Shown here: positions 1 through 54,251 of the stretch, piece by piece | How positions within the stretch are numbered: the first letter of the stretch is position 1 | Layout: each line of letters opens with the position of its first letter | Assembly: GCA_001683905.1 (NCBI GenBank) | Contig: LXQK01000027.1 | Span: 1-54,251, forward strand | Reading direction: 5' to 3' | From: Marivirga sp. ANT-B6 | GTDB taxonomy: Bacteria > Bacteroidota > Bacteroidia > Cytophagales > Cyclobacteriaceae | DNA length: 54,251 nucleotides | The notes under the pieces: generated by a model | The model's database searches: none | What the model saw: the letters and a program-made list of their open reading frames with translations, nothing else | What the model was told of the DNA's origin: nothing | Made by a program: the position numbers and the translations under genes

Positions 1-1
1 G

Positions 2-1177
2 GCTGAAGAAATACGACAGTTTGAACCCAATTTCACCATCATTAACGCACCGGAGTTCCTGGCCGACCCCGCCACTGATGGTACCCGGGAGGGAAATTTT
101 GCCATCGTTAATTTCACGAAAAAGATGATCTTAATAGGCGGTACAGGATATGCTGGTGAAATGAAAAAAGGTATATTCTCAGTACTTAATTTTACTTTAC
201 CCCATTACGAAAAGGTGTTGTCTATGCATTGTTCTGCCAACATAGGCGAAAAAGGCGATACGGCAATTTTCTTTGGTCTATCTGGTACTGGTAAGACAAC
301 CTTATCTGCCAACCCTGACCGCGGCCTAATAGGTGATGATGAGCACGGGTGGGACAAAGAGGGAGTTTTTAATTTTGAAGGTGGTTGTTATGCCAAAGTT
401 GTAGACCTAACCTTTGAGAAGGAACCGCAGATTTACGATGCCATTCGATTTGGAACTATTGTAGAAAATACCCGATTTATAGAAGGCACGCACGATGTCG
501 ACTACAAGAATATTACCGTTACCCAAAATACACGTACGGCCTATCCTATACATTATATTGGTAATGCTGTAGAACCCTCTGTCGGCGGAATTCCCGAAAA
601 CATATTCTTCCTAACCTGCGATGCCTATGGCGTGCTTCCCCCGATATCGAGGCTTAGCAAGGGACAGGCCATGTATCATTTTATATCCGGCTACACGGCT
701 AAAGTAGCAGGCACGGAGGCGGGTGTGACCGAGCCACAAAAGGTATTCTCAGCATGTTTTGGTGCTCCTTTTCTACCCTTGCATCCGACCCAATATGCTG
801 AGATGCTCGGCAAGAAAATGGAAGAGCATAAGGTAAAAGTCTGGATGGTAAATACTGGATGGTCCGGTGGTCCCTATGGTATAGGCTCCAGGATGAAGCT
901 TCCTTTTACACGGGCTATGATCACAGCTGCTATCAATGGCGACCTGGACAATGTGTCTTATGAAAGCCACCCTATATTTGGCATGGATATGCCTACCGCT
1001 TGCCCCAATGTACCTTCCAAAATCCTGAATCCTATCAATACATGGGAAGACAAGGATTTTTATAATAAGAAGGCCAATGACCTGGCGTATTCATTTGTTA
1101 AAAATTTCGAATCTTTTAGCGATTTTGCCAATGAGGATATCCTTTCCGGAGCACCAAAAGCTGTAGTTAATGTCTAG
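2..1177 (+). CDS. pckA: Phosphoenolpyruvate carboxykinase (ATP), 5' truncated by window edge
   Basis: Frame stays open from base 2; motifs [14 protein letters not shown] (P-loop), [23 protein letters not shown] typical of ATP-PEPCK. Confidence 0.97.
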
Positions 1178-1206
1178 TGTACAGGGATAACTTCGTATTG
1201 AATTTA

Positions 1207-1244
1207 ATATAAGCATGATGCCCCAAAAAGCATCACGCTTATAT
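1207..1244 (+). terminator. Long hairpin after pckA, probable terminator (weak T-tract)
   Basis: ATATAAGCATGATGC-CCCAAAAA-GCATCACGCTTATAT; 14/15 bp paired, 30 nt after pckA stop. Confidence 0.6.
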
Positions 1245-1279
1245 TTGTAGGAAAAACAATAATTCCGCCTTGCCCTTTT

Positions 1280-1981
1280 ATGAGAAGTTCTCAAAAGAAT
1301 ATATTATTACAGTTTCAGGCTTGTATTCGTAAAGCTAAGCATAACATATCGCCTATTTTAAATTATGCGCCCGATGACCTTGTGTGGCTAGATTTCTCCG
1401 CAGCAAACGCAGCATTGGCCTCAGTAGACCTTCAAAACACTGCTTTATTTTCTGATTTTGTCAATGATCAGATCAAGGTAAAAGGTGGAAAAGTGGGTAT
1501 TGGCGGGTACAATGAAAATCGTGTGATCTATAAAAGAAGCTCAAATTTTGACGGTACGGAGCCACGCACTGTACATCTGGGGATGGATGTTTGGTTAGCG
1601 GCATACACACCCATATATGCGCCGCTGGATGCCGTTGTACATAGCTTTAAAAATAATACAGGCTTTGGGAATTATGGCGAAACGCTTATACTGCAACATC
1701 AGCAAGATGGGTTTACTTTTTACACTTTGTACGGGCATTTAAGTGCTTCCTCTACCCGCGCACTTTATCGGGGCAAGGAAATAAAATCCGGTGAGGCTTT
1801 CGCGTGGCTTGGCGACGTTCAGGATAATGGGAATTGGCCACCGCACCTGCATTTTCAGGTTATTTTCGATTTGGAAGGATATGAGGGAGATTACCCCGGT
1901 GTGGCAGCACCATCGCAGAAATCTCATTTTCTGGCCAACTGTCCCGATCCGGCTTGTTTTCTTCTCCCAAAGCAGTTGTAA
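1280..1981 (+). CDS. M23 family metallopeptidase
   Basis: HLGMDVW...PIYAPLDAVV...GNYGETLILQH...YTLYGHLS...GNWPPHLHFQV: LytM/M23 motifs HxxxD and HxH. Confidence 0.9.
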   Translation: MRSSQKNILLQFQACIRKAKHNISPILNYAPDDLVWLDFSAANAALASVDLQNTALFSDFVNDQIKVKGGKVGIGGYNENRVIYKRSSNFDGTEPRTVHLGMDVWLAAYTPIYAPLDAVVHSFKNNTGFGNYGETLILQHQQDGFTFYTLYGHLSASSTRALYRGKEIKSGEAFAWLGDVQDNGNWPPHLHFQVIFDLEGYEGDYPGVAAPSQKSHFLANCPDPACFLLPKQL

Positions 1982-2229
1982 GTAAGGCACTTTAAAAAGA
2001 CCTTCCAATGAAACAGAAGGGGACCGAGCCTCACTTTATCGTTGGTCGATAATTCCGTTCTTCTGTCTGTTTTTCTACCATTAAGATGGGTTCCGAAGGT
2101 TGAGTTAAGGTCTTCTATATACGTGTGACCATCATCTTCGGTCAAAGTAGCGTGTAGTGGAGGAATATATTTTCCTGAAAGCAGTATGTCTGCCTTTTCG
2201 TCTGATCCGACAGTTCTCACCAATTTCAT
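1924..2229 (-). CDS. Small FHA domain-containing protein
   Basis: MKLVRTVGSDEKADILLSGKYIPPLHATLTEDDGHTYIEDLNSTFGTHLNG; FHA hallmark (G)...SxxH-like, DLNSTFGTxxNG; starts 8 nt after hisA. Confidence 0.8.
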   Translation of the reverse strand: MKLVRTVGSDEKADILLSGKYIPPLHATLTEDDGHTYIEDLNSTFGTHLNGRKTDRRTELSTNDKVRLGPLLFHWKVFLKCLTYNCFGRRKQAGSGQLARK

Positions 2230-2237
2230 GCTTAAAA

Positions 2238-2957
2238 TTATAAAAATCGATGTAATTCCTTTAGTCGTATTTTATCTTCATAGATCGCCTTACCAATAAT
2301 GACGCCATACACCTGCAGGTCATTCAGCCGATCTACATCTTCAATACAAGATACTCCACCGCTGGCGATCAGTCGCAGCTTAGGAAACCTGCTTAGAATT
2401 TCTGCATAGAGGGTAAGCGAGGGGCCTTGCAACATCCCATCTTTGCTAACATCGGTACATATAATGTATTTTACACCTTTCGCTTGATATTCTTCTAAGA
2501 AATCAAATATCCCAATTGTAGCGCTTTCGTGCCACCCACTGATCGCGATTTTCCCACCTTTGACGTCAGCGCCAAGGATTACCTTTTCAGCCCCAAAATC
2601 CTTTAGCCATCGCTCAAACTTGCCGGGGTCTTTAATGGCAATACTACCACCAGTAACCTGGTTCGCACCAGCAATAAATGCTTTGGATATATCCTCATCG
2701 GACTGCACCCCTCCCCCAAAATCAATTTTTAAAGAGGTACTTCTGGCGATATTTTCTAACACGTCCAGGTTTTGAATGCTTTTTTGCTTAGCGCCATCGA
2801 GGTCCACCAGGTGCAGCCGTCTGATGCCGGCTTCCTCAAAGCCTTTAGCAACTTCTACAGGGTTGGTGTTATAAATCTTTTTCTCGTCGTAATTCCCCTG
2901 CGTTAGCCTTACACATTTTCCGTCAATAATATCTATGGCGGGTATTATTTCAATCAT
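2238..2957 (-). CDS. hisA: Phosphoribosylformimino-5-aminoimidazole carboxamide ribotide isomerase
   Basis: MIEIIPAIDIIDGKCVRLTQGNY..., VDLDGA, FGGGVQ, GGSIAIKDP, SGGVS TIM-barrel motifs of HisA. Confidence 0.97.
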   Translation of the reverse strand: MIEIIPAIDIIDGKCVRLTQGNYDEKKIYNTNPVEVAKGFEEAGIRRLHLVDLDGAKQKSIQNLDVLENIARSTSLKIDFGGGVQSDEDISKAFIAGANQVTGGSIAIKDPGKFERWLKDFGAEKVILGADVKGGKIAISGWHESATIGIFDFLEEYQAKGVKYIICTDVSKDGMLQGPSLTLYAEILSRFPKLRLIASGGVSCIEDVDRLNDLQVYGVIIGKAIYEDKIRLKELHRFL

Positions 2958-2980
2958 ATATTCAATTTTATAGGCCTGTT

Positions 2981-4258
2981 TTATAAAGCAGGTAAAACCT
3001 TTGTTTTCAAGTCACCAAATCCTATTCTTATATTTTCATGCTGTGCATACCCACTAAAGATAACAACATCGCCGTCTTCTATAAAGCTTCGATCGCTGCC
3101 ATCAGCCATGGTTAAAGGCTTTGTTCCCTTCCACGACAATTCAAGCATCGAACCATAGGCCTCCTCACCTGAACCACTGATGGTGCCCGAGGCATACATA
3201 TCGCCTATATTAATGTTGCATCCGTTCACGGTATGGTGTGCCAGTTGTTGGTTGATACTCCAGTACATATGCCTGAAATTGGTTCGGCATACCGTCGTTG
3301 CAGTCGTATTTTCAGGCTGTATGGCAGCTTCCAGGTGGATGTCGAAATTCCGCTTTCCAGAGATTTGCAGGTAAGGCAAAACCGGAGGATCCTGCACAGG
3401 ACCGGCTATTCGAAAGGGCTCAAGCGCATCAAGTGTAACTACCCATGGGGAAATGGAAGATGCAAAGTTCTTAGCTAGAAACGGCCCCAGCGGCACATAT
3501 TCCCATGCCTGTATATCGCGAGCAGACCAGTCGTTAAACATGACAAAACCAAATATATAATCCTCAGCGTCCGCAGTACTGATTGCGGTGCCTAATTCTG
3601 TAGATTTTCCTGTGATAAAAGCCATCTCCAGTTCAAAGTCAAGACGCCGGGTAGGTCCAAACACAGGCTGTTCTGCTTCTGGTGGCTTCGATTGCCCGTG
3701 TGGGCGATGGATGGGCACCCCCGACACGATAATTGACGAAGCACGCCCATGATATGCTACCGGCAGGTGCGTCCAGTTTGGTAGGAGGGCATTTTCAGGA
3801 TCTCTGAACATTGTACCTACATTGGTAGCGTGTTCCTTACTGGAATAAAAGTCGGTATAATCGCCAACTTTTACCGGCATCAACATTTTCAGATCCTTTC
3901 TATCAATTAAAGCCTGCTGCCTTATCTCGTGCCCACTAAGCGTAGCATTACCATGTTGTAGCAATTGGGAAATTCGGTTGCGAACACTGCTTGTAGTTGC
4001 TTTTCCTAATCCTATAAAAGCATTTAGCGTAGATTCGTAAAAAACTGAAAGATCCGGAATGTCGAGGTCATCAAACATGCCCACCTCGGCAAGTAGACTT
4101 AGATCTAAAACATGATCCCCTATCGCAACGCCTACCCGACCATCACCCCCGTCACTAAATATGCCAAAAGGTAGATTTTGGATCGGGAAATCAGAATGAG
4201 CAGGTACTTCTACCCACGATTTTAGAGTAACATCATTTGCTTGAATTGCCATAATCAA
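2981..4258 (-). CDS. fahA: Fumarylacetoacetase
   Basis: NLPFGIFS, VGDYTDFYSSKEHATNVG, LPVAYHGRASSI, DFELEMAFITG, MFNDWSARDIQAWEYVPLGPFLAKNF. Confidence 0.96.
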   Translation of the reverse strand: MIMAIQANDVTLKSWVEVPAHSDFPIQNLPFGIFSDGGDGRVGVAIGDHVLDLSLLAEVGMFDDLDIPDLSVFYESTLNAFIGLGKATTSSVRNRISQLLQHGNATLSGHEIRQQALIDRKDLKMLMPVKVGDYTDFYSSKEHATNVGTMFRDPENALLPNWTHLPVAYHGRASSIIVSGVPIHRPHGQSKPPEAEQPVFGPTRRLDFELEMAFITGKSTELGTAISTADAEDYIFGFVMFNDWSARDIQAWEYVPLGPFLAKNFASSISPWVVTLDALEPFRIAGPVQDPPVLPYLQISGKRNFDIHLEAAIQPENTTATTVCRTNFRHMYWSINQQLAHHTVNGCNINIGDMYASGTISGSGEEAYGSMLELSWKGTKPLTMADGSDRSFIEDGDVVIFSGYAQHENIRIGFGDLKTKVLPAL

Positions 4259-4394
4259 CTAAAAAAGTTTTTCTAATCAGAACTCGTAAAGCGTGTAAAG
4301 TAATTTTTTTTGGTGTATGTTCCAAAAATATAACCCTTTGCTGTAGTTGAAAACAAAAATTAGCGTACATTTTTCCAACCATTGTAATATTAAG

Positions 4395-4402
4395 TACCTT
4401 TG
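4395..4402 (+). promoter_or_regulatory. Bacteroidota-type -7 promoter element (TAnnTTTG) upstream of valS
   Basis: TACCTTTG 41 nt upstream of valS ATG; no convincing -33 element seen. Confidence 0.45.
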
Positions 4403-4442
4403 CAGTCTTTACAATAATATATAGCGAAAAGAATACAAAAAA

Positions 4443-7061
4443 ATGTCCCTTTCAACAAAATATAATCCTCAGGAAGTCGAAGAAAAATGGTATAGCTATT
4501 GGCTGGAACACCGATTTTTTAGTTCAAAACCCGACCCCGATAAAGAGCCTTATACCATTGTAATTCCACCACCGAATGTAACTGGCGTATTGCATATGGG
4601 CCATATGTTGAATAATACAATTCAGGATATACTCATCAGGAAAGCACGGATGGAAGGCAAGGAAGCCTGTTGGGTACCCGGTACGGATCATGCGTCCATA
4701 GCAACTGAGGCAAAAGTGGTAGCCATGTTAAAGGAAAAAGGTATTGATAAAAAAGACTTGTCAAGGGAAGATTTTTTGAAGTACGCCTGGGAGTGGAAAG
4801 AAAAGTATGGGGGCATTATTCTTGAGCAGCTCAAGAAATTAGGTGCCTCATGCGACTGGGATAGAACCAGGTTTACCATGGAAGAAGATATGTCCGCTGC
4901 CGTTATAAAGGTATTCGTGGATCTGTATAATAAGGGACTAATCTATCGAGGTGTGAGAATGGTAAACTGGGATCCGGAGAGTCTGACAGCTATTTCGGAC
5001 GATGAAGTTATCCATAAGGAGGTCAATTCTAAATTGTACTATATTAAATATCCTATTGTAGGACAAGGGGGTTTTGTGACCATAGCTACCACCAGGCCGG
5101 AAACCATGTTGGGCGATACTGCCGTATGCATTAATCCAAATGATACCCGGTATACGCACCTCAAGGGCAAGGAGCTTTTGCTGCCACTGACAAACCGAAC
5201 GATTCCTATCATTGAAGACGATTATGTAAGCATGGAGTTTGGAACGGGTTGCTTAAAAGTAACGCCTTCGCATGATATCAATGATTATTCCCTGGGCATA
5301 AAGCACCATCTTCCCTCAATCGATATTTTTAACGATAATGGAACATTGAATAAAAATGGTGAGAAATATGAGGGCCTGGACCGCTTTGTGGCAAGGAAAA
5401 AAATCGTAGTTGACCTGGAAAAAGCTGGATTTCTTGAGAAGCAGGAAGAATATAAGAATAACATAGGTTACTCGGAACGCACCAATGCAGTGATCGAGCC
5501 TAAACTCTCTATGCAATGGTTCCTCCAGATGGATGAGCTAAAGAAACCGGCTTTAGAAAATGTAATGAATGACAATATTCAATTACACCCTCCAAAATTT
5601 AAAAATATGTACCGCTCATGGATGGAAAATATCCACGACTGGTGTATTTCTAGACAGCTTTGGTGGGGACACCAGATCCCGGCGTATTATTTACCCAACG
5701 GAACATTTGTGGTAGCTGAATCCATCGATGAGGCATTGTCATTGGCACAAAAAACTGATCCGTCGATCACTGCGGCAGACTTACAGCAGGAAGGCGATGT
5801 ATTAGATACCTGGTTTTCTGCATGGTTGTGGCCCATATCGGTCTTCAATGGTATCAAAGACCCCGACAATAAAGATATCAAGTACTACTACCCGACCAAC
5901 GACCTGGTAACCGCACCGGAGATTCTGTTCTTTTGGGTAGCCCGGATGATTATATCAGGTTATGAGTACCGGGGAGAGATGCCATTTCGAAACGTATATC
6001 TTACGGGTATCGTACGTGATAAATTAGGCAGAAAAATGTCTAAATCATTGGGTAATTCACCCGACCCGCTGGACTTGATCAGCCAGTATGGGGCCGACGG
6101 CGTAAGAACGGGGATGCTCTTCAGCAGCCCGGCAGGAAATGACCTTCCCTACGATGAAAAACTTGTAGAGCAGGGCCGCAATTTTGCCAATAAAATATGG
6201 AATGCCTTTCGCCTGATCAAAGGCTGGACAGTAGATGACCAGCTCGCAAGAGATGGAAATGAAGTGGCCATTGCCTGGTTTGATGCCCGCTTGCAACAGT
6301 CGTTAGAAATACTGCAGGAGCAGTTTGATAAATTTAAAATCTCAGACGCTTTATTAACCTCATACAAACTCGTTTGGGACGACTTCTGCGCCTGGTACCT
6401 TGAAATGATAAAGCCCGGGTTCGAACAACCCATTGATGCGCGTACCTATCAGGCTACGATCGACTTTATGGAGCAACTGATGAAGATATTGCATCCATTT
6501 ATGCCCTTTATCACTGAAGAAATATGGCATGAGATCAGGGAGAGAGAAGACAAAGATTGTATAATTGTTGCTAGTTTTCCTCGAAAGTCATCGTATGATG
6601 TCCGCCTTATTCAGGAAGCATCCTTTATTTTTGACGTCATAGGCCAGATCCGAAATGCCAGAAATGGAAAGCAAATATCTCCAAAAACGCCATTGAGCCT
6701 GTTTATCAAGACAGAAAGCATGGAGGTGTACCAAAAGTATGATGCTGTTATCAAAAAATTGGGAAATATTCACCAGATACAGTTTATCAACGAAAGTATG
6801 CGTGGTGCGCTAAGCTTCGTCATCAACGCGGACGAATTATTCATGCCTATCGTCGGCGAGGTAGATGTAGAAAAGGAAAAAATTGAAATTGAAAAAGAAA
6901 TCGCCTATATCAAAGGATTTTTGAGCACCGTCAACAAAAAGTTGAGCAATGAAAAATTCGTTGACAATGCCCCTGCAGCAGTTTTAGAAATCGAACGAAA
7001 AAAGCACTCCGACGCTGAAGCTAAACTGAGAGCCCTGGAGGATAGTCTCGCCAGCATATGA
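4443..7061 (+). CDS. valS: Valine--tRNA ligase
   Basis: [18 protein letters not shown] (HIGH), [25 protein letters not shown] (KMSKS), C-terminal coiled-coil arm. Confidence 0.98.
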
Positions 7062-7195
7062 AAGCTGTATATTTATCGGGTGTGAGCCTTGTAACGATGA
7101 AAAATCGCTATCCTCGCCTTTATGTCGATGAACGGGTGACCTCATCAAAGCGCAAATTGGGGGATAAAATCAGATTTATTGTTGAACATAAATGA
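7058..7195 (+). CDS. Putative 45-aa ORF overlapping valS stop (ATGA)
   Basis: [45 protein letters not shown]; start overlaps valS stop codon; lies before the terminator at 7293. Confidence 0.3.
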
Positions 7196-7292
7196 ACTTT
7201 TTGTTTAAAAATTTCATTATAAAGTAATTATGATTTAATTTGTAATTAGTTAATTGAAAAACTAAACTGGTGTGGTTCAAAATTAACTTGAG

Positions 7293-7342
7293 ATGGTTTA
7301 GCTAGAGGTTTTTGGTCCTCTATCTAAGCCATTTCTTTTTTT
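7293..7342 (+). terminator. Strong Rho-independent terminator downstream of valS
   Basis: ATGGTTTAGCTAGAGG-TTTTTGGT-CCTCTATCTAAGCCAT followed by TTCTTTTTTT; 14 WC + 1 G-U of 16 pairs. Confidence 0.85.
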
Positions 7343-7409
7343 GGCTCGTTCTAATCGTTCTAAAAGGCCTGTAGATGCTTAACCTAACAGCCAAAACAGT
7401 ACTGTTACG

Positions 7410-7619
7410 CTAACTCGCCTTCTCTACCTCACTTTCTAACTTCAATACCTGATCACCATCTTCTTGTTCTATCAGGATGGCGCGGTCCTTACTACTTCCG
7501 TCTCTTGTAACCTCGGTGCCTTTTATTTTCCTGGTAATTTTATGATCAAATGCATCTTTTATCGTTCCTTCTCCATAGCCATTTCCCCATTTCCATTTTA
7601 CTTTTTCTCCTTTTTTCAT
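7410..7619 (-). CDS. DUF2945 / hypervirulence-associated TUDOR-domain-like small protein
   Basis: MKKGEKVKWKWGNGYGEGTIKDAFDHKITRKIKGTEVTRDGSSKDRAILIEQEDGDQVLKLESEVEKA: W-x-G-x-G-x-G-x-I pattern. Confidence 0.75.
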   Translation of the reverse strand: MKKGEKVKWKWGNGYGEGTIKDAFDHKITRKIKGTEVTRDGSSKDRAILIEQEDGDQVLKLESEVEKAS

Positions 7620-8087
7620 TTTAATACTGTTAAACGATAAAATACAATTTCTTTAATACATCAAAAACCTATTTCTAAGGGTAAGTGTTTTTAATATTAT
7701 AGTTATAAGATTTAAAAATGAATTTATATTTACGGAATAAAATTGGAAAGCTGATAGACCGGAATACAAATCCCGAACAACGTGAGGCGCTCAATTAGAC
7801 GTGAGACGTGCTTCTATAGAGATTTCCAAAACTATGTGGTGGAAGCGACACAAAATTTCCGACGCCCAAAATAGAGGAAAGTGTCCATGTGTAATCGTAA
7901 AAACTCCGGAAATCGTTCTCGCAATTTGGGCACGCTCCTGCGCAAGAGAGCGGTAGGAAGTCCGCTTCAACCTTTTTTCCCTCTCCCTTGCCCTTAAAAT
8001 AGAATTTCCCATAATTATTTAGAAACATTTGAAAAATTCAAAGAAATGCGCGATATTTTTCCTGTTCATTTTCTAACTTTGATGGTA

Positions 8088-9920
8088 ATGACGCACATAT
8101 ATCAATTAAAAATAGAACTGGCGAATAGTAATCCCAAAATCTGGCGTAGGATACAAGTGCCAGCGGATACAGCATTTTCTGAACTTCATGAGATCATCCA
8201 GCTTTCTATGGGCTGGGAAGATAGTCACCTTTATGAGTTCTCTATTAATAAGGTTAGAGTTTATGATTTTCAGGATGATTTTGACGACGGCACAAACCTA
8301 TTTGAGCGCGACAGCCTGGATACGTTACTGGACGAATTGTTGACCAGGGTTAAAACTAAGTTTACTTATATGTATGACTTTGGCGACAACTGGGAGCATA
8401 CAATTCTGCTGGAAAAAATTCTGCAAGAAGAGGGTAACGCCCACCCTATTTGTATGGAAGGCGAAGGTGCATGCCCTCCTGAGGATTGCGGCGGTATATG
8501 GCGATATCAGGATATGCTTAAAATTATGGCGGATAAGTCGCATCCGGAGTATAATGATATTACTGAATGGATAGGCGAAGACTGGAAACCTGAGCACTTC
8601 GATTGCGATGCTGCTAATGTTTTATTGAATGATTACGCGGAAGAGTGGGAAGAGATTGACGATGAAATTGATGAACTGGACGAAAGTGCAGATGAAGTCA
8701 GTGATTACGAGGAATTGAAGAAGTTTTCCAGTCCCGAAGATGTGCTCCAGGACGAACATGAGCGTTTAAGACTGCACGGTTGGCTAGAAAATGCGCTTAA
8801 AGAGGAGAAAAGCATTGAGATTCAAACATATCAACGGTTATGCAAGTCCGGACTTGATGATCAGCGCACTAAAATCCTGATACTACAAGCGCTATCCATC
8901 GAGCGGTTTTACGACCTGAAATATGGAACAGACCTTCTGCATGATCGCTACGGGTACAATCTCCACCAACTTCCCGAACCTCCTCAGGAATTGCCCCGAC
9001 TGAAAGATGCCTTGGATGTACTGGACAATTGTTTGAAAGGCGTTCCTTTTGCTGCCATTGAATACATACAAAATGATACTTCAGAAGAGGCTACTACAGC
9101 GGTATTGGTAGCACTGAGAAACCATTCTGATCATCAATACTGCTGGGAAGATTGCACTTTCGCGCCCTTTTGGTACGCAATTGCCGCTGAAGAACACCTC
9201 TGCGAAGCATTGATCGATCCTGTGATCCAGCTATACGAGAAGAATCCTCGTAGCTCAGATTGGTTATCTGAACAGGGACAATACCTTATCGGGAAGCTAG
9301 CGCAAAAATACCCGAAACTAACGGGTCAGAAGGTGCTGGACGCGATGGAACAAGATGCTGACAAGAGCACAAAGCCGTCTATATTTTACCTATTTGACGC
9401 TTTCTATTTCTGTGATGCAGATCAATACAAAACACGTTTATTGGCACTACTTGAACGTGAAGATCTCTTCTGGTTTGAACCCCTGGCTGCCACAATTGCC
9501 GATCTGCAAATAAAAGAAGCACTTCCCATATTACGGCGAAACTTGAAAAAGCTGCAAGCTAATAATAGGAAAGATATACGGTATCGGCATGATGTGAGCG
9601 AGATAGAAGATGCCATTGACATTCTTGAAGGAAAACTGGCTGTGGACCACGATTTTATCAAACCCCTGAGTTTGAAACGGGAAGCTTCCTGGAAGGACGA
9701 GCTAATAAAAATGGAAAACGTTTTTTATAAGGCCGATGATTATACGGATAATTTTAATTGGTTTAATCCTTTTAAGTCGGATTTTCGCTCATCAACAGGA
9801 TGGCCCCAATTTTCCATCGCACAACCTTATATCAAAAAAAAAACACCGGAAAGAAATGACCCATGCCACTGCGGTAGTGGCAAGAAATACAAAAAATGTT
9901 GTATTGATAAGGACATATAG
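8088..9920 (+). CDS. Plasmid pRiA4b ORF-3 family domain protein with acidic linker and C-terminal SEC-C zinc motif
   Basis: N-term MTHIYQLKIELANSNPKIWRRIQVPADTAFSELHEIIQLSMGWEDSHLYEF...YMYDFGDNWEHTI = pRiA4b ORF-3 family; C-term RNDPCHCGSGKKYKKCC = SEC-C. Track ORF begins at 8046 but Met at 8088 is the better family start. Confidence 0.88.
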   Translation: MTHIYQLKIELANSNPKIWRRIQVPADTAFSELHEIIQLSMGWEDSHLYEFSINKVRVYDFQDDFDDGTNLFERDSLDTLLDELLTRVKTKFTYMYDFGDNWEHTILLEKILQEEGNAHPICMEGEGACPPEDCGGIWRYQDMLKIMADKSHPEYNDITEWIGEDWKPEHFDCDAANVLLNDYAEEWEEIDDEIDELDESADEVSDYEELKKFSSPEDVLQDEHERLRLHGWLENALKEEKSIEIQTYQRLCKSGLDDQRTKILILQALSIERFYDLKYGTDLLHDRYGYNLHQLPEPPQELPRLKDALDVLDNCLKGVPFAAIEYIQNDTSEEATTAVLVALRNHSDHQYCWEDCTFAPFWYAIAAEEHLCEALIDPVIQLYEKNPRSSDWLSEQGQYLIGKLAQKYPKLTGQKVLDAMEQDADKSTKPSIFYLFDAFYFCDADQYKTRLLALLEREDLFWFEPLAATIADLQIKEALPILRRNLKKLQANNRKDIRYRHDVSEIEDAIDILEGKLAVDHDFIKPLSLKREASWKDELIKMENVFYKADDYTDNFNWFNPFKSDFRSSTGWPQFSIAQPYIKKKTPERNDPCHCGSGKKYKKCCIDKDI

Positions 9921-10075
9921 ACTAGGAGGGTTGAAGAAAGCTTCCACCCGTCTGAAGGTTGAAAAACCGTGCTGCCGGTGCACTGGTTATATAGAGAGTG
10001 CGCGGAATGAAAGATGAGCTGTTTTTTAAATCTAATTTTCGCTATTGATGTGTTCCAACACATTTTCCAAACGAA

Positions 10076-11020
10076 TTATATCCTGGGCAGGTGAACACCT
10101 GCCAACATACACCGTACGCTACCACCACCATATTTCTCAATGGTAGAAATACTTACAGGAACGATTTTAGCATACCGCATTAAAGTAGTAAGCTGGTCCT
10201 GCCGCAGTGCAGCATGTGCCGCGCCTGAGATAATCAGAAATTTATCCCCCAGTGCATTGGTAAGTTGTAACATATTCCCCGCAAACTGGACCATCTGCTC
10301 ATAGTCAATTATGACCAGCTCGTGTCCTGTTTCTTCTAATGTATCCAGCACCTTATCCCGGTCCTCAACACCAGGAATACATTCAGCGCATATAACGGCA
10401 AATCTATCGCCTACGCACATGACCACATTGGTATGATAGATATCGCGCCCCTGATCGTCGTGCGCCTTAAAAGAGATAAGCTTATACCCTAAACGATCGG
10501 CTACTTTTTTTAGCAAGATAGGATGCGTGCGGGGCGAGATATTGGCATAGGCAATTTTGTTGATATAATCGAAAACAATACTTCCCGTTCCTTCCAAATA
10601 TTGATCCTGTTGCTCATGGGAAGATAAATCCCATACTTCTTTGACCAAAAATTGATGCTTTTTATTAAGCTGCTCGACCAGGTCGTTCCTCCTTTCTAAC
10701 CTGCGGTTAGCAGCTTGCATAGGGTATAATATCACCGTGCCGTCATTGTGCATGGAAAACCAATTGTTAGGGAAAATCGAATCGGGCTTGTGCGGTTCGG
10801 GTGTATCTTCTACTACAATTACGTCAATCTTTAAGTCGCGAAGTTTAGCAACAAAGTCATCAAACTCCTTTAGTGCCTTCAGTTGAATGATATCCTTTTG
10901 GTCAATGCCATCTTTTTTTTGAAAAGCATTGCTGGCGGCTGTTTGTTCGTTGTAGCCGAACTTGACAGGACGGATCATTACGACAGCATTTGGTGCCTGA
11001 TTTACTGCTGAATTGGTCAT
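10076..11020 (-). CDS. ctlX: Citrulline utilization hydrolase CtlX-like (amidinotransferase/DDAH superfamily)
   Basis: VVMIRPVKFGYNEQTAASNAFQ...VVEDTPEPHKPDSIFPNNWFSMHNDGTVILYPM...GTGSIVFD...HTNVVMCVG. Confidence 0.9.
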   Translation of the reverse strand: MTNSAVNQAPNAVVMIRPVKFGYNEQTAASNAFQKKDGIDQKDIIQLKALKEFDDFVAKLRDLKIDVIVVEDTPEPHKPDSIFPNNWFSMHNDGTVILYPMQAANRRLERRNDLVEQLNKKHQFLVKEVWDLSSHEQQDQYLEGTGSIVFDYINKIAYANISPRTHPILLKKVADRLGYKLISFKAHDDQGRDIYHTNVVMCVGDRFAVICAECIPGVEDRDKVLDTLEETGHELVIIDYEQMVQFAGNMLQLTNALGDKFLIISGAAHAALRQDQLTTLMRYAKIVPVSISTIEKYGGGSVRCMLAGVHLPRI

Positions 11021-11078
11021 ACGGAAAGTGTTTCTTGAAATTAACCCTTTTCAACAAAAAAATAGAAGAGGTATATAC

Positions 11079-11675
11079 TTATTTTTTATGGCGAGTTTGT
11101 AAAACTTCGATTACTTCGTTCAAGTCCACTTTCTTTGCTTCCAGCAATACCAGGTAATGAAATAACAGATCGGCCGCTTCGCCTTTGAAAAGGTCCAAAT
11201 TGTTGTCCATGGCCTCAATGACAAGTTCTACAGCCTCTTCACCTACTTTTTGAGCGATCTTATTCATCCCCAGTTTAAAAAGACTACTGGTATAAGATTT
11301 TTCGTCAGGTGATTCTTTGCGCGACTTGATTATTTTTTTAAGATAATTCAAAAAAGCTGCTTTATCAACATTGCTTTCTTTGAAACAGGTATCTTCTCCT
11401 GTGTGGCAAACCGGGCCTACAGGATCTACTTTGATCAACAACGTGTCCTGATCGCAATCCAGAAGGATCTCTTTGACATACAAAAAATTGCCAGATGTTT
11501 CCCCTTTCGTCCATAGCCTCTGTTTCGACCGGCTAAAAAATGTTACTTTTCCTTCATCTACGGTTTGTTGATAGGCTGCTTCATTCAAATACCCAAGCAT
11601 CAAAACCTTGTCGGTAGAAGCGTCCTGAATAATGGCAGGCACCATTCCGTCGCCTTTATTAAAATCTATTTTCAT
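11079..11675 (-). CDS. hisIE: Bifunctional phosphoribosyl-AMP cyclohydrolase / phosphoribosyl-ATP pyrophosphatase
   Basis: FFSRSKQRLWTKGETSGNFL...CDQDTLLIKVDPVGPVCHTGEDTCF (HisI) + KIAQKVGEEAVELVIEA (HisE); internal Met 11675 preferred over track start 11717. Confidence 0.96.
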   Translation of the reverse strand: MKIDFNKGDGMVPAIIQDASTDKVLMLGYLNEAAYQQTVDEGKVTFFSRSKQRLWTKGETSGNFLYVKEILLDCDQDTLLIKVDPVGPVCHTGEDTCFKESNVDKAAFLNYLKKIIKSRKESPDEKSYTSSLFKLGMNKIAQKVGEEAVELVIEAMDNNLDLFKGEAADLLFHYLVLLEAKKVDLNEVIEVLQTRHKK

Positions 11676-11721
11676 GAAGAGTTTCAAATTAAGCATGATA
11701 GGTTTATGTAAACACAAACCT

Positions 11722-12501
11722 TTATTTCATTTCATTTTTCTGATAAGGGAGCCGCACCGAGACGCCATGGTTATGTAAAAAGCCCTTTAGATCATGGATA
11801 GTTATTTCTTTATAATGAAAGATACTCGCAGCTAAGGCAGCATCAGATTTCCCCTGGCTGAAGGTATCTACAAAATGTTGCATATTTCCTGCACCACCTG
11901 AAGCAATGACGGGGATGGCTAGGGAGGAGGAAATCTCTGCTAAGAGCTCGTCAGCAAAACCCTGTTTGGTACCATCATGATCCATGGAAGTAAGTAGAAT
12001 TTCGCCTGCTCCCCTATCCTGTACCTCACGGGCCCACGGTTTGGTATGCAAAGCGGTAGGCGTGCGGCCGCCATGGGTGTGGACGATATGATCTCCATTG
12101 ATATATCTGGTATCTATCGCTACCACAATGCACTGGCTACCAAAAGCTGCCGCTAATTCGTTGATTAAATCAGGACGGTTCACAGCCGCTGAATTGATAG
12201 ACACCTTATCAGCACCAGCCCTTAGCAAAGCACGGACATCAGCTACAGCGCTAATGCCACCACCAACGGTGAACGGGATGCTGATCTTTTCTGCGATCCT
12301 GCCGACAAGCGCTACCAATGTCTTTCGCTTTTCAACGGTAGCGGTAATATCCAGGAAAACAAGTTCATCAGCGCCTTCTTCTGCATAAGCAACTGCAAGT
12401 TCTACAGGATCACCAGCATCGCGTAGTTCCAGGAAGTTTACACCCTTTACTGTGCGGCCGTCTTTGATATCAAGACAAGGAATAATTCTTTTTGTTAACA
12501 T
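11722..12501 (-). CDS. hisF: Imidazole glycerol phosphate synthase subunit HisF
   Basis: [23 protein letters not shown]...[12 protein letters not shown]...PFTVGGGI...[10 protein letters not shown]...VIASGGAG; Met at 12501 preferred over 12534. Confidence 0.97.
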
Positions 12502-12552
12502 TGGTAGTCGTCGGATAAAATCAAGATCCTTCAATCTTTATTAAATAATAGT

Positions 12553-13839
12553 TTAAATTGCCATAGCACCTGCAATCGTGGCTGTCATCATACAGGCTAT
12601 CGTTGCCGCCAGAAGCGCACGCATTCCCAATTTCGATAGATTGCCTTGTTGATTAGGCGCCATCCCTCCGATGCCACCCACCTGAATAGCAATAGAGCTA
12701 AAATTGGAAAACCCACACAAAGCATAGGTAGCTATTATGGTTGACTTTGCGCTTAAAGTCCCTGCGCTCTTCATGTCTGCCAGTCCAAGATAGGCGACAA
12801 ATTCGTTGATAACGGTTTTCTGGCCTAGTAAACTTCCTACCTGTAGGGTATCGGCCCATTCCACACCCATCACAAAGGCAAACAGTCGAAATCCCTGGCC
12901 AAGAATATATTCTAAAGAGAAACCTTTAAACTGTCCATTTGTTGACTCTACGATCCAGGCATTTAAGCCCGTGTACTCGCCAATAAAACCACTCAGAAAA
13001 TAATTGATAGCCGCAATAACGGCAATGAAAGCAAGGAGCATCCCCCCGACATTTAGGGCAAGCTTCAACCCTTCAGAGGCACCTTTTGATAGCGCATCAA
13101 TAAGATTAACGCCTAAGTTTTCATCGTTTACGGTCAACCGGGTATCAATTTTTTCCGGCTCTGTTTCTGGAATGATGATTTTGGAAATGACGATGGCCGC
13201 AGGGGCGTTCATGATGGAGGCGCTTAGCAGATAGGCTGCAAATCGCGCTTGTTGCACCAGGTCATCACCGCCTAAAAAGGCTACATATCCTGCCAGTACA
13301 CCACCTGCAATGGTGGCCATGCCGCCCGTCATCAGGCACATAAGCTCTGAACGGGTCATATTTGGTACAAATGGTCTTACCAGCAAGGGTGCCTCAGTCT
13401 GGCCCAGGAAGATATTCCCAGCAGCAGAAAGACTTTCTGCCCCCGAAAGCCGCATAGTGCGTGCCATGATCCAGGCTATGCCGTAAACGATTTTTTGCAA
13501 CACCCCCAGGTAGTATAAGCCTGCTGTAACGGTGGAAAAGAATATTATAGTGGGCAATACCTGGAAGGCAAAGATAAATCCGAAAGAAGTACCAGCCAGA
13601 TCGCCAAAAAGAAATCGGGCACCGTCGCCGGAAAAGCTTAAGAAAATAACGAATTTCTCACTGACAAAGCCAAAGGCCTTGGCTACAGCCGGAACCTTGG
13701 TGATTAAAAGGCCGAAGGTGATTTGCAGGGATATGCCTATGCCAACAAGTTTCCAGTCAATTTTTCGCTTATTATTAGAAAAAAGAAATGCAAAAGCAAC
13801 AAGTACAATTATACCTATTATTCCCCTGAGGTAGTCCAT
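12553..13839 (-). CDS. NupC/CNT-family nucleoside transporter
   Basis: WKLVGIGISLQITFGLLI, GNIFLGQTEAPLLVRPFV, MTGGMATIAGGVLAGYVAFL, YALCGFSNFSSIAIQVGGIGGMAP. Confidence 0.94.
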   Translation of the reverse strand: MDYLRGIIGIIVLVAFAFLFSNNKRKIDWKLVGIGISLQITFGLLITKVPAVAKAFGFVSEKFVIFLSFSGDGARFLFGDLAGTSFGFIFAFQVLPTIIFFSTVTAGLYYLGVLQKIVYGIAWIMARTMRLSGAESLSAAGNIFLGQTEAPLLVRPFVPNMTRSELMCLMTGGMATIAGGVLAGYVAFLGGDDLVQQARFAAYLLSASIMNAPAAIVISKIIIPETEPEKIDTRLTVNDENLGVNLIDALSKGASEGLKLALNVGGMLLAFIAVIAAINYFLSGFIGEYTGLNAWIVESTNGQFKGFSLEYILGQGFRLFAFVMGVEWADTLQVGSLLGQKTVINEFVAYLGLADMKSAGTLSAKSTIIATYALCGFSNFSSIAIQVGGIGGMAPNQQGNLSKLGMRALLAATIACMMTATIAGAMAI

Positions 13840-13880
13840 TCAATTGATTTAGCCTCAAAAATAAGGGAATATTTTATACA

Positions 13881-13905
13881 AAAAAATTTTCCCTCCAAAG
13901 GAGGA
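13881..13905 (-). terminator. Possible terminator after the bifunctional nuclease gene
   Basis: Minus strand CCTCC-TTT-GGAGG followed by GAAAATTTTTTTG; short stem. Confidence 0.35.
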
Positions 13906-13922
13906 ATACATACCCAGGTTAT

Positions 13923-14525
13923 TTAATTGCGTCGGTTCATCTCATCTCTAATTTTAGCAGCTCTCTCATAATCTTCACTTTCTAAAGCAGCATTCAGCAT
14001 CTCCTGCAGCTTATCATGAGCAAGATCTTTTAACTGGTCGCCGGTAGGCTTTGACTTCTTCGACGATGTTTTAGCCTCTGATGTCTTTATTTCACTTTCC
14101 TCCTCTTCGCTTTCATCCGTAAGTTCTATACCCGCCTCAGATAAGATGGTTTCATAAGTAAATATGGGTACATTAAACCGCAGACCTATGGCGATAGCAT
14201 CCGAAGGTCGTGCATCTATTTCTATTGCCTTTGTTCCATTTCCACAGATGATTTTAGCAAAAAAGACACCTTCTTTAAGATCGGAAATGAGAATTTCATT
14301 GACAGAATAGTCAAAACTATGGGCAAATGACTTGAACAAATCATGTGTCATGGGCCTGTTCGGCGTAATTTTTTCTATCTCTATAGCAATTGCCTGGGCT
14401 TCAAACATCCCAATGATAATTGGCAGCCGTCGTGTGCCTTTTTTTTCACCCAATACCAACGCAAAAGATCCTGACTGAGATTGGCTGGAGGACAATCCTA
14501 ATATTTCTAATTTTATCTTATCCAC
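13923..14525 (-). CDS. Bifunctional nuclease family protein (DUF151) with C-terminal UVR motif
   Basis: LPIIIGMFEAQAIAIEIEKITPNRPMTHDLF...IDARPSDAIAIGLRFNVPIF; C-term LQEMLNAALESEDYERAAKIRDEMNRR. Confidence 0.93.
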   Translation of the reverse strand: MDKIKLEILGLSSSQSQSGSFALVLGEKKGTRRLPIIIGMFEAQAIAIEIEKITPNRPMTHDLFKSFAHSFDYSVNEILISDLKEGVFFAKIICGNGTKAIEIDARPSDAIAIGLRFNVPIFTYETILSEAGIELTDESEEEESEIKTSEAKTSSKKSKPTGDQLKDLAHDKLQEMLNAALESEDYERAAKIRDEMNRRN

Positions 14526-14530
14526 TCAGG

Positions 14531-15499
14531 CTAATTTTTAGAAGCTTTGATAGCTTCGGTTAATTTTGGAACTATTTCAAAGGCATCACCTACAATGCCG
14601 TAATCAGCAGCTTTAAAAAAAGGTGCATCAGCATCCTTGTTGATGACGACAATTGTCTTGGAAGAGTTCACCCCTGCCAAATGTTGAATAGCCCCGGAAA
14701 TTCCAACAGCAATATACAAACTTGGACTTACTTTAATACCGGTCTGCCCGACATGTTCGTGGTGCGGTCTCCAGTCCATATCAGACACTGGCTTACTACA
14801 CCCCGTAGCGGCACCTAGTTCCTTTGCAAGGTCTTCCAGCATAGACCAGTTCTCAGGCCCTTTCATCCCGCGTCCGCCTGAAACGACAATATCAGCCTCC
14901 GGAAGCAGTATATCACCTGTCGCTTTGTCTGTGGAGGTGATCCTGGCTTTGAAATCGGACTCATCGATGGTTGGCGCAAAGGCTTCGACGGTAGCAGGCT
15001 GGCCATCTTCTTTTAAATCTACGGCATTTTTCTTAATCGCAATAATTTTAGTCGGTGCCTTTAGGTCTACAACGGCGAAAGCTTTACCTGTATATATACT
15101 TTTCTTCACTTTAAAGCCATTGCTCGTATCAGGTAGCTCAACAACATTACTAACCAGGCTTGCTTTTAGTTTTACCGAAAGCCTTGCCGCGACAGGGTCT
15201 CCCAAAGACGAGGTGGCCAATACCAGCAATTTACTATTTTCCTTTTCCATGGCCTGCGCTAACACGGAGGCATAAGCTTGAATATGACCTTGATTTAGTT
15301 TCTCATCACTGACATGTAGTACCTTTTTGGCACCGCTTTTTCCTACCGCTTCAAGTTCTGCCTTATCCAGCTGCCCAAAGGCTATGGCCGTTACCTCTTC
15401 TCCTAACTTCTTAGCAGTTTCAGCAGCGTAATAAACGGCTTCCAACGATGATTTTTTAATGACTCCTTCTGTGCTTTCAATAAATACTAATACAGACAT
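14531..15499 (-). CDS. etfA: Electron transfer flavoprotein alpha subunit
   Basis: VVSGGRGMKGPENW...LGAATGCSKPVSDMDWRPHHEHVGQTGIKVSPSLYIAVGISGAIQHLAG. Confidence 0.97.
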   Translation of the reverse strand: MSVLVFIESTEGVIKKSSLEAVYYAAETAKKLGEEVTAIAFGQLDKAELEAVGKSGAKKVLHVSDEKLNQGHIQAYASVLAQAMEKENSKLLVLATSSLGDPVAARLSVKLKASLVSNVVELPDTSNGFKVKKSIYTGKAFAVVDLKAPTKIIAIKKNAVDLKEDGQPATVEAFAPTIDESDFKARITSTDKATGDILLPEADIVVSGGRGMKGPENWSMLEDLAKELGAATGCSKPVSDMDWRPHHEHVGQTGIKVSPSLYIAVGISGAIQHLAGVNSSKTIVVINKDADAPFFKAADYGIVGDAFEIVPKLTEAIKASKN

Positions 15500-15571
15500 C
15501 TTATGATTTTAGGGATTAAAAACTTATAAAAAATTATTTTCACTGCTAAAAGTAGCAACAATTGGTAGCAT

Positions 15572-16309
15572 CTATAGAACCTTAGCCTCTGTTTTCAGCA
15601 ATTTTACCAGCTCAGATACATTGTCTGATGAAATCATCTTAACAGCACCTTTCGCCGGTGGCAGCTGAAAACTGTCTACGGCAGTCATCTGTTCGTCAGA
15701 TACCGGCTCTTCTACTTTCAAGGACTTGGTTCTGGCAGACATGATACCACGCATATTTGGAATTTTCCATTCGGCTATAGGCTCCTGGCATCCGGCAATA
15801 AACGGCATTTCAATCTCCAGATATTCTTTTCCGCCTTCGATTTCACGGGCCAGTTTTGCTTTATTTCCTTCAATTTCAAGCTTCATCACAGGAGATATAG
15901 AGGGAATGCCCAACATTTCTCCCACCATGCCGTGTACCTGGCCATTGTTGAAATCGATAGATTCTCTTCCCATTAGAATCATATCATAACTGTTATTTTT
16001 TGCAATATGGGCAATTTGTGATGCTACAAAAAATGCATCTTTAGGAAAGGCATTAACTCGTATGGCATCATCCGCACCAATAGCCAGTGCTTTTCTGATT
16101 GTAGGCTCAGTATCAGCCTCCCCAACATTCAGTACAGTAACGGAACCGCCGGTAGCCTCTTTAATTTCTACTGCCCTGGCCAATGCATAATCATCATAAG
16201 GACCTATGATAAATTGAACCCCTGCAGGATCTAGTTTTGTATTATTGTCTTTGAAGTTGATTTTCGAAGTAGTATCAGGAACATGAGTAATACAAACTAA
16301 TATTTTCAT
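15572..16309 (-). CDS. etfB: Electron transfer flavoprotein beta subunit
   Basis: MKILVCITHVPDT...FIIGPYDDYALARAVEIKE...LMGRESIDFNNGQVHGMVGEMLGIP. Confidence 0.96.
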   Translation of the reverse strand: MKILVCITHVPDTTSKINFKDNNTKLDPAGVQFIIGPYDDYALARAVEIKEATGGSVTVLNVGEADTEPTIRKALAIGADDAIRVNAFPKDAFFVASQIAHIAKNNSYDMILMGRESIDFNNGQVHGMVGEMLGIPSISPVMKLEIEGNKAKLAREIEGGKEYLEIEMPFIAGCQEPIAEWKIPNMRGIMSARTKSLKVEEPVSDEQMTAVDSFQLPPAKGAVKMISSDNVSELVKLLKTEAKVL

Positions 16310-16500
16310 ATGTATTTTATTGATTTTTTGTTTCTATCTTTTCATCTAACCGCTTTCTTGAAGAGAAAGAGGTCATCAGGACTTAAATTTTGCAGTTTCT
16401 ACACCTTGAAATTAAATAAAAAGTGAAGGTATTATTTTATAACTTTAAAATTGACGTGAAGTTACGGAATTATAAAAAAAATAAAAATTGTTGTGATTAA

Positions 16501-16830
16501 ATGAATACCCAAAGACTAGAACAATTAATTGCCTTTTTGAAAGAAGACCCACTTGATCCATTCAATCTTTATGCCATAGGAATTGAATACGTCAGTAGCG
16601 AGCCTTTAAAGGCCCTTGAATATTTTGATCAAGTGCTCAAGCAACATCCAAAATACGTTCCTGTATATTTTCATGCAGCGGCGCTCTATAGGCTGTTAGG
16701 GGAAACAACTAAAGCTTCAAACTTGTATCAGTATGGTATCAGGGAAGCATCAGCCCAAAACAACCGACATGCCTTACGCGAGCTACAGGCCGCCTATCAG
16801 GAATTTCTTGACGATATGGATGAGATATGA
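16501..16830 (+). CDS. Small TPR-type protein
   Basis: DPFNLYAIGIEYVSSEPLKALEYFDQVLKQHPKYVPVYFHAAALYRLLGETTKASNLYQYGI: tandem TPR-like helices. Confidence 0.75.
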   Translation: MNTQRLEQLIAFLKEDPLDPFNLYAIGIEYVSSEPLKALEYFDQVLKQHPKYVPVYFHAAALYRLLGETTKASNLYQYGIREASAQNNRHALRELQAAYQEFLDDMDEI

Positions 16831-16944
16831 AAAAAACCCGTAACAAACCCGTAATAGCTCCGAAAGAACCAGCTCCCCTCAAATCATTTTTTTTCTTCTT
16901 GCATACCTTATAACATGCGAATAGTAGAAGCGCCGGCACTCTTT

Positions 16945-17946
16945 TCAGTCCATCTGAATCACTAATTTCCCAAATTGATTACCTGCCTTCATATCATCAA
17001 AAGCCGAAATAATGTCAGCGAAAGGTCGCACAGAATCTATCACCGGAATGATTTTGTGGCTGGAAACAAAATCGACCATGGCTGCAAATTCAGTATCATT
17101 ACCCATAGTTGTCCCTTGTAAAGTTCCCTGGTTCCAGAAAAGCCTGTATAAATCTAACGATGCGGGCAGGCCATTGGTAGCACCATAAAAAACCAGTTTT
17201 CCTGCGGGTTTTAGAATTTTTATAAACGTATTTAATTGATCGCCGCCGGCACTATCGATGACAAGGTTAAAACCTCTTGCCCGATTATAAGCTTGTTTAT
17301 GCCAATCTTTCAATTTGTAGTTATACCCTTCCAGAGCACCGTACGCCTTTGCCTTTTTTATCTTAGCGTCGCTTCCTGAAGTTACAGAGACCTCTGCCCC
17401 TGCTTTTAGTGCAAAAAGAAAGGCAAATTGGGCAACACCACCTCCTATGCCTGATATAAGTACTTGCTGCCCTGGCTGCACCCTCCCATGCCTAAAAACA
17501 GCCCGGTAAGCCGTTAGTGCTCCCAAAGGCAATGCGGCTGCTTGTTCGAAAGACAGGTGTTCCGGCTTTTGAACCAGTCGATCGATCCCAACAGCAACAT
17601 AATTGGCAAATGTGCCATTTTCCGGCATCCCTAAAATTCGATAATCATGTTGCTGTACATCGGGGTCCGACCCCCAGTTGATATTCGGGTTAATGATTAC
17701 CTTTTGACCAAGCCACTTATCATCCTGACTATCAAATACTTCTTCTACAAAACCAGCGCCATCTGATCCTAGTATTACATTATATTTGATAGATGGATAT
17801 TTATCTTCCCGGCACCATTGGTCGCGGTGATTCAGCGCGGCAGCTTTTATTCTTACCAAGGCCTGTCCGGGTTGTAGTTTTGGCTTGTCAATATCAACCA
17901 TTTTGATCCTGTCCTTCTGCTCATCTACCAACATGAGTGCTTTCAT
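16945..17946 (-). CDS. Zinc-type alcohol dehydrogenase / quinone oxidoreductase (MDR family)
   Basis: ALVRIKAAALNHRDQWCRE...ILGSDGAGFVEEV...LPLGALTAYRAVF...VLISGIGGGVAQFAFLFA. Confidence 0.92.
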   Translation of the reverse strand: MKALMLVDEQKDRIKMVDIDKPKLQPGQALVRIKAAALNHRDQWCREDKYPSIKYNVILGSDGAGFVEEVFDSQDDKWLGQKVIINPNINWGSDPDVQQHDYRILGMPENGTFANYVAVGIDRLVQKPEHLSFEQAAALPLGALTAYRAVFRHGRVQPGQQVLISGIGGGVAQFAFLFALKAGAEVSVTSGSDAKIKKAKAYGALEGYNYKLKDWHKQAYNRARGFNLVIDSAGGDQLNTFIKILKPAGKLVFYGATNGLPASLDLYRLFWNQGTLQGTTMGNDTEFAAMVDFVSSHKIIPVIDSVRPFADIISAFDDMKAGNQFGKLVIQMD

Positions 17947-18000
17947 ATCTTCAGTTTTAATTTGTATCTAAATATCTTAGACTTACCCATAGGCCTTAGG

Positions 18001-18756
18001 CTATATGATGTTCACGATATACTTGATAAATATACCTGAAACGACAGCCATAGCAAAACTTAATAAGGTGCCTATTAAGATGTATTCAGCCTCTTTTCGG
18101 TCTTTATTTCCTTTAATTTCGTTGAAGCGCAAAATCGATTTTGAGGCGATCAGGAAACCAATAAATTCGTACCTGCTAAAAAGTATGAAGGTAATAATTA
18201 AAAACCTTTCAATTCTGCCAATCCATTTACCCGCATCATTCAAACCTTTTATTTCCTCCTGGTTGAGATATTCAATTTCTTCCCGCCACCGTGCGGTTGA
18301 TTTTGCAATTAGAAATCCTGTAGGCCATATGACGATGATATAGGTCATGGCTATGGCCCAGCCTGTGGTGTGGTTGAGCGCATTTTCTAAAAATGCGTAC
18401 ATAGATGCTTCTGCTCCTGTGTAGACGACCCAGGCGAGCAGGAGCATCCCCAGATGTAGAAACTGGTCGATAATAAAATTTCTGGTATTATCTTTCTGGT
18501 ACGACTTCCATATATCGATTGCCAGGTGGGTGATCATTATAAAAAGAGGTAAAAAGATATGCAGCCAATCTGCTAAAAGCAGATAGGTGAGCCCACCTAC
18601 TACCAATGCATGAAAATAAAGATATTTTGATTTTACTTTGTTACGGACGCGCTCTATAACCCATTTATCGGGTTGCAGTATAAAGTCAGCTAATAAGTGA
18701 GCAATGATAATCCTCACCAGTATCAATACGTCTTCCTGGGTAAAAAATTGGTGCAT
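18001..18756 (-). CDS. DUF3307 multi-pass membrane protein
   Basis: LLADFILQPDKWVIERVRNK...YLYFHALVVGGLTYLLLADW...ITHLAIDIWKSYQKD: DUF3307 hallmark; start overlaps satD stop (TAATG). Confidence 0.88.
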   Translation of the reverse strand: MHQFFTQEDVLILVRIIIAHLLADFILQPDKWVIERVRNKVKSKYLYFHALVVGGLTYLLLADWLHIFLPLFIMITHLAIDIWKSYQKDNTRNFIIDQFLHLGMLLLAWVVYTGAEASMYAFLENALNHTTGWAIAMTYIIVIWPTGFLIAKSTARWREEIEYLNQEEIKGLNDAGKWIGRIERFLIITFILFSRYEFIGFLIASKSILRFNEIKGNKDRKEAEYILIGTLLSFAMAVVSGIFIKYIVNII

Positions 18757-19424
18757 TATTGCGCTAGTTTTTGGATGATGAGGCTTTTAAACCGCTTTAA
18801 AAAGTTGTCAATGGCAAACCAGCCGGCACCTTTAAGTCTCTGATTCACGGCTGCCTGCGTAATATGCAGTTTATCGGCCATGGCTTGTTGTGTCAGTCCT
18901 TCTATCTGCAATAGTACTACTTCTGCCTGAGCGCTCGACCATTTTTGTATAATGATATCTGCCAGCGGGCAAGCGACAGCCAATTCCTGGTCTACTTCTT
19001 CCCAAGGGGTTTTAATCTGCAACCACATATCACCCGTCATCTGGTCTAATATTGGCCCCGATCTTCTATAGGCGATTCCGTCGCCCTCTGCACCGGTTTC
19101 CGACAAATAGGCTATCTCCCCTAGTCCAACTGCAATTCTTGCATCCCATAAGTCTTTAAGTCCCACGTCGACACTTTTTCTGAGGGTAGCCCGAATGATG
19201 AGTGATGCGAGTAAGGCATCTTCAGGATTGGCTAATACACCTTGAAAACTGTCGCCTCTATAGATTGAAAACGGAGCGATTAAGTTACTGCTGTTCAGGA
19301 TTTTATCTGCATTAAAAAAGGAGCTTTTCAAATCTGCCAGCAATTTTTTCCGTTGATCTTTCCCGATGCGTGAGGAGTCTACTATATCGCCGGTTAGTAC
19401 TGCGTATACCTTGGGAATAGCCAT
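18756..19424 (-). CDS. SatD family protein, cyclase-like N-terminal part plus C-terminal HTH
   Basis: YAVLTGDIVDSSRI, FSIYRGDSFQGVL, ARIAVGLGEIAYLSETGAEGDGIAYRRSGP; C-term LTQQAMADKLHITQAAVNQRLKGA helix-turn-helix. Confidence 0.85.
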   Translation of the reverse strand: MAIPKVYAVLTGDIVDSSRIGKDQRKKLLADLKSSFFNADKILNSSNLIAPFSIYRGDSFQGVLANPEDALLASLIIRATLRKSVDVGLKDLWDARIAVGLGEIAYLSETGAEGDGIAYRRSGPILDQMTGDMWLQIKTPWEEVDQELAVACPLADIIIQKWSSAQAEVVLLQIEGLTQQAMADKLHITQAAVNQRLKGAGWFAIDNFLKRFKSLIIQKLAQ

Positions 19425-19459
19425 AATTTTGTTGCTTAAAAACGCAATGTATGTAAAAA

Positions 19460-19538
19460 TTATAAGCTTTCAGACTTATAATCATATAATATAAGCCTAA
19501 TACCTTATAAATACTACTTATAAGGCTATAAACTTATA
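19460..19538. repeat. Iteron-like array of six TATAAG/CTTATA sites in the satD promoter region
   Basis: TTATAAG 19460-19466, CTTATAA 19475-19481, TATAAG 19490-19495, CTTATAA 19504-19510, CTTATAAG 19517-19524, CTTATA 19533-19538; spacing about 13-16 bp. Confidence 0.85.
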
Positions 19539-19549
19539 CCAAGTTACTA

Positions 19550-21127
19550 TTAAAAAGGAGCTTTACCAAAGGGATTGGACTTATTATCCGGGCCGGCACC
19601 AGGTTTGTTCATCTTGCTACTCAACGTAATTGTATTGGAAGGGGAATCAAAATCAGTACCTCCAGCAGAAGGGAAGGAATTCCCATAGTTATTTCCAAAC
19701 CCACTACCGCCGTCAATATCAGCAAATTTAGTAAACTTACCAATGAACTTAAGGGTAACATTATCCAACGACCCGTTTCTATGTTTAGCTATAATCACTT
19801 CACCAGTACCTTGGGTGGACATACCACCCTCATCTTCAGTAATACCATAGTACTCGGGCCTGTAAAGGAACATTACCATATCCGCATCCTGCTCAATGGA
19901 TCCTGACTCACGTAAATCAGATAATTGTGGTCTTTTGTCACCGCCCCTAGTCTCTACGGCCCTGCTCAACTGCGAAAGCGCGATCACAGGAACTTCAAGC
20001 TCTTTGGCAATATTTTTCAAGGCGCGGGAAATGGAGGCAATTTCCTGCTCGCGATTACCACCACCACCGCCACCCTTGGAAGAATCTCCCGACATCAGCT
20101 GCAAGTAATCTATAATGATCAATTGTACATTGTGCTGGGCCTTGAGCCTCCTGCATTTGGCACGCAACTCTAAAATAGAAAGCGCTGGCGTATCATCAAT
20201 AAAAATTGGCGCATCTGTTAATTTAGCTGTCTTATGTACCAACTGCTCCCACTCGTAATCAGCCAGATTCCCTTTTTTAATTTTATCACTCTCTAACTCA
20301 GCTTCGGCAGAAATAAGCCTGTTGACAAGCTGCACTGCAGACATCTCCAGCGAAAATATAGCCACCGCATGCCCATGATCTACCGCAGCATTGCGCATAG
20401 CAGAAACCACGAAAGCAGTTTTACCCATACCTGGTCTGGCAGCAATAATAACAAGGTCAGACTTTTGCCACCCTGAAGTAACCCTATCCAGCGCGGTAAA
20501 ACCACTGGGAACACCGGTAAGGCCATTTTTTTGGTCCTTCTTCGCTTCCAGCTCTGTAATAGCCTGCCGCATGATGGATTTCATCTGGGCATAATTTTTC
20601 CTGATATTCGATTCTGATACTTCAAATAAAGATTGCTCGGTCCTATCGAGTAGTGAAAAGACATCGGTGGTATCCTCATAGGCATCGTGTTGAATTTCGG
20701 ATGCTATTCGAATCAACTCCCGTTTAATAGATTGCTCAGAGATGATACGCGCGTGGAACTCAATATTAGCGGCTGAGTTCACCCGTGTGGTAAGTTCAGT
20801 AATATGGTATGGCCCTCCAACCAACTCGAGCTTACCATTTCGCCGCAGTTGGTTGGTTACCGTCAGTAGATCTACGGGTTCCGAATTATGAAACAAGTCA
20901 ACAATGGCCGCATAAATTTCCTTATTTGTTTCCTTATAGAAGCTTTCAGGCTTAAGGATATCAATAACAGCCGTTAAAGCATCTTTTTCAAGCATCAGCG
21001 CTCCTAAAACGGCCTCCTCCAGGTCGACAGCCTGAGGCGGCAGCTTACCCAGTTGCGTACCCAGTTCATTCCTATTGGTATTCCTTTTATACCCTAACCT
21101 TAAAGCCGATGATTTTCCTAAATCCAT
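19550..21127 (-). CDS. dnaB: Replicative DNA helicase
   Basis: PPQAVDLEEAVLGALMLEKDAL, IIAARPGMGKTAFV, IDDTPALSILELRAKCRRL, IIDYLQLMSG, ALSQLSRAVETRGGDKRPQLSDLRESGSIEQDADMVMFLYRPEYY. Confidence 0.98.
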   Translation of the reverse strand: MDLGKSSALRLGYKRNTNRNELGTQLGKLPPQAVDLEEAVLGALMLEKDALTAVIDILKPESFYKETNKEIYAAIVDLFHNSEPVDLLTVTNQLRRNGKLELVGGPYHITELTTRVNSAANIEFHARIISEQSIKRELIRIASEIQHDAYEDTTDVFSLLDRTEQSLFEVSESNIRKNYAQMKSIMRQAITELEAKKDQKNGLTGVPSGFTALDRVTSGWQKSDLVIIAARPGMGKTAFVVSAMRNAAVDHGHAVAIFSLEMSAVQLVNRLISAEAELESDKIKKGNLADYEWEQLVHKTAKLTDAPIFIDDTPALSILELRAKCRRLKAQHNVQLIIIDYLQLMSGDSSKGGGGGGNREQEIASISRALKNIAKELEVPVIALSQLSRAVETRGGDKRPQLSDLRESGSIEQDADMVMFLYRPEYYGITEDEGGMSTQGTGEVIIAKHRNGSLDNVTLKFIGKFTKFADIDGGSGFGNNYGNSFPSAGGTDFDSPSNTITLSSKMNKPGAGPDNKSNPFGKAPF

Positions 21128-21238
21128 GAAGTTTCTCTGTTATTTACTATGCGGATAACAAATCTAATTAATAATTAGCATAAGTAAAATCAAACTTTTG
21201 AACAAGTTTTGCCTATGTTTTATCATTATTAGCAAGGG

Positions 21239-21258
21239 TTATCCACAACTTATTCACA
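21239..21258 (+). promoter_or_regulatory. Two tandem DnaA-box-like 9-mers upstream of dnaB
   Basis: TTATCCACA (21239-21247) and TTATTCACA (21250-21258). Confidence 0.55.
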
Positions 21259-21391
21259 CCCTACAAGCAGTTGATTTATATGGTCATCTACAACTTTCGA
21301 TAACACATAAAGCTGATAAAGGACTACAGGAGCGAAATTTACCTCGCAACCATAACCAGACTCCTCAATAGAAAACCAAAATGATCTGATT

Positions 21392-21787
21392 TTATTGTTT
21401 TTTTCCTGGCAAGTCCGCTTTATCCACATTCGTTTCTGGCATAGCGCCATGTTCCTTCAGGTAAGGCTTAAATTCTTCAATAATGGTTTTTTCCCAAAAC
21501 AGTACCCTGTTGCGAAATGCGGCACGCGCAATAACATGTGCGGCCACTGGAGAGGTAAGCAACATAAAAAGAATGATCGTAATGGATTTATTCATGATCA
21601 CGACTTCATTAAAATAAATGGTGATACCCGTGACAATAAATCCTATTCCCAATGTAGCTGCTTTTGTGATGGCAGACATGCGGATATAAAAGTCAGGCAA
21701 ACGAATAATACCTACAGAAGAAATGACGAGGAAAATAACCCCGATATAAATGAATATTGCACTTACTATCTCAACCCAGCTTTCCAT
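21392..21787 (-). CDS. mnhG: Na+/H+ antiporter subunit G
   Basis: FIYIGVIFLVISSVGIIRLPDFYIRMSAITKAATLGIGFI; last gene in Mrp operon. Confidence 0.93.
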   Translation of the reverse strand: MESWVEIVSAIFIYIGVIFLVISSVGIIRLPDFYIRMSAITKAATLGIGFIVTGITIYFNEVVIMNKSITIILFMLLTSPVAAHVIARAAFRNRVLFWEKTIIEEFKPYLKEHGAMPETNVDKADLPGKKQ

Positions 21788-21788
21788 G

Positions 21789-22049
21789 TTATTTGTTTAG
21801 ATAATAGGCAAATGACATAGCACCTAAAAACGAAATCAGACTTAAGATAATGGCCACATCCATCACGGAAGTGTTGTCTGTCAGCACTGCGTATATGGCT
21901 GTAATGCCTATGATATTAGCCGAAAAAAGATCGAAAGCCGTGACACGGTCTGGCAGCGTGGGGCCCTTAAAAAAGCGGATCATCACCATGATCAGACAAA
22001 TACTGATGACGCTGATAGCAACTATTAGAGATATATGGAATGCATTCAT
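21789..22049 (-). CDS. mnhF: Na+/H+ antiporter subunit F
   Basis: IRFFKGPTLPDRVTAFDLFSANIIGITAIYAVLTDNTSVMDVAIILSLISFLGAMSFAYYL. Confidence 0.94.
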   Translation of the reverse strand: MNAFHISLIVAISVISICLIMVMIRFFKGPTLPDRVTAFDLFSANIIGITAIYAVLTDNTSVMDVAIILSLISFLGAMSFAYYLNK

Positions 22050-22537
22050 CGTGTTATGGCTAGTAATTTTTTTTCAAAACCGTTTTTGATCTCCATTTTC
22101 AGCCGTTCTATGTCGCCATCAATGATATATATAGCATGTACATAAAGTATTTTTTTATCCTCCGATACATCAATACTTAAAGTTCCCGGTGTTAGCGATA
22201 TTAGATTTGCCAAAATAGTTATCTCAGCATCGGTATTGGCATCTAGCGGTAAAGCAATAACGCCGGGCTTCATATAATGAATTGGTGTGATAATGTCATA
22301 GGCAACCTTTAAGCTTGCCACAATCAACTCCTTTAGAAAATAGAAGAAAAAGCTCACCACAAGTGGTATTTTCTTGAAATAACTTCTATTGAAGAAAAAG
22401 ATGCAAAGCCATAAAACAAAGAAAGCGGCTAAAAATGTTAATGCTGCAGAAAGCGCATGATAGGGAACCTCTACCATTCGAAAAAACAAAGAGGTAAAGG
22501 TGATCGATAAGAGGAAGTGCACGATAAAAGTCTTCAT
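22046..22537 (-). CDS. mnhE: Na+/H+ antiporter subunit E
   Basis: FFFYFLKELIVASLKVAYDIITP...ANLISLTPGTLSIDVSEDKKILYVHAI. Confidence 0.94.
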   Translation of the reverse strand: MKTFIVHFLLSITFTSLFFRMVEVPYHALSAALTFLAAFFVLWLCIFFFNRSYFKKIPLVVSFFFYFLKELIVASLKVAYDIITPIHYMKPGVIALPLDANTDAEITILANLISLTPGTLSIDVSEDKKILYVHAIYIIDGDIERLKMEIKNGFEKKLLAITR

Positions 22538-24045
22538 TTGCGTAAGATAACTTTAATATAATTATCCCTATTGAATAATTGCTCTGCAGCTTGAACCGAG
22601 AAATCAAGAAATGGCTCAGCATAAAACCCCATGGCTACGATGATAATCGTAAGCAAAACAACGGGTAAGATCAATAACCTGTTTAACCTCAAAAATGATG
22701 TCTGGTTATAAAATATCTTTTCTGACCCTTCCCCATCGGGTGCTTTTTTCCAGAAGACCTCGTTCCATATTTTAGTGATATAGATAATGGATAAAGCACT
22801 TACCACCAAAGCCACACCCACGATTATAAAGTAGTTGGATGCCACCGCAGCTTTAATCAGTAGAAACTTAGCCCAAAATCCTGATAAAGGGGGAACTCCT
22901 GTAAGCGAAAAAGCCGATATAATGAATAAAAAGGCGATAAACGGGAACTTTGCGTAGATACTGCCTAGCTTTTTGAGCTTGAAAGACCCGGCCGCTGCAT
23001 ACACTACCCCACTGATTAAGAACAAGTTGGTTTTTACCAGCATATTATGAATGATAAAGTAAACAACTGCTGCAATGGCCAAAGGCGTATGAATGGCAAG
23101 CCCCATGATCATATAGCCGATTTGGCTGATTATACTGAAAGATAATATTTTCCGGAAATCATTTTGGGCTATAGCACCAAAAACACCAACAAACATCGTA
23201 AGCCCTGCAATAACGAAAAGGTAGGGCTGCAAATAAGGCACTTCTGAAAAAAAGATAAGTGTAAAAAAGCGGACCAGAACGTATACACCCACTTTTGTAA
23301 GCAATCCACCAATGATTGCTGTTATAGCGCTTGGAGGAGTATGGTAAGCAGCAGGCAACCAGAAGAACAAGGGAAATAACCCTGCTTTAATGCCAAAACC
23401 CACAAGAAAAAAGATTGCAGCCAACGTCACCAGGCCTTTATCAGCAATCTCTGGTAATAACAAAGAAATCTGGGCCATATTTAATGACCCTGTTAAGCCG
23501 TAAATAACACCGATACCAGCCAAAAATATCGAGGAAGCCAGAAAATTAATAACCAAGTATTTAACAGAGCCCTCCAGTTGGTTTTTAGTTCCTCCCAATG
23601 AAAGCAACACAAAGCTTGACATGAGCATTACCTCAAACCAGACATACAAATTAAAAATATCACCAGCAAGCAAAGCACCGCTGATCCCAAACAACAGAAA
23701 CATTAAAATAGGATAAAATCCATATTCCTTTCTCTCCAGATTGATGTTCGGGATGGAGAAAATAAAAACGAAAATACCTAACAGGCTGGTGGTTAGCAAT
23801 AGACCAGCACTTAAAAGATCGGCTACTAAAGTAATGCCAAAGGGTGCCGGCCAGTTGCCGATCTGCATAACCTGAATGCCATGCAGCCATACTTCTCGTA
23901 GGAGGAATGCGGAACCCACCAAAAGTAAAAAGCTGCCTGCCAAAACAATCATCCTTTGCCCATTGATGTTTTTCCAGCTTAGAAGGCAAAAGATAGCCGC
24001 AAAAAGAGGTATAAGTAAAGGTAAGATTACGAGAACCCCCATCAT
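22534..24045 (-). CDS. mnhD: Na+/H+ antiporter subunit D
   Basis: ND2/ND4-like antiporter: YVWFEVMLMSSFVLLSLGG...KAGLFPLFFWLPAAYHTPPSAITAIIGGLLTKVGVYVLVRF. Confidence 0.95.
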   Translation of the reverse strand: MMGVLVILPLLIPLFAAIFCLLSWKNINGQRMIVLAGSFLLLVGSAFLLREVWLHGIQVMQIGNWPAPFGITLVADLLSAGLLLTTSLLGIFVFIFSIPNINLERKEYGFYPILMFLLFGISGALLAGDIFNLYVWFEVMLMSSFVLLSLGGTKNQLEGSVKYLVINFLASSIFLAGIGVIYGLTGSLNMAQISLLLPEIADKGLVTLAAIFFLVGFGIKAGLFPLFFWLPAAYHTPPSAITAIIGGLLTKVGVYVLVRFFTLIFFSEVPYLQPYLFVIAGLTMFVGVFGAIAQNDFRKILSFSIISQIGYMIMGLAIHTPLAIAAVVYFIIHNMLVKTNLFLISGVVYAAAGSFKLKKLGSIYAKFPFIAFLFIISAFSLTGVPPLSGFWAKFLLIKAAVASNYFIIVGVALVVSALSIIYITKIWNEVFWKKAPDGEGSEKIFYNQTSFLRLNRLLILPVVLLTIIIVAMGFYAEPFLDFSVQAAEQLFNRDNYIKVILRK

Positions 24046-24096
24046 ATTGTATTGTGCTTTACAGCCGAAACATAGGTGCTCATGAAGGTGAAAGTA

Positions 24097-24456
24097 TTAC
24101 GCTGCATTGATTTTGTCAGTTGTGTTTAATTTGTCCATATCATCAGTCCCGGCTACATCGTAGTTCCTCTTAATCAAGACAATAGCAAAGGCCTGAATTC
24201 CAAAACCTATCACAATGGCTGTCAGAATGAGCGCTTGTGGAACGGGATCGGCGAAGATTCCCGTCAGCTTCTCTGCGTCACCGTCTACCAGTGCAGGTGC
24301 ACCTCTGGTTAGTCTACTGACAGAGAATAGAAACAGGTTTGTCGAATGCCCCATCATAATCAAGCCAATGATTAGCTTCACGAAGTTGCGCTGCAGCATC
24401 AGGTAAAGGCTTGCGGCATACAATATACCTACTACAAAAGGTAAGATCTCATCCAT
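24097..24456 (-). CDS. mnhC: Na+/H+ antiporter subunit C
   Basis: NuoK-like: GLIMMGHSTNLFLFSVSRLTRGAPALV...DPVPQALILTAIVIGFGIQAFAIVL. Confidence 0.95.
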   Translation of the reverse strand: MDEILPFVVGILYAASLYLMLQRNFVKLIIGLIMMGHSTNLFLFSVSRLTRGAPALVDGDAEKLTGIFADPVPQALILTAIVIGFGIQAFAIVLIKRNYDVAGTDDMDKLNTTDKINAA

Positions 24457-24457
24457 A

Positions 24458-24865
24458 CTATTCTTCTGACAAATTTAGCGTAATCCGCAATACAATGCCA
24501 ACAACGAGAATATATACACCAATATCAAACATAATGGGTGTACCAGGTTTTCCGAAAATGGGCAGGTAAAAATCTGCCCAAAGCGAACTCATAAAAGGCT
24601 GCCCTTCAAAAATAGACACCAAACCACTACTGGCTGATATCAACAACCCCAACGCGATCAAAACCATGGTGTTGATCTTAAACATCTTCTTGGTTTCCCT
24701 GGCCCCGTAGATCATGGCATGGAAGGTAAGGGGCATAGCCGCAATTAAGCCACCAATAAAACCACCGCCAGGCTCATTGTGCCCTCTGAAGAGCAAGTAA
24801 ACAGAAAATATCAGAAAGAGCGGCGTCAGTATCTTGATGGCCGTACGTACGATTAATGTATTCAT
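24458..24865 (-). CDS. mnhB: Na+/H+ antiporter subunit B (MnhB)
   Basis: [22 protein letters not shown]...[19 protein letters not shown]. Confidence 0.95.
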
Positions 24866-27177
24866 TTCATCTTCCCTTTCACAAGTTTCAACTTTAACAA
24901 TGCCACAATACCAATAGCAGCTATAGCCAGTACAGAGATTTCACCCATAGTATCCAGCGCACGGAAGTCTACAAGAATAACATTGACAGCATTTTTGCCC
25001 TTCCCTAATATATAGGTATTTTCGGCGAAATATGCTTTTAGGCCCGACACCATTGGATGCTCCGTTACCAAAAGCAGAACACTAGTCATCAATAGGCCAA
25101 AACCTATGGAAATAATTATATACAACCCGTTCTGGAACGACTTTAAAGGGTAGAAACGGAGTGGTGGCAACTTATGCAGTATCAGTACAAATAAAACAAC
25201 CGTTAATGTTTCTATCAAAAATTGTGTGATGGCAACATCAGGAGCACCGAAGAAAATAAATATGATGGCTACTGCATACCCCACCACACCCATTGTAACG
25301 ATAGAAGTAAGGCGTGAACGGGTTTTAAAGAAAACAAAAACAGCAACCAGTGTAAAAGCAAGTATAATGACTTCATAGAATCTGACATTATCTATATCAA
25401 AATTGGCAACTGGAAATATTTTTAGATCGAATTGCCATAGTACGCTGGCCAGCATAAAGCTGAAAAATGCTACGATAACAGCAATATAATTTCTTAAGTA
25501 GCCATTCTGGAAGTAACTAGTTTGAAGTCTTGCAAACCGTTTAATCAATTGAAGCAAACCATCGTACCATGCTGTAGGTCCATGGTTATAAAGATAATCG
25601 AGATGTAAGGGAATTTTCCGGATTCCTTTTCTAACAAAAAACAATGCCGTGCCCAGCAGTAAGGTCAAGAGACTAAGCATCAAAACCAGGTTAAATCCAT
25701 GCCAAAAGTGCAACTCCAGTGGCAAATCCTCGTTTCCAACAACATTAGATACCTGGGTGAGCAAGGGCTGTACCAGCACACCGGCGAACAAACCAAAGAC
25801 CAGACCCAATACGGCAAGTGTAACTGGCGCAACAAGCATCGCGACAGGCGCTTCTTTGTAATTTCTCTCGCTAAAGGATATATTCTGGATAAACAGGCCA
25901 TACCCTATCTCTATAGCTATAGCTACAAACGCTACGCCTGATACGATGACCGCCACCAGCAAAGCAATATGCTGTACCGTTGCATGCAAGGCAGCTTCAT
26001 AGATCAATTCTTTTCCTATAAACCCAAAAAAAGGCAATACGCCTGCCATGGAAAAGCAAGCCAAAAAAGCTGCAACACCAGTGAAAGGCATAAATTTGTA
26101 AAGCCCCGATAACTCCAGTACATCTCTTGATCCGGTTTGTTTATCAATATTTCCTGTAATTAAAAATAACGCTCCTTTATATAAGGCATGCGCCAATAGA
26201 AAAACCATGGCAGATTGAATGGCAAGCGATGTGCCGGCACCAAGCATCAGCACCAGTATCCCCAGCGCACTGATGGTCGTATAGGCAAGTATTTTTTTAA
26301 GATCTGTATGCTGTATGGCTAAAATAGCCCCTAATAACATGGTGATGCCTCCAGCAATCATCAAGGTGAACTGCCAGATTTCTGTACCACCAAGGGTTGG
26401 GTTAAATCTTGCAATCAGATAAATGCCCGCCTTTACCATGGTCGCAGAATGCAGATATGCACTTACAGGCGTAGGTGCAGCCATGGCATTGGGCAACCAA
26501 AAATGGAAAGGAAACTGCGCTGACTTTGTAAATGCACCCAGCAAAATCAATATCACAATCGCCAGGTAATAGGGATGGTCAATCACACGCTCATGTATAG
26601 ACAGGATTTCTACCAGTTCGTAAGTCTGCGTAACTTCCCCTAAGATTATAAAACCGGCAAGCAACGCCAGCCCGCCAGATGCGGTAACCAAAAATGCCTG
26701 TAAAGCAGCATTTCGCGATGTCTTGGCATTGTGACTGAATCCGATGAGAAGATACGAACTAAAACTGGTAAGCTCCCAAAAGATGAAGAGTGCAATCAAA
26801 TTTGAGGACATCACAAGCCCTAGCATAGAAGCCATGAAGATAAGCAGGTACATAAAGAACTTATCAGATTCCTTATACCCTTTCATATACGCAGCAGCAT
26901 ATACGAAAATTAAAAACCCGAAAAAACTAATGAGAAGGCCGAAGAAAAGACTTAAACCATCCAATTGAAAAGTGAAATTCACATCCAATGATGGCACCCA
27001 ATTGTATTGCCTACTGATTACCTCACCCTCAACGATCCGATTAAAATAGGTGCTGAGGTAAACAAAAACTCCCAACGGAACCAAAGCGATTAAATAGCCA
27101 TGACTCCTACCCAATGCCTTAGCGATAACCGGCACGAGTAAAGCACATATATACCCTATAAGTACGATTAAAAGCAT
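24862..27177 (-). CDS. mnhA: Na+/H+ antiporter subunit A (MnhA/MrpA)
   Basis: NuoL-like core ([50 protein letters not shown]) plus C-terminal [29 protein letters not shown] and [19 protein letters not shown]. Confidence 0.97.
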
Positions 27178-27315
27178 ATTCAGGAACGATACTTTACAAA
27201 GAGAATAGTTGTCGCTAAAATTTGTAATTTTGACGTCTATTTCCGTTTAAAAATTTAAAGTACCTAAAGAAATAGGTAAAAACCCAATAAATAAGTTAAT
27301 TAAAAGATCCTATAA

Positions 27316-27399
27316 ATGAAAGATATTATAAATGCGTTCATTAAATTGGCACTTCTTTATCGTATACATTTTGTAGCTATACAATACTCACATCAATGA
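27316..27399 (+). CDS. Putative 27-aa leader ORF, stop overlaps mpl start
   Basis: MKDIINAFIKLALLYRIHFVAIQYSHQ; stop TGA overlaps mpl ATG (ATGA). Confidence 0.3.
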   Translation: MKDIINAFIKLALLYRIHFVAIQYSHQ

Positions 27400-28772
27400 A
27401 TAACAATAAGTCTCGCGTACATTTTATTGCCATAGGAGGCAGTGTCATGCATAATCTTGCTCTGGCATTACATCAAAAAGGTTACCAGGTTACTGGCTCT
27501 GACGACATCATTTACGAACCTTCTAACCAACGACTTCGGGAAAAAGGGTTACTCCCTGAGAAAGAAGGCTGGTATCCTAAAAAAATAACGCGTGATCTTG
27601 ACGCTATTATTCTAGGTATGCACGCCCGCCCGGACAATCCCGAATTGATAAAAGCCCTTGATCTGGGCATGAAAGTATACTCTTATCCTGAGTATATTTA
27701 TGAGCAGTCTAAAAACAAACAGCGAATCGTCATTGCCGGAAGCCACGGAAAAACGACCATCACTTCTATAATCCTCCATGTCCTGCAATATTGGAAAAAA
27801 GATTTTGACTATTTGGTGGGTGCACAGATAGAGGGATTTGAGCTGATGGTAAAGCTAAGCGACGCGCCTATCATCATTATAGAAGGCGATGAATATCTTT
27901 CTTCACCCATCGACCGGGTTCCAAAATTCCTCCATTACAAGCAACACATCGGTTTGATCAGCGGCATTGCCTGGGACCACATCAACGTCTTTCCGACCAT
28001 GGACGAGTATGTAAAACAATTTGATAAGTTTGCCGACGCCTCCCCAAAAGCAGGTATATTGATATACTCTGAAAACGATGCCTTAGCCACTGTAATTGGA
28101 GCCAAGGAACGCGAAGATGTGCTGAACATAGAATATAAATCGCACAAGCATAAAATTACCAACGGAACAACCTACCTGATCACCGATCATGGAGAAATAC
28201 CTGTGCAATTATTTGGCGAGCATAATATGCAAAATTTAAACGGTGCAAAGGCTGTACTGAAGAAAATTGGCATTACCTCTGAAGAATTTTATGAAGCCAT
28301 ACAAACCTTTAAGGGAGCAGCTAAACGCCTGGAATTACTATCTAAAAATCACAATACCGTTGTATACAAAGATTTTGCTCATGCCCCTTCGAAATTGGAA
28401 GCAACGACCAAAGCGTTAAAGAAGCAATATCCAAAACGGCAGTTATATGCGTGCCTGGAGTTGCATACCTTCAGCAGTCTGAATAAAAACTTTTTAAGTC
28501 AATATCAAAACACCTTCAATGCAGCGGATGTCGCCATGGTGTTTTATAGCCCTAAGACCCTGGAACATAAGAAGGTGGAATATATCTCTCCTGAAGATAT
28601 CAAAGAAGCCTTTCAGCGAAAGGACTTACTCGTTTTTACTGATAGCCAGTTGCTTGAGGCTTATCTTGTGGAAAAAGAATGGTCAGGGAAAAACCTGCTC
28701 ATGATGAGTTCGGCAAATTTTGGAGGATTAGACCTCCAGATGTTGGCTGAAAGTATAGGGCATAAACAGTAG
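27396..28772 (+). CDS. mpl: UDP-N-acetylmuramate:L-alanyl-gamma-D-glutamyl-meso-diaminopimelate ligase (Mpl)
   Basis: VHFIAIGGSVMHNLALALHQKGYQVTGSDDIIYEPSNQRL...IAGSHGKTTITSII...IIEGDEYLSSPIDRVPKFLHYKQHIGLISGIAWDHINVF. Confidence 0.96.
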   Translation: MNNNKSRVHFIAIGGSVMHNLALALHQKGYQVTGSDDIIYEPSNQRLREKGLLPEKEGWYPKKITRDLDAIILGMHARPDNPELIKALDLGMKVYSYPEYIYEQSKNKQRIVIAGSHGKTTITSIILHVLQYWKKDFDYLVGAQIEGFELMVKLSDAPIIIIEGDEYLSSPIDRVPKFLHYKQHIGLISGIAWDHINVFPTMDEYVKQFDKFADASPKAGILIYSENDALATVIGAKEREDVLNIEYKSHKHKITNGTTYLITDHGEIPVQLFGEHNMQNLNGAKAVLKKIGITSEEFYEAIQTFKGAAKRLELLSKNHNTVVYKDFAHAPSKLEATTKALKKQYPKRQLYACLELHTFSSLNKNFLSQYQNTFNAADVAMVFYSPKTLEHKKVEYISPEDIKEAFQRKDLLVFTDSQLLEAYLVEKEWSGKNLLMMSSANFGGLDLQMLAESIGHKQ

Positions 28773-28812
28773 CTGTGGTCATGACTATCGGCGATATACA
28801 CCCCAAACGTAT

Positions 28813-29037
28813 CTAAATTTCATGAATATTGAAATCTTTACCTTTTCCAAACTGAAGGAAATCTTTTAAGGTAAACCGCTCGAGGGTATGTATATCTTTG
28901 AGTTTAAAATCTCCAAAACCACTGATATCTTCCACCTGAAATTCAACTTCTTCATCGAAGTTTTTCATACGATAGGTTTTTCCCAATCTCAAATTATCAA
29001 ACGAATAAGGCATATTAATTATACTATAATGCTGCAT
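28813..29037 (-). CDS. Small hypothetical protein
   Basis: 74-aa ORF with plausible codon use, convergent with mpl: MPYSFDNLRLGKTYRMKNFDEEVEFQVEDISGFGDFKLKDIHTLERFTLKDFLQFGKGKDFNIHEI. Confidence 0.55.
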   Translation of the reverse strand: MQHYSIINMPYSFDNLRLGKTYRMKNFDEEVEFQVEDISGFGDFKLKDIHTLERFTLKDFLQFGKGKDFNIHEI

Positions 29038-29147
29038 AGAAGTTACACGCTTAGGAGAATATTATAAACCAACAGTATACTACATCGGCTTTACTTATCG
29101 GCTTCAATCCCTTATATTTACCACTGAACTTAAATTAATACCCAAAA

Positions 29148-29966
29148 ATGGATAATCGAAAATACCTCCCATTCATCATTGTGGGAGCAATTGTTGTAGT
29201 ATTATTATTAATCCTTTCTTCTAGTATATTTGTAACCATCCGGTCGGGAGAAGCAGGTGTTTTATACAAAAAATTTGGAGAGGGAACAGTTACTGACGAA
29301 TATCTCAGTGAAGGATTTCATATTAAAGCACCCTGGAATAGTGTGTATATTTATGACGTGAGGACTCAGGAAGATAAACAAATCATGGATGTACTATCCA
29401 AAAACGGCCTATCCATCAAGTTAGATATATCTTATCGCTACTCTCCCAATATTGAAGAGCTGGGAATTTTACATAAACAAGTTGGTCAAAATTATGTTGA
29501 TAAAATTATCATCCCTGAAATAAGATCTTCCGTTAGAAAGGTAATTGGAAGTTATGACCCTGAGGAATTGTATTCTTCAAAGAGAGATACCATACAAGAT
29601 GAAATTTATAATACCACGAGAAAAAACATTGGTATGAAGTATTTAAACCTGGATGCCATATTAATTAGAAGTGTTGAATTGCCTCCTACAATTAAAACAG
29701 CTATAGAAAATAAGCTGAAGCAAGAACAAGAATCTAAAGAGTATGAGTTTAGATTGCAGAAAGAAACCAAAGAAGCTGAAAGAAAAAGGATAGAAGCTCA
29801 GGGTATTAAAGATTTTCAGGATATTGTGTCGGATGGCATTTCTGATAAATTATTAAAGTGGAAGGGAATAGAAGCAACACTCGAGCTAGCAAAGTCTCCT
29901 AATGCCAAAGTTGTTGTAGTTGGGAGTAGTAAAGATGGCCTTCCTTTAATTTTAGGGGATAATTAG
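29148..29966 (+). CDS. SPFH/band 7 (prohibitin-like) membrane protein
   Basis: N-terminal TM then VTIRSGEAGVLYKKFGEGTVTDEYLSEGFHIKAPWNSVYIYDVRTQE...LSKNGLSIKLDISYRY. Confidence 0.93.
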   Translation: MDNRKYLPFIIVGAIVVVLLLILSSSIFVTIRSGEAGVLYKKFGEGTVTDEYLSEGFHIKAPWNSVYIYDVRTQEDKQIMDVLSKNGLSIKLDISYRYSPNIEELGILHKQVGQNYVDKIIIPEIRSSVRKVIGSYDPEELYSSKRDTIQDEIYNTTRKNIGMKYLNLDAILIRSVELPPTIKTAIENKLKQEQESKEYEFRLQKETKEAERKRIEAQGIKDFQDIVSDGISDKLLKWKGIEATLELAKSPNAKVVVVGSSKDGLPLILGDN

Positions 29967-30068
29967 ACAAACATGCCTTCAATCAATAGTTTTATTTAAA
30001 ACAAAATTTAGTAATTTGCCTTGGCATTACAAGGTTCCAATTTTTAATAATAAATAGATACAAATCTT

Positions 30069-31358
30069 ATGGCAGATAATGTTGCAGCATTAAGTGTAGA
30101 TGGTAAAACCTATGAATTGCCCCTGACGACAGGTACTGAAAATGAGACAGCGGTGGATATTAGTTCGCTTCGTGCTAAATCTGGATTAATTACTTTAGAT
30201 CAGGGATTTAAGAACACAGGGTCTACAAAAAGTGCCATCACGTTTTTAGATGGAGAAAAAGGCATCCTGAGGTATCGGGGATACACCATTGAAGAACTGG
30301 CTGAGAAGTCAAGCTTCCTGGAAGTAAGTTACCTTCTCATTCACGGTGAACTTCCTACGCCAGAGCAGTATGATAAATTCAAAAAGGAAATCACAGTACA
30401 CACGCTCGTGCATGAAGATATTAAAAACATACTTGATGGATTTCCTTCCAATGCACACCCTATGGGGGTGCTGTCATCTCTGGTATGCTCATTGACTGCA
30501 TTCTACCCTAAGTCGCTGGATCCTAATCGATCGACCGAAGAGGTGAATTTAAGTATCGTACGAATACTTGCCAAAATGCCCACATTGGCAGCGTGGTCTT
30601 ATAAAAATGAAGTTGGTCACCCGGTGAATTATCCTGATAATAGCTTGGATTACTGCTCTAACTTCCTAAAAATGATGTTTGCGTTACCTGCAGAAAAATA
30701 CGAAGTAGACCCTGTGATTGCCGATGCACTGGATAAACTATTGATTTTACATGCAGACCATGAGCAAAATTGCTCTACGTCAACGGTACGAATCGTTGGT
30801 TCTTCTCAGGCAAGTTTGTACTCTTCTATATCAGCCGGTATTAATGCGCTTTGGGGCCCATTGCATGGCGGTGCTAACCAGGCAGTGATAGAAATGCTTG
30901 AAAAAATTAAAGCCGATGGCGGAAATGCCAACAAGTACATAGAGAAAGCCAAGGATAAAGACGACAGCTTCAGGCTTATGGGCTTTGGTCACCGGGTTTA
31001 CAAAAACTTCGACCCGCGCGCTAAGATCATCAAAAAGGCAGCTGATAATGTGTTGGATAAACTAGGGATCAATGACCCAATTTTAGAAATTGCCAAAGGA
31101 TTGGAAGAAGCGGCCCTTAGAGATGACTATTTTGTGGAACGGAAACTATACCCTAACGTAGACTTTTATTCTGGTATCATCTACCGCGCCATGGGCATTC
31201 CAACGGAGATGTTCACTGTAATGTTTGCCTTGGGCCGACTACCAGGTTGGATAGCACAATGGAAAGAAATGCGGGAGAACAATGAGCCTATAGGGCGGCC
31301 TCGCCAGGTGTATACCGGACACAATGAAAGACCCTACCAGGGGATTGATAAAAGATAG
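30069..31358 (+). CDS. gltA: Citrate synthase
   Basis: FLDGEKGILRYRGYTIEELAEKSSFLEVSYLL...LHADHEQNCSTSTVRIVGSSQASLYSSISAGINALWGPLHGGANQAV...MGFGHRVYKNFDPRA. Confidence 0.98.
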   Translation: MADNVAALSVDGKTYELPLTTGTENETAVDISSLRAKSGLITLDQGFKNTGSTKSAITFLDGEKGILRYRGYTIEELAEKSSFLEVSYLLIHGELPTPEQYDKFKKEITVHTLVHEDIKNILDGFPSNAHPMGVLSSLVCSLTAFYPKSLDPNRSTEEVNLSIVRILAKMPTLAAWSYKNEVGHPVNYPDNSLDYCSNFLKMMFALPAEKYEVDPVIADALDKLLILHADHEQNCSTSTVRIVGSSQASLYSSISAGINALWGPLHGGANQAVIEMLEKIKADGGNANKYIEKAKDKDDSFRLMGFGHRVYKNFDPRAKIIKKAADNVLDKLGINDPILEIAKGLEEAALRDDYFVERKLYPNVDFYSGIIYRAMGIPTEMFTVMFALGRLPGWIAQWKEMRENNEPIGRPRQVYTGHNERPYQGIDKR

Positions 31359-31363
31359 AGCGT

Positions 31364-31393
31364 AAAATAACCGGGAACACCGGTTATTTTTTT
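31364..31393 (+). terminator. Rho-independent terminator after gltA
   Basis: AAAATAACCGG-GAACA-CCGGTTATTTT then TTT; perfect 11-bp stem. Confidence 0.9.
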
Positions 31394-31407
31394 GTTGATA
31401 CTTTAAA

Positions 31408-31671
31408 ATGAGAAATATGCCGTCGCAAGAATTTGAAAATGCCGTAGCGCAGTCGAAGAATATACCAACCAAACCTTCTAACGAGGACCTGCTGAGCTTG
31501 TACTCACTGTATAAGCAAGCTACAGAAGGTGATGTGAGTGGAGAAAAACCTGGTGGATTTGACTTCAAAGGTGTTGCAAAATACAATGCTTGGGAAGCAC
31601 AAAAAGGAAAAGACAAGGGTGTGGCGGAAAAGGAATATATCGCGGTGGTGCGTCGTTTATCGCAAGGATAA
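31408..31671 (+). CDS. Acyl-CoA-binding protein (ACBP)
   Basis: FENAVAQSKNIPTKPSNEDLLSLYSLYKQATEGDVSGEKPGGFDFKGVAKYNAWEAQKG: canonical ACBP. Confidence 0.96.
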   Translation: MRNMPSQEFENAVAQSKNIPTKPSNEDLLSLYSLYKQATEGDVSGEKPGGFDFKGVAKYNAWEAQKGKDKGVAEKEYIAVVRRLSQG

Positions 31672-31723
31672 AATTGGCATTAGTTATTCTCGCTTTGTAT
31701 TGCTACCTTTGCGCAACTTTTGA

Positions 31724-31861
31724 ATGAATTATAAAGCGTTGCAATCCTTATTTACCCCATATAACCTATTGTCCCCGTCTGTGTTATATGAAATAACTGA
31801 TATACATGATATGTTGAAATCAGAAGAGGTTGATCAGGATTTTTTAAACCTTGTCATTTAA
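31724..31861 (+). CDS. Putative 45-aa ORF upstream of the DEAD-box helicase gene
   Basis: MNYKALQSLFTPYNLLSPSVLYEITDIHDMLKSEEVDQDFLNLVI; TACCTTTG (31704-31711) promoter-like element upstream. Confidence 0.35.
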   Translation: MNYKALQSLFTPYNLLSPSVLYEITDIHDMLKSEEVDQDFLNLVI

Positions 31862-31885
31862 ATCCTAACAATCTTAAAACATTTC

Positions 31886-33562
31886 ATGAAAAATTTAAAA
31901 TTTAACGAACTCTCTCTATCGTCTGAGATTTTACAGGCAGTTGAGGAGATGGGTTATGTAGAGGCCTCTCCTATCCAGTCTCAGGCTATTCCTTTTTTAT
32001 TGCAAAATCGCGATGTGATTGGGCAAGCGCAGACTGGTACCGGTAAAACCGCGGCCTTCAGTATTCCCTTGCTTGAAAAAATTGATCCAAGCCAAAAAAG
32101 TACCCAGGCACTGATTTTATGCCCTACACGTGAACTTGCCATGCAGGTGAGCGGCGAGGTAAAAAAATTATCGAAATATAAAAGAGGTGTCAATACCTTG
32201 GCGATCTACGGTGGAGACCCAATAGATAAGCAAATCAACAATTTAAAAAGAGGCGTTCAGGTAATTGTAGGAACGCCTGGTAGGGTTATTGACCATTTAA
32301 AGAGAGGTACACTCAGCTTCCGCGATGTACGTACTATCGTTTTAGATGAAGCAGATGAAATGCTGGATATGGGCTTTCGGGAAGATATAGAGATGATCTT
32401 AGATACCATGCCGGATGACAGGCAGACGGTACTTTTCTCTGCTACCATGGCAAAGCCTATCATGACGTTGACCAAGAAGTACCAAAGAAATCCGGAACTT
32501 GTACAGGTTACCAAGAATGAACTTACAGTTTCAACAATAGAACAATATTATTACGAAGTAAAGAGTACACTGAAAACACAGGTAATGACGCGTCTGATAG
32601 ACCAGCATAACCTGCAATTGATGCTGGTATTTTGTAATACCAAAAGAAAAGTAGATGAGGTGGTAGAGGAATTGCAAGGCAATGGCTATCATGCTGAAGG
32701 TTTACATGGAGATATGAACCAATCGCAAAGGAACCGCGTGATGCAAAAGTTCCGAAGTGGCAATGTAAATATACTTGTAGCTACGGATGTGGCAGCACGT
32801 GGTATTGATGTAGAAAACGTTGATGCTGTATTTAACCTTGATATTCCATTAGATCCCGAATATTATGTACATAGAATTGGGAGAACGGGCCGGGCCGGTA
32901 GATCAGGCAAGTCGTTTACATTTGCTTCCGCTCGCGAAAGAAACAAGCTAAGAGAAATTGAAAAATTCACCAAGGTGAGCATTATCCGAAGAGAAGTGCC
33001 TTCTGCTAAAGAATTGCAGGCGTTGAAACGAAGTAAATTCGCAGAAACGATAAAGGAAACAATCTTAGGAGGTAAGACAGAAGGCTATGAAGAAATCGTC
33101 GAGTCACTTACCGAGCAGGGATTTAGTAAAACAGAAATTATTTCTGCCTTGTTAAGCTTACAGCTCGGAAAAGAAGATAAGGCTGACCATATAGACTTTA
33201 GTGATAGCCGCGGTGGTGGTGAAGAAAGAGGCGATAGAGGGGACAGAGGGGACAGATCTTCGTTTAGTAAAGGCGGCGGGTCTCGAGACCGTGAACGAGT
33301 TGACAGAGGTAAAATGGCAAGGCTTTTTATCAACCTGGGCAAGAAATCTAAGATCAGGCCGGGTGATATCGTGGGTGCTATTTCTGGAGAAACGGGACTA
33401 GCAGGCGATATGATAGGCAGTATTGAGATTTACGATAAGTTTTCTTTCGTAGAAGTACCAAAAAAAGATGCTGAAAAAGTGATTGATATCATGAACAAAA
33501 GCCAGATCAAGGGCAAAAGCGTGAATATTGAAGTTGCCAAAGGAAAAAGTAGCTACCAATAG
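31886..33562 (+). CDS. DEAD-box ATP-dependent RNA helicase with C-terminal DbpA-type RNA-binding domain
   Basis: AQTGTGKTAAFSIPLLE, VLDEADEMLDMGF, SATMAKPI, VATDVAARGIDV, HRIGRTGRAGRSG; RGDRGDRGDR linker; RLFINLGKKSKIRPGDIVGAI. Confidence 0.96.
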   Translation: MKNLKFNELSLSSEILQAVEEMGYVEASPIQSQAIPFLLQNRDVIGQAQTGTGKTAAFSIPLLEKIDPSQKSTQALILCPTRELAMQVSGEVKKLSKYKRGVNTLAIYGGDPIDKQINNLKRGVQVIVGTPGRVIDHLKRGTLSFRDVRTIVLDEADEMLDMGFREDIEMILDTMPDDRQTVLFSATMAKPIMTLTKKYQRNPELVQVTKNELTVSTIEQYYYEVKSTLKTQVMTRLIDQHNLQLMLVFCNTKRKVDEVVEELQGNGYHAEGLHGDMNQSQRNRVMQKFRSGNVNILVATDVAARGIDVENVDAVFNLDIPLDPEYYVHRIGRTGRAGRSGKSFTFASARERNKLREIEKFTKVSIIRREVPSAKELQALKRSKFAETIKETILGGKTEGYEEIVESLTEQGFSKTEIISALLSLQLGKEDKADHIDFSDSRGGGEERGDRGDRGDRSSFSKGGGSRDRERVDRGKMARLFINLGKKSKIRPGDIVGAISGETGLAGDMIGSIEIYDKFSFVEVPKKDAEKVIDIMNKSQIKGKSVNIEVAKGKSSYQ

Positions 33563-33580
33563 TAGCTTCATTTAAGAATA

Positions 33581-33611
33581 AAAAAGCGACTTGTAGAACG
33601 GGTCGCTTTTT
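33581..33611 (+). terminator. Rho-independent terminator after the helicase gene
   Basis: AAAAAGCGAC-N11-GTCGCTTTTT. Confidence 0.85.
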
Positions 33612-33664
33612 CTATTTTTATTCGGCCAGTGAAAGAACAGTCTGGTCCGTTAAACAAAACTAAG

Positions 33665-34366
33665 ATGCAGCTATTTTATCAACCACAAATACCTGAAGGC
33701 GTATTTCACCTCGATGAGGAGGAGTCTAAGCACGCCGTTAGGGTATTACGGCTTCAAAACGACGACCTATTGCGAATTACCGATGGTAAGGGTAAGATTT
33801 ATGAAACCGTCATTACCCGAGCCGATGCCAGAAAATGTGAGTTCAGGATAATGAACACCCTAGACGTGCCCCCCGACCCGTACCACATACACCTCGCTAT
33901 TGCGCCTACAAAAAATGCAGATAGGCTGGAGTGGATGCTTGAAAAGACCGTAGAATTAGGTGTTCATGAAATTACTTTTATCCTTTGTGATCACTCCGAA
34001 AGACGACATCTTAATACAGACAGATTGGAGAAAAAGGTTGTGAGCGCGATGAAGCAGTCATTAAAAGCTTATCTGCCTGTTCTACGTGAAGAAAAAAAAC
34101 TTCCCGCCCTGATCCAAGAATCTTCAGGAAACATTTTTAAATACATCGCTTATGTAGATAAAGAAAACCCGGACCATCTCCTACATATCGCTCCCAAGGT
34201 ACAATCTTATCTCATTCTGATAGGACCTGAAGGAGACTTTTCTGAAAAGGAGATTGAAACGGCTCTGCAACATGCGTTTAGACCGATAAGCTTAGGGAAA
34301 AGCAGGCTTAGAACCGAGACAGCGGGGATAGCTGCCTGCCACATCCTGAACCTGATCAACGAATAA
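33665..34366 (+). CDS. rsmE: 16S rRNA (uracil(1498)-N(3))-methyltransferase
   Basis: MQLFYQPQIPEGVFHLDEEESKHAVRVLRLQNDD...IGPEGDFSEKEIETALQ...LGKSRLRTETAGIAA; Met 33665 preferred over 33629. Confidence 0.94.
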   Translation: MQLFYQPQIPEGVFHLDEEESKHAVRVLRLQNDDLLRITDGKGKIYETVITRADARKCEFRIMNTLDVPPDPYHIHLAIAPTKNADRLEWMLEKTVELGVHEITFILCDHSERRHLNTDRLEKKVVSAMKQSLKAYLPVLREEKKLPALIQESSGNIFKYIAYVDKENPDHLLHIAPKVQSYLILIGPEGDFSEKEIETALQHAFRPISLGKSRLRTETAGIAACHILNLINE

Positions 34367-34459
34367 GCATAAAAAAATTACATCATCACCAAAATAAGCG
34401 TCATTTATCCTTTTTTTATCCGATAACATCTATAAATTAGGGCTTTAAGAAAAAAATAA

Positions 34460-35692
34460 ATGGCCTTAAATTATATTTGGATCAGCTTCTTTTTGATCGC
34501 CTTTGTCGTTGCCTTATTCAAGTTTTTGTTCTTGGGAGAGGTAGATATTTTTTACAGGCTGTATATCAGTACCACTGAAAATTCGAAGACTGGTTTTGAG
34601 ATTGCCCTCTATCTTACAGGGGTAATGTGCTTATGGCTGGGCATCATGCGTATTGGAGAGAAAGGTGGTATTGTGAACATATTAGGCAAGCTTGTTGGTC
34701 CGTTTCTTGCCAAACTTTTTCCCGAAATCCCCCGCAATCATCCGGCAATTGGCGCCATGATGATGAATTTCTCAGCCAATATGCTTGGCCTGGATAATGC
34801 GGCTACACCATTCGGCCTAAAAGCCATGGAAAGCATGCAGGAGCTTAACCCTAAGAAGGATACAGCTTCTAATGCGCAAATTATGTTCCTTGTATTAAAT
34901 ACCTCCGGGCTTACCATTCTGCCGATTACCGTGATGCTTTACCGCATGGAACGCGGTGCGGGTGACCCTTCAGATGTTTTTATACCGATTTTACTAGCCA
35001 CCTACTTTTCCACCATGGCAGGACTAATTGCGGTGTCCTTTTATCAAAAAATTAATCTTTTCAATAAAGTGGTCATGGCCTATATATTAGGGTTAGCTGC
35101 ATTTATTGCATTTGTAATATGGTATTTTTCGGGTTTGAGCCAGGAAAAAATAAGCACAATTTCTTCGGCAGCCAGTAACTTCTTTTTATTTTCCATCATC
35201 ATTCTATTCATCCTGCTGGCGATGAGAAAAAAGGTCAACGTATATGAAGAGTTCATTGAAGGTGCCAAAGAAGGATTTTCGATAGCTGTTAAAATTATAC
35301 CATATCTGGTAGCAATCCTGGTCGCGATTGGTGTATTTAGAGTTTCTGGGGCATTGGAAATTCTCATCGGCGGCATCAGCCAGGTTCTGACTTTTATGCA
35401 GATCAATACAGATTTTGTACCTGCCCTGCCTACTGCCTTTATGAAACCGTTGAGTGGCAGTGGGGCCAGAGGCATGATGTTAGATGCCATGACTACCTAT
35501 GGCCCCGACTCTTTTGTGGGTAAATTAACCTCGGTAATGCAGGGTTCTACTGAAACCACTTTTTATGTGTTAGCCGTCTATTTTGGTTCTGTAAACATCA
35601 AGAAAACAAGATATGCGGTAACGTGTGGCTTAATAGCAGATTTTGCCGGGATAATTGCCGCCATCCTCTTAAGCTATATGTTCTTCCATTGA
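34460..35692 (+). CDS. SpmA/SpmB-like nucleoside recognition (Gate) domain membrane protein
   Basis: TGVMCLWLGIMRIGEKGGIVNILG...MMMNFSANMLGLDNAATPFGLKAMESMQELNP...KPLSGSGARGMMLDAM..GPDSFVGKLTSVMQGSTETTFYVLAVYFGSV. Confidence 0.9.
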   Translation: MALNYIWISFFLIAFVVALFKFLFLGEVDIFYRLYISTTENSKTGFEIALYLTGVMCLWLGIMRIGEKGGIVNILGKLVGPFLAKLFPEIPRNHPAIGAMMMNFSANMLGLDNAATPFGLKAMESMQELNPKKDTASNAQIMFLVLNTSGLTILPITVMLYRMERGAGDPSDVFIPILLATYFSTMAGLIAVSFYQKINLFNKVVMAYILGLAAFIAFVIWYFSGLSQEKISTISSAASNFFLFSIIILFILLAMRKKVNVYEEFIEGAKEGFSIAVKIIPYLVAILVAIGVFRVSGALEILIGGISQVLTFMQINTDFVPALPTAFMKPLSGSGARGMMLDAMTTYGPDSFVGKLTSVMQGSTETTFYVLAVYFGSVNIKKTRYAVTCGLIADFAGIIAAILLSYMFFH

Positions 35693-36158
35693 AAGGTAAC
35701 GCTTGAAGGAATACACAATGGCCATTAATCACCATGACTGGATAATTGATCAATCCTTTCGTCCATGATTACTTTGCCGAAAATGATCCTATCCGAATAA
35801 TTTTGATAAATGTATTCTCTCTCTCATCCATTACCCTGTCCTGTAACGTCATGATGACAAGCGACTTTAATTTTATTCCCTGAAGCTAATTTTCTGGAAT
35901 GACAAAAATTAAGACCGGCAGGTTTTCCGCAACTGGCATTACCTGCTCGGCGCTTAGCCCAATTTATTCCCTATTCCCTGTAAGAGTAAGAAATCATTTT
36001 TACCATCATAAAGTAGACCGACCGCAGTTACAAGGCGTAACAGATTTAAAAAAAAACCAGCTTCTTTTGCGGAGAATCAAGTAGGTTGTCAGTCGTTGGC
36101 ATATCCGACACGTCAGTATTGTTAGCGCGTTCAAAAAAATTTAATGTGCCAACAATTA

Positions 36159-36395
36159 CTATGAGCTACCATATGCCGGCTTATCGATATCGGGTTTATC
36201 GGTGTTTCTGTTTCTATTGGTAACATATAATTTATCGGTATCAGGATTTCCTTCCTCATCAGTGTATTTATTGGCTATCCGTTCCTCTCTTTCCAATGCA
36301 TCACTATCCTGCTGTTTTACTTCTGCTTTATCTTTTTCAGAACCTGAAGGTTTACCTTTACTTACCCCACCGTCGTTTTTAGATTTGTATGGCAT
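36159..36395 (-). CDS. Small, highly hydrophilic hypothetical protein
   Basis: 78-aa Lys/Asp/Glu-rich ORF MPYKSKNDGGVSKGKPSGSEKDKAEVKQQDSDALEREERIANKYTDEEGNPDTDKLYVTNRNRNTDKPDIDKPAYGSS. Confidence 0.55.
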   Translation of the reverse strand: MPYKSKNDGGVSKGKPSGSEKDKAEVKQQDSDALEREERIANKYTDEEGNPDTDKLYVTNRNRNTDKPDIDKPAYGSS

Positions 36396-36738
36396 GATGT
36401 TCGATTTTATGATTTTTGAATATTATTTACATTTATAACATAATTGTTTACCATAAGTTTTTTATTTTCTTCGCATAAAAACCAAAAAATAAGCCTCAGT
36501 TAAAATAATAATAATTTTATAGTAATTTCGTACGAAAAATACGAGAAAATTTAGACAAAGTTTCGAGTAAAATTTCGTCAATACCGGCTCAAAAAAGCAA
36601 GATATGGCAGTAAAAACACTTATAAATGGCGTAAGATAAAACTTGAAATTGCAATTGTTTATACAGCTAATTTACACAAATTGGGTTACTAAATCACTTG
36701 AAACCATATCTATATACAAATGCCAAAATACAAGTTTT

Positions 36739-37188
36739 ATGATCGAGAAGAAGCCTGCCATTGAAAAAACCATTTATGATAATGCCAAAAACCATTTTCT
36801 AGGAAACTTTCCAGAGTCTCTTCCTATCGAACAAGCTTATGTACATATAGGTATGTTTTTAGGTTGGATGATAGAGAAAGAAATGTTTTCAGAATATTTT
36901 GAGGAAGAAACTGAAACTCAAATCTATAGATTTAAAAACCGAGACGTCTCATGTACTGTCTTAAGTGAGATTTGGGATGGATACCTGGGCTATGAGTTGT
37001 TCAATAAAGAAGGAAATATGTTTGCCTACTATTACTATGGTAGTGGTATTTATAAAAAAGACTACCAGACGCTACTGGCTACAGACCTTCCATCTATCTA
37101 TCACGTAAAAGACACCTGGGAAAATTATGCTATAGTAGCAGGGAAAATTTCTCAAAGATATCATGAATGGAAAGAATTGATCAGTTAA
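36739..37188 (+). CDS. Hypothetical protein, DUF7832-like
   Basis: IYDNAKNHFLGNFPESLPIEQAYVHIGMFLGWMIEKEMFSEYF resembles the HIGMFL(A/G)W family pattern; Met 36739 preferred over 36643. Confidence 0.65.
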   Translation: MIEKKPAIEKTIYDNAKNHFLGNFPESLPIEQAYVHIGMFLGWMIEKEMFSEYFEEETETQIYRFKNRDVSCTVLSEIWDGYLGYELFNKEGNMFAYYYYGSGIYKKDYQTLLATDLPSIYHVKDTWENYAIVAGKISQRYHEWKELIS

Positions 37189-37220
37189 TCGTTCGCTCAC
37201 AAAGCGACCGTAAAAAATTG

Positions 37221-37252
37221 AAAAGGCCGTTCCAATTATGGAGCGGCTCTTT
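37221..37252. terminator. Bidirectional terminator between convergent genes
   Basis: AAAAGGCCGTTCC-AATTAT-GGAGCGGCTCTTT between 37188(+) and tex 37280(-). Confidence 0.7.
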
Positions 37253-37279
37253 CGTTGTAACCATTTCAAATCCAATAAA

Positions 37280-39604
37280 CTACCTAAATTTGCCTTTAAG
37301 CATTTCGAGCATCTTTTGCATATCCTGTGGATCTTCCTGCTTTTTCTTCGACGGCATTTTTTCCTGAATAGGTTTAGCGTTATTTCGAGGTTTTTCTTTT
37401 GTCTTATTCAAATGAGAAGGGCTACTCTTCCCAACTCCCAAATTTTTATCCCTGGGTTTTTCAGCAGAAAAAGGATCCTTTTTTAACGATAACGATATCC
37501 GCTTACGGGCAGCATCAACCTCCAAAACCGTCACTTCTACTTTTTGCTGCACTGATAGGATGGTCGCTGGGTTGCTTACAAATTGATCTGAAACATGACT
37601 TACATGTACCAGGCCATCCTGGTGTACACCGATATCGACAAAGGCGCCGAAATTCGTGATATTGGTTACGATTCCTGGGAGTTTCATACCTACCGTTAAA
37701 TCTTCCATATGGTTAACACCCTCCATAAAGGAAAAGATCTCAAATTTTTCGCGTGGATCTCTGCCAGGTTTGGCAAGCTCCTGCATAATATCCGTCAAGG
37801 TTGGTAAACCTATATCCTGATTGACATATTTCTTAAGATCAACTTTACTTCTCAGTACATCCTGGGCGATCAATTCATCCACAGAACAGTTCAAATCTTT
37901 GGCAATATTCTCTACCGTTTGATATCGCTCGGGGTGTACTGCGCTCCGATCGAGCGGATTCACAGCATCAGAAATACGCAGAAATCCTGCTGCTTGCTCA
38001 AAGGCTTTGTCGCCTAGCCGAGGCACTTTTCGCAGTGCTTCCCTATCTTTAAAGGGGCCGTTTTCATTCCGATAGATAACGATGTTTTGGGCAAGCTGCG
38101 GACCAAGTCCTGAAACGTAGGTAAGCAGCTGTCTACTTGCCAAATTCACTTCCACACCAACAGCATTCACACAACTCATTACCACATCATCGAGACTTTG
38201 CTTTAGTGCTGTTTGATCAACATCATGTTGATACTGTCCTACTCCTATAGACTTGGGGTCAAGTTTGACAAGTTCAGCCAGGGGATCCATCAGTCGCCGC
38301 CCAATAGAGACGGCACCTCTTACGGTGACATCCTGATCGGGAAACTCCTCCCGCGCGATATCTGAGGCAGAGTAGATCGAGGCACCACTCTCATTGACCA
38401 TTACCGTGGTGATGTGCTTTGGCAAGGCCAGGCTTTCAATAAAACTTTCGGTCTCCCTACTAGCTGTTCCGTTGCCTATTGCGATGGCTTCGATATCAAA
38501 TTTTTCGCAAAAATACTTTACAAGCGCGCCTGATTCCTTTACCTTCTTCTGAGGCTCATTGGGGTAAATCGCCTCAAAATGTAAAAGTTTCCCTTGCTTA
38601 TCCAGGCACACCAACTTACAACCGGTACGAAAGCCAGGATCCAGCGCCATCACGTTTTTCTGGCCCAAAGGTGCCGACAACAACAGCTGCCTAAGATTGG
38701 ACGCAAAAACACCAATGGCATCATCATCCGCCTTCTTTTTAGTGCTAATACGCACATCAGTTTCAATCGATGGTTTTAATAACCTTCTATAGCTGTCTTT
38801 AATAGCCACTTCCACTTGTTTTGCTGCCTCGTTGGTCCCTTTCACGAAATGATCTTGAAGTACAGAGAGGCTATCTTCCTCGGGTGGAGCGGTATCAAGC
38901 ATAAGAATAGATTCCTTTTCGCCTCGACGCATGGCCAATACCCGATGAGACGGTGCTTTGGCAATAGGCTCTTCCAGGTCAAAATAATCCTTAAATTTCT
39001 GCCCCTCTTCTTCTTTTCCAGCGATTACTTTGGACTTAAAGACACCTTTCCTGATAAAGAGATCTCTAATCCTGGACCGGGCCTCGGGTTCCTCGTTGAT
39101 CCACTCTGCCACAATATCCCGAGCCCCCTGCAATGCTTCATCCACGTTGTTGACGCCGGCTGTTGGATTTACAAAATTTTCTGCTTCCTTCACCACGCTG
39201 CCTGCTACCTGGTCAAAAATAAGTTTGGCCAAAGGTTCAAGCCCTTTCTCCCTGGCTACGGTAGCCTTGGTTCTTCGCTTTGGTTTGTATGGAAGATAAA
39301 TATCCTCCAGAACGGCCATAGTCTCTACGTCTTCGATTTTCTTTTGTAGTTCGGGTGTCAGTTTTTCCTGCTCCTGCAATGACTTCAAAATGGCAGCTTT
39401 TCGCTTGTCCAACTCTCGCAACTGGATAATTCTATCCCTGATCTGGGTGATCGCCACCTCATCTAAACTCCCGGTAACTTCTTTTCTATACCTGGAAATA
39501 AAAGGTACTGTACCGCCTTCATCCAGTAGGGTGATCGTAGCGGCAACTTGCTTGGATTGAATATTTAACTCGGAAGCTATCTTATGAAAATAATCGGCAT
39601 GCAT
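37280..39604 (-). CDS. tex: RNA-binding transcriptional accessory protein Tex
   Basis: ATITLLDEGGTVPFISRYRKEVTGSLDEV...VMALDPGFRTGCKLVCLD...SGLGPQLAQNIVIYRNENGPF...S1 domain GIVTNITNFGAFVDIGVHQDGLVHVSHVSD. Confidence 0.97.
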   Translation of the reverse strand: MHADYFHKIASELNIQSKQVAATITLLDEGGTVPFISRYRKEVTGSLDEVAITQIRDRIIQLRELDKRKAAILKSLQEQEKLTPELQKKIEDVETMAVLEDIYLPYKPKRRTKATVAREKGLEPLAKLIFDQVAGSVVKEAENFVNPTAGVNNVDEALQGARDIVAEWINEEPEARSRIRDLFIRKGVFKSKVIAGKEEEGQKFKDYFDLEEPIAKAPSHRVLAMRRGEKESILMLDTAPPEEDSLSVLQDHFVKGTNEAAKQVEVAIKDSYRRLLKPSIETDVRISTKKKADDDAIGVFASNLRQLLLSAPLGQKNVMALDPGFRTGCKLVCLDKQGKLLHFEAIYPNEPQKKVKESGALVKYFCEKFDIEAIAIGNGTASRETESFIESLALPKHITTVMVNESGASIYSASDIAREEFPDQDVTVRGAVSIGRRLMDPLAELVKLDPKSIGVGQYQHDVDQTALKQSLDDVVMSCVNAVGVEVNLASRQLLTYVSGLGPQLAQNIVIYRNENGPFKDREALRKVPRLGDKAFEQAAGFLRISDAVNPLDRSAVHPERYQTVENIAKDLNCSVDELIAQDVLRSKVDLKKYVNQDIGLPTLTDIMQELAKPGRDPREKFEIFSFMEGVNHMEDLTVGMKLPGIVTNITNFGAFVDIGVHQDGLVHVSHVSDQFVSNPATILSVQQKVEVTVLEVDAARKRISLSLKKDPFSAEKPRDKNLGVGKSSPSHLNKTKEKPRNNAKPIQEKMPSKKKQEDPQDMQKMLEMLKGKFR

Positions 39605-39812
39605 AGGTAAGGGAATTGTATTCTTTAATGATGAAGCACAAAATTATGGATTATGAACAATTAACTTCTACTATTTTGCAAAAAATTAGTTTGTTGAGTG
39701 GAGAATCGTTCAATGCTAGAATAAATCATGTCGTTTCCGCAGATCAATCATCAATTTTTAAAAAGAAGCAAACATCAATGAGGATATTTTACCGTAAGCC
39801 AGCTTGCTACCT

Positions 39813-40880
39813 CTACCTGAAAGAAAGCTTCTGTTGAGAGACAGCCATCAGATTGGCCAGTCGATACAATACCCTGGCGCCGACATTGCCGTCCCACGCT
39901 CCTTCGTCGCCTGGTGCCACCTCGCAAAGATCGAAACCTATGATTTTTCTACCACTTCTCACCAATGTTTTAAGGAGGTACATAGCCTCTTCAAACTCGA
40001 ACCCACCTGCTACTGGCGTGCCCGTATGGGGGCAAAGCTTAGGGTCAAGCCCATCGATATCAAAACTTATATAGACATGAGACGGCAACGTGGCAACCAT
40101 TTCCTGGCACAAATTCTTCCAACTTTCACCCTCAAACATGCGTTCTTTCAGATTACGGTCGAGGTAGGTCACAATTCTTCCGGCAGATGCTTCCACCATA
40201 GCCGCCTCCGTTTCGGCATAGTCGCGGATACCGACCTGTACCAACTTGCTTACGCTGGCGAATTTTAGCGCGTTATACATGATAGAGGCATGAGAATATT
40301 GGAACCCTTCATAAGAATCTCTTAGATCGGCATGGGCATCAATTTGCAAAATGCCAAAATCGGCATACTGTTCCGTAAGTGCATCGATCAAGCCTAAGGG
40401 TGTGCTATGGTCCCCACCAAGAACACCAACCATTTTACCTCCTGCAAGCTCCTTTTTTGCCTGGCTTTTTACCCATTCATTTAGCGAAACAGAATCCTCG
40501 TTTACCTCGCGTGGAATACCTTGCAGTTCTTTTGCCGCAGCCGCGGGCTCACCTGCCTCCAACCACCTGATATGTCGCGCTGCTGTTTCTCTTAACCTGT
40601 CACTTTCCCGGCGCCACTCAAAAGAGATGGGCAGCATAGCGATACCTAATTTCCACGCATCGGGAATATCATCTATATATAGGTCGAGCTGTGATGATGC
40701 ATTTTTAGTAGCCATCGGTCCATCAGCGGCACCGGAGCTGTAAGACACCGTCACCTCCCAGGGAACGGGTATGAGGACGAGTTGTGCATTTTCGGTAGTA
40801 AATGGCAAGCCAAACAACGCCCCAGCAGCACCGACACCACTCGGATCAAAGGTTTCAAATATAGCTTCTCTCGAATCCAA
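39813..40880 (-). CDS. Arginase/agmatinase/formimidoylglutamase family ureohydrolase
   Basis: VLGGDHSTPLGLIDAL, LQIDAHADLRDSYEGFQYSHASIMYNAL, SFDIDGLDPKLCPHTGTPVAGGFEFEEA: Mn-binding motifs. Confidence 0.93.
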   Translation of the reverse strand: MDSREAIFETFDPSGVGAAGALFGLPFTTENAQLVLIPVPWEVTVSYSSGAADGPMATKNASSQLDLYIDDIPDAWKLGIAMLPISFEWRRESDRLRETAARHIRWLEAGEPAAAAKELQGIPREVNEDSVSLNEWVKSQAKKELAGGKMVGVLGGDHSTPLGLIDALTEQYADFGILQIDAHADLRDSYEGFQYSHASIMYNALKFASVSKLVQVGIRDYAETEAAMVEASAGRIVTYLDRNLKERMFEGESWKNLCQEMVATLPSHVYISFDIDGLDPKLCPHTGTPVAGGFEFEEAMYLLKTLVRSGRKIIGFDLCEVAPGDEGAWDGNVGARVLYRLANLMAVSQQKLSFR

Positions 40881-40961
40881 AACTTAAAGTTTTTAGCGTA
40901 TGAAATAAACATGTTAAATAAAAAGGCAACCCTTCTATTAAATCCATACAACTTCAGGATC

Positions 40962-41462
40962 TCATTCTTGTTCCTTTAAAGGAACATCATAGGATTTCAA
41001 TTGGGCATTGGCTTCAGATATCTCTCTCCAGGCGCCCACCTGAAAATCGATTTCTACAATCCCTCCCGGTTGGATCGATCCTATATTTTGCTTTGTGATA
41101 AACTCTGCAAAATATGAAAACGAGGGATTATGGCCTATCAGGATGACCCGGCTCCAGCTATCACTGAGCGCATTGATTAAATTAAGCAAGGTTCGGGCGG
41201 AGGCTTCGTACAGATCCTCATCGTATATTATACTTTCATGATCAAACTTCATTTGCTCGGCCATCAACTCGGCTGTTCTCCGGGCCCTTTCAGCATGGCT
41301 TGAAATAATAATATCAGGTTTTTGATGTTTTTCGATAAATTTTCCGCCAATTCTCGAGGCATCGCTAAACCCTCTCGCGGTTAAAGCACGGTGGACATCG
41401 GTCTGTCTTCCAGTATTTTCTACTGCTTGTGTATGTCGCACAAGAAATAATTTCTTAGCCAT
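40962..41462 (-). CDS. SixA-like histidine phosphatase
   Basis: KKLFLVRHTQAVENTGRQTDVHRALTARGFSDASRIG...IISSHAERARRTAELMAEQM...VILIGHNPSFSYFAEFI. Confidence 0.92.
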   Translation of the reverse strand: MAKKLFLVRHTQAVENTGRQTDVHRALTARGFSDASRIGGKFIEKHQKPDIIISSHAERARRTAELMAEQMKFDHESIIYDEDLYEASARTLLNLINALSDSWSRVILIGHNPSFSYFAEFITKQNIGSIQPGGIVEIDFQVGAWREISEANAQLKSYDVPLKEQE

Positions 41463-41601
41463 AAATGATGAATTCTTTTTCTCCTATATCCAAAATTGTG
41501 GCTAAATATAACCAATCATTGCTGATAAAATTTGGCTTCTTTGCATTTTTCAATAAAATTTAATGATATTTGGAAATTCCCATTTTATTAAATTTTCTCT
41601 T

Positions 41602-43929
41602 ATGTCAAAAAATCTTGTAATCGTAGAGTCCCCCGCAAAAGCAAAAACGATTGAAGGCTATCTAGGTAAAGACTATAAAGTTGCTTCAAGTTACGGGCAT
41701 GTGAGGGATCTTCCGAAGGATGATAGTGCCATAGATATAGAAAATGGATTTAAGCCAACATACGCAATCACTGCCGATAAAGTAGATGTTATAAAGCAGC
41801 TAAAGAAGATGTGTAAGGAGGCTGAAATGGTTTACCTGGCGAGTGATGATGACCGTGAAGGAGAGGCCATTTCCTGGCACCTTAAAGAAGCTCTGGGCCT
41901 CAATGACACCAACACCAGGAGAATAGTATTTAGAGAAATAACAAAGAATGCCATATTAAATGCCATACAATCACCACGGGGTATCGATCTTGACCTGGTA
42001 AATGCACAACAGGCAAGGCGTATTCTGGACAGGCTCGTTGGTTTTGAACTCTCCCCTATTCTATGGAAAAAAATTAAAACAGGACTTTCTGCCGGGCGTG
42101 TGCAATCAGTGGCCGTACGCTTTGTGGTAGATAGAGAGAGGGAGATCGATAAGTTTAATGCCAAGTCTTCTTATAAAGTAACTGCAACGTTTGTACTTGA
42201 AAAGGGAAAAATCCTTTCAGCTGACTTAAGCGAAAGGTTTCCAACAGAAGAAGAAGCTCAGGTTTTCTTGCAGAAATGTGTTGGAGCAGCCTATGCCATT
42301 ACCAATCTGGAAAAGAAGCCCGCTAAAAAGACACCTGCACCGCCCTTTACTACGTCTACACTACAGCAGGAGGCAGGCAGAAAGCTAGGCTTTTCCGTCG
42401 CTCAAACGATGACCCTGGCACAGCGGCTCTACGAAGCGGGAAAGATCTCCTACATGAGAACGGATTCTCTCAACCTGTCGGAAGATGCTATCCAAAGTGC
42501 CAGCAATGAAATAGGAAAAGCTTATGGAAAAGAGTTCATTCATACCAGGCATTTTAAAACAAAATCTTCATCAGCGCAGGAAGCTCACGAAGCCATACGC
42601 CCTACCAATTTTGCTGAACATGAAGTAGATGGCGAAAGAAATGAGCAAAGACTTTACGACCTGATTTGGAAACGTGCCATTGCCTCGCAAATGGCAGATG
42701 CAGAGCTGGAAAAAACCATCGCCACCATCGGCATCTCCACTGTTCCGCAAACACTAACTGCTAGCGGCGAGGTCATCAAGTTTGAAGGCTTTCTGAAGGT
42801 ATACATGGAGTCTCATGATGACGATGAGGAGGAAGAAGAAGACGATAAAAAGGGCATGTTACCGCCCTTAAACGTGGGCCAGGCACTGGATTTAAACAAA
42901 ATGCTGGCCCGACAGGGTTTCACCCGACCACCAGCCCGGTATACAGAAGCAAGTCTGGTAAAGAAACTGGAAGAAATGGGAATAGGACGACCATCAACCT
43001 ATGCACCTACGATTTCAACTATCCAAAAACGAGGTTATATCATCAAAGAAAGTAGAGATGGCAAAGAGCGAAAATACGGCGAAATTACCCTTCAAAACGA
43101 CGTCATCAAAAATGTAGAAGCTGTAGAAATCACAGGTACAGAAAAAAATAAGCTCTTCCCTACCAACATTGCTATGGTAGTAAATGATTTTTTAGTAGAG
43201 CATTTCCCTAATGTGATTGACTTTTCTTTTACTGCTACGGTGGAAAAAGAATTTGACGAAATTGCCAATGGTGAAAAGCAATGGGATAAGATGATTGACA
43301 ATTTTTATAGCCAATTCCATCCTAAAGTTACCAGAACTGAGAATATTGAGCGATCATCGGTAGGCTCATCCCGGGAGATTGGCAAAGATCCTAAAACAGG
43401 AAAACCAGTGATAGCCAGGCTGGGAAAATTTGGACCTCTGGTACAAATCGGCGATAGCGAGGATGAGGAGAAACCATTGTTTGCAAGTCTAAGAAAAGGC
43501 CAGTTCATAGAAAATATTACTATGGAAGATGCGATGGAATTGTTTAAGCTCCCACGTGAGATTGGAGCGTTCGAAGAAACCCCCATGGTAGCAGCCATTG
43601 GCAGGTTTGGCCCTTACATCAGGCATGATAGTAAATTTTATTCCCTTGGAAAAGAGGATGATCCGCTGAGCATAACCTCAGACAGAGCAATTGAACTTAT
43701 CCAGGACAAAAGAAAAGCAGACGCTGAAAAACACATAAAGTCATTTGAAGAGAATCCTGAAGTGCAGATTCTCAATGGTCGCTGGGGACCTTATATTAAA
43801 GTGGGAAAGAAAAATGTGAAAATTCCCAAAGACAAAGAGCCCTCATCACTTACTTTGGCAGAATGTATTGAACTTTCAGAAAAACCACAACCTAAAAAAG
43901 GCAAGTTTGCCAAGAAGAAAAAAGGATAG
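41602..43929 (+). CDS. topA: DNA topoisomerase I
   Basis: MSKNLVIVESPAKAKTIEGYLGKDYKVASSYGHVRDLP...SDDDREGEAISWHL...LSAGRVQSVAVRFVVDRE...ISYMRTDSLNLS; Met 41602 preferred over 41563. Confidence 0.98.
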   Translation: MSKNLVIVESPAKAKTIEGYLGKDYKVASSYGHVRDLPKDDSAIDIENGFKPTYAITADKVDVIKQLKKMCKEAEMVYLASDDDREGEAISWHLKEALGLNDTNTRRIVFREITKNAILNAIQSPRGIDLDLVNAQQARRILDRLVGFELSPILWKKIKTGLSAGRVQSVAVRFVVDREREIDKFNAKSSYKVTATFVLEKGKILSADLSERFPTEEEAQVFLQKCVGAAYAITNLEKKPAKKTPAPPFTTSTLQQEAGRKLGFSVAQTMTLAQRLYEAGKISYMRTDSLNLSEDAIQSASNEIGKAYGKEFIHTRHFKTKSSSAQEAHEAIRPTNFAEHEVDGERNEQRLYDLIWKRAIASQMADAELEKTIATIGISTVPQTLTASGEVIKFEGFLKVYMESHDDDEEEEEDDKKGMLPPLNVGQALDLNKMLARQGFTRPPARYTEASLVKKLEEMGIGRPSTYAPTISTIQKRGYIIKESRDGKERKYGEITLQNDVIKNVEAVEITGTEKNKLFPTNIAMVVNDFLVEHFPNVIDFSFTATVEKEFDEIANGEKQWDKMIDNFYSQFHPKVTRTENIERSSVGSSREIGKDPKTGKPVIARLGKFGPLVQIGDSEDEEKPLFASLRKGQFIENITMEDAMELFKLPREIGAFEETPMVAAIGRFGPYIRHDSKFYSLGKEDDPLSITSDRAIELIQDKRKADAEKHIKSFEENPEVQILNGRWGPYIKVGKKNVKIPKDKEPSSLTLAECIELSEKPQPKKGKFAKKKKG

Positions 43930-44102
43930 CCGGTGGCTGTTTTCTTCTTTTTTTAAATCGTTTTAAAAAAGTGTTCAGCCCCACCACTACATTACTTGCG
44001 CACTTCAGATCAATACCTTACATAGGTTTTGATTGCAGGGTTTTAGCGCTTAATTTATGCTCTAAATAAGATATTCTTGAATAGTTATTTAGACTATTCC
44101 AC

Positions 44103-46634
44103 ATGAATAAACATTTAAAGGGCATTATAGAGTTGAAAACGATTAGCAGCAGAATCGTTATATCCATTTTTTTATTGGGATCGTTAACGCTCATGACGCT
44201 GATCTTCAGCCTCTTTCATCTTGAGAAACTAACTGAAGCGAAAGACGATATTACTGATGTCTATACCCCTTCCCTATTACATATTGAACAGATCAGAAAT
44301 AGCTTGCAGGAGACCAATATTTTCCTTCAAGGTTATATCGATCAGGGTGATGAACTGCAAAAGGTAGCTATAACCAATATCTGGAAGGAAAATCTTGTCA
44401 TATCACAGGAGAAGTTGAAGTATGAAATTGCTCAATTTTCAGATAAAGAAACCAAAGATCTGTTTATTCCAATTTCTTCCAACCTTCATAAACTTCAATT
44501 AGACCAGCTCAACATTGCCCAACGTGTGACTGACGAACTTAAAAATACCGGATATTATAGGATTAGCTTTACTATGCGTGAAGACACTACCGACGAGATT
44601 CCTGCTATGCTGGAACTTTTGGCCGTCGAAAGAAATATTCAAAGGCAGCTAAAAGCGCAGGTTTTACCGACCATAAATGCTATCAATATCGATGCCACCA
44701 AGCTTCAAACTCAAATTCAAAATAAGATCATTGAGGCTACAGTAGCATTAGACTCCCATATCAATAGCCTAAAATTAGCGTGTTATTCGTGTTTTCTCTT
44801 ATCAGTTATCATGGGTATCGGTTTGGGCTTGTGGCTGGTAAGAAATGTTGTCAATAATTTAAAGCATATTAAAGATGTTGTAAAGGAAATTAGTAGTGGC
44901 AACATTCCTGAACTTGTACCTGAAAATAGAAATGAAACCAATATCATTATCCGCCAGATCAATATATTAATAGGCCATTTAGGTAGCGTCAAAGAACTTG
45001 CAGTAAAGGTAGGCCAGGGAGAATTCAGCCACAATATCAGCGTATTTAATAATGAAGGTGAACTTGGGGAGTCTTTATCTGGCATGAAAGAGAGTCTGGG
45101 AAAGGTTGCTTTGGAAGACAAACAAAGGAACTGGGTGAACCACGGGTACACGCATTTTGTCGAGATCATGCGAAGCAATACCAAAAATACAGTGCAGCTA
45201 TGTGAAGAATTTATCGGCCAGTTGGTGAAATATGTTGGTGCTAATCAAGGCGCTATATTTCTGGTACAGGACGAAGAAGGCCACGAACCTTATCTAAAGT
45301 TGGCTTCTTGTTTTGCCTACAACCGTAAAAAATACTTCGACAAAAAGATCCTTAAAGGAGAAGGACTTGCAGGTCAGTCATGGCAGGAAAAGGATACTTT
45401 ATATCTCACCGATATTCCGCAGGACTATCTGCAAATTAAATCAGGTATTGGTGGCAGTAGCCCGAAATGCATATTGATGGTACCGATAGCTACCAATGAC
45501 GAGGTCGTCGGAATCCTTGAAATTGCAGCCTTCAAGCCAATCGAAAACTTTGAGATAGAATTTATCAAAAAGATCGCCGAAAGCCTGGCAGCATCCATAT
45601 CTACCAACAGAAACAACGAGAAAACCGAAATTTTGCTGCTCGAGGCACAAAACATGACGGAAGAGATGCGGGCGCAGGAAGAAGAGATGCGCCAGAATAT
45701 GGAAGAACTGGAAGCCACACAGGAGGAGATGCAACGTGCGCAACAGGAAATGAGGCAGAAAGAAGCCAATCTAAATGGGCTTATCAACAATACTGAAGAT
45801 ACTATTTTTGCAATTGACAAAGATTATAAAATCACCATTGTCAACACGACGCTGAGGGCTAAATATGCCGCTATGAATATTAATCTGGAGGTAGGCTCCA
45901 ATATTTTTGACCTCTTACCAAAAGACAAATGGGAGATTTGGAAGGAAAGGTACGACCGGGCGCTGGCTGGGGAAAGTTATGTTCGAGAGGAAGAAGTGTC
46001 AGGTAGCTATGGGAAGCAGTTTTCTCATACTTACCACAATCCTATAAAAGATGAAATGGGCAATATAGTCGGCGCTTCTGTCATATCCAGAGATGTAACA
46101 GAAATGATGTTAGCCAAACAAAATACCCAGCAGAGGGAGTTAATTCTGCACTCCCTGATGAATATTGCCGAGGATGGCTTTATTGCTATAGACAAGGATT
46201 ATAAGGTCACGATGATCAATGAAACACTCCGCGAAAGGCTTGCCAAATTCGGAGCAATAGTGGCTGAAGGGGACAATATTTTTGAAAAGATAGCAAAAGA
46301 AAAGCACCAGTTGTGGAAGGATATCTATGATAGCGCTTTAAAGGGTGAAAGCTTCTCTACCCAACAGGAGCTTCAGCTACATGGCAGAAAAGTATATATG
46401 GAAGAGCTACACGCCCCAATCCTTGACGGTGAGGGACAAGTAATTGGAGCCTCTACCATGTCTCGAGACATAACCGCTTTAAAGGAAGCCATCGAAGCCT
46501 TGCAGGAGAGTGAAAAAGAGATACTTACCCTTCAGAAATTTGCCGGCGATAAAAATGCTACTGTAATATCAGCCCAAGCTCATCCCTTGCCTGCCGAGCC
46601 AGCGAAGGCGAAGCCAAGAACGGGAAACAGATAA
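44103..46634 (+). CDS. Membrane-bound HAMP-GAF-PAS-PAS sensory protein without recognisable output domain
   Basis: Two TM helices flanking a helical periplasmic region; GAF-like ...NQGAIFLVQDEEG..GEGLAGQSWQEKDTLYLTDIP; Glu/Gln-rich coiled coil; two PAS (NNTEDTIFAIDKDYKITIVN; NIAEDGFIAIDKDYKVTMIN). Confidence 0.87.
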   Translation: MNKHLKGIIELKTISSRIVISIFLLGSLTLMTLIFSLFHLEKLTEAKDDITDVYTPSLLHIEQIRNSLQETNIFLQGYIDQGDELQKVAITNIWKENLVISQEKLKYEIAQFSDKETKDLFIPISSNLHKLQLDQLNIAQRVTDELKNTGYYRISFTMREDTTDEIPAMLELLAVERNIQRQLKAQVLPTINAINIDATKLQTQIQNKIIEATVALDSHINSLKLACYSCFLLSVIMGIGLGLWLVRNVVNNLKHIKDVVKEISSGNIPELVPENRNETNIIIRQINILIGHLGSVKELAVKVGQGEFSHNISVFNNEGELGESLSGMKESLGKVALEDKQRNWVNHGYTHFVEIMRSNTKNTVQLCEEFIGQLVKYVGANQGAIFLVQDEEGHEPYLKLASCFAYNRKKYFDKKILKGEGLAGQSWQEKDTLYLTDIPQDYLQIKSGIGGSSPKCILMVPIATNDEVVGILEIAAFKPIENFEIEFIKKIAESLAASISTNRNNEKTEILLLEAQNMTEEMRAQEEEMRQNMEELEATQEEMQRAQQEMRQKEANLNGLINNTEDTIFAIDKDYKITIVNTTLRAKYAAMNINLEVGSNIFDLLPKDKWEIWKERYDRALAGESYVREEEVSGSYGKQFSHTYHNPIKDEMGNIVGASVISRDVTEMMLAKQNTQQRELILHSLMNIAEDGFIAIDKDYKVTMINETLRERLAKFGAIVAEGDNIFEKIAKEKHQLWKDIYDSALKGESFSTQQELQLHGRKVYMEELHAPILDGEGQVIGASTMSRDITALKEAIEALQESEKEILTLQKFAGDKNATVISAQAHPLPAEPAKAKPRTGNR

Positions 46635-46668
46635 AAAAATTAGCATGCCACCAAACATTTTCTATTAA

Positions 46669-46697
46669 ATTCCTGTATGAATTAAAAATACAGGAAT
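46669..46697. promoter_or_regulatory. Perfect inverted repeat overlapping cobB RBS and start codon
   Basis: ATTCCTGTAT-N9-ATACAGGAAT. Confidence 0.75.
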
Positions 46698-47406
46698 GAT
46701 AAAACCAAAGATCGTAGTACTTACGGGTGCAGGGGTAAGTGCCGAAAGTGGCATTGCGACCTTCAGGGATGCAGATGGGCTATGGGAAGGCCATGACATC
46801 ATGGAAGTAGCCACCCCGCAAGGTTGGGAAGCAAACCCCGCGCTCGTGCTGGATTTTTACAACCAAAGGCGCAAAGCAGCGAAAAAAGCCGATCCAAATC
46901 CCGCGCACCTTGCATTGGCTGAATTAGAAAAACATTTTGATGTTCAGATTATCACGCAAAATGTCGATAATTTACATGAGAGGGCGGGTTCTGGAAAAGT
47001 GATCCATTTACATGGTGAGTTATTTAAATCGCGGAGCTGTGTCGATGAGGGATTAATTTATGATATAGATGGTTGGGAAATTAAAATCGGAGATAGGTGC
47101 GAAAAGGGCTCTCAGCTGCGTCCGCATATCGTTTGGTTCGGAGAGATGGTTCCGATGATGGAGAAGGCTGTACAGGCGACCATGGACGCTGATGCCTTCC
47201 TGGTGGTGGGTACCTCATTATTAGTTTACCCCGCCGCGGGGCTTATCGATTATACCCCGCCGGGCACACCATTATATATTGTTGATCCAAAAATCTCCAA
47301 TGAGTTGAAGGGAAGAAAGCATATTCATATCGTTGAAGAAAAAGCGACGACTGGAGTACCAAAATTAGCTCACCAGCTACTAGCCCACTTTAAACTAAAT
47401 TTTTAG
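46696..47406 (+). CDS. cobB: NAD-dependent protein deacylase (SIR2 family)
   Basis: VVLTGAGVSAESGIATFRDADGLWEGHDIMEVATP...ITQNVDNLHERAGSGKVIHLHGELF...LRPHIVWFGEMVP. Confidence 0.96.
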   Translation: MIKPKIVVLTGAGVSAESGIATFRDADGLWEGHDIMEVATPQGWEANPALVLDFYNQRRKAAKKADPNPAHLALAELEKHFDVQIITQNVDNLHERAGSGKVIHLHGELFKSRSCVDEGLIYDIDGWEIKIGDRCEKGSQLRPHIVWFGEMVPMMEKAVQATMDADAFLVVGTSLLVYPAAGLIDYTPPGTPLYIVDPKISNELKGRKHIHIVEEKATTGVPKLAHQLLAHFKLNF

Positions 47407-47414
47407 CACTTGCC

Positions 47415-48191
47415 TCACCTCGGGCGAAATAAATAACTCACAGCTTTTACAGTCAATCCTTCGGGTAAAATTCTGCTCAACACAGCACCGATTTTATTTG
47501 AAAATCCTGGAATGATGACTGCATACTCATACTCGAGCCCTCTTAGGGCGGATTTCGCAACTGCTTCCGGAGTCATTTTTACATAGTTGATATCATTACC
47601 TACCCCCTCATACCCCGCTTCATCAAAAAAACTGGAATCGGTAGGGCCTGGACATAGGCAACTGACATTGATTTTTTTCCGCTTTAATTCCTGACGTAAA
47701 GCTCTCGAAAATGACAAGACAAAAGACTTTGTTGCAGCATATACGCTAAAGTAAGGCATGCTTTGGAAGGCTGCCGTACTCGAAACATTAAGAATATGCG
47801 CTTTACCAGCTTGCTGCAGCAGGGGTATGAAAAGATACGTCAGTTTAACCATCACCTCCTGATTAAGTGCCAACATACTTACTTGCTTGTCTATCGAAGA
47901 TGATGCAAACTTTCCATAAACTCCAACACCGGCATTGTTTATCAACATACCCACTTGAAGCTGTTGTTCAACACACCAGGCATAAATCTTCTCAGGTGCC
48001 TGTTCAGATAACAGGTCTATGGCAAAGACTTTTATATCGACCTTATGGTTGAGGCCGATTTCCGCCGACAACTGTTGCAGTATGTCTTTCGATCTTGCAA
48101 CAAGCACTAGGGGTGTTCCGGCAGCAGCCAACTCAAGAGCCAATGCCTTACCAATTCCTTTACTTGCACCCGTTATTAATGCATATGCCAT
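47415..48191 (-). CDS. SDR family oxidoreductase
   Basis: ALITGASKGIGKALALELA...INNAGVGVYGKF...NVSSTAAFQSMPYFSVYAATKSFV. Confidence 0.93.
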   Translation of the reverse strand: MAYALITGASKGIGKALALELAAAGTPLVLVARSKDILQQLSAEIGLNHKVDIKVFAIDLLSEQAPEKIYAWCVEQQLQVGMLINNAGVGVYGKFASSSIDKQVSMLALNQEVMVKLTYLFIPLLQQAGKAHILNVSSTAAFQSMPYFSVYAATKSFVLSFSRALRQELKRKKINVSCLCPGPTDSSFFDEAGYEGVGNDINYVKMTPEAVAKSALRGLEYEYAVIIPGFSNKIGAVLSRILPEGLTVKAVSYLFRPR

Positions 48192-48236
48192 ATGAAATTC
48201 TCTTGAAATGAAGCCGAATATATAAAATGTATTTGA

Positions 48237-49331
48237 TTATGATGATCTGGAAAGGCGGCCCAAGTCCCAGGGAACTGTTTTAGAATACCAAAGCTCCCCA
48301 TCTTGTATAGTCAGTGGCGACGGTATATTGTTGGCGAAAAGTTTTCCCGTGCCCAATCCCTGAGGTAATTCAGGCTCGACGCTGGCAGCGAATTGGCTTA
48401 CAGCGTTCAACCCTATATTGGATTCCAGTGCCGACGTTATCCACCATCCAATATTCATTTGGCTGGCGAAGTTTATCCATTCTTTTGTTGCAGCGAAGCC
48501 GCCTAATAGCGTAGGCTTTAAGATAATATAGGCAGGCTGAATCGCTTCAAGTAACTCTTTTTTTCGCTTAAGGGAAAAGGTGCCGATCAACTCCTCATCA
48601 AGGGCAATAGGAATTGGTGCTTCTTTACAAAGTATATGCATCAGTTCAACCTGGCCAGGTTGAACAGGTTGCTCGACAGAGTGAATATTATATTGACTTA
48701 AGATGTCGAGCTTTTCGTATGCATTTTCAGCAGAAAAGGCACCGTTTGCATCCAATCGAATCTCGATGTCACCGGCACTATATTCTTTTCGAATATACTG
48801 CAATACCTCGCATTCCGAATCAAAATCTATGGCTCCTATCTTTATTTTAATACAGTTAAATCCCTGCGCTAACTTATCTTTGATCTGCTGAAGCATAAAA
48901 GATTTATTACCCATCCATATCAATCCGTTAATCCTAATGGATGCCTCTCCTGAAGAAAAATCATTATAGAAAAGTCGTCTTTTACTTCCCTGTAATAAAT
49001 CTAAAAAAGCGGTTTCGAAAGCAAATATCACCGAGGGGTAGCCTTTGTCGATCGTTTGATAAATTAATTTTTTTGCCTCTTCTACATTATCGGGCACAGC
49101 CATCGTTGAAAATTTTCGGCATACTTGCTGGATATAAGACTGCAACCCTGGACGGTAATCGATGCTTAGTCCCTGCAATGGGGCACATTCCCCAATGCCC
49201 ACCCCATCAGTATCATCTACTGCCAATAATTTGATAAAATAAGTATCCCGTGTTTTTAAGATACCACGTGAGGTACCTGCATCAAACAGAAACTGAAGTG
49301 TGTATTTAGAGTATGAGGCATATAAATGCAT
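48237..49331 (-). CDS. menC: o-Succinylbenzoate synthase-like enolase-superfamily protein
   Basis: SRGILKTRDTYFIKL...GIGECAPLQGLS...CIKIKIGAIDFDSE...IRLDANGAFS...EQPVQPG...ALDEELIG...ILKPTLLGGF. Confidence 0.85.
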   Translation of the reverse strand: MHLYASYSKYTLQFLFDAGTSRGILKTRDTYFIKLLAVDDTDGVGIGECAPLQGLSIDYRPGLQSYIQQVCRKFSTMAVPDNVEEAKKLIYQTIDKGYPSVIFAFETAFLDLLQGSKRRLFYNDFSSGEASIRINGLIWMGNKSFMLQQIKDKLAQGFNCIKIKIGAIDFDSECEVLQYIRKEYSAGDIEIRLDANGAFSAENAYEKLDILSQYNIHSVEQPVQPGQVELMHILCKEAPIPIALDEELIGTFSLKRKKELLEAIQPAYIILKPTLLGGFAATKEWINFASQMNIGWWITSALESNIGLNAVSQFAASVEPELPQGLGTGKLFANNIPSPLTIQDGELWYSKTVPWDLGRLSRSS

Positions 49332-49497
49332 ATCTGCTGGCGTTAGTAACAATACTTTTAAAGTATACCGCTGTCTATGAAAGAATGTTTAATTACAAAT
49401 CATAAACTACTACTTATTTTCTGAAATATTAGCTGAATCATTATTACAAATATCCATATAACATTTAATTTAGCACCAACTTATCAATTTTAACCAT

Positions 49498-50205
49498 ATG
49501 GGAAGAGCATTTGAATTCAGAAAAGGCAGGAAGATGAAAAGGTGGAGCCAAATGGCGAAAACTTTTACCAAATTCGGACGGGAAATAGCCATCGCTGTTA
49601 AAGAAGGTGGCCCACACCCTGAATCTAATTCACGGCTAAGGGTAATCATCCAGAATGCCAAAAGTGCTAATATGCCAAAAGATAATATCGAAAGAGCTAT
49701 AAAACGCGCTACTTCCAAAGACCAGGAGGACTATAAGGAGATGGTTTATGAAGGTTATGGCCCCTACGGCATCGCCATAGTGGTAGAGTGTGCCACTGAC
49801 AACATCAATAGAACAGTTGCCAATGTGCGAAGTTATTTCACCCGTGCCGGTGGAAACCTTGGCACTACGGGCTCTTTGGATTTCCTTTTCGACCGAAAAT
49901 GTGTATTTAAAATCGAAGCTGGGGACTGGAATGAGGACGAGCTCGAACTCGAACTGATTGATTCTGGCGCTGAAGAAGTTTTTAAGGAGGGCGATAATAT
50001 TATAATTTACGGTAACTATCCTGATTTTGGGGCTATACAAAAAGCCTTGGAAGACCGGAACTGTGAAATTGTAGAGTCCGGCTTCGAGAGACTTCCCCTA
50101 GACACGAAACCATTATCCAGCGATGCGGAAGAGGATATTGAAAAACTTCTGGAAAAATTTGAGGAGGATGATGATGTACAGCATGTATATCATAACATGG
50201 CATAA
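49498..50205 (+). CDS. yebC: YebC/PmpR family protein
   Basis: MGRAFEFRKGRKMKRWSQMAKTFTKFGREIAIAVKEGGPHPESNSRLRVIIQNAKSANMPKDNIERAIKRA. Confidence 0.96.
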   Translation: MGRAFEFRKGRKMKRWSQMAKTFTKFGREIAIAVKEGGPHPESNSRLRVIIQNAKSANMPKDNIERAIKRATSKDQEDYKEMVYEGYGPYGIAIVVECATDNINRTVANVRSYFTRAGGNLGTTGSLDFLFDRKCVFKIEAGDWNEDELELELIDSGAEEVFKEGDNIIIYGNYPDFGAIQKALEDRNCEIVESGFERLPLDTKPLSSDAEEDIEKLLEKFEEDDDVQHVYHNMA

Positions 50206-50327
50206 AAGCGCTAAAATCAGCTCAATAGGGATGATTATTTGTTTTTAGCATATACAATCTCTTAAACCGATGAGGCAGCAAAGCACTTTAGTAATAGGGA
50301 AGTAAAGTATCACAAGTATATTTATAC

Positions 50328-50335
50328 TATCTTTG
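50328..50335 (+). promoter_or_regulatory. Bacteroidota-type -7 promoter element (TAnnTTTG) upstream of ppa
   Basis: TATCTTTG 30 nt before ppa start; -33 element not convincing. Confidence 0.45.
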
Positions 50336-50364
50336 CGCTCGATTTTAAATTTTTTAATTTTGAT

Positions 50365-50880
50365 ATGAATGAAACCGAAGATTTCTCAATTGATGCCGTA
50401 GTCGAAATTCCCAAAGGAAGTCGTAATAAATATGAGTACGACTACGAAAAGAAGATGATCCGATACGATAGGATGATATTTTCTTCCATGCATTATCCCA
50501 GCGATTATGGATTTATTCCCGATTCTTTGGCTTTAGACGGTGATGCATTGGATGTATTAATCCTGGTATCCGAACCAACCTTTCCTGGCTGCTTAATAGA
50601 AGTCCGCCCTATAGGTTTGTTTAAAATGTTTGATGAAAAGGGTCCAGACGCGAAGATACTTTGCGTGCCGGTAAGTGATCCGATCTGGAACAAGATATTT
50701 ACATTAGAAGAAGTAAATCCTCACTTGATTAATGAAATCGAGCATTTTTTCCAGGTTTATAAGGATCTTGAAAAGAAAAAAGTAGGCATAGAAGGTTGGG
50801 AAAGTAAGGAAAAAGCTATTGAAGCTATCCATGATGCCAAGAAGCGTTATAAAGATAATTTAGAAACAGCCCAGAAATAA
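50365..50880 (+). CDS. ppa: Inorganic pyrophosphatase
   Basis: VVEIPKGSRNKYEYDYEKKMIRYDR...SSMHYPSDYGFIPDSLALDGDALDVLIL. Confidence 0.97.
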   Translation: MNETEDFSIDAVVEIPKGSRNKYEYDYEKKMIRYDRMIFSSMHYPSDYGFIPDSLALDGDALDVLILVSEPTFPGCLIEVRPIGLFKMFDEKGPDAKILCVPVSDPIWNKIFTLEEVNPHLINEIEHFFQVYKDLEKKKVGIEGWESKEKAIEAIHDAKKRYKDNLETAQK

Positions 50881-50885
50881 CCACA

Positions 50886-52106
50886 TTGGACATTGATTTA
50901 AAGGACTTTCACTATTCCCTTCCGGAATCTAATATTGCTGCATTTCCTCTGGATAAACGAGATCATTCGAAGCTATTGGTTTACAAAAACCGGCAGGTCT
51001 TGCATCATCGATTTACCGATATTTTAGATCATATTCCGGAAGAAAGTATCCTCTTTTTCAACGATACAAAGGTAATACCCGCTAGGCTGGTATTCCAAAA
51101 GACCTCGGGTGCGCTGATAGAAATCTTTATTTTGCAGCCCACCGCACCTACAGATAGAGTACACCTGGCCATGCAGGTAAAAAATAGGTGTGTTTGGCAA
51201 TGTATGGTGGGCAATCTGCGTAAATGGAAGGAGGAGGAAACGCTTAAAAAGAGTGTTGAGATCTCTGGAAATAATGTAGAAGTGAGTATTCGTTTGGTCG
51301 ACAGGGATCAGAAACTGGTTGCTTTTGAGTGGGAAGAAGCGGTGACTTTTGCAGAAATTGTCGAAGCAGGTGGCGCCACTCCGCTGCCACCGTATATCAA
51401 AAGGAAAGCTACAATGGCGGATAAATCACGGTATCAAACCCTTTATTCCAAAGCAGCAGGCGCTGTAGCAGCTCCAACAGCTGGGCTTCATTTTACAGAA
51501 GAAATCCTGCAAAATCTTGATCAGAAAGGCATTAGGAAAGACTTTCTAACCTTGCATGTGAGCGCCGGCACTTTTCAACCCATCAAAAAAGATGATGTCC
51601 GCCGCCACCAAATGCATGCCGAGCAAGTCATCATCACCGAGCAAACGGTTCGGAATCTTGATCAAACGAGCCGTCGCGTGATAGCTGTGGGTACCACGTC
51701 GGTACGGACCTTGGAAAGTCTTTACTGGTATGGCGTAAAACTGCTCCGAAATGAGTCCAGTTCATTTGAAATAGCAAAGCTATACCCTTATCAATTTCAG
51801 AAGGAGGCACTCCCGTCCCGCACAGAAGCCATGCAGGCTGTCCTGGAGCACATGCAACGAGAAAACATCGGGCACTTAATTGGTAAAACCGAGATATTCA
51901 TCATGCCTGGTTATGAGTTTAAAATGTGTGATGGCCTGATTACAAACTTCCATATGCCAGGTTCTACGCTTATTTTACTCGTTGCCGCATTCGTAGGTTC
52001 CGACTGGCGCAAGATATATCAAGAGGCTTTAAACAATCAATACAGGTTTCTCAGCTATGGAGACTCGTCTCTCCTACTTCCTGGTACAACAACGGAATGG
52101 TTCTAA
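50886..52106 (+). CDS. queA: S-adenosylmethionine:tRNA ribosyltransferase-isomerase (TTG start)
   Basis: FHYSLPESNIAAFPLDKRDHSKLLVY...FNDTKVIPARL...PLPPYIKRKA...AAPTAGLHFTEEIL...VGTTSVRTLES. Confidence 0.94.
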   Translation: MDIDLKDFHYSLPESNIAAFPLDKRDHSKLLVYKNRQVLHHRFTDILDHIPEESILFFNDTKVIPARLVFQKTSGALIEIFILQPTAPTDRVHLAMQVKNRCVWQCMVGNLRKWKEEETLKKSVEISGNNVEVSIRLVDRDQKLVAFEWEEAVTFAEIVEAGGATPLPPYIKRKATMADKSRYQTLYSKAAGAVAAPTAGLHFTEEILQNLDQKGIRKDFLTLHVSAGTFQPIKKDDVRRHQMHAEQVIITEQTVRNLDQTSRRVIAVGTTSVRTLESLYWYGVKLLRNESSSFEIAKLYPYQFQKEALPSRTEAMQAVLEHMQRENIGHLIGKTEIFIMPGYEFKMCDGLITNFHMPGSTLILLVAAFVGSDWRKIYQEALNNQYRFLSYGDSSLLLPGTTTEWF

Positions 52107-52203
52107 AATTACGAGCCATGACGGATTCAACAAACAATATAAAATGTAATTATTTCGCCATAATCTTTAAAAAGCTGCAAAAAGCATCTATATTTCGAGA
52201 GGT

Positions 52204-53115
52204 ATGAAAGACTTTTCCTTTAATAAAGAAAGCTGGCAGAATATTTTAGAGCAGATATCTGATATCTTCAATTATGCTATTTTTCATCTAGGGAAAACGG
52301 AAGTGACCCCGGCTTCCATCATCTACTTCTTATTTTTTGTTTTACTACTTGTATATCTCTCGGGCAAGATCAAATATTTGCTGGTCAACAGGATTCTTAC
52401 TAGGTATAAGCTTGACATAGGTGTACGCCAATCCATCGGTACCATTGTACGGTATATACTCTTGATCATCGGGTTCTTTATCATCATCCAAACTGCTGGT
52501 ATTGATTTGACATCCCTCGGGATCCTGGCTGGTGCATTGGGTGTTGGTATTGGGTTCGGCTTACAGAATATTACCAATAATTTTATTTCTGGCATTATCA
52601 TTCTTTTTGAAAGGCCTGTCAAAGTAGGAGACAGAATAGAGGTGGCCCAAACCCGTGGCGATGTCGTTAAAATTTCGGCTCGGGCCACCACGGTAGTTAC
52701 TAATGACAATATCTCCGTCATCGTTCCGAATTCGGAATTGATCAGTACCACGGTCATCAATTGGAGTCATAACGACCGACTGGTTCGATTTAATTTTCCT
52801 GTTTATGTTGCCTACAAAGAGAACCCCGAATATGTAAAGAAACTATTGATGGAGGTAGTTGCTGCCAATGAAGGTGTACTAAAAATTCCGGCACCTGATG
52901 TTCTTTTCGAGGACTATGGCGACAGCTCACTAACCCTTAATCTTCGGGTGTGGACATCTAAATTTACGGATCGTCCCAATGTCCTTAAAAGCCAACTGTA
53001 CTATGCAGTCTTTAAGAAATTTAGAGAAAATAACATAGAAATCCCTTTTCCTCAGCGCGATATTCACATCAAAAGCGGCTCAATTGGCTCGATAGACGCT
53101 GATAAAATTAAATAA
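52204..53115 (+). CDS. MscS family mechanosensitive channel
   Basis: GIDLTSLGILAGALGVGIGFGLQNITNNFISGIIILFERPVKVGDRIEV. Confidence 0.95.
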   Translation: MKDFSFNKESWQNILEQISDIFNYAIFHLGKTEVTPASIIYFLFFVLLLVYLSGKIKYLLVNRILTRYKLDIGVRQSIGTIVRYILLIIGFFIIIQTAGIDLTSLGILAGALGVGIGFGLQNITNNFISGIIILFERPVKVGDRIEVAQTRGDVVKISARATTVVTNDNISVIVPNSELISTTVINWSHNDRLVRFNFPVYVAYKENPEYVKKLLMEVVAANEGVLKIPAPDVLFEDYGDSSLTLNLRVWTSKFTDRPNVLKSQLYYAVFKKFRENNIEIPFPQRDIHIKSGSIGSIDADKIK

Positions 53116-53327
53116 TGTAAGATTTGCTGCCACTTTAGCGCTTACAACGAATTTATTTGCAGCTTATTCTCAGGCTCCGAGCTTTTAGAATTTTTTTTAA
53201 AATTTATAGGTCTGCCAGTGAAGCAGTTAGTCGTTTCTTAAAATTTCCCGTTGGTTATTATCCTAAGTTTTTATTAATTTTATAACACATGTAGTATTAT
53301 TGTAGTTTAAATCAAAAATACTTCGGT

Positions 53328-53942
53328 ATGAAAAACATCGCCATATCTTTCGTTCTATCTTGTCTCAGCTTTGTATGCTTCGCGCAGATCTCTACAAATA
53401 ACTTAGCGTTCAACAGTTCGAGGGATCCGATAAAGATCGTGGAGTCAGCACCAGCGACTGGGTCGGAATTTGAAAAAGGAGACTTTAAAGATGGCAGCAA
53501 GGTTGGTATCTGGGAATATTATGATATCAATCGCAAACTGATTCAGAAATTTGATCACTCATCTCATGTTTTGGTATATGACAGGTCACCGTCAAAACCA
53601 GTATCTTTTTCAATGCTGGGTGAGCGTGGATGGGTAAACGTAGTTTCCAGTACGCCTCCCATGTATGTTGGTGGAGCCGACCGCATGATCCGGCAGCTGT
53701 CTGAAAAGCTGCGTTTTCCAGACGAAGCGGCTCGAAAAGGATTTTCGGGCGTAGTAAAAGTGTCCTTTACTATCAATGAAAAAGGTAAAGTCGGCAATTA
53801 TGTAATTGAAGAAGCCGTTGGTGGCGGTTGTGAAGAAGAAGCAGTTCGCGCGTTGAGGTCGATACCGAATGAATGGATACCAGGACGAGTAAACGGTAAA
53901 GCTGTAACTTCTAAGTATATTATACCTATAAAGTTTAATTAA
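53328..53942 (+). CDS. TonB C-terminal domain protein with signal peptide
   Basis: Signal peptide MKNIAISFVLSCLSFVCFAQ; MORN-like KDGSKVGIWEYYD; YVGGADRMIRQLSEKLRFPDEAARKGFSGVVKVSFTINEKGKVGNYVI. Confidence 0.9.
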   Translation: MKNIAISFVLSCLSFVCFAQISTNNLAFNSSRDPIKIVESAPATGSEFEKGDFKDGSKVGIWEYYDINRKLIQKFDHSSHVLVYDRSPSKPVSFSMLGERGWVNVVSSTPPMYVGGADRMIRQLSEKLRFPDEAARKGFSGVVKVSFTINEKGKVGNYVIEEAVGGGCEEEAVRALRSIPNEWIPGRVNGKAVTSKYIIPIKFN

Positions 53943-53943
53943 C

Positions 53944-54138
53944 CTAGGCAGACCTCAGAAGCTTTATCCCAGAGCCCATGAAAATACCTCCTAGTATAAA
54001 AGGAACAAAAGCACCGATAACAGTCACTTCAGTCCCAAAAAGCATACCTCCCCCCTGCATAATCGTGTAACAAGCCAACAACATAATTGCAACACCAGCA
54101 ATAGTGAGAACTGCGCCAAATATTTTTGTAATATCCAT
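53944..54138 (-). CDS. Small two-TM hypothetical membrane protein
   Basis: MDITKIFGAVLTIAGVAIMLLACYTIMQGGGMLFGTEVTVIGAFVPFILGGIFMGSGIKLLRSA. Confidence 0.7.
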   Translation of the reverse strand: MDITKIFGAVLTIAGVAIMLLACYTIMQGGGMLFGTEVTVIGAFVPFILGGIFMGSGIKLLRSA

Positions 54139-54162
54139 AAAGCTATAAATTTATTGTAATTT

Positions 54163-54208
54163 TAAAATTAAATTATTTGTCAATTTAATACCAAATAATT
54201 TAATTTTA
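54163..54208. repeat. AT-rich inverted repeat with perfect 17-bp arms
   Basis: TAAAATTAAATTATTTG-TCAATTTAATAC-CAAATAATTTAATTTTA. Confidence 0.85.
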
Positions 54209-54251
54209 TTGTTTAAATATGATATATTGAAAATATAATGGATACTATAAT

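Follow-up and report, generated by a model that had tools for sequence, protein, structure and literature searches.

SatD and its membrane partner: a two-gene module behind a fixed-pitch palindrome array that SatD very probably reads

Several described systems come close to the gene pair analysed here, each in its own respect. The Escherichia coli regulator NanR, a member of the GntR family, acts on a (GGTATA)3 operator whose three repeats are bound cooperatively by three dimers, an interaction attenuated by a small ligand (PMC8012715). The array before satD is usually a triple repeat as well, and release by a ligand is what we propose for SatD, although NanR has a GntR fold, direct hexamer repeats, and a regulon of sugar genes, and has no membrane partner in a two-gene operon. 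The SatD family (PF16264) is named after the SatD of the Streptococcus mutans sat locus and includes the protein of our locus, but the S. mutans gene sits in a ylxM-ffh-satCDE cluster (PMC12077213). Class III nucleotidyl cyclases (Ma1120, Rv1625c, and the cUMP synthases) share with SatD the predicted fold and two near-invariant Asp residues at the metal-binding places, whereas SatD is fused to an HTH, has no family match at the sequence level, and appears not to conserve the residues at the catalytic Asn and Arg positions. Type II toxin–antitoxin systems resemble the pair in having two overlapping genes, the first coding for a likely DNA-binding autoregulator with a multi-site operator, as well as in their patchy distribution and the several insulated copies found per genome; by contrast, the partner of SatD is a membrane protein whose effect is presumed and which has no match in PADLOC. 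Judged by these comparisons, the working principle would be a variant of the autoregulated repressor–effector operon, set apart by a fixed pitch with free sequence, by the predicted cyclase fold, and by an exchangeable membrane half. In the literature, searched mainly through open-access papers and thus no proof of absence, we found nothing on the operator array, on the pairing of SatD with its partner, or on the SatD fold.

The stretch of DNA that we analysed, hereafter the window, comprises 54,251 nucleotides of Marivirga sp. ANT-B6 (contig LXQK01000027.1). Its satD gene (18756..19424, minus strand; 222 aa) encodes a protein that passes the Pfam model PF16264 (E 2.8e-13, 50.4 bits against a curated cut-off of 29). 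The start codon of the next gene (18001..18756, minus strand), coding for the 251-aa partner membrane protein, overlaps the satD stop in the sequence TAATG, just as had been described beforehand. The DUF3307 domain (PF11750; E 2.4e-24, 86.2 bits against a cut-off of 23) covers only residues 12–124 of the partner (18385..18723, minus strand), that is, its N-terminal membrane half, and is followed by a C-terminal two-helix domain (18004..18264, minus strand) with the motif series G-x-x-I-G-x-x-E-R, A-x-K-x-x-x-R, and E-Y-x-L-x-G-T-L-x-S, which matches no Pfam family at cut-off. The locus is set among housekeeping genes, and upstream of dnaB, at 21392-24045, lie genes that on sequence reading resemble subunits of Mrp-type cation antiporters. 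A conserved dnaB neighbourhood was rejected, dnaB lying upstream of satD only in the window locus, and comparison of the neighbourhoods of the collected loci revealed no third gene widely common to them. A known anti-phage defence system was rejected as well: the partner had no match among the PADLOC defence models and SatD only a weak one in its HTH region (E 0.015). No defence-island context was seen at satD loci, and the queries used retrieved neither SatD nor DUF3307 from phage records. Among the PHROG families, one of phage membrane proteins in the moron/host takeover category matched the DUF3307 half of the partner (E 3e-12).

All the TATAAG/CTTATA sites of the putative operator are found in the gap that separates the satD start (19424) from the dnaB stop (19550). 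A pattern search placed them at 19461, 19475, 19490, 19504, 19517/19519, and 19533, so that the six sites of the preliminary description were borne out, except that the first had been put at 19460; the full palindrome CTTATAAG that it reported among them is the 19517/19519 site (19517-19524). The six hexamers form three perfect inverted repeats of the form TATAAG-N8-CTTATA with an exact repeat of 29 bp, none of them assigned to a strand: the satD-proximal palindrome 1 (19461..19480), palindrome 2 (19490..19509), exactly 29 bp from each neighbour, and the dnaB-proximal palindrome 3 (19519..19538), which overlaps CTTATAAG. An exact search of the 3.6 Mb genome found three copies of this 20-bp inverted repeat, all in this array. 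The plain hexamer is not enriched window-wide (41 found against 38.3 +/- 5.9 expected), and seven of these 41 are packed into 78 bp. At 10.5 bp per turn, 29 bp correspond to ~2.75 turns and the half-site spacing of 14–15 bp to ~1.35 turns; therefore, the sites do not share one helix face and the array, although evenly spaced, is not phased as had been thought. A candidate Bacteroidota-type promoter (19455..19486, minus strand) can be read around palindrome 1, consisting of TATG (19486-19483), a gap of 20 bp, and TAATTTTT (19462-19455); as a whole it matches TTTG / TAnnTTTG weakly, and 76 aligned relatives have T-rich and TA-T-rich boxes at corresponding positions.

We scored upstream regions for the presence of such arrays as three tandem 6-bp inverted repeats within 180 bp, leaving free both the spacer (2–14) and the period (18–45). 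In a first set, made up of 138 satD loci drawn from the window genome's own family and phylum, 68 real upstream regions scored above the best of 4140 dinucleotide shuffles, none of which exceeded 32/36, and the period of all 68 was 28, 29, or 30. Scanning GTDB genomes brought in another 80 loci, and one further locus came from a viral scan; array geometry was the same in Balneolota, Ignavibacteria, Gammaproteobacteria, Verrucomicrobia, Spirochaetes, Chloroflexi, Calditrichota, and others. Over both sets, tandem inverted repeats with a period of 27–30 bp precede satD in 186 of 218 cases, against 2 of 629 control regions taken upstream of other genes at the same loci; since these controls are richer in G+C (0.42 versus 0.32 for the satD upstream regions), the shuffles were needed as a second control. 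With periods from 18 to 45 allowed, the 118 arrays scoring at least 32 have a period of 28 (70 arrays) or 29 (48 arrays). Three sites are found in 75 and four in 21 of 110 loci, and the arrays end a median of 15 bp before the start codon. The 28–29 bp pitch recurs on plasmids of the Halobacteria Halorientalis, Haloplanus, and Natronosalvus and of Agrobacterium and Sphingomonas, and among 80 further hold-out loci 67 had an array score of 30 or more. Twenty-four loci have a partner without an array call and six an array without a detected partner.

The proposal that the array is a conserved signature is thus upheld across many phyla, with one change: what is conserved is the architecture, namely two to four palindromes, usually three, at a 28–29 bp pitch, and not the sequence. 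Most homologues carry half-sites other than that of the window (TATCGG, TATCTG, TATCGT, TAGAAC, TTCAAC, GTTTCA, and others), and a conserved CTTATAA motif was rejected. Enrichment of this motif upstream of other satD genes, on the lack of which the preliminary description would have abandoned the idea, is a misleading yardstick that would have wrongly rejected the array, since half-sites vary. The survey it proposed of Bacteroidota and Firmicutes found the array kept in the former, while the latter were represented by a single plasmid locus of Aerococcus, where a SatD-like gene has no array. That gene (L247, Aerococcus tenax) is preceded, at a distance of 15 bp, by ribonuclease-domain and barstar genes, is followed by a DUF975 gene, and lacks the usual partner annotation. 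No array was detected either in the one Fusobacterium locus with DUF3307 that we examined. By eye, two of the three sites in the nearest relatives of the window SatD (L248-L250) retain the 29 bp pitch, with the first site farther off, and L248, L249, L250, L252, and L259 have two sites at 29 bp plus one displaced upstream at an irregular distance. In the vicinity of the module on an Agrobacterium pAt plasmid (L225) are genes for an antitoxin and for a nucleotidyltransferase-HEPN protein. Second SatD copies lacking both partner and array occur in genomes G064 and G122 (L011, L016) and G097 (L095) and at L094, and are possibly regulators with changed jobs.

The half-site differs between genomes but is largely identical in all arms of one array, and modules residing in the same genome differ in it (TATCTG and TTGTAA in G102, TATCAT and TGAAAT in G125, TTCAAC and TATCGT in G361). 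For loci of the TAxxxx type, dereplicated to 65, we computed the mutual information between all SatD columns and the half-site positions. Position 4 of the half-site gave its strongest signal with residue 195, position 5 with residue 192, and position 6 with residues 183, 195, and 191; an outlier at position 3, residue 118, is supported by very few sequences. In the AlphaFold2 model, residues 191, 192, and 195 belong to the recognition helix of the HTH (residues 190–199, QAAVNQRLKG; 18828..18857, minus strand). In 76 loci, E/D195 goes with C at position 4 (26/26) and Q195 with A (14/15), while at position 5 A192 goes with A (17/18), T192 with G (9/9), R192 with T (4/4), N192 with T (5/6), and S192 with G (25/34). 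Chemically, the pairings Gln–A and Glu–C are both familiar. The predictions were fixed before we fetched 80 hold-out loci from genomes new to the analysis, and in these E/D195 again specified C (6/6), Q195 gave A in eight and T in two of ten cases and never C, A192 specified A (15/16), and T192 specified G (9/10). Overall, position 4 was predicted correctly in 24 of 29 cases (baseline 0.55) and position 5 in 35 of 56 (baseline 0.36). The residue code is partly weak, as in the hold-out G195 (T in 3/13) and S192 (A 14, G 10, T 5) leave the base unfixed. L254 and L255, two loci that are ~42% identical to the training set, combine A192 and Q195 with the half-site TATAAG, as in the window.

How much of this covariation reflects common descent can be judged in several ways. 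Half-site similarity correlates about equally with recognition-helix and N-domain identity (0.31 and 0.32), and a partial Mantel test of half-site versus recognition helix given N-domain identity yielded 0.19, a value reached by none of 2000 permutations, which contain no tree model of relatedness. Among pairs with distant N-domains (<40% identity), prediction of the half-site from the helix exceeds the average only slightly, and supported pairs were too few for a tree-based independent-pairs test to give a verdict. A stronger argument is that relatedness is common to all SatD columns, yet the helix residues rank first. The broad alignment (A1) contained no stretch conserved enough for collection scans. 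Because the half-site tracks recognition-helix residues 192 and 195, SatD is very probably the binder of the array, and its C-terminal HTH very probably the reader, as first supposed; covariation and, for the clear residues, the hold-out prediction speak for it. The gene overlap and the operator architecture are directly visible, and it is from this covariation that we infer autoregulation.

The rest of SatD is predicted to adopt a cyclase-like fold (residues 6–138; 19011..19409, minus strand) placed ahead of the HTH, in an AlphaFold2 model of high confidence (pLDDT 93, pTM 0.89). Its best Foldseek matches in the PDB are class III cyclases (Ma1120, guanylate cyclases, and a cUMP synthase), with modest scores (best E 1.4e-4; target TM-scores of 0.4–0.6, 0.58 for the best match), and no cyclase family matched SatD at the sequence level in Pfam, NCBIfam, or the PDB. 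Among its near-invariant residues (D13, S17, G57, D58, Q61, R96, G102, and G116), D13 (98%) is located where strand 1 ends and D58 (97%) within the hairpin of strands 2 and 3, a topology in which they would be the equivalents of the metal-binding Asp pair of cyclases. The region of the transition-state Asn and Arg, placed without a structure-based residue alignment, contains no conserved Asn and reads GxA[FY]xx[SA][GR]. Catalysis by SatD appears doubtful because the residues at these positions seem not to be conserved, and the domain is probably a nucleotide sensor rather than a proven enzyme; ligand sensing is plausible, at weak to moderate strength.

A partner ORF directly follows satD on the same strand in 130 of 138 loci of the first set and in 70 of 81 of the second, in agreement with the operon of satD and a membrane gene initially suggested; the operon is self-contained. 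The idea that DUF3307 is its constant membrane part did not hold: the domain is missing from partners in other phyla, which have a different membrane half, and was rejected as the defining partner domain. What remains constant is an unnamed C-terminal domain, ~75 residues long and predicted to form two helices, which carries charged residues (GxxIGxxER, AxKxxxR, EYxLxGTLxS) and for which no Pfam model reaches its cut-off. Searched alone, this domain had matches in 72 of 150 family genomes, and 18 matches without a recorded SatD, once fetched, all had a SatD match upstream, one of them fragmentary and one at a contig end. The pairing is near-obligate and holds from both sides. Partners of only about 105–150 aa also occur, and in a number of loci (L075, L069, L098, L227, L228, and L232-L246) short partners correspond roughly to the C-terminal domain alone, mostly together with a SatD of the LGDEFQ type. 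Because these short partners hold little else, the C-terminal domain would seem to be the effector part. The DUF3307 half has His/Asp motifs in its helices (HLLADF.LQ and DQ..H), and the partner fold had no significant match in the PDB.

We propose that satD and its overlapping membrane gene are a self-contained two-gene module in which SatD dimers bind, through the C-terminal HTH, the three tandem palindromes of the satD promoter; adjacent dimers would touch, hence the fixed 28–29 bp pitch, and together they would shut the promoter of their own operon. Occupation of the cyclase-like pocket by a small ligand, a nucleotide or another, would alter this binding and free expression of the partner, which would act at the membrane via its constant C-terminal domain and be harmful when unrepressed. 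To this explanation as a whole, SatD as a ligand-responsive autorepressor of a membrane effector, harmful partner included, we give a probability of roughly 60%. Its parts differ in strength. Binding of the array by SatD itself is strongly indicated by the sequence comparisons, whereas cooperativity, deduced from the fixed pitch, is moderately so. Repression is likewise moderately favoured over activation: when 76 arrays are aligned, the proximal palindrome is directly preceded by a T-rich box, and a TA-T-rich one starts where the palindrome ends. The two resemble the -33 and -7 elements of Bacteroidota, and such promoter-like flanks make repression the likelier mode. Harm by the free partner is weakly suggested by the published essentiality of satD in Streptococcus pyogenes, where the gene is essential by TnSeq in the strains tested, yet present in only 178 of 249 genomes (PMC11323703), as expected of a gene restraining a harmful neighbour.

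SatD could also bind the array as an activator, or as a stress-tuned autoregulator of an ordinary envelope or acid-tolerance operon, with the partner as a harmless membrane protein such as a transporter or enzyme. Links to acid tolerance and to protein translocation have been described for the S. mutans sat cluster, which fructose raises 2-3 fold (PMC12077213), the window locus has its housekeeping surroundings, and the His/Asp motifs of the DUF3307 half could belong to an enzyme. We nevertheless regard this as rather unlikely, since the proximal palindrome is placed where it would block the promoter and since half-sites that diverge widely, even between modules of one genome, suit the insulation of repressors, while a harmless partner fits poorly with a satD that is essential but accessory in S. 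pyogenes (PMC11323703).

The remaining alternatives take the array away from SatD. Regulators often share operators, and another, unlinked one might read the palindromes with SatD as a bystander; this is improbable in view of the covariation of the half-site with residues 191, 192, and 195, partly confirmed on new loci, of a perfect palindrome found nowhere else in the genome, and of arrays that accompany satD in other phyla and on plasmids of archaea. The palindromic units, ending so near the start codon that parts of them may be transcribed, could instead fold as RNA hairpins (attenuators or processing sites) in the satD leader. This is more improbable still, because hairpins demand neither a fixed 28–29 bp pitch nor six equal arms nor covariation with an HTH, and an RNA element was rejected for want of any Rfam match. 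The region is AT-rich and the plain hexamer is at its expected frequency over the window, but an origin by chance in AT-rich intergenic DNA or by old tandem duplication can practically be dismissed: the shuffles, the neighbouring upstream regions, and the recurrence in independent phyla exclude it, the array stands out equally in genomes rich in G+C, those of haloarchaea among them, and a recent duplication would have left the spacer bases alike, whereas they differ.

The autorepressor reading would join SatD and DUF3307, two families known only by name, into one testable system. Its operator is known base by base, and the partial residue-to-base code names mutations that should switch specificity. 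It may also explain how satD in S. pyogenes can be essential and accessory at once. More speculatively, and with odds that we would place against it, satD and its partner may be a cross-domain, self-insulating module in which a nucleotide-sensing protein of cyclase fold, assembled on DNA at a fixed pitch, restrains a toxic or protective effector; if so, operator and recognition helix would diversify together and several modules could coexist in a cell without cross-talk. Apart from this speculation, the module would offer a clean natural case in which a protein and its operator evolve together under one geometric constraint, the same in bacteria and in archaea.
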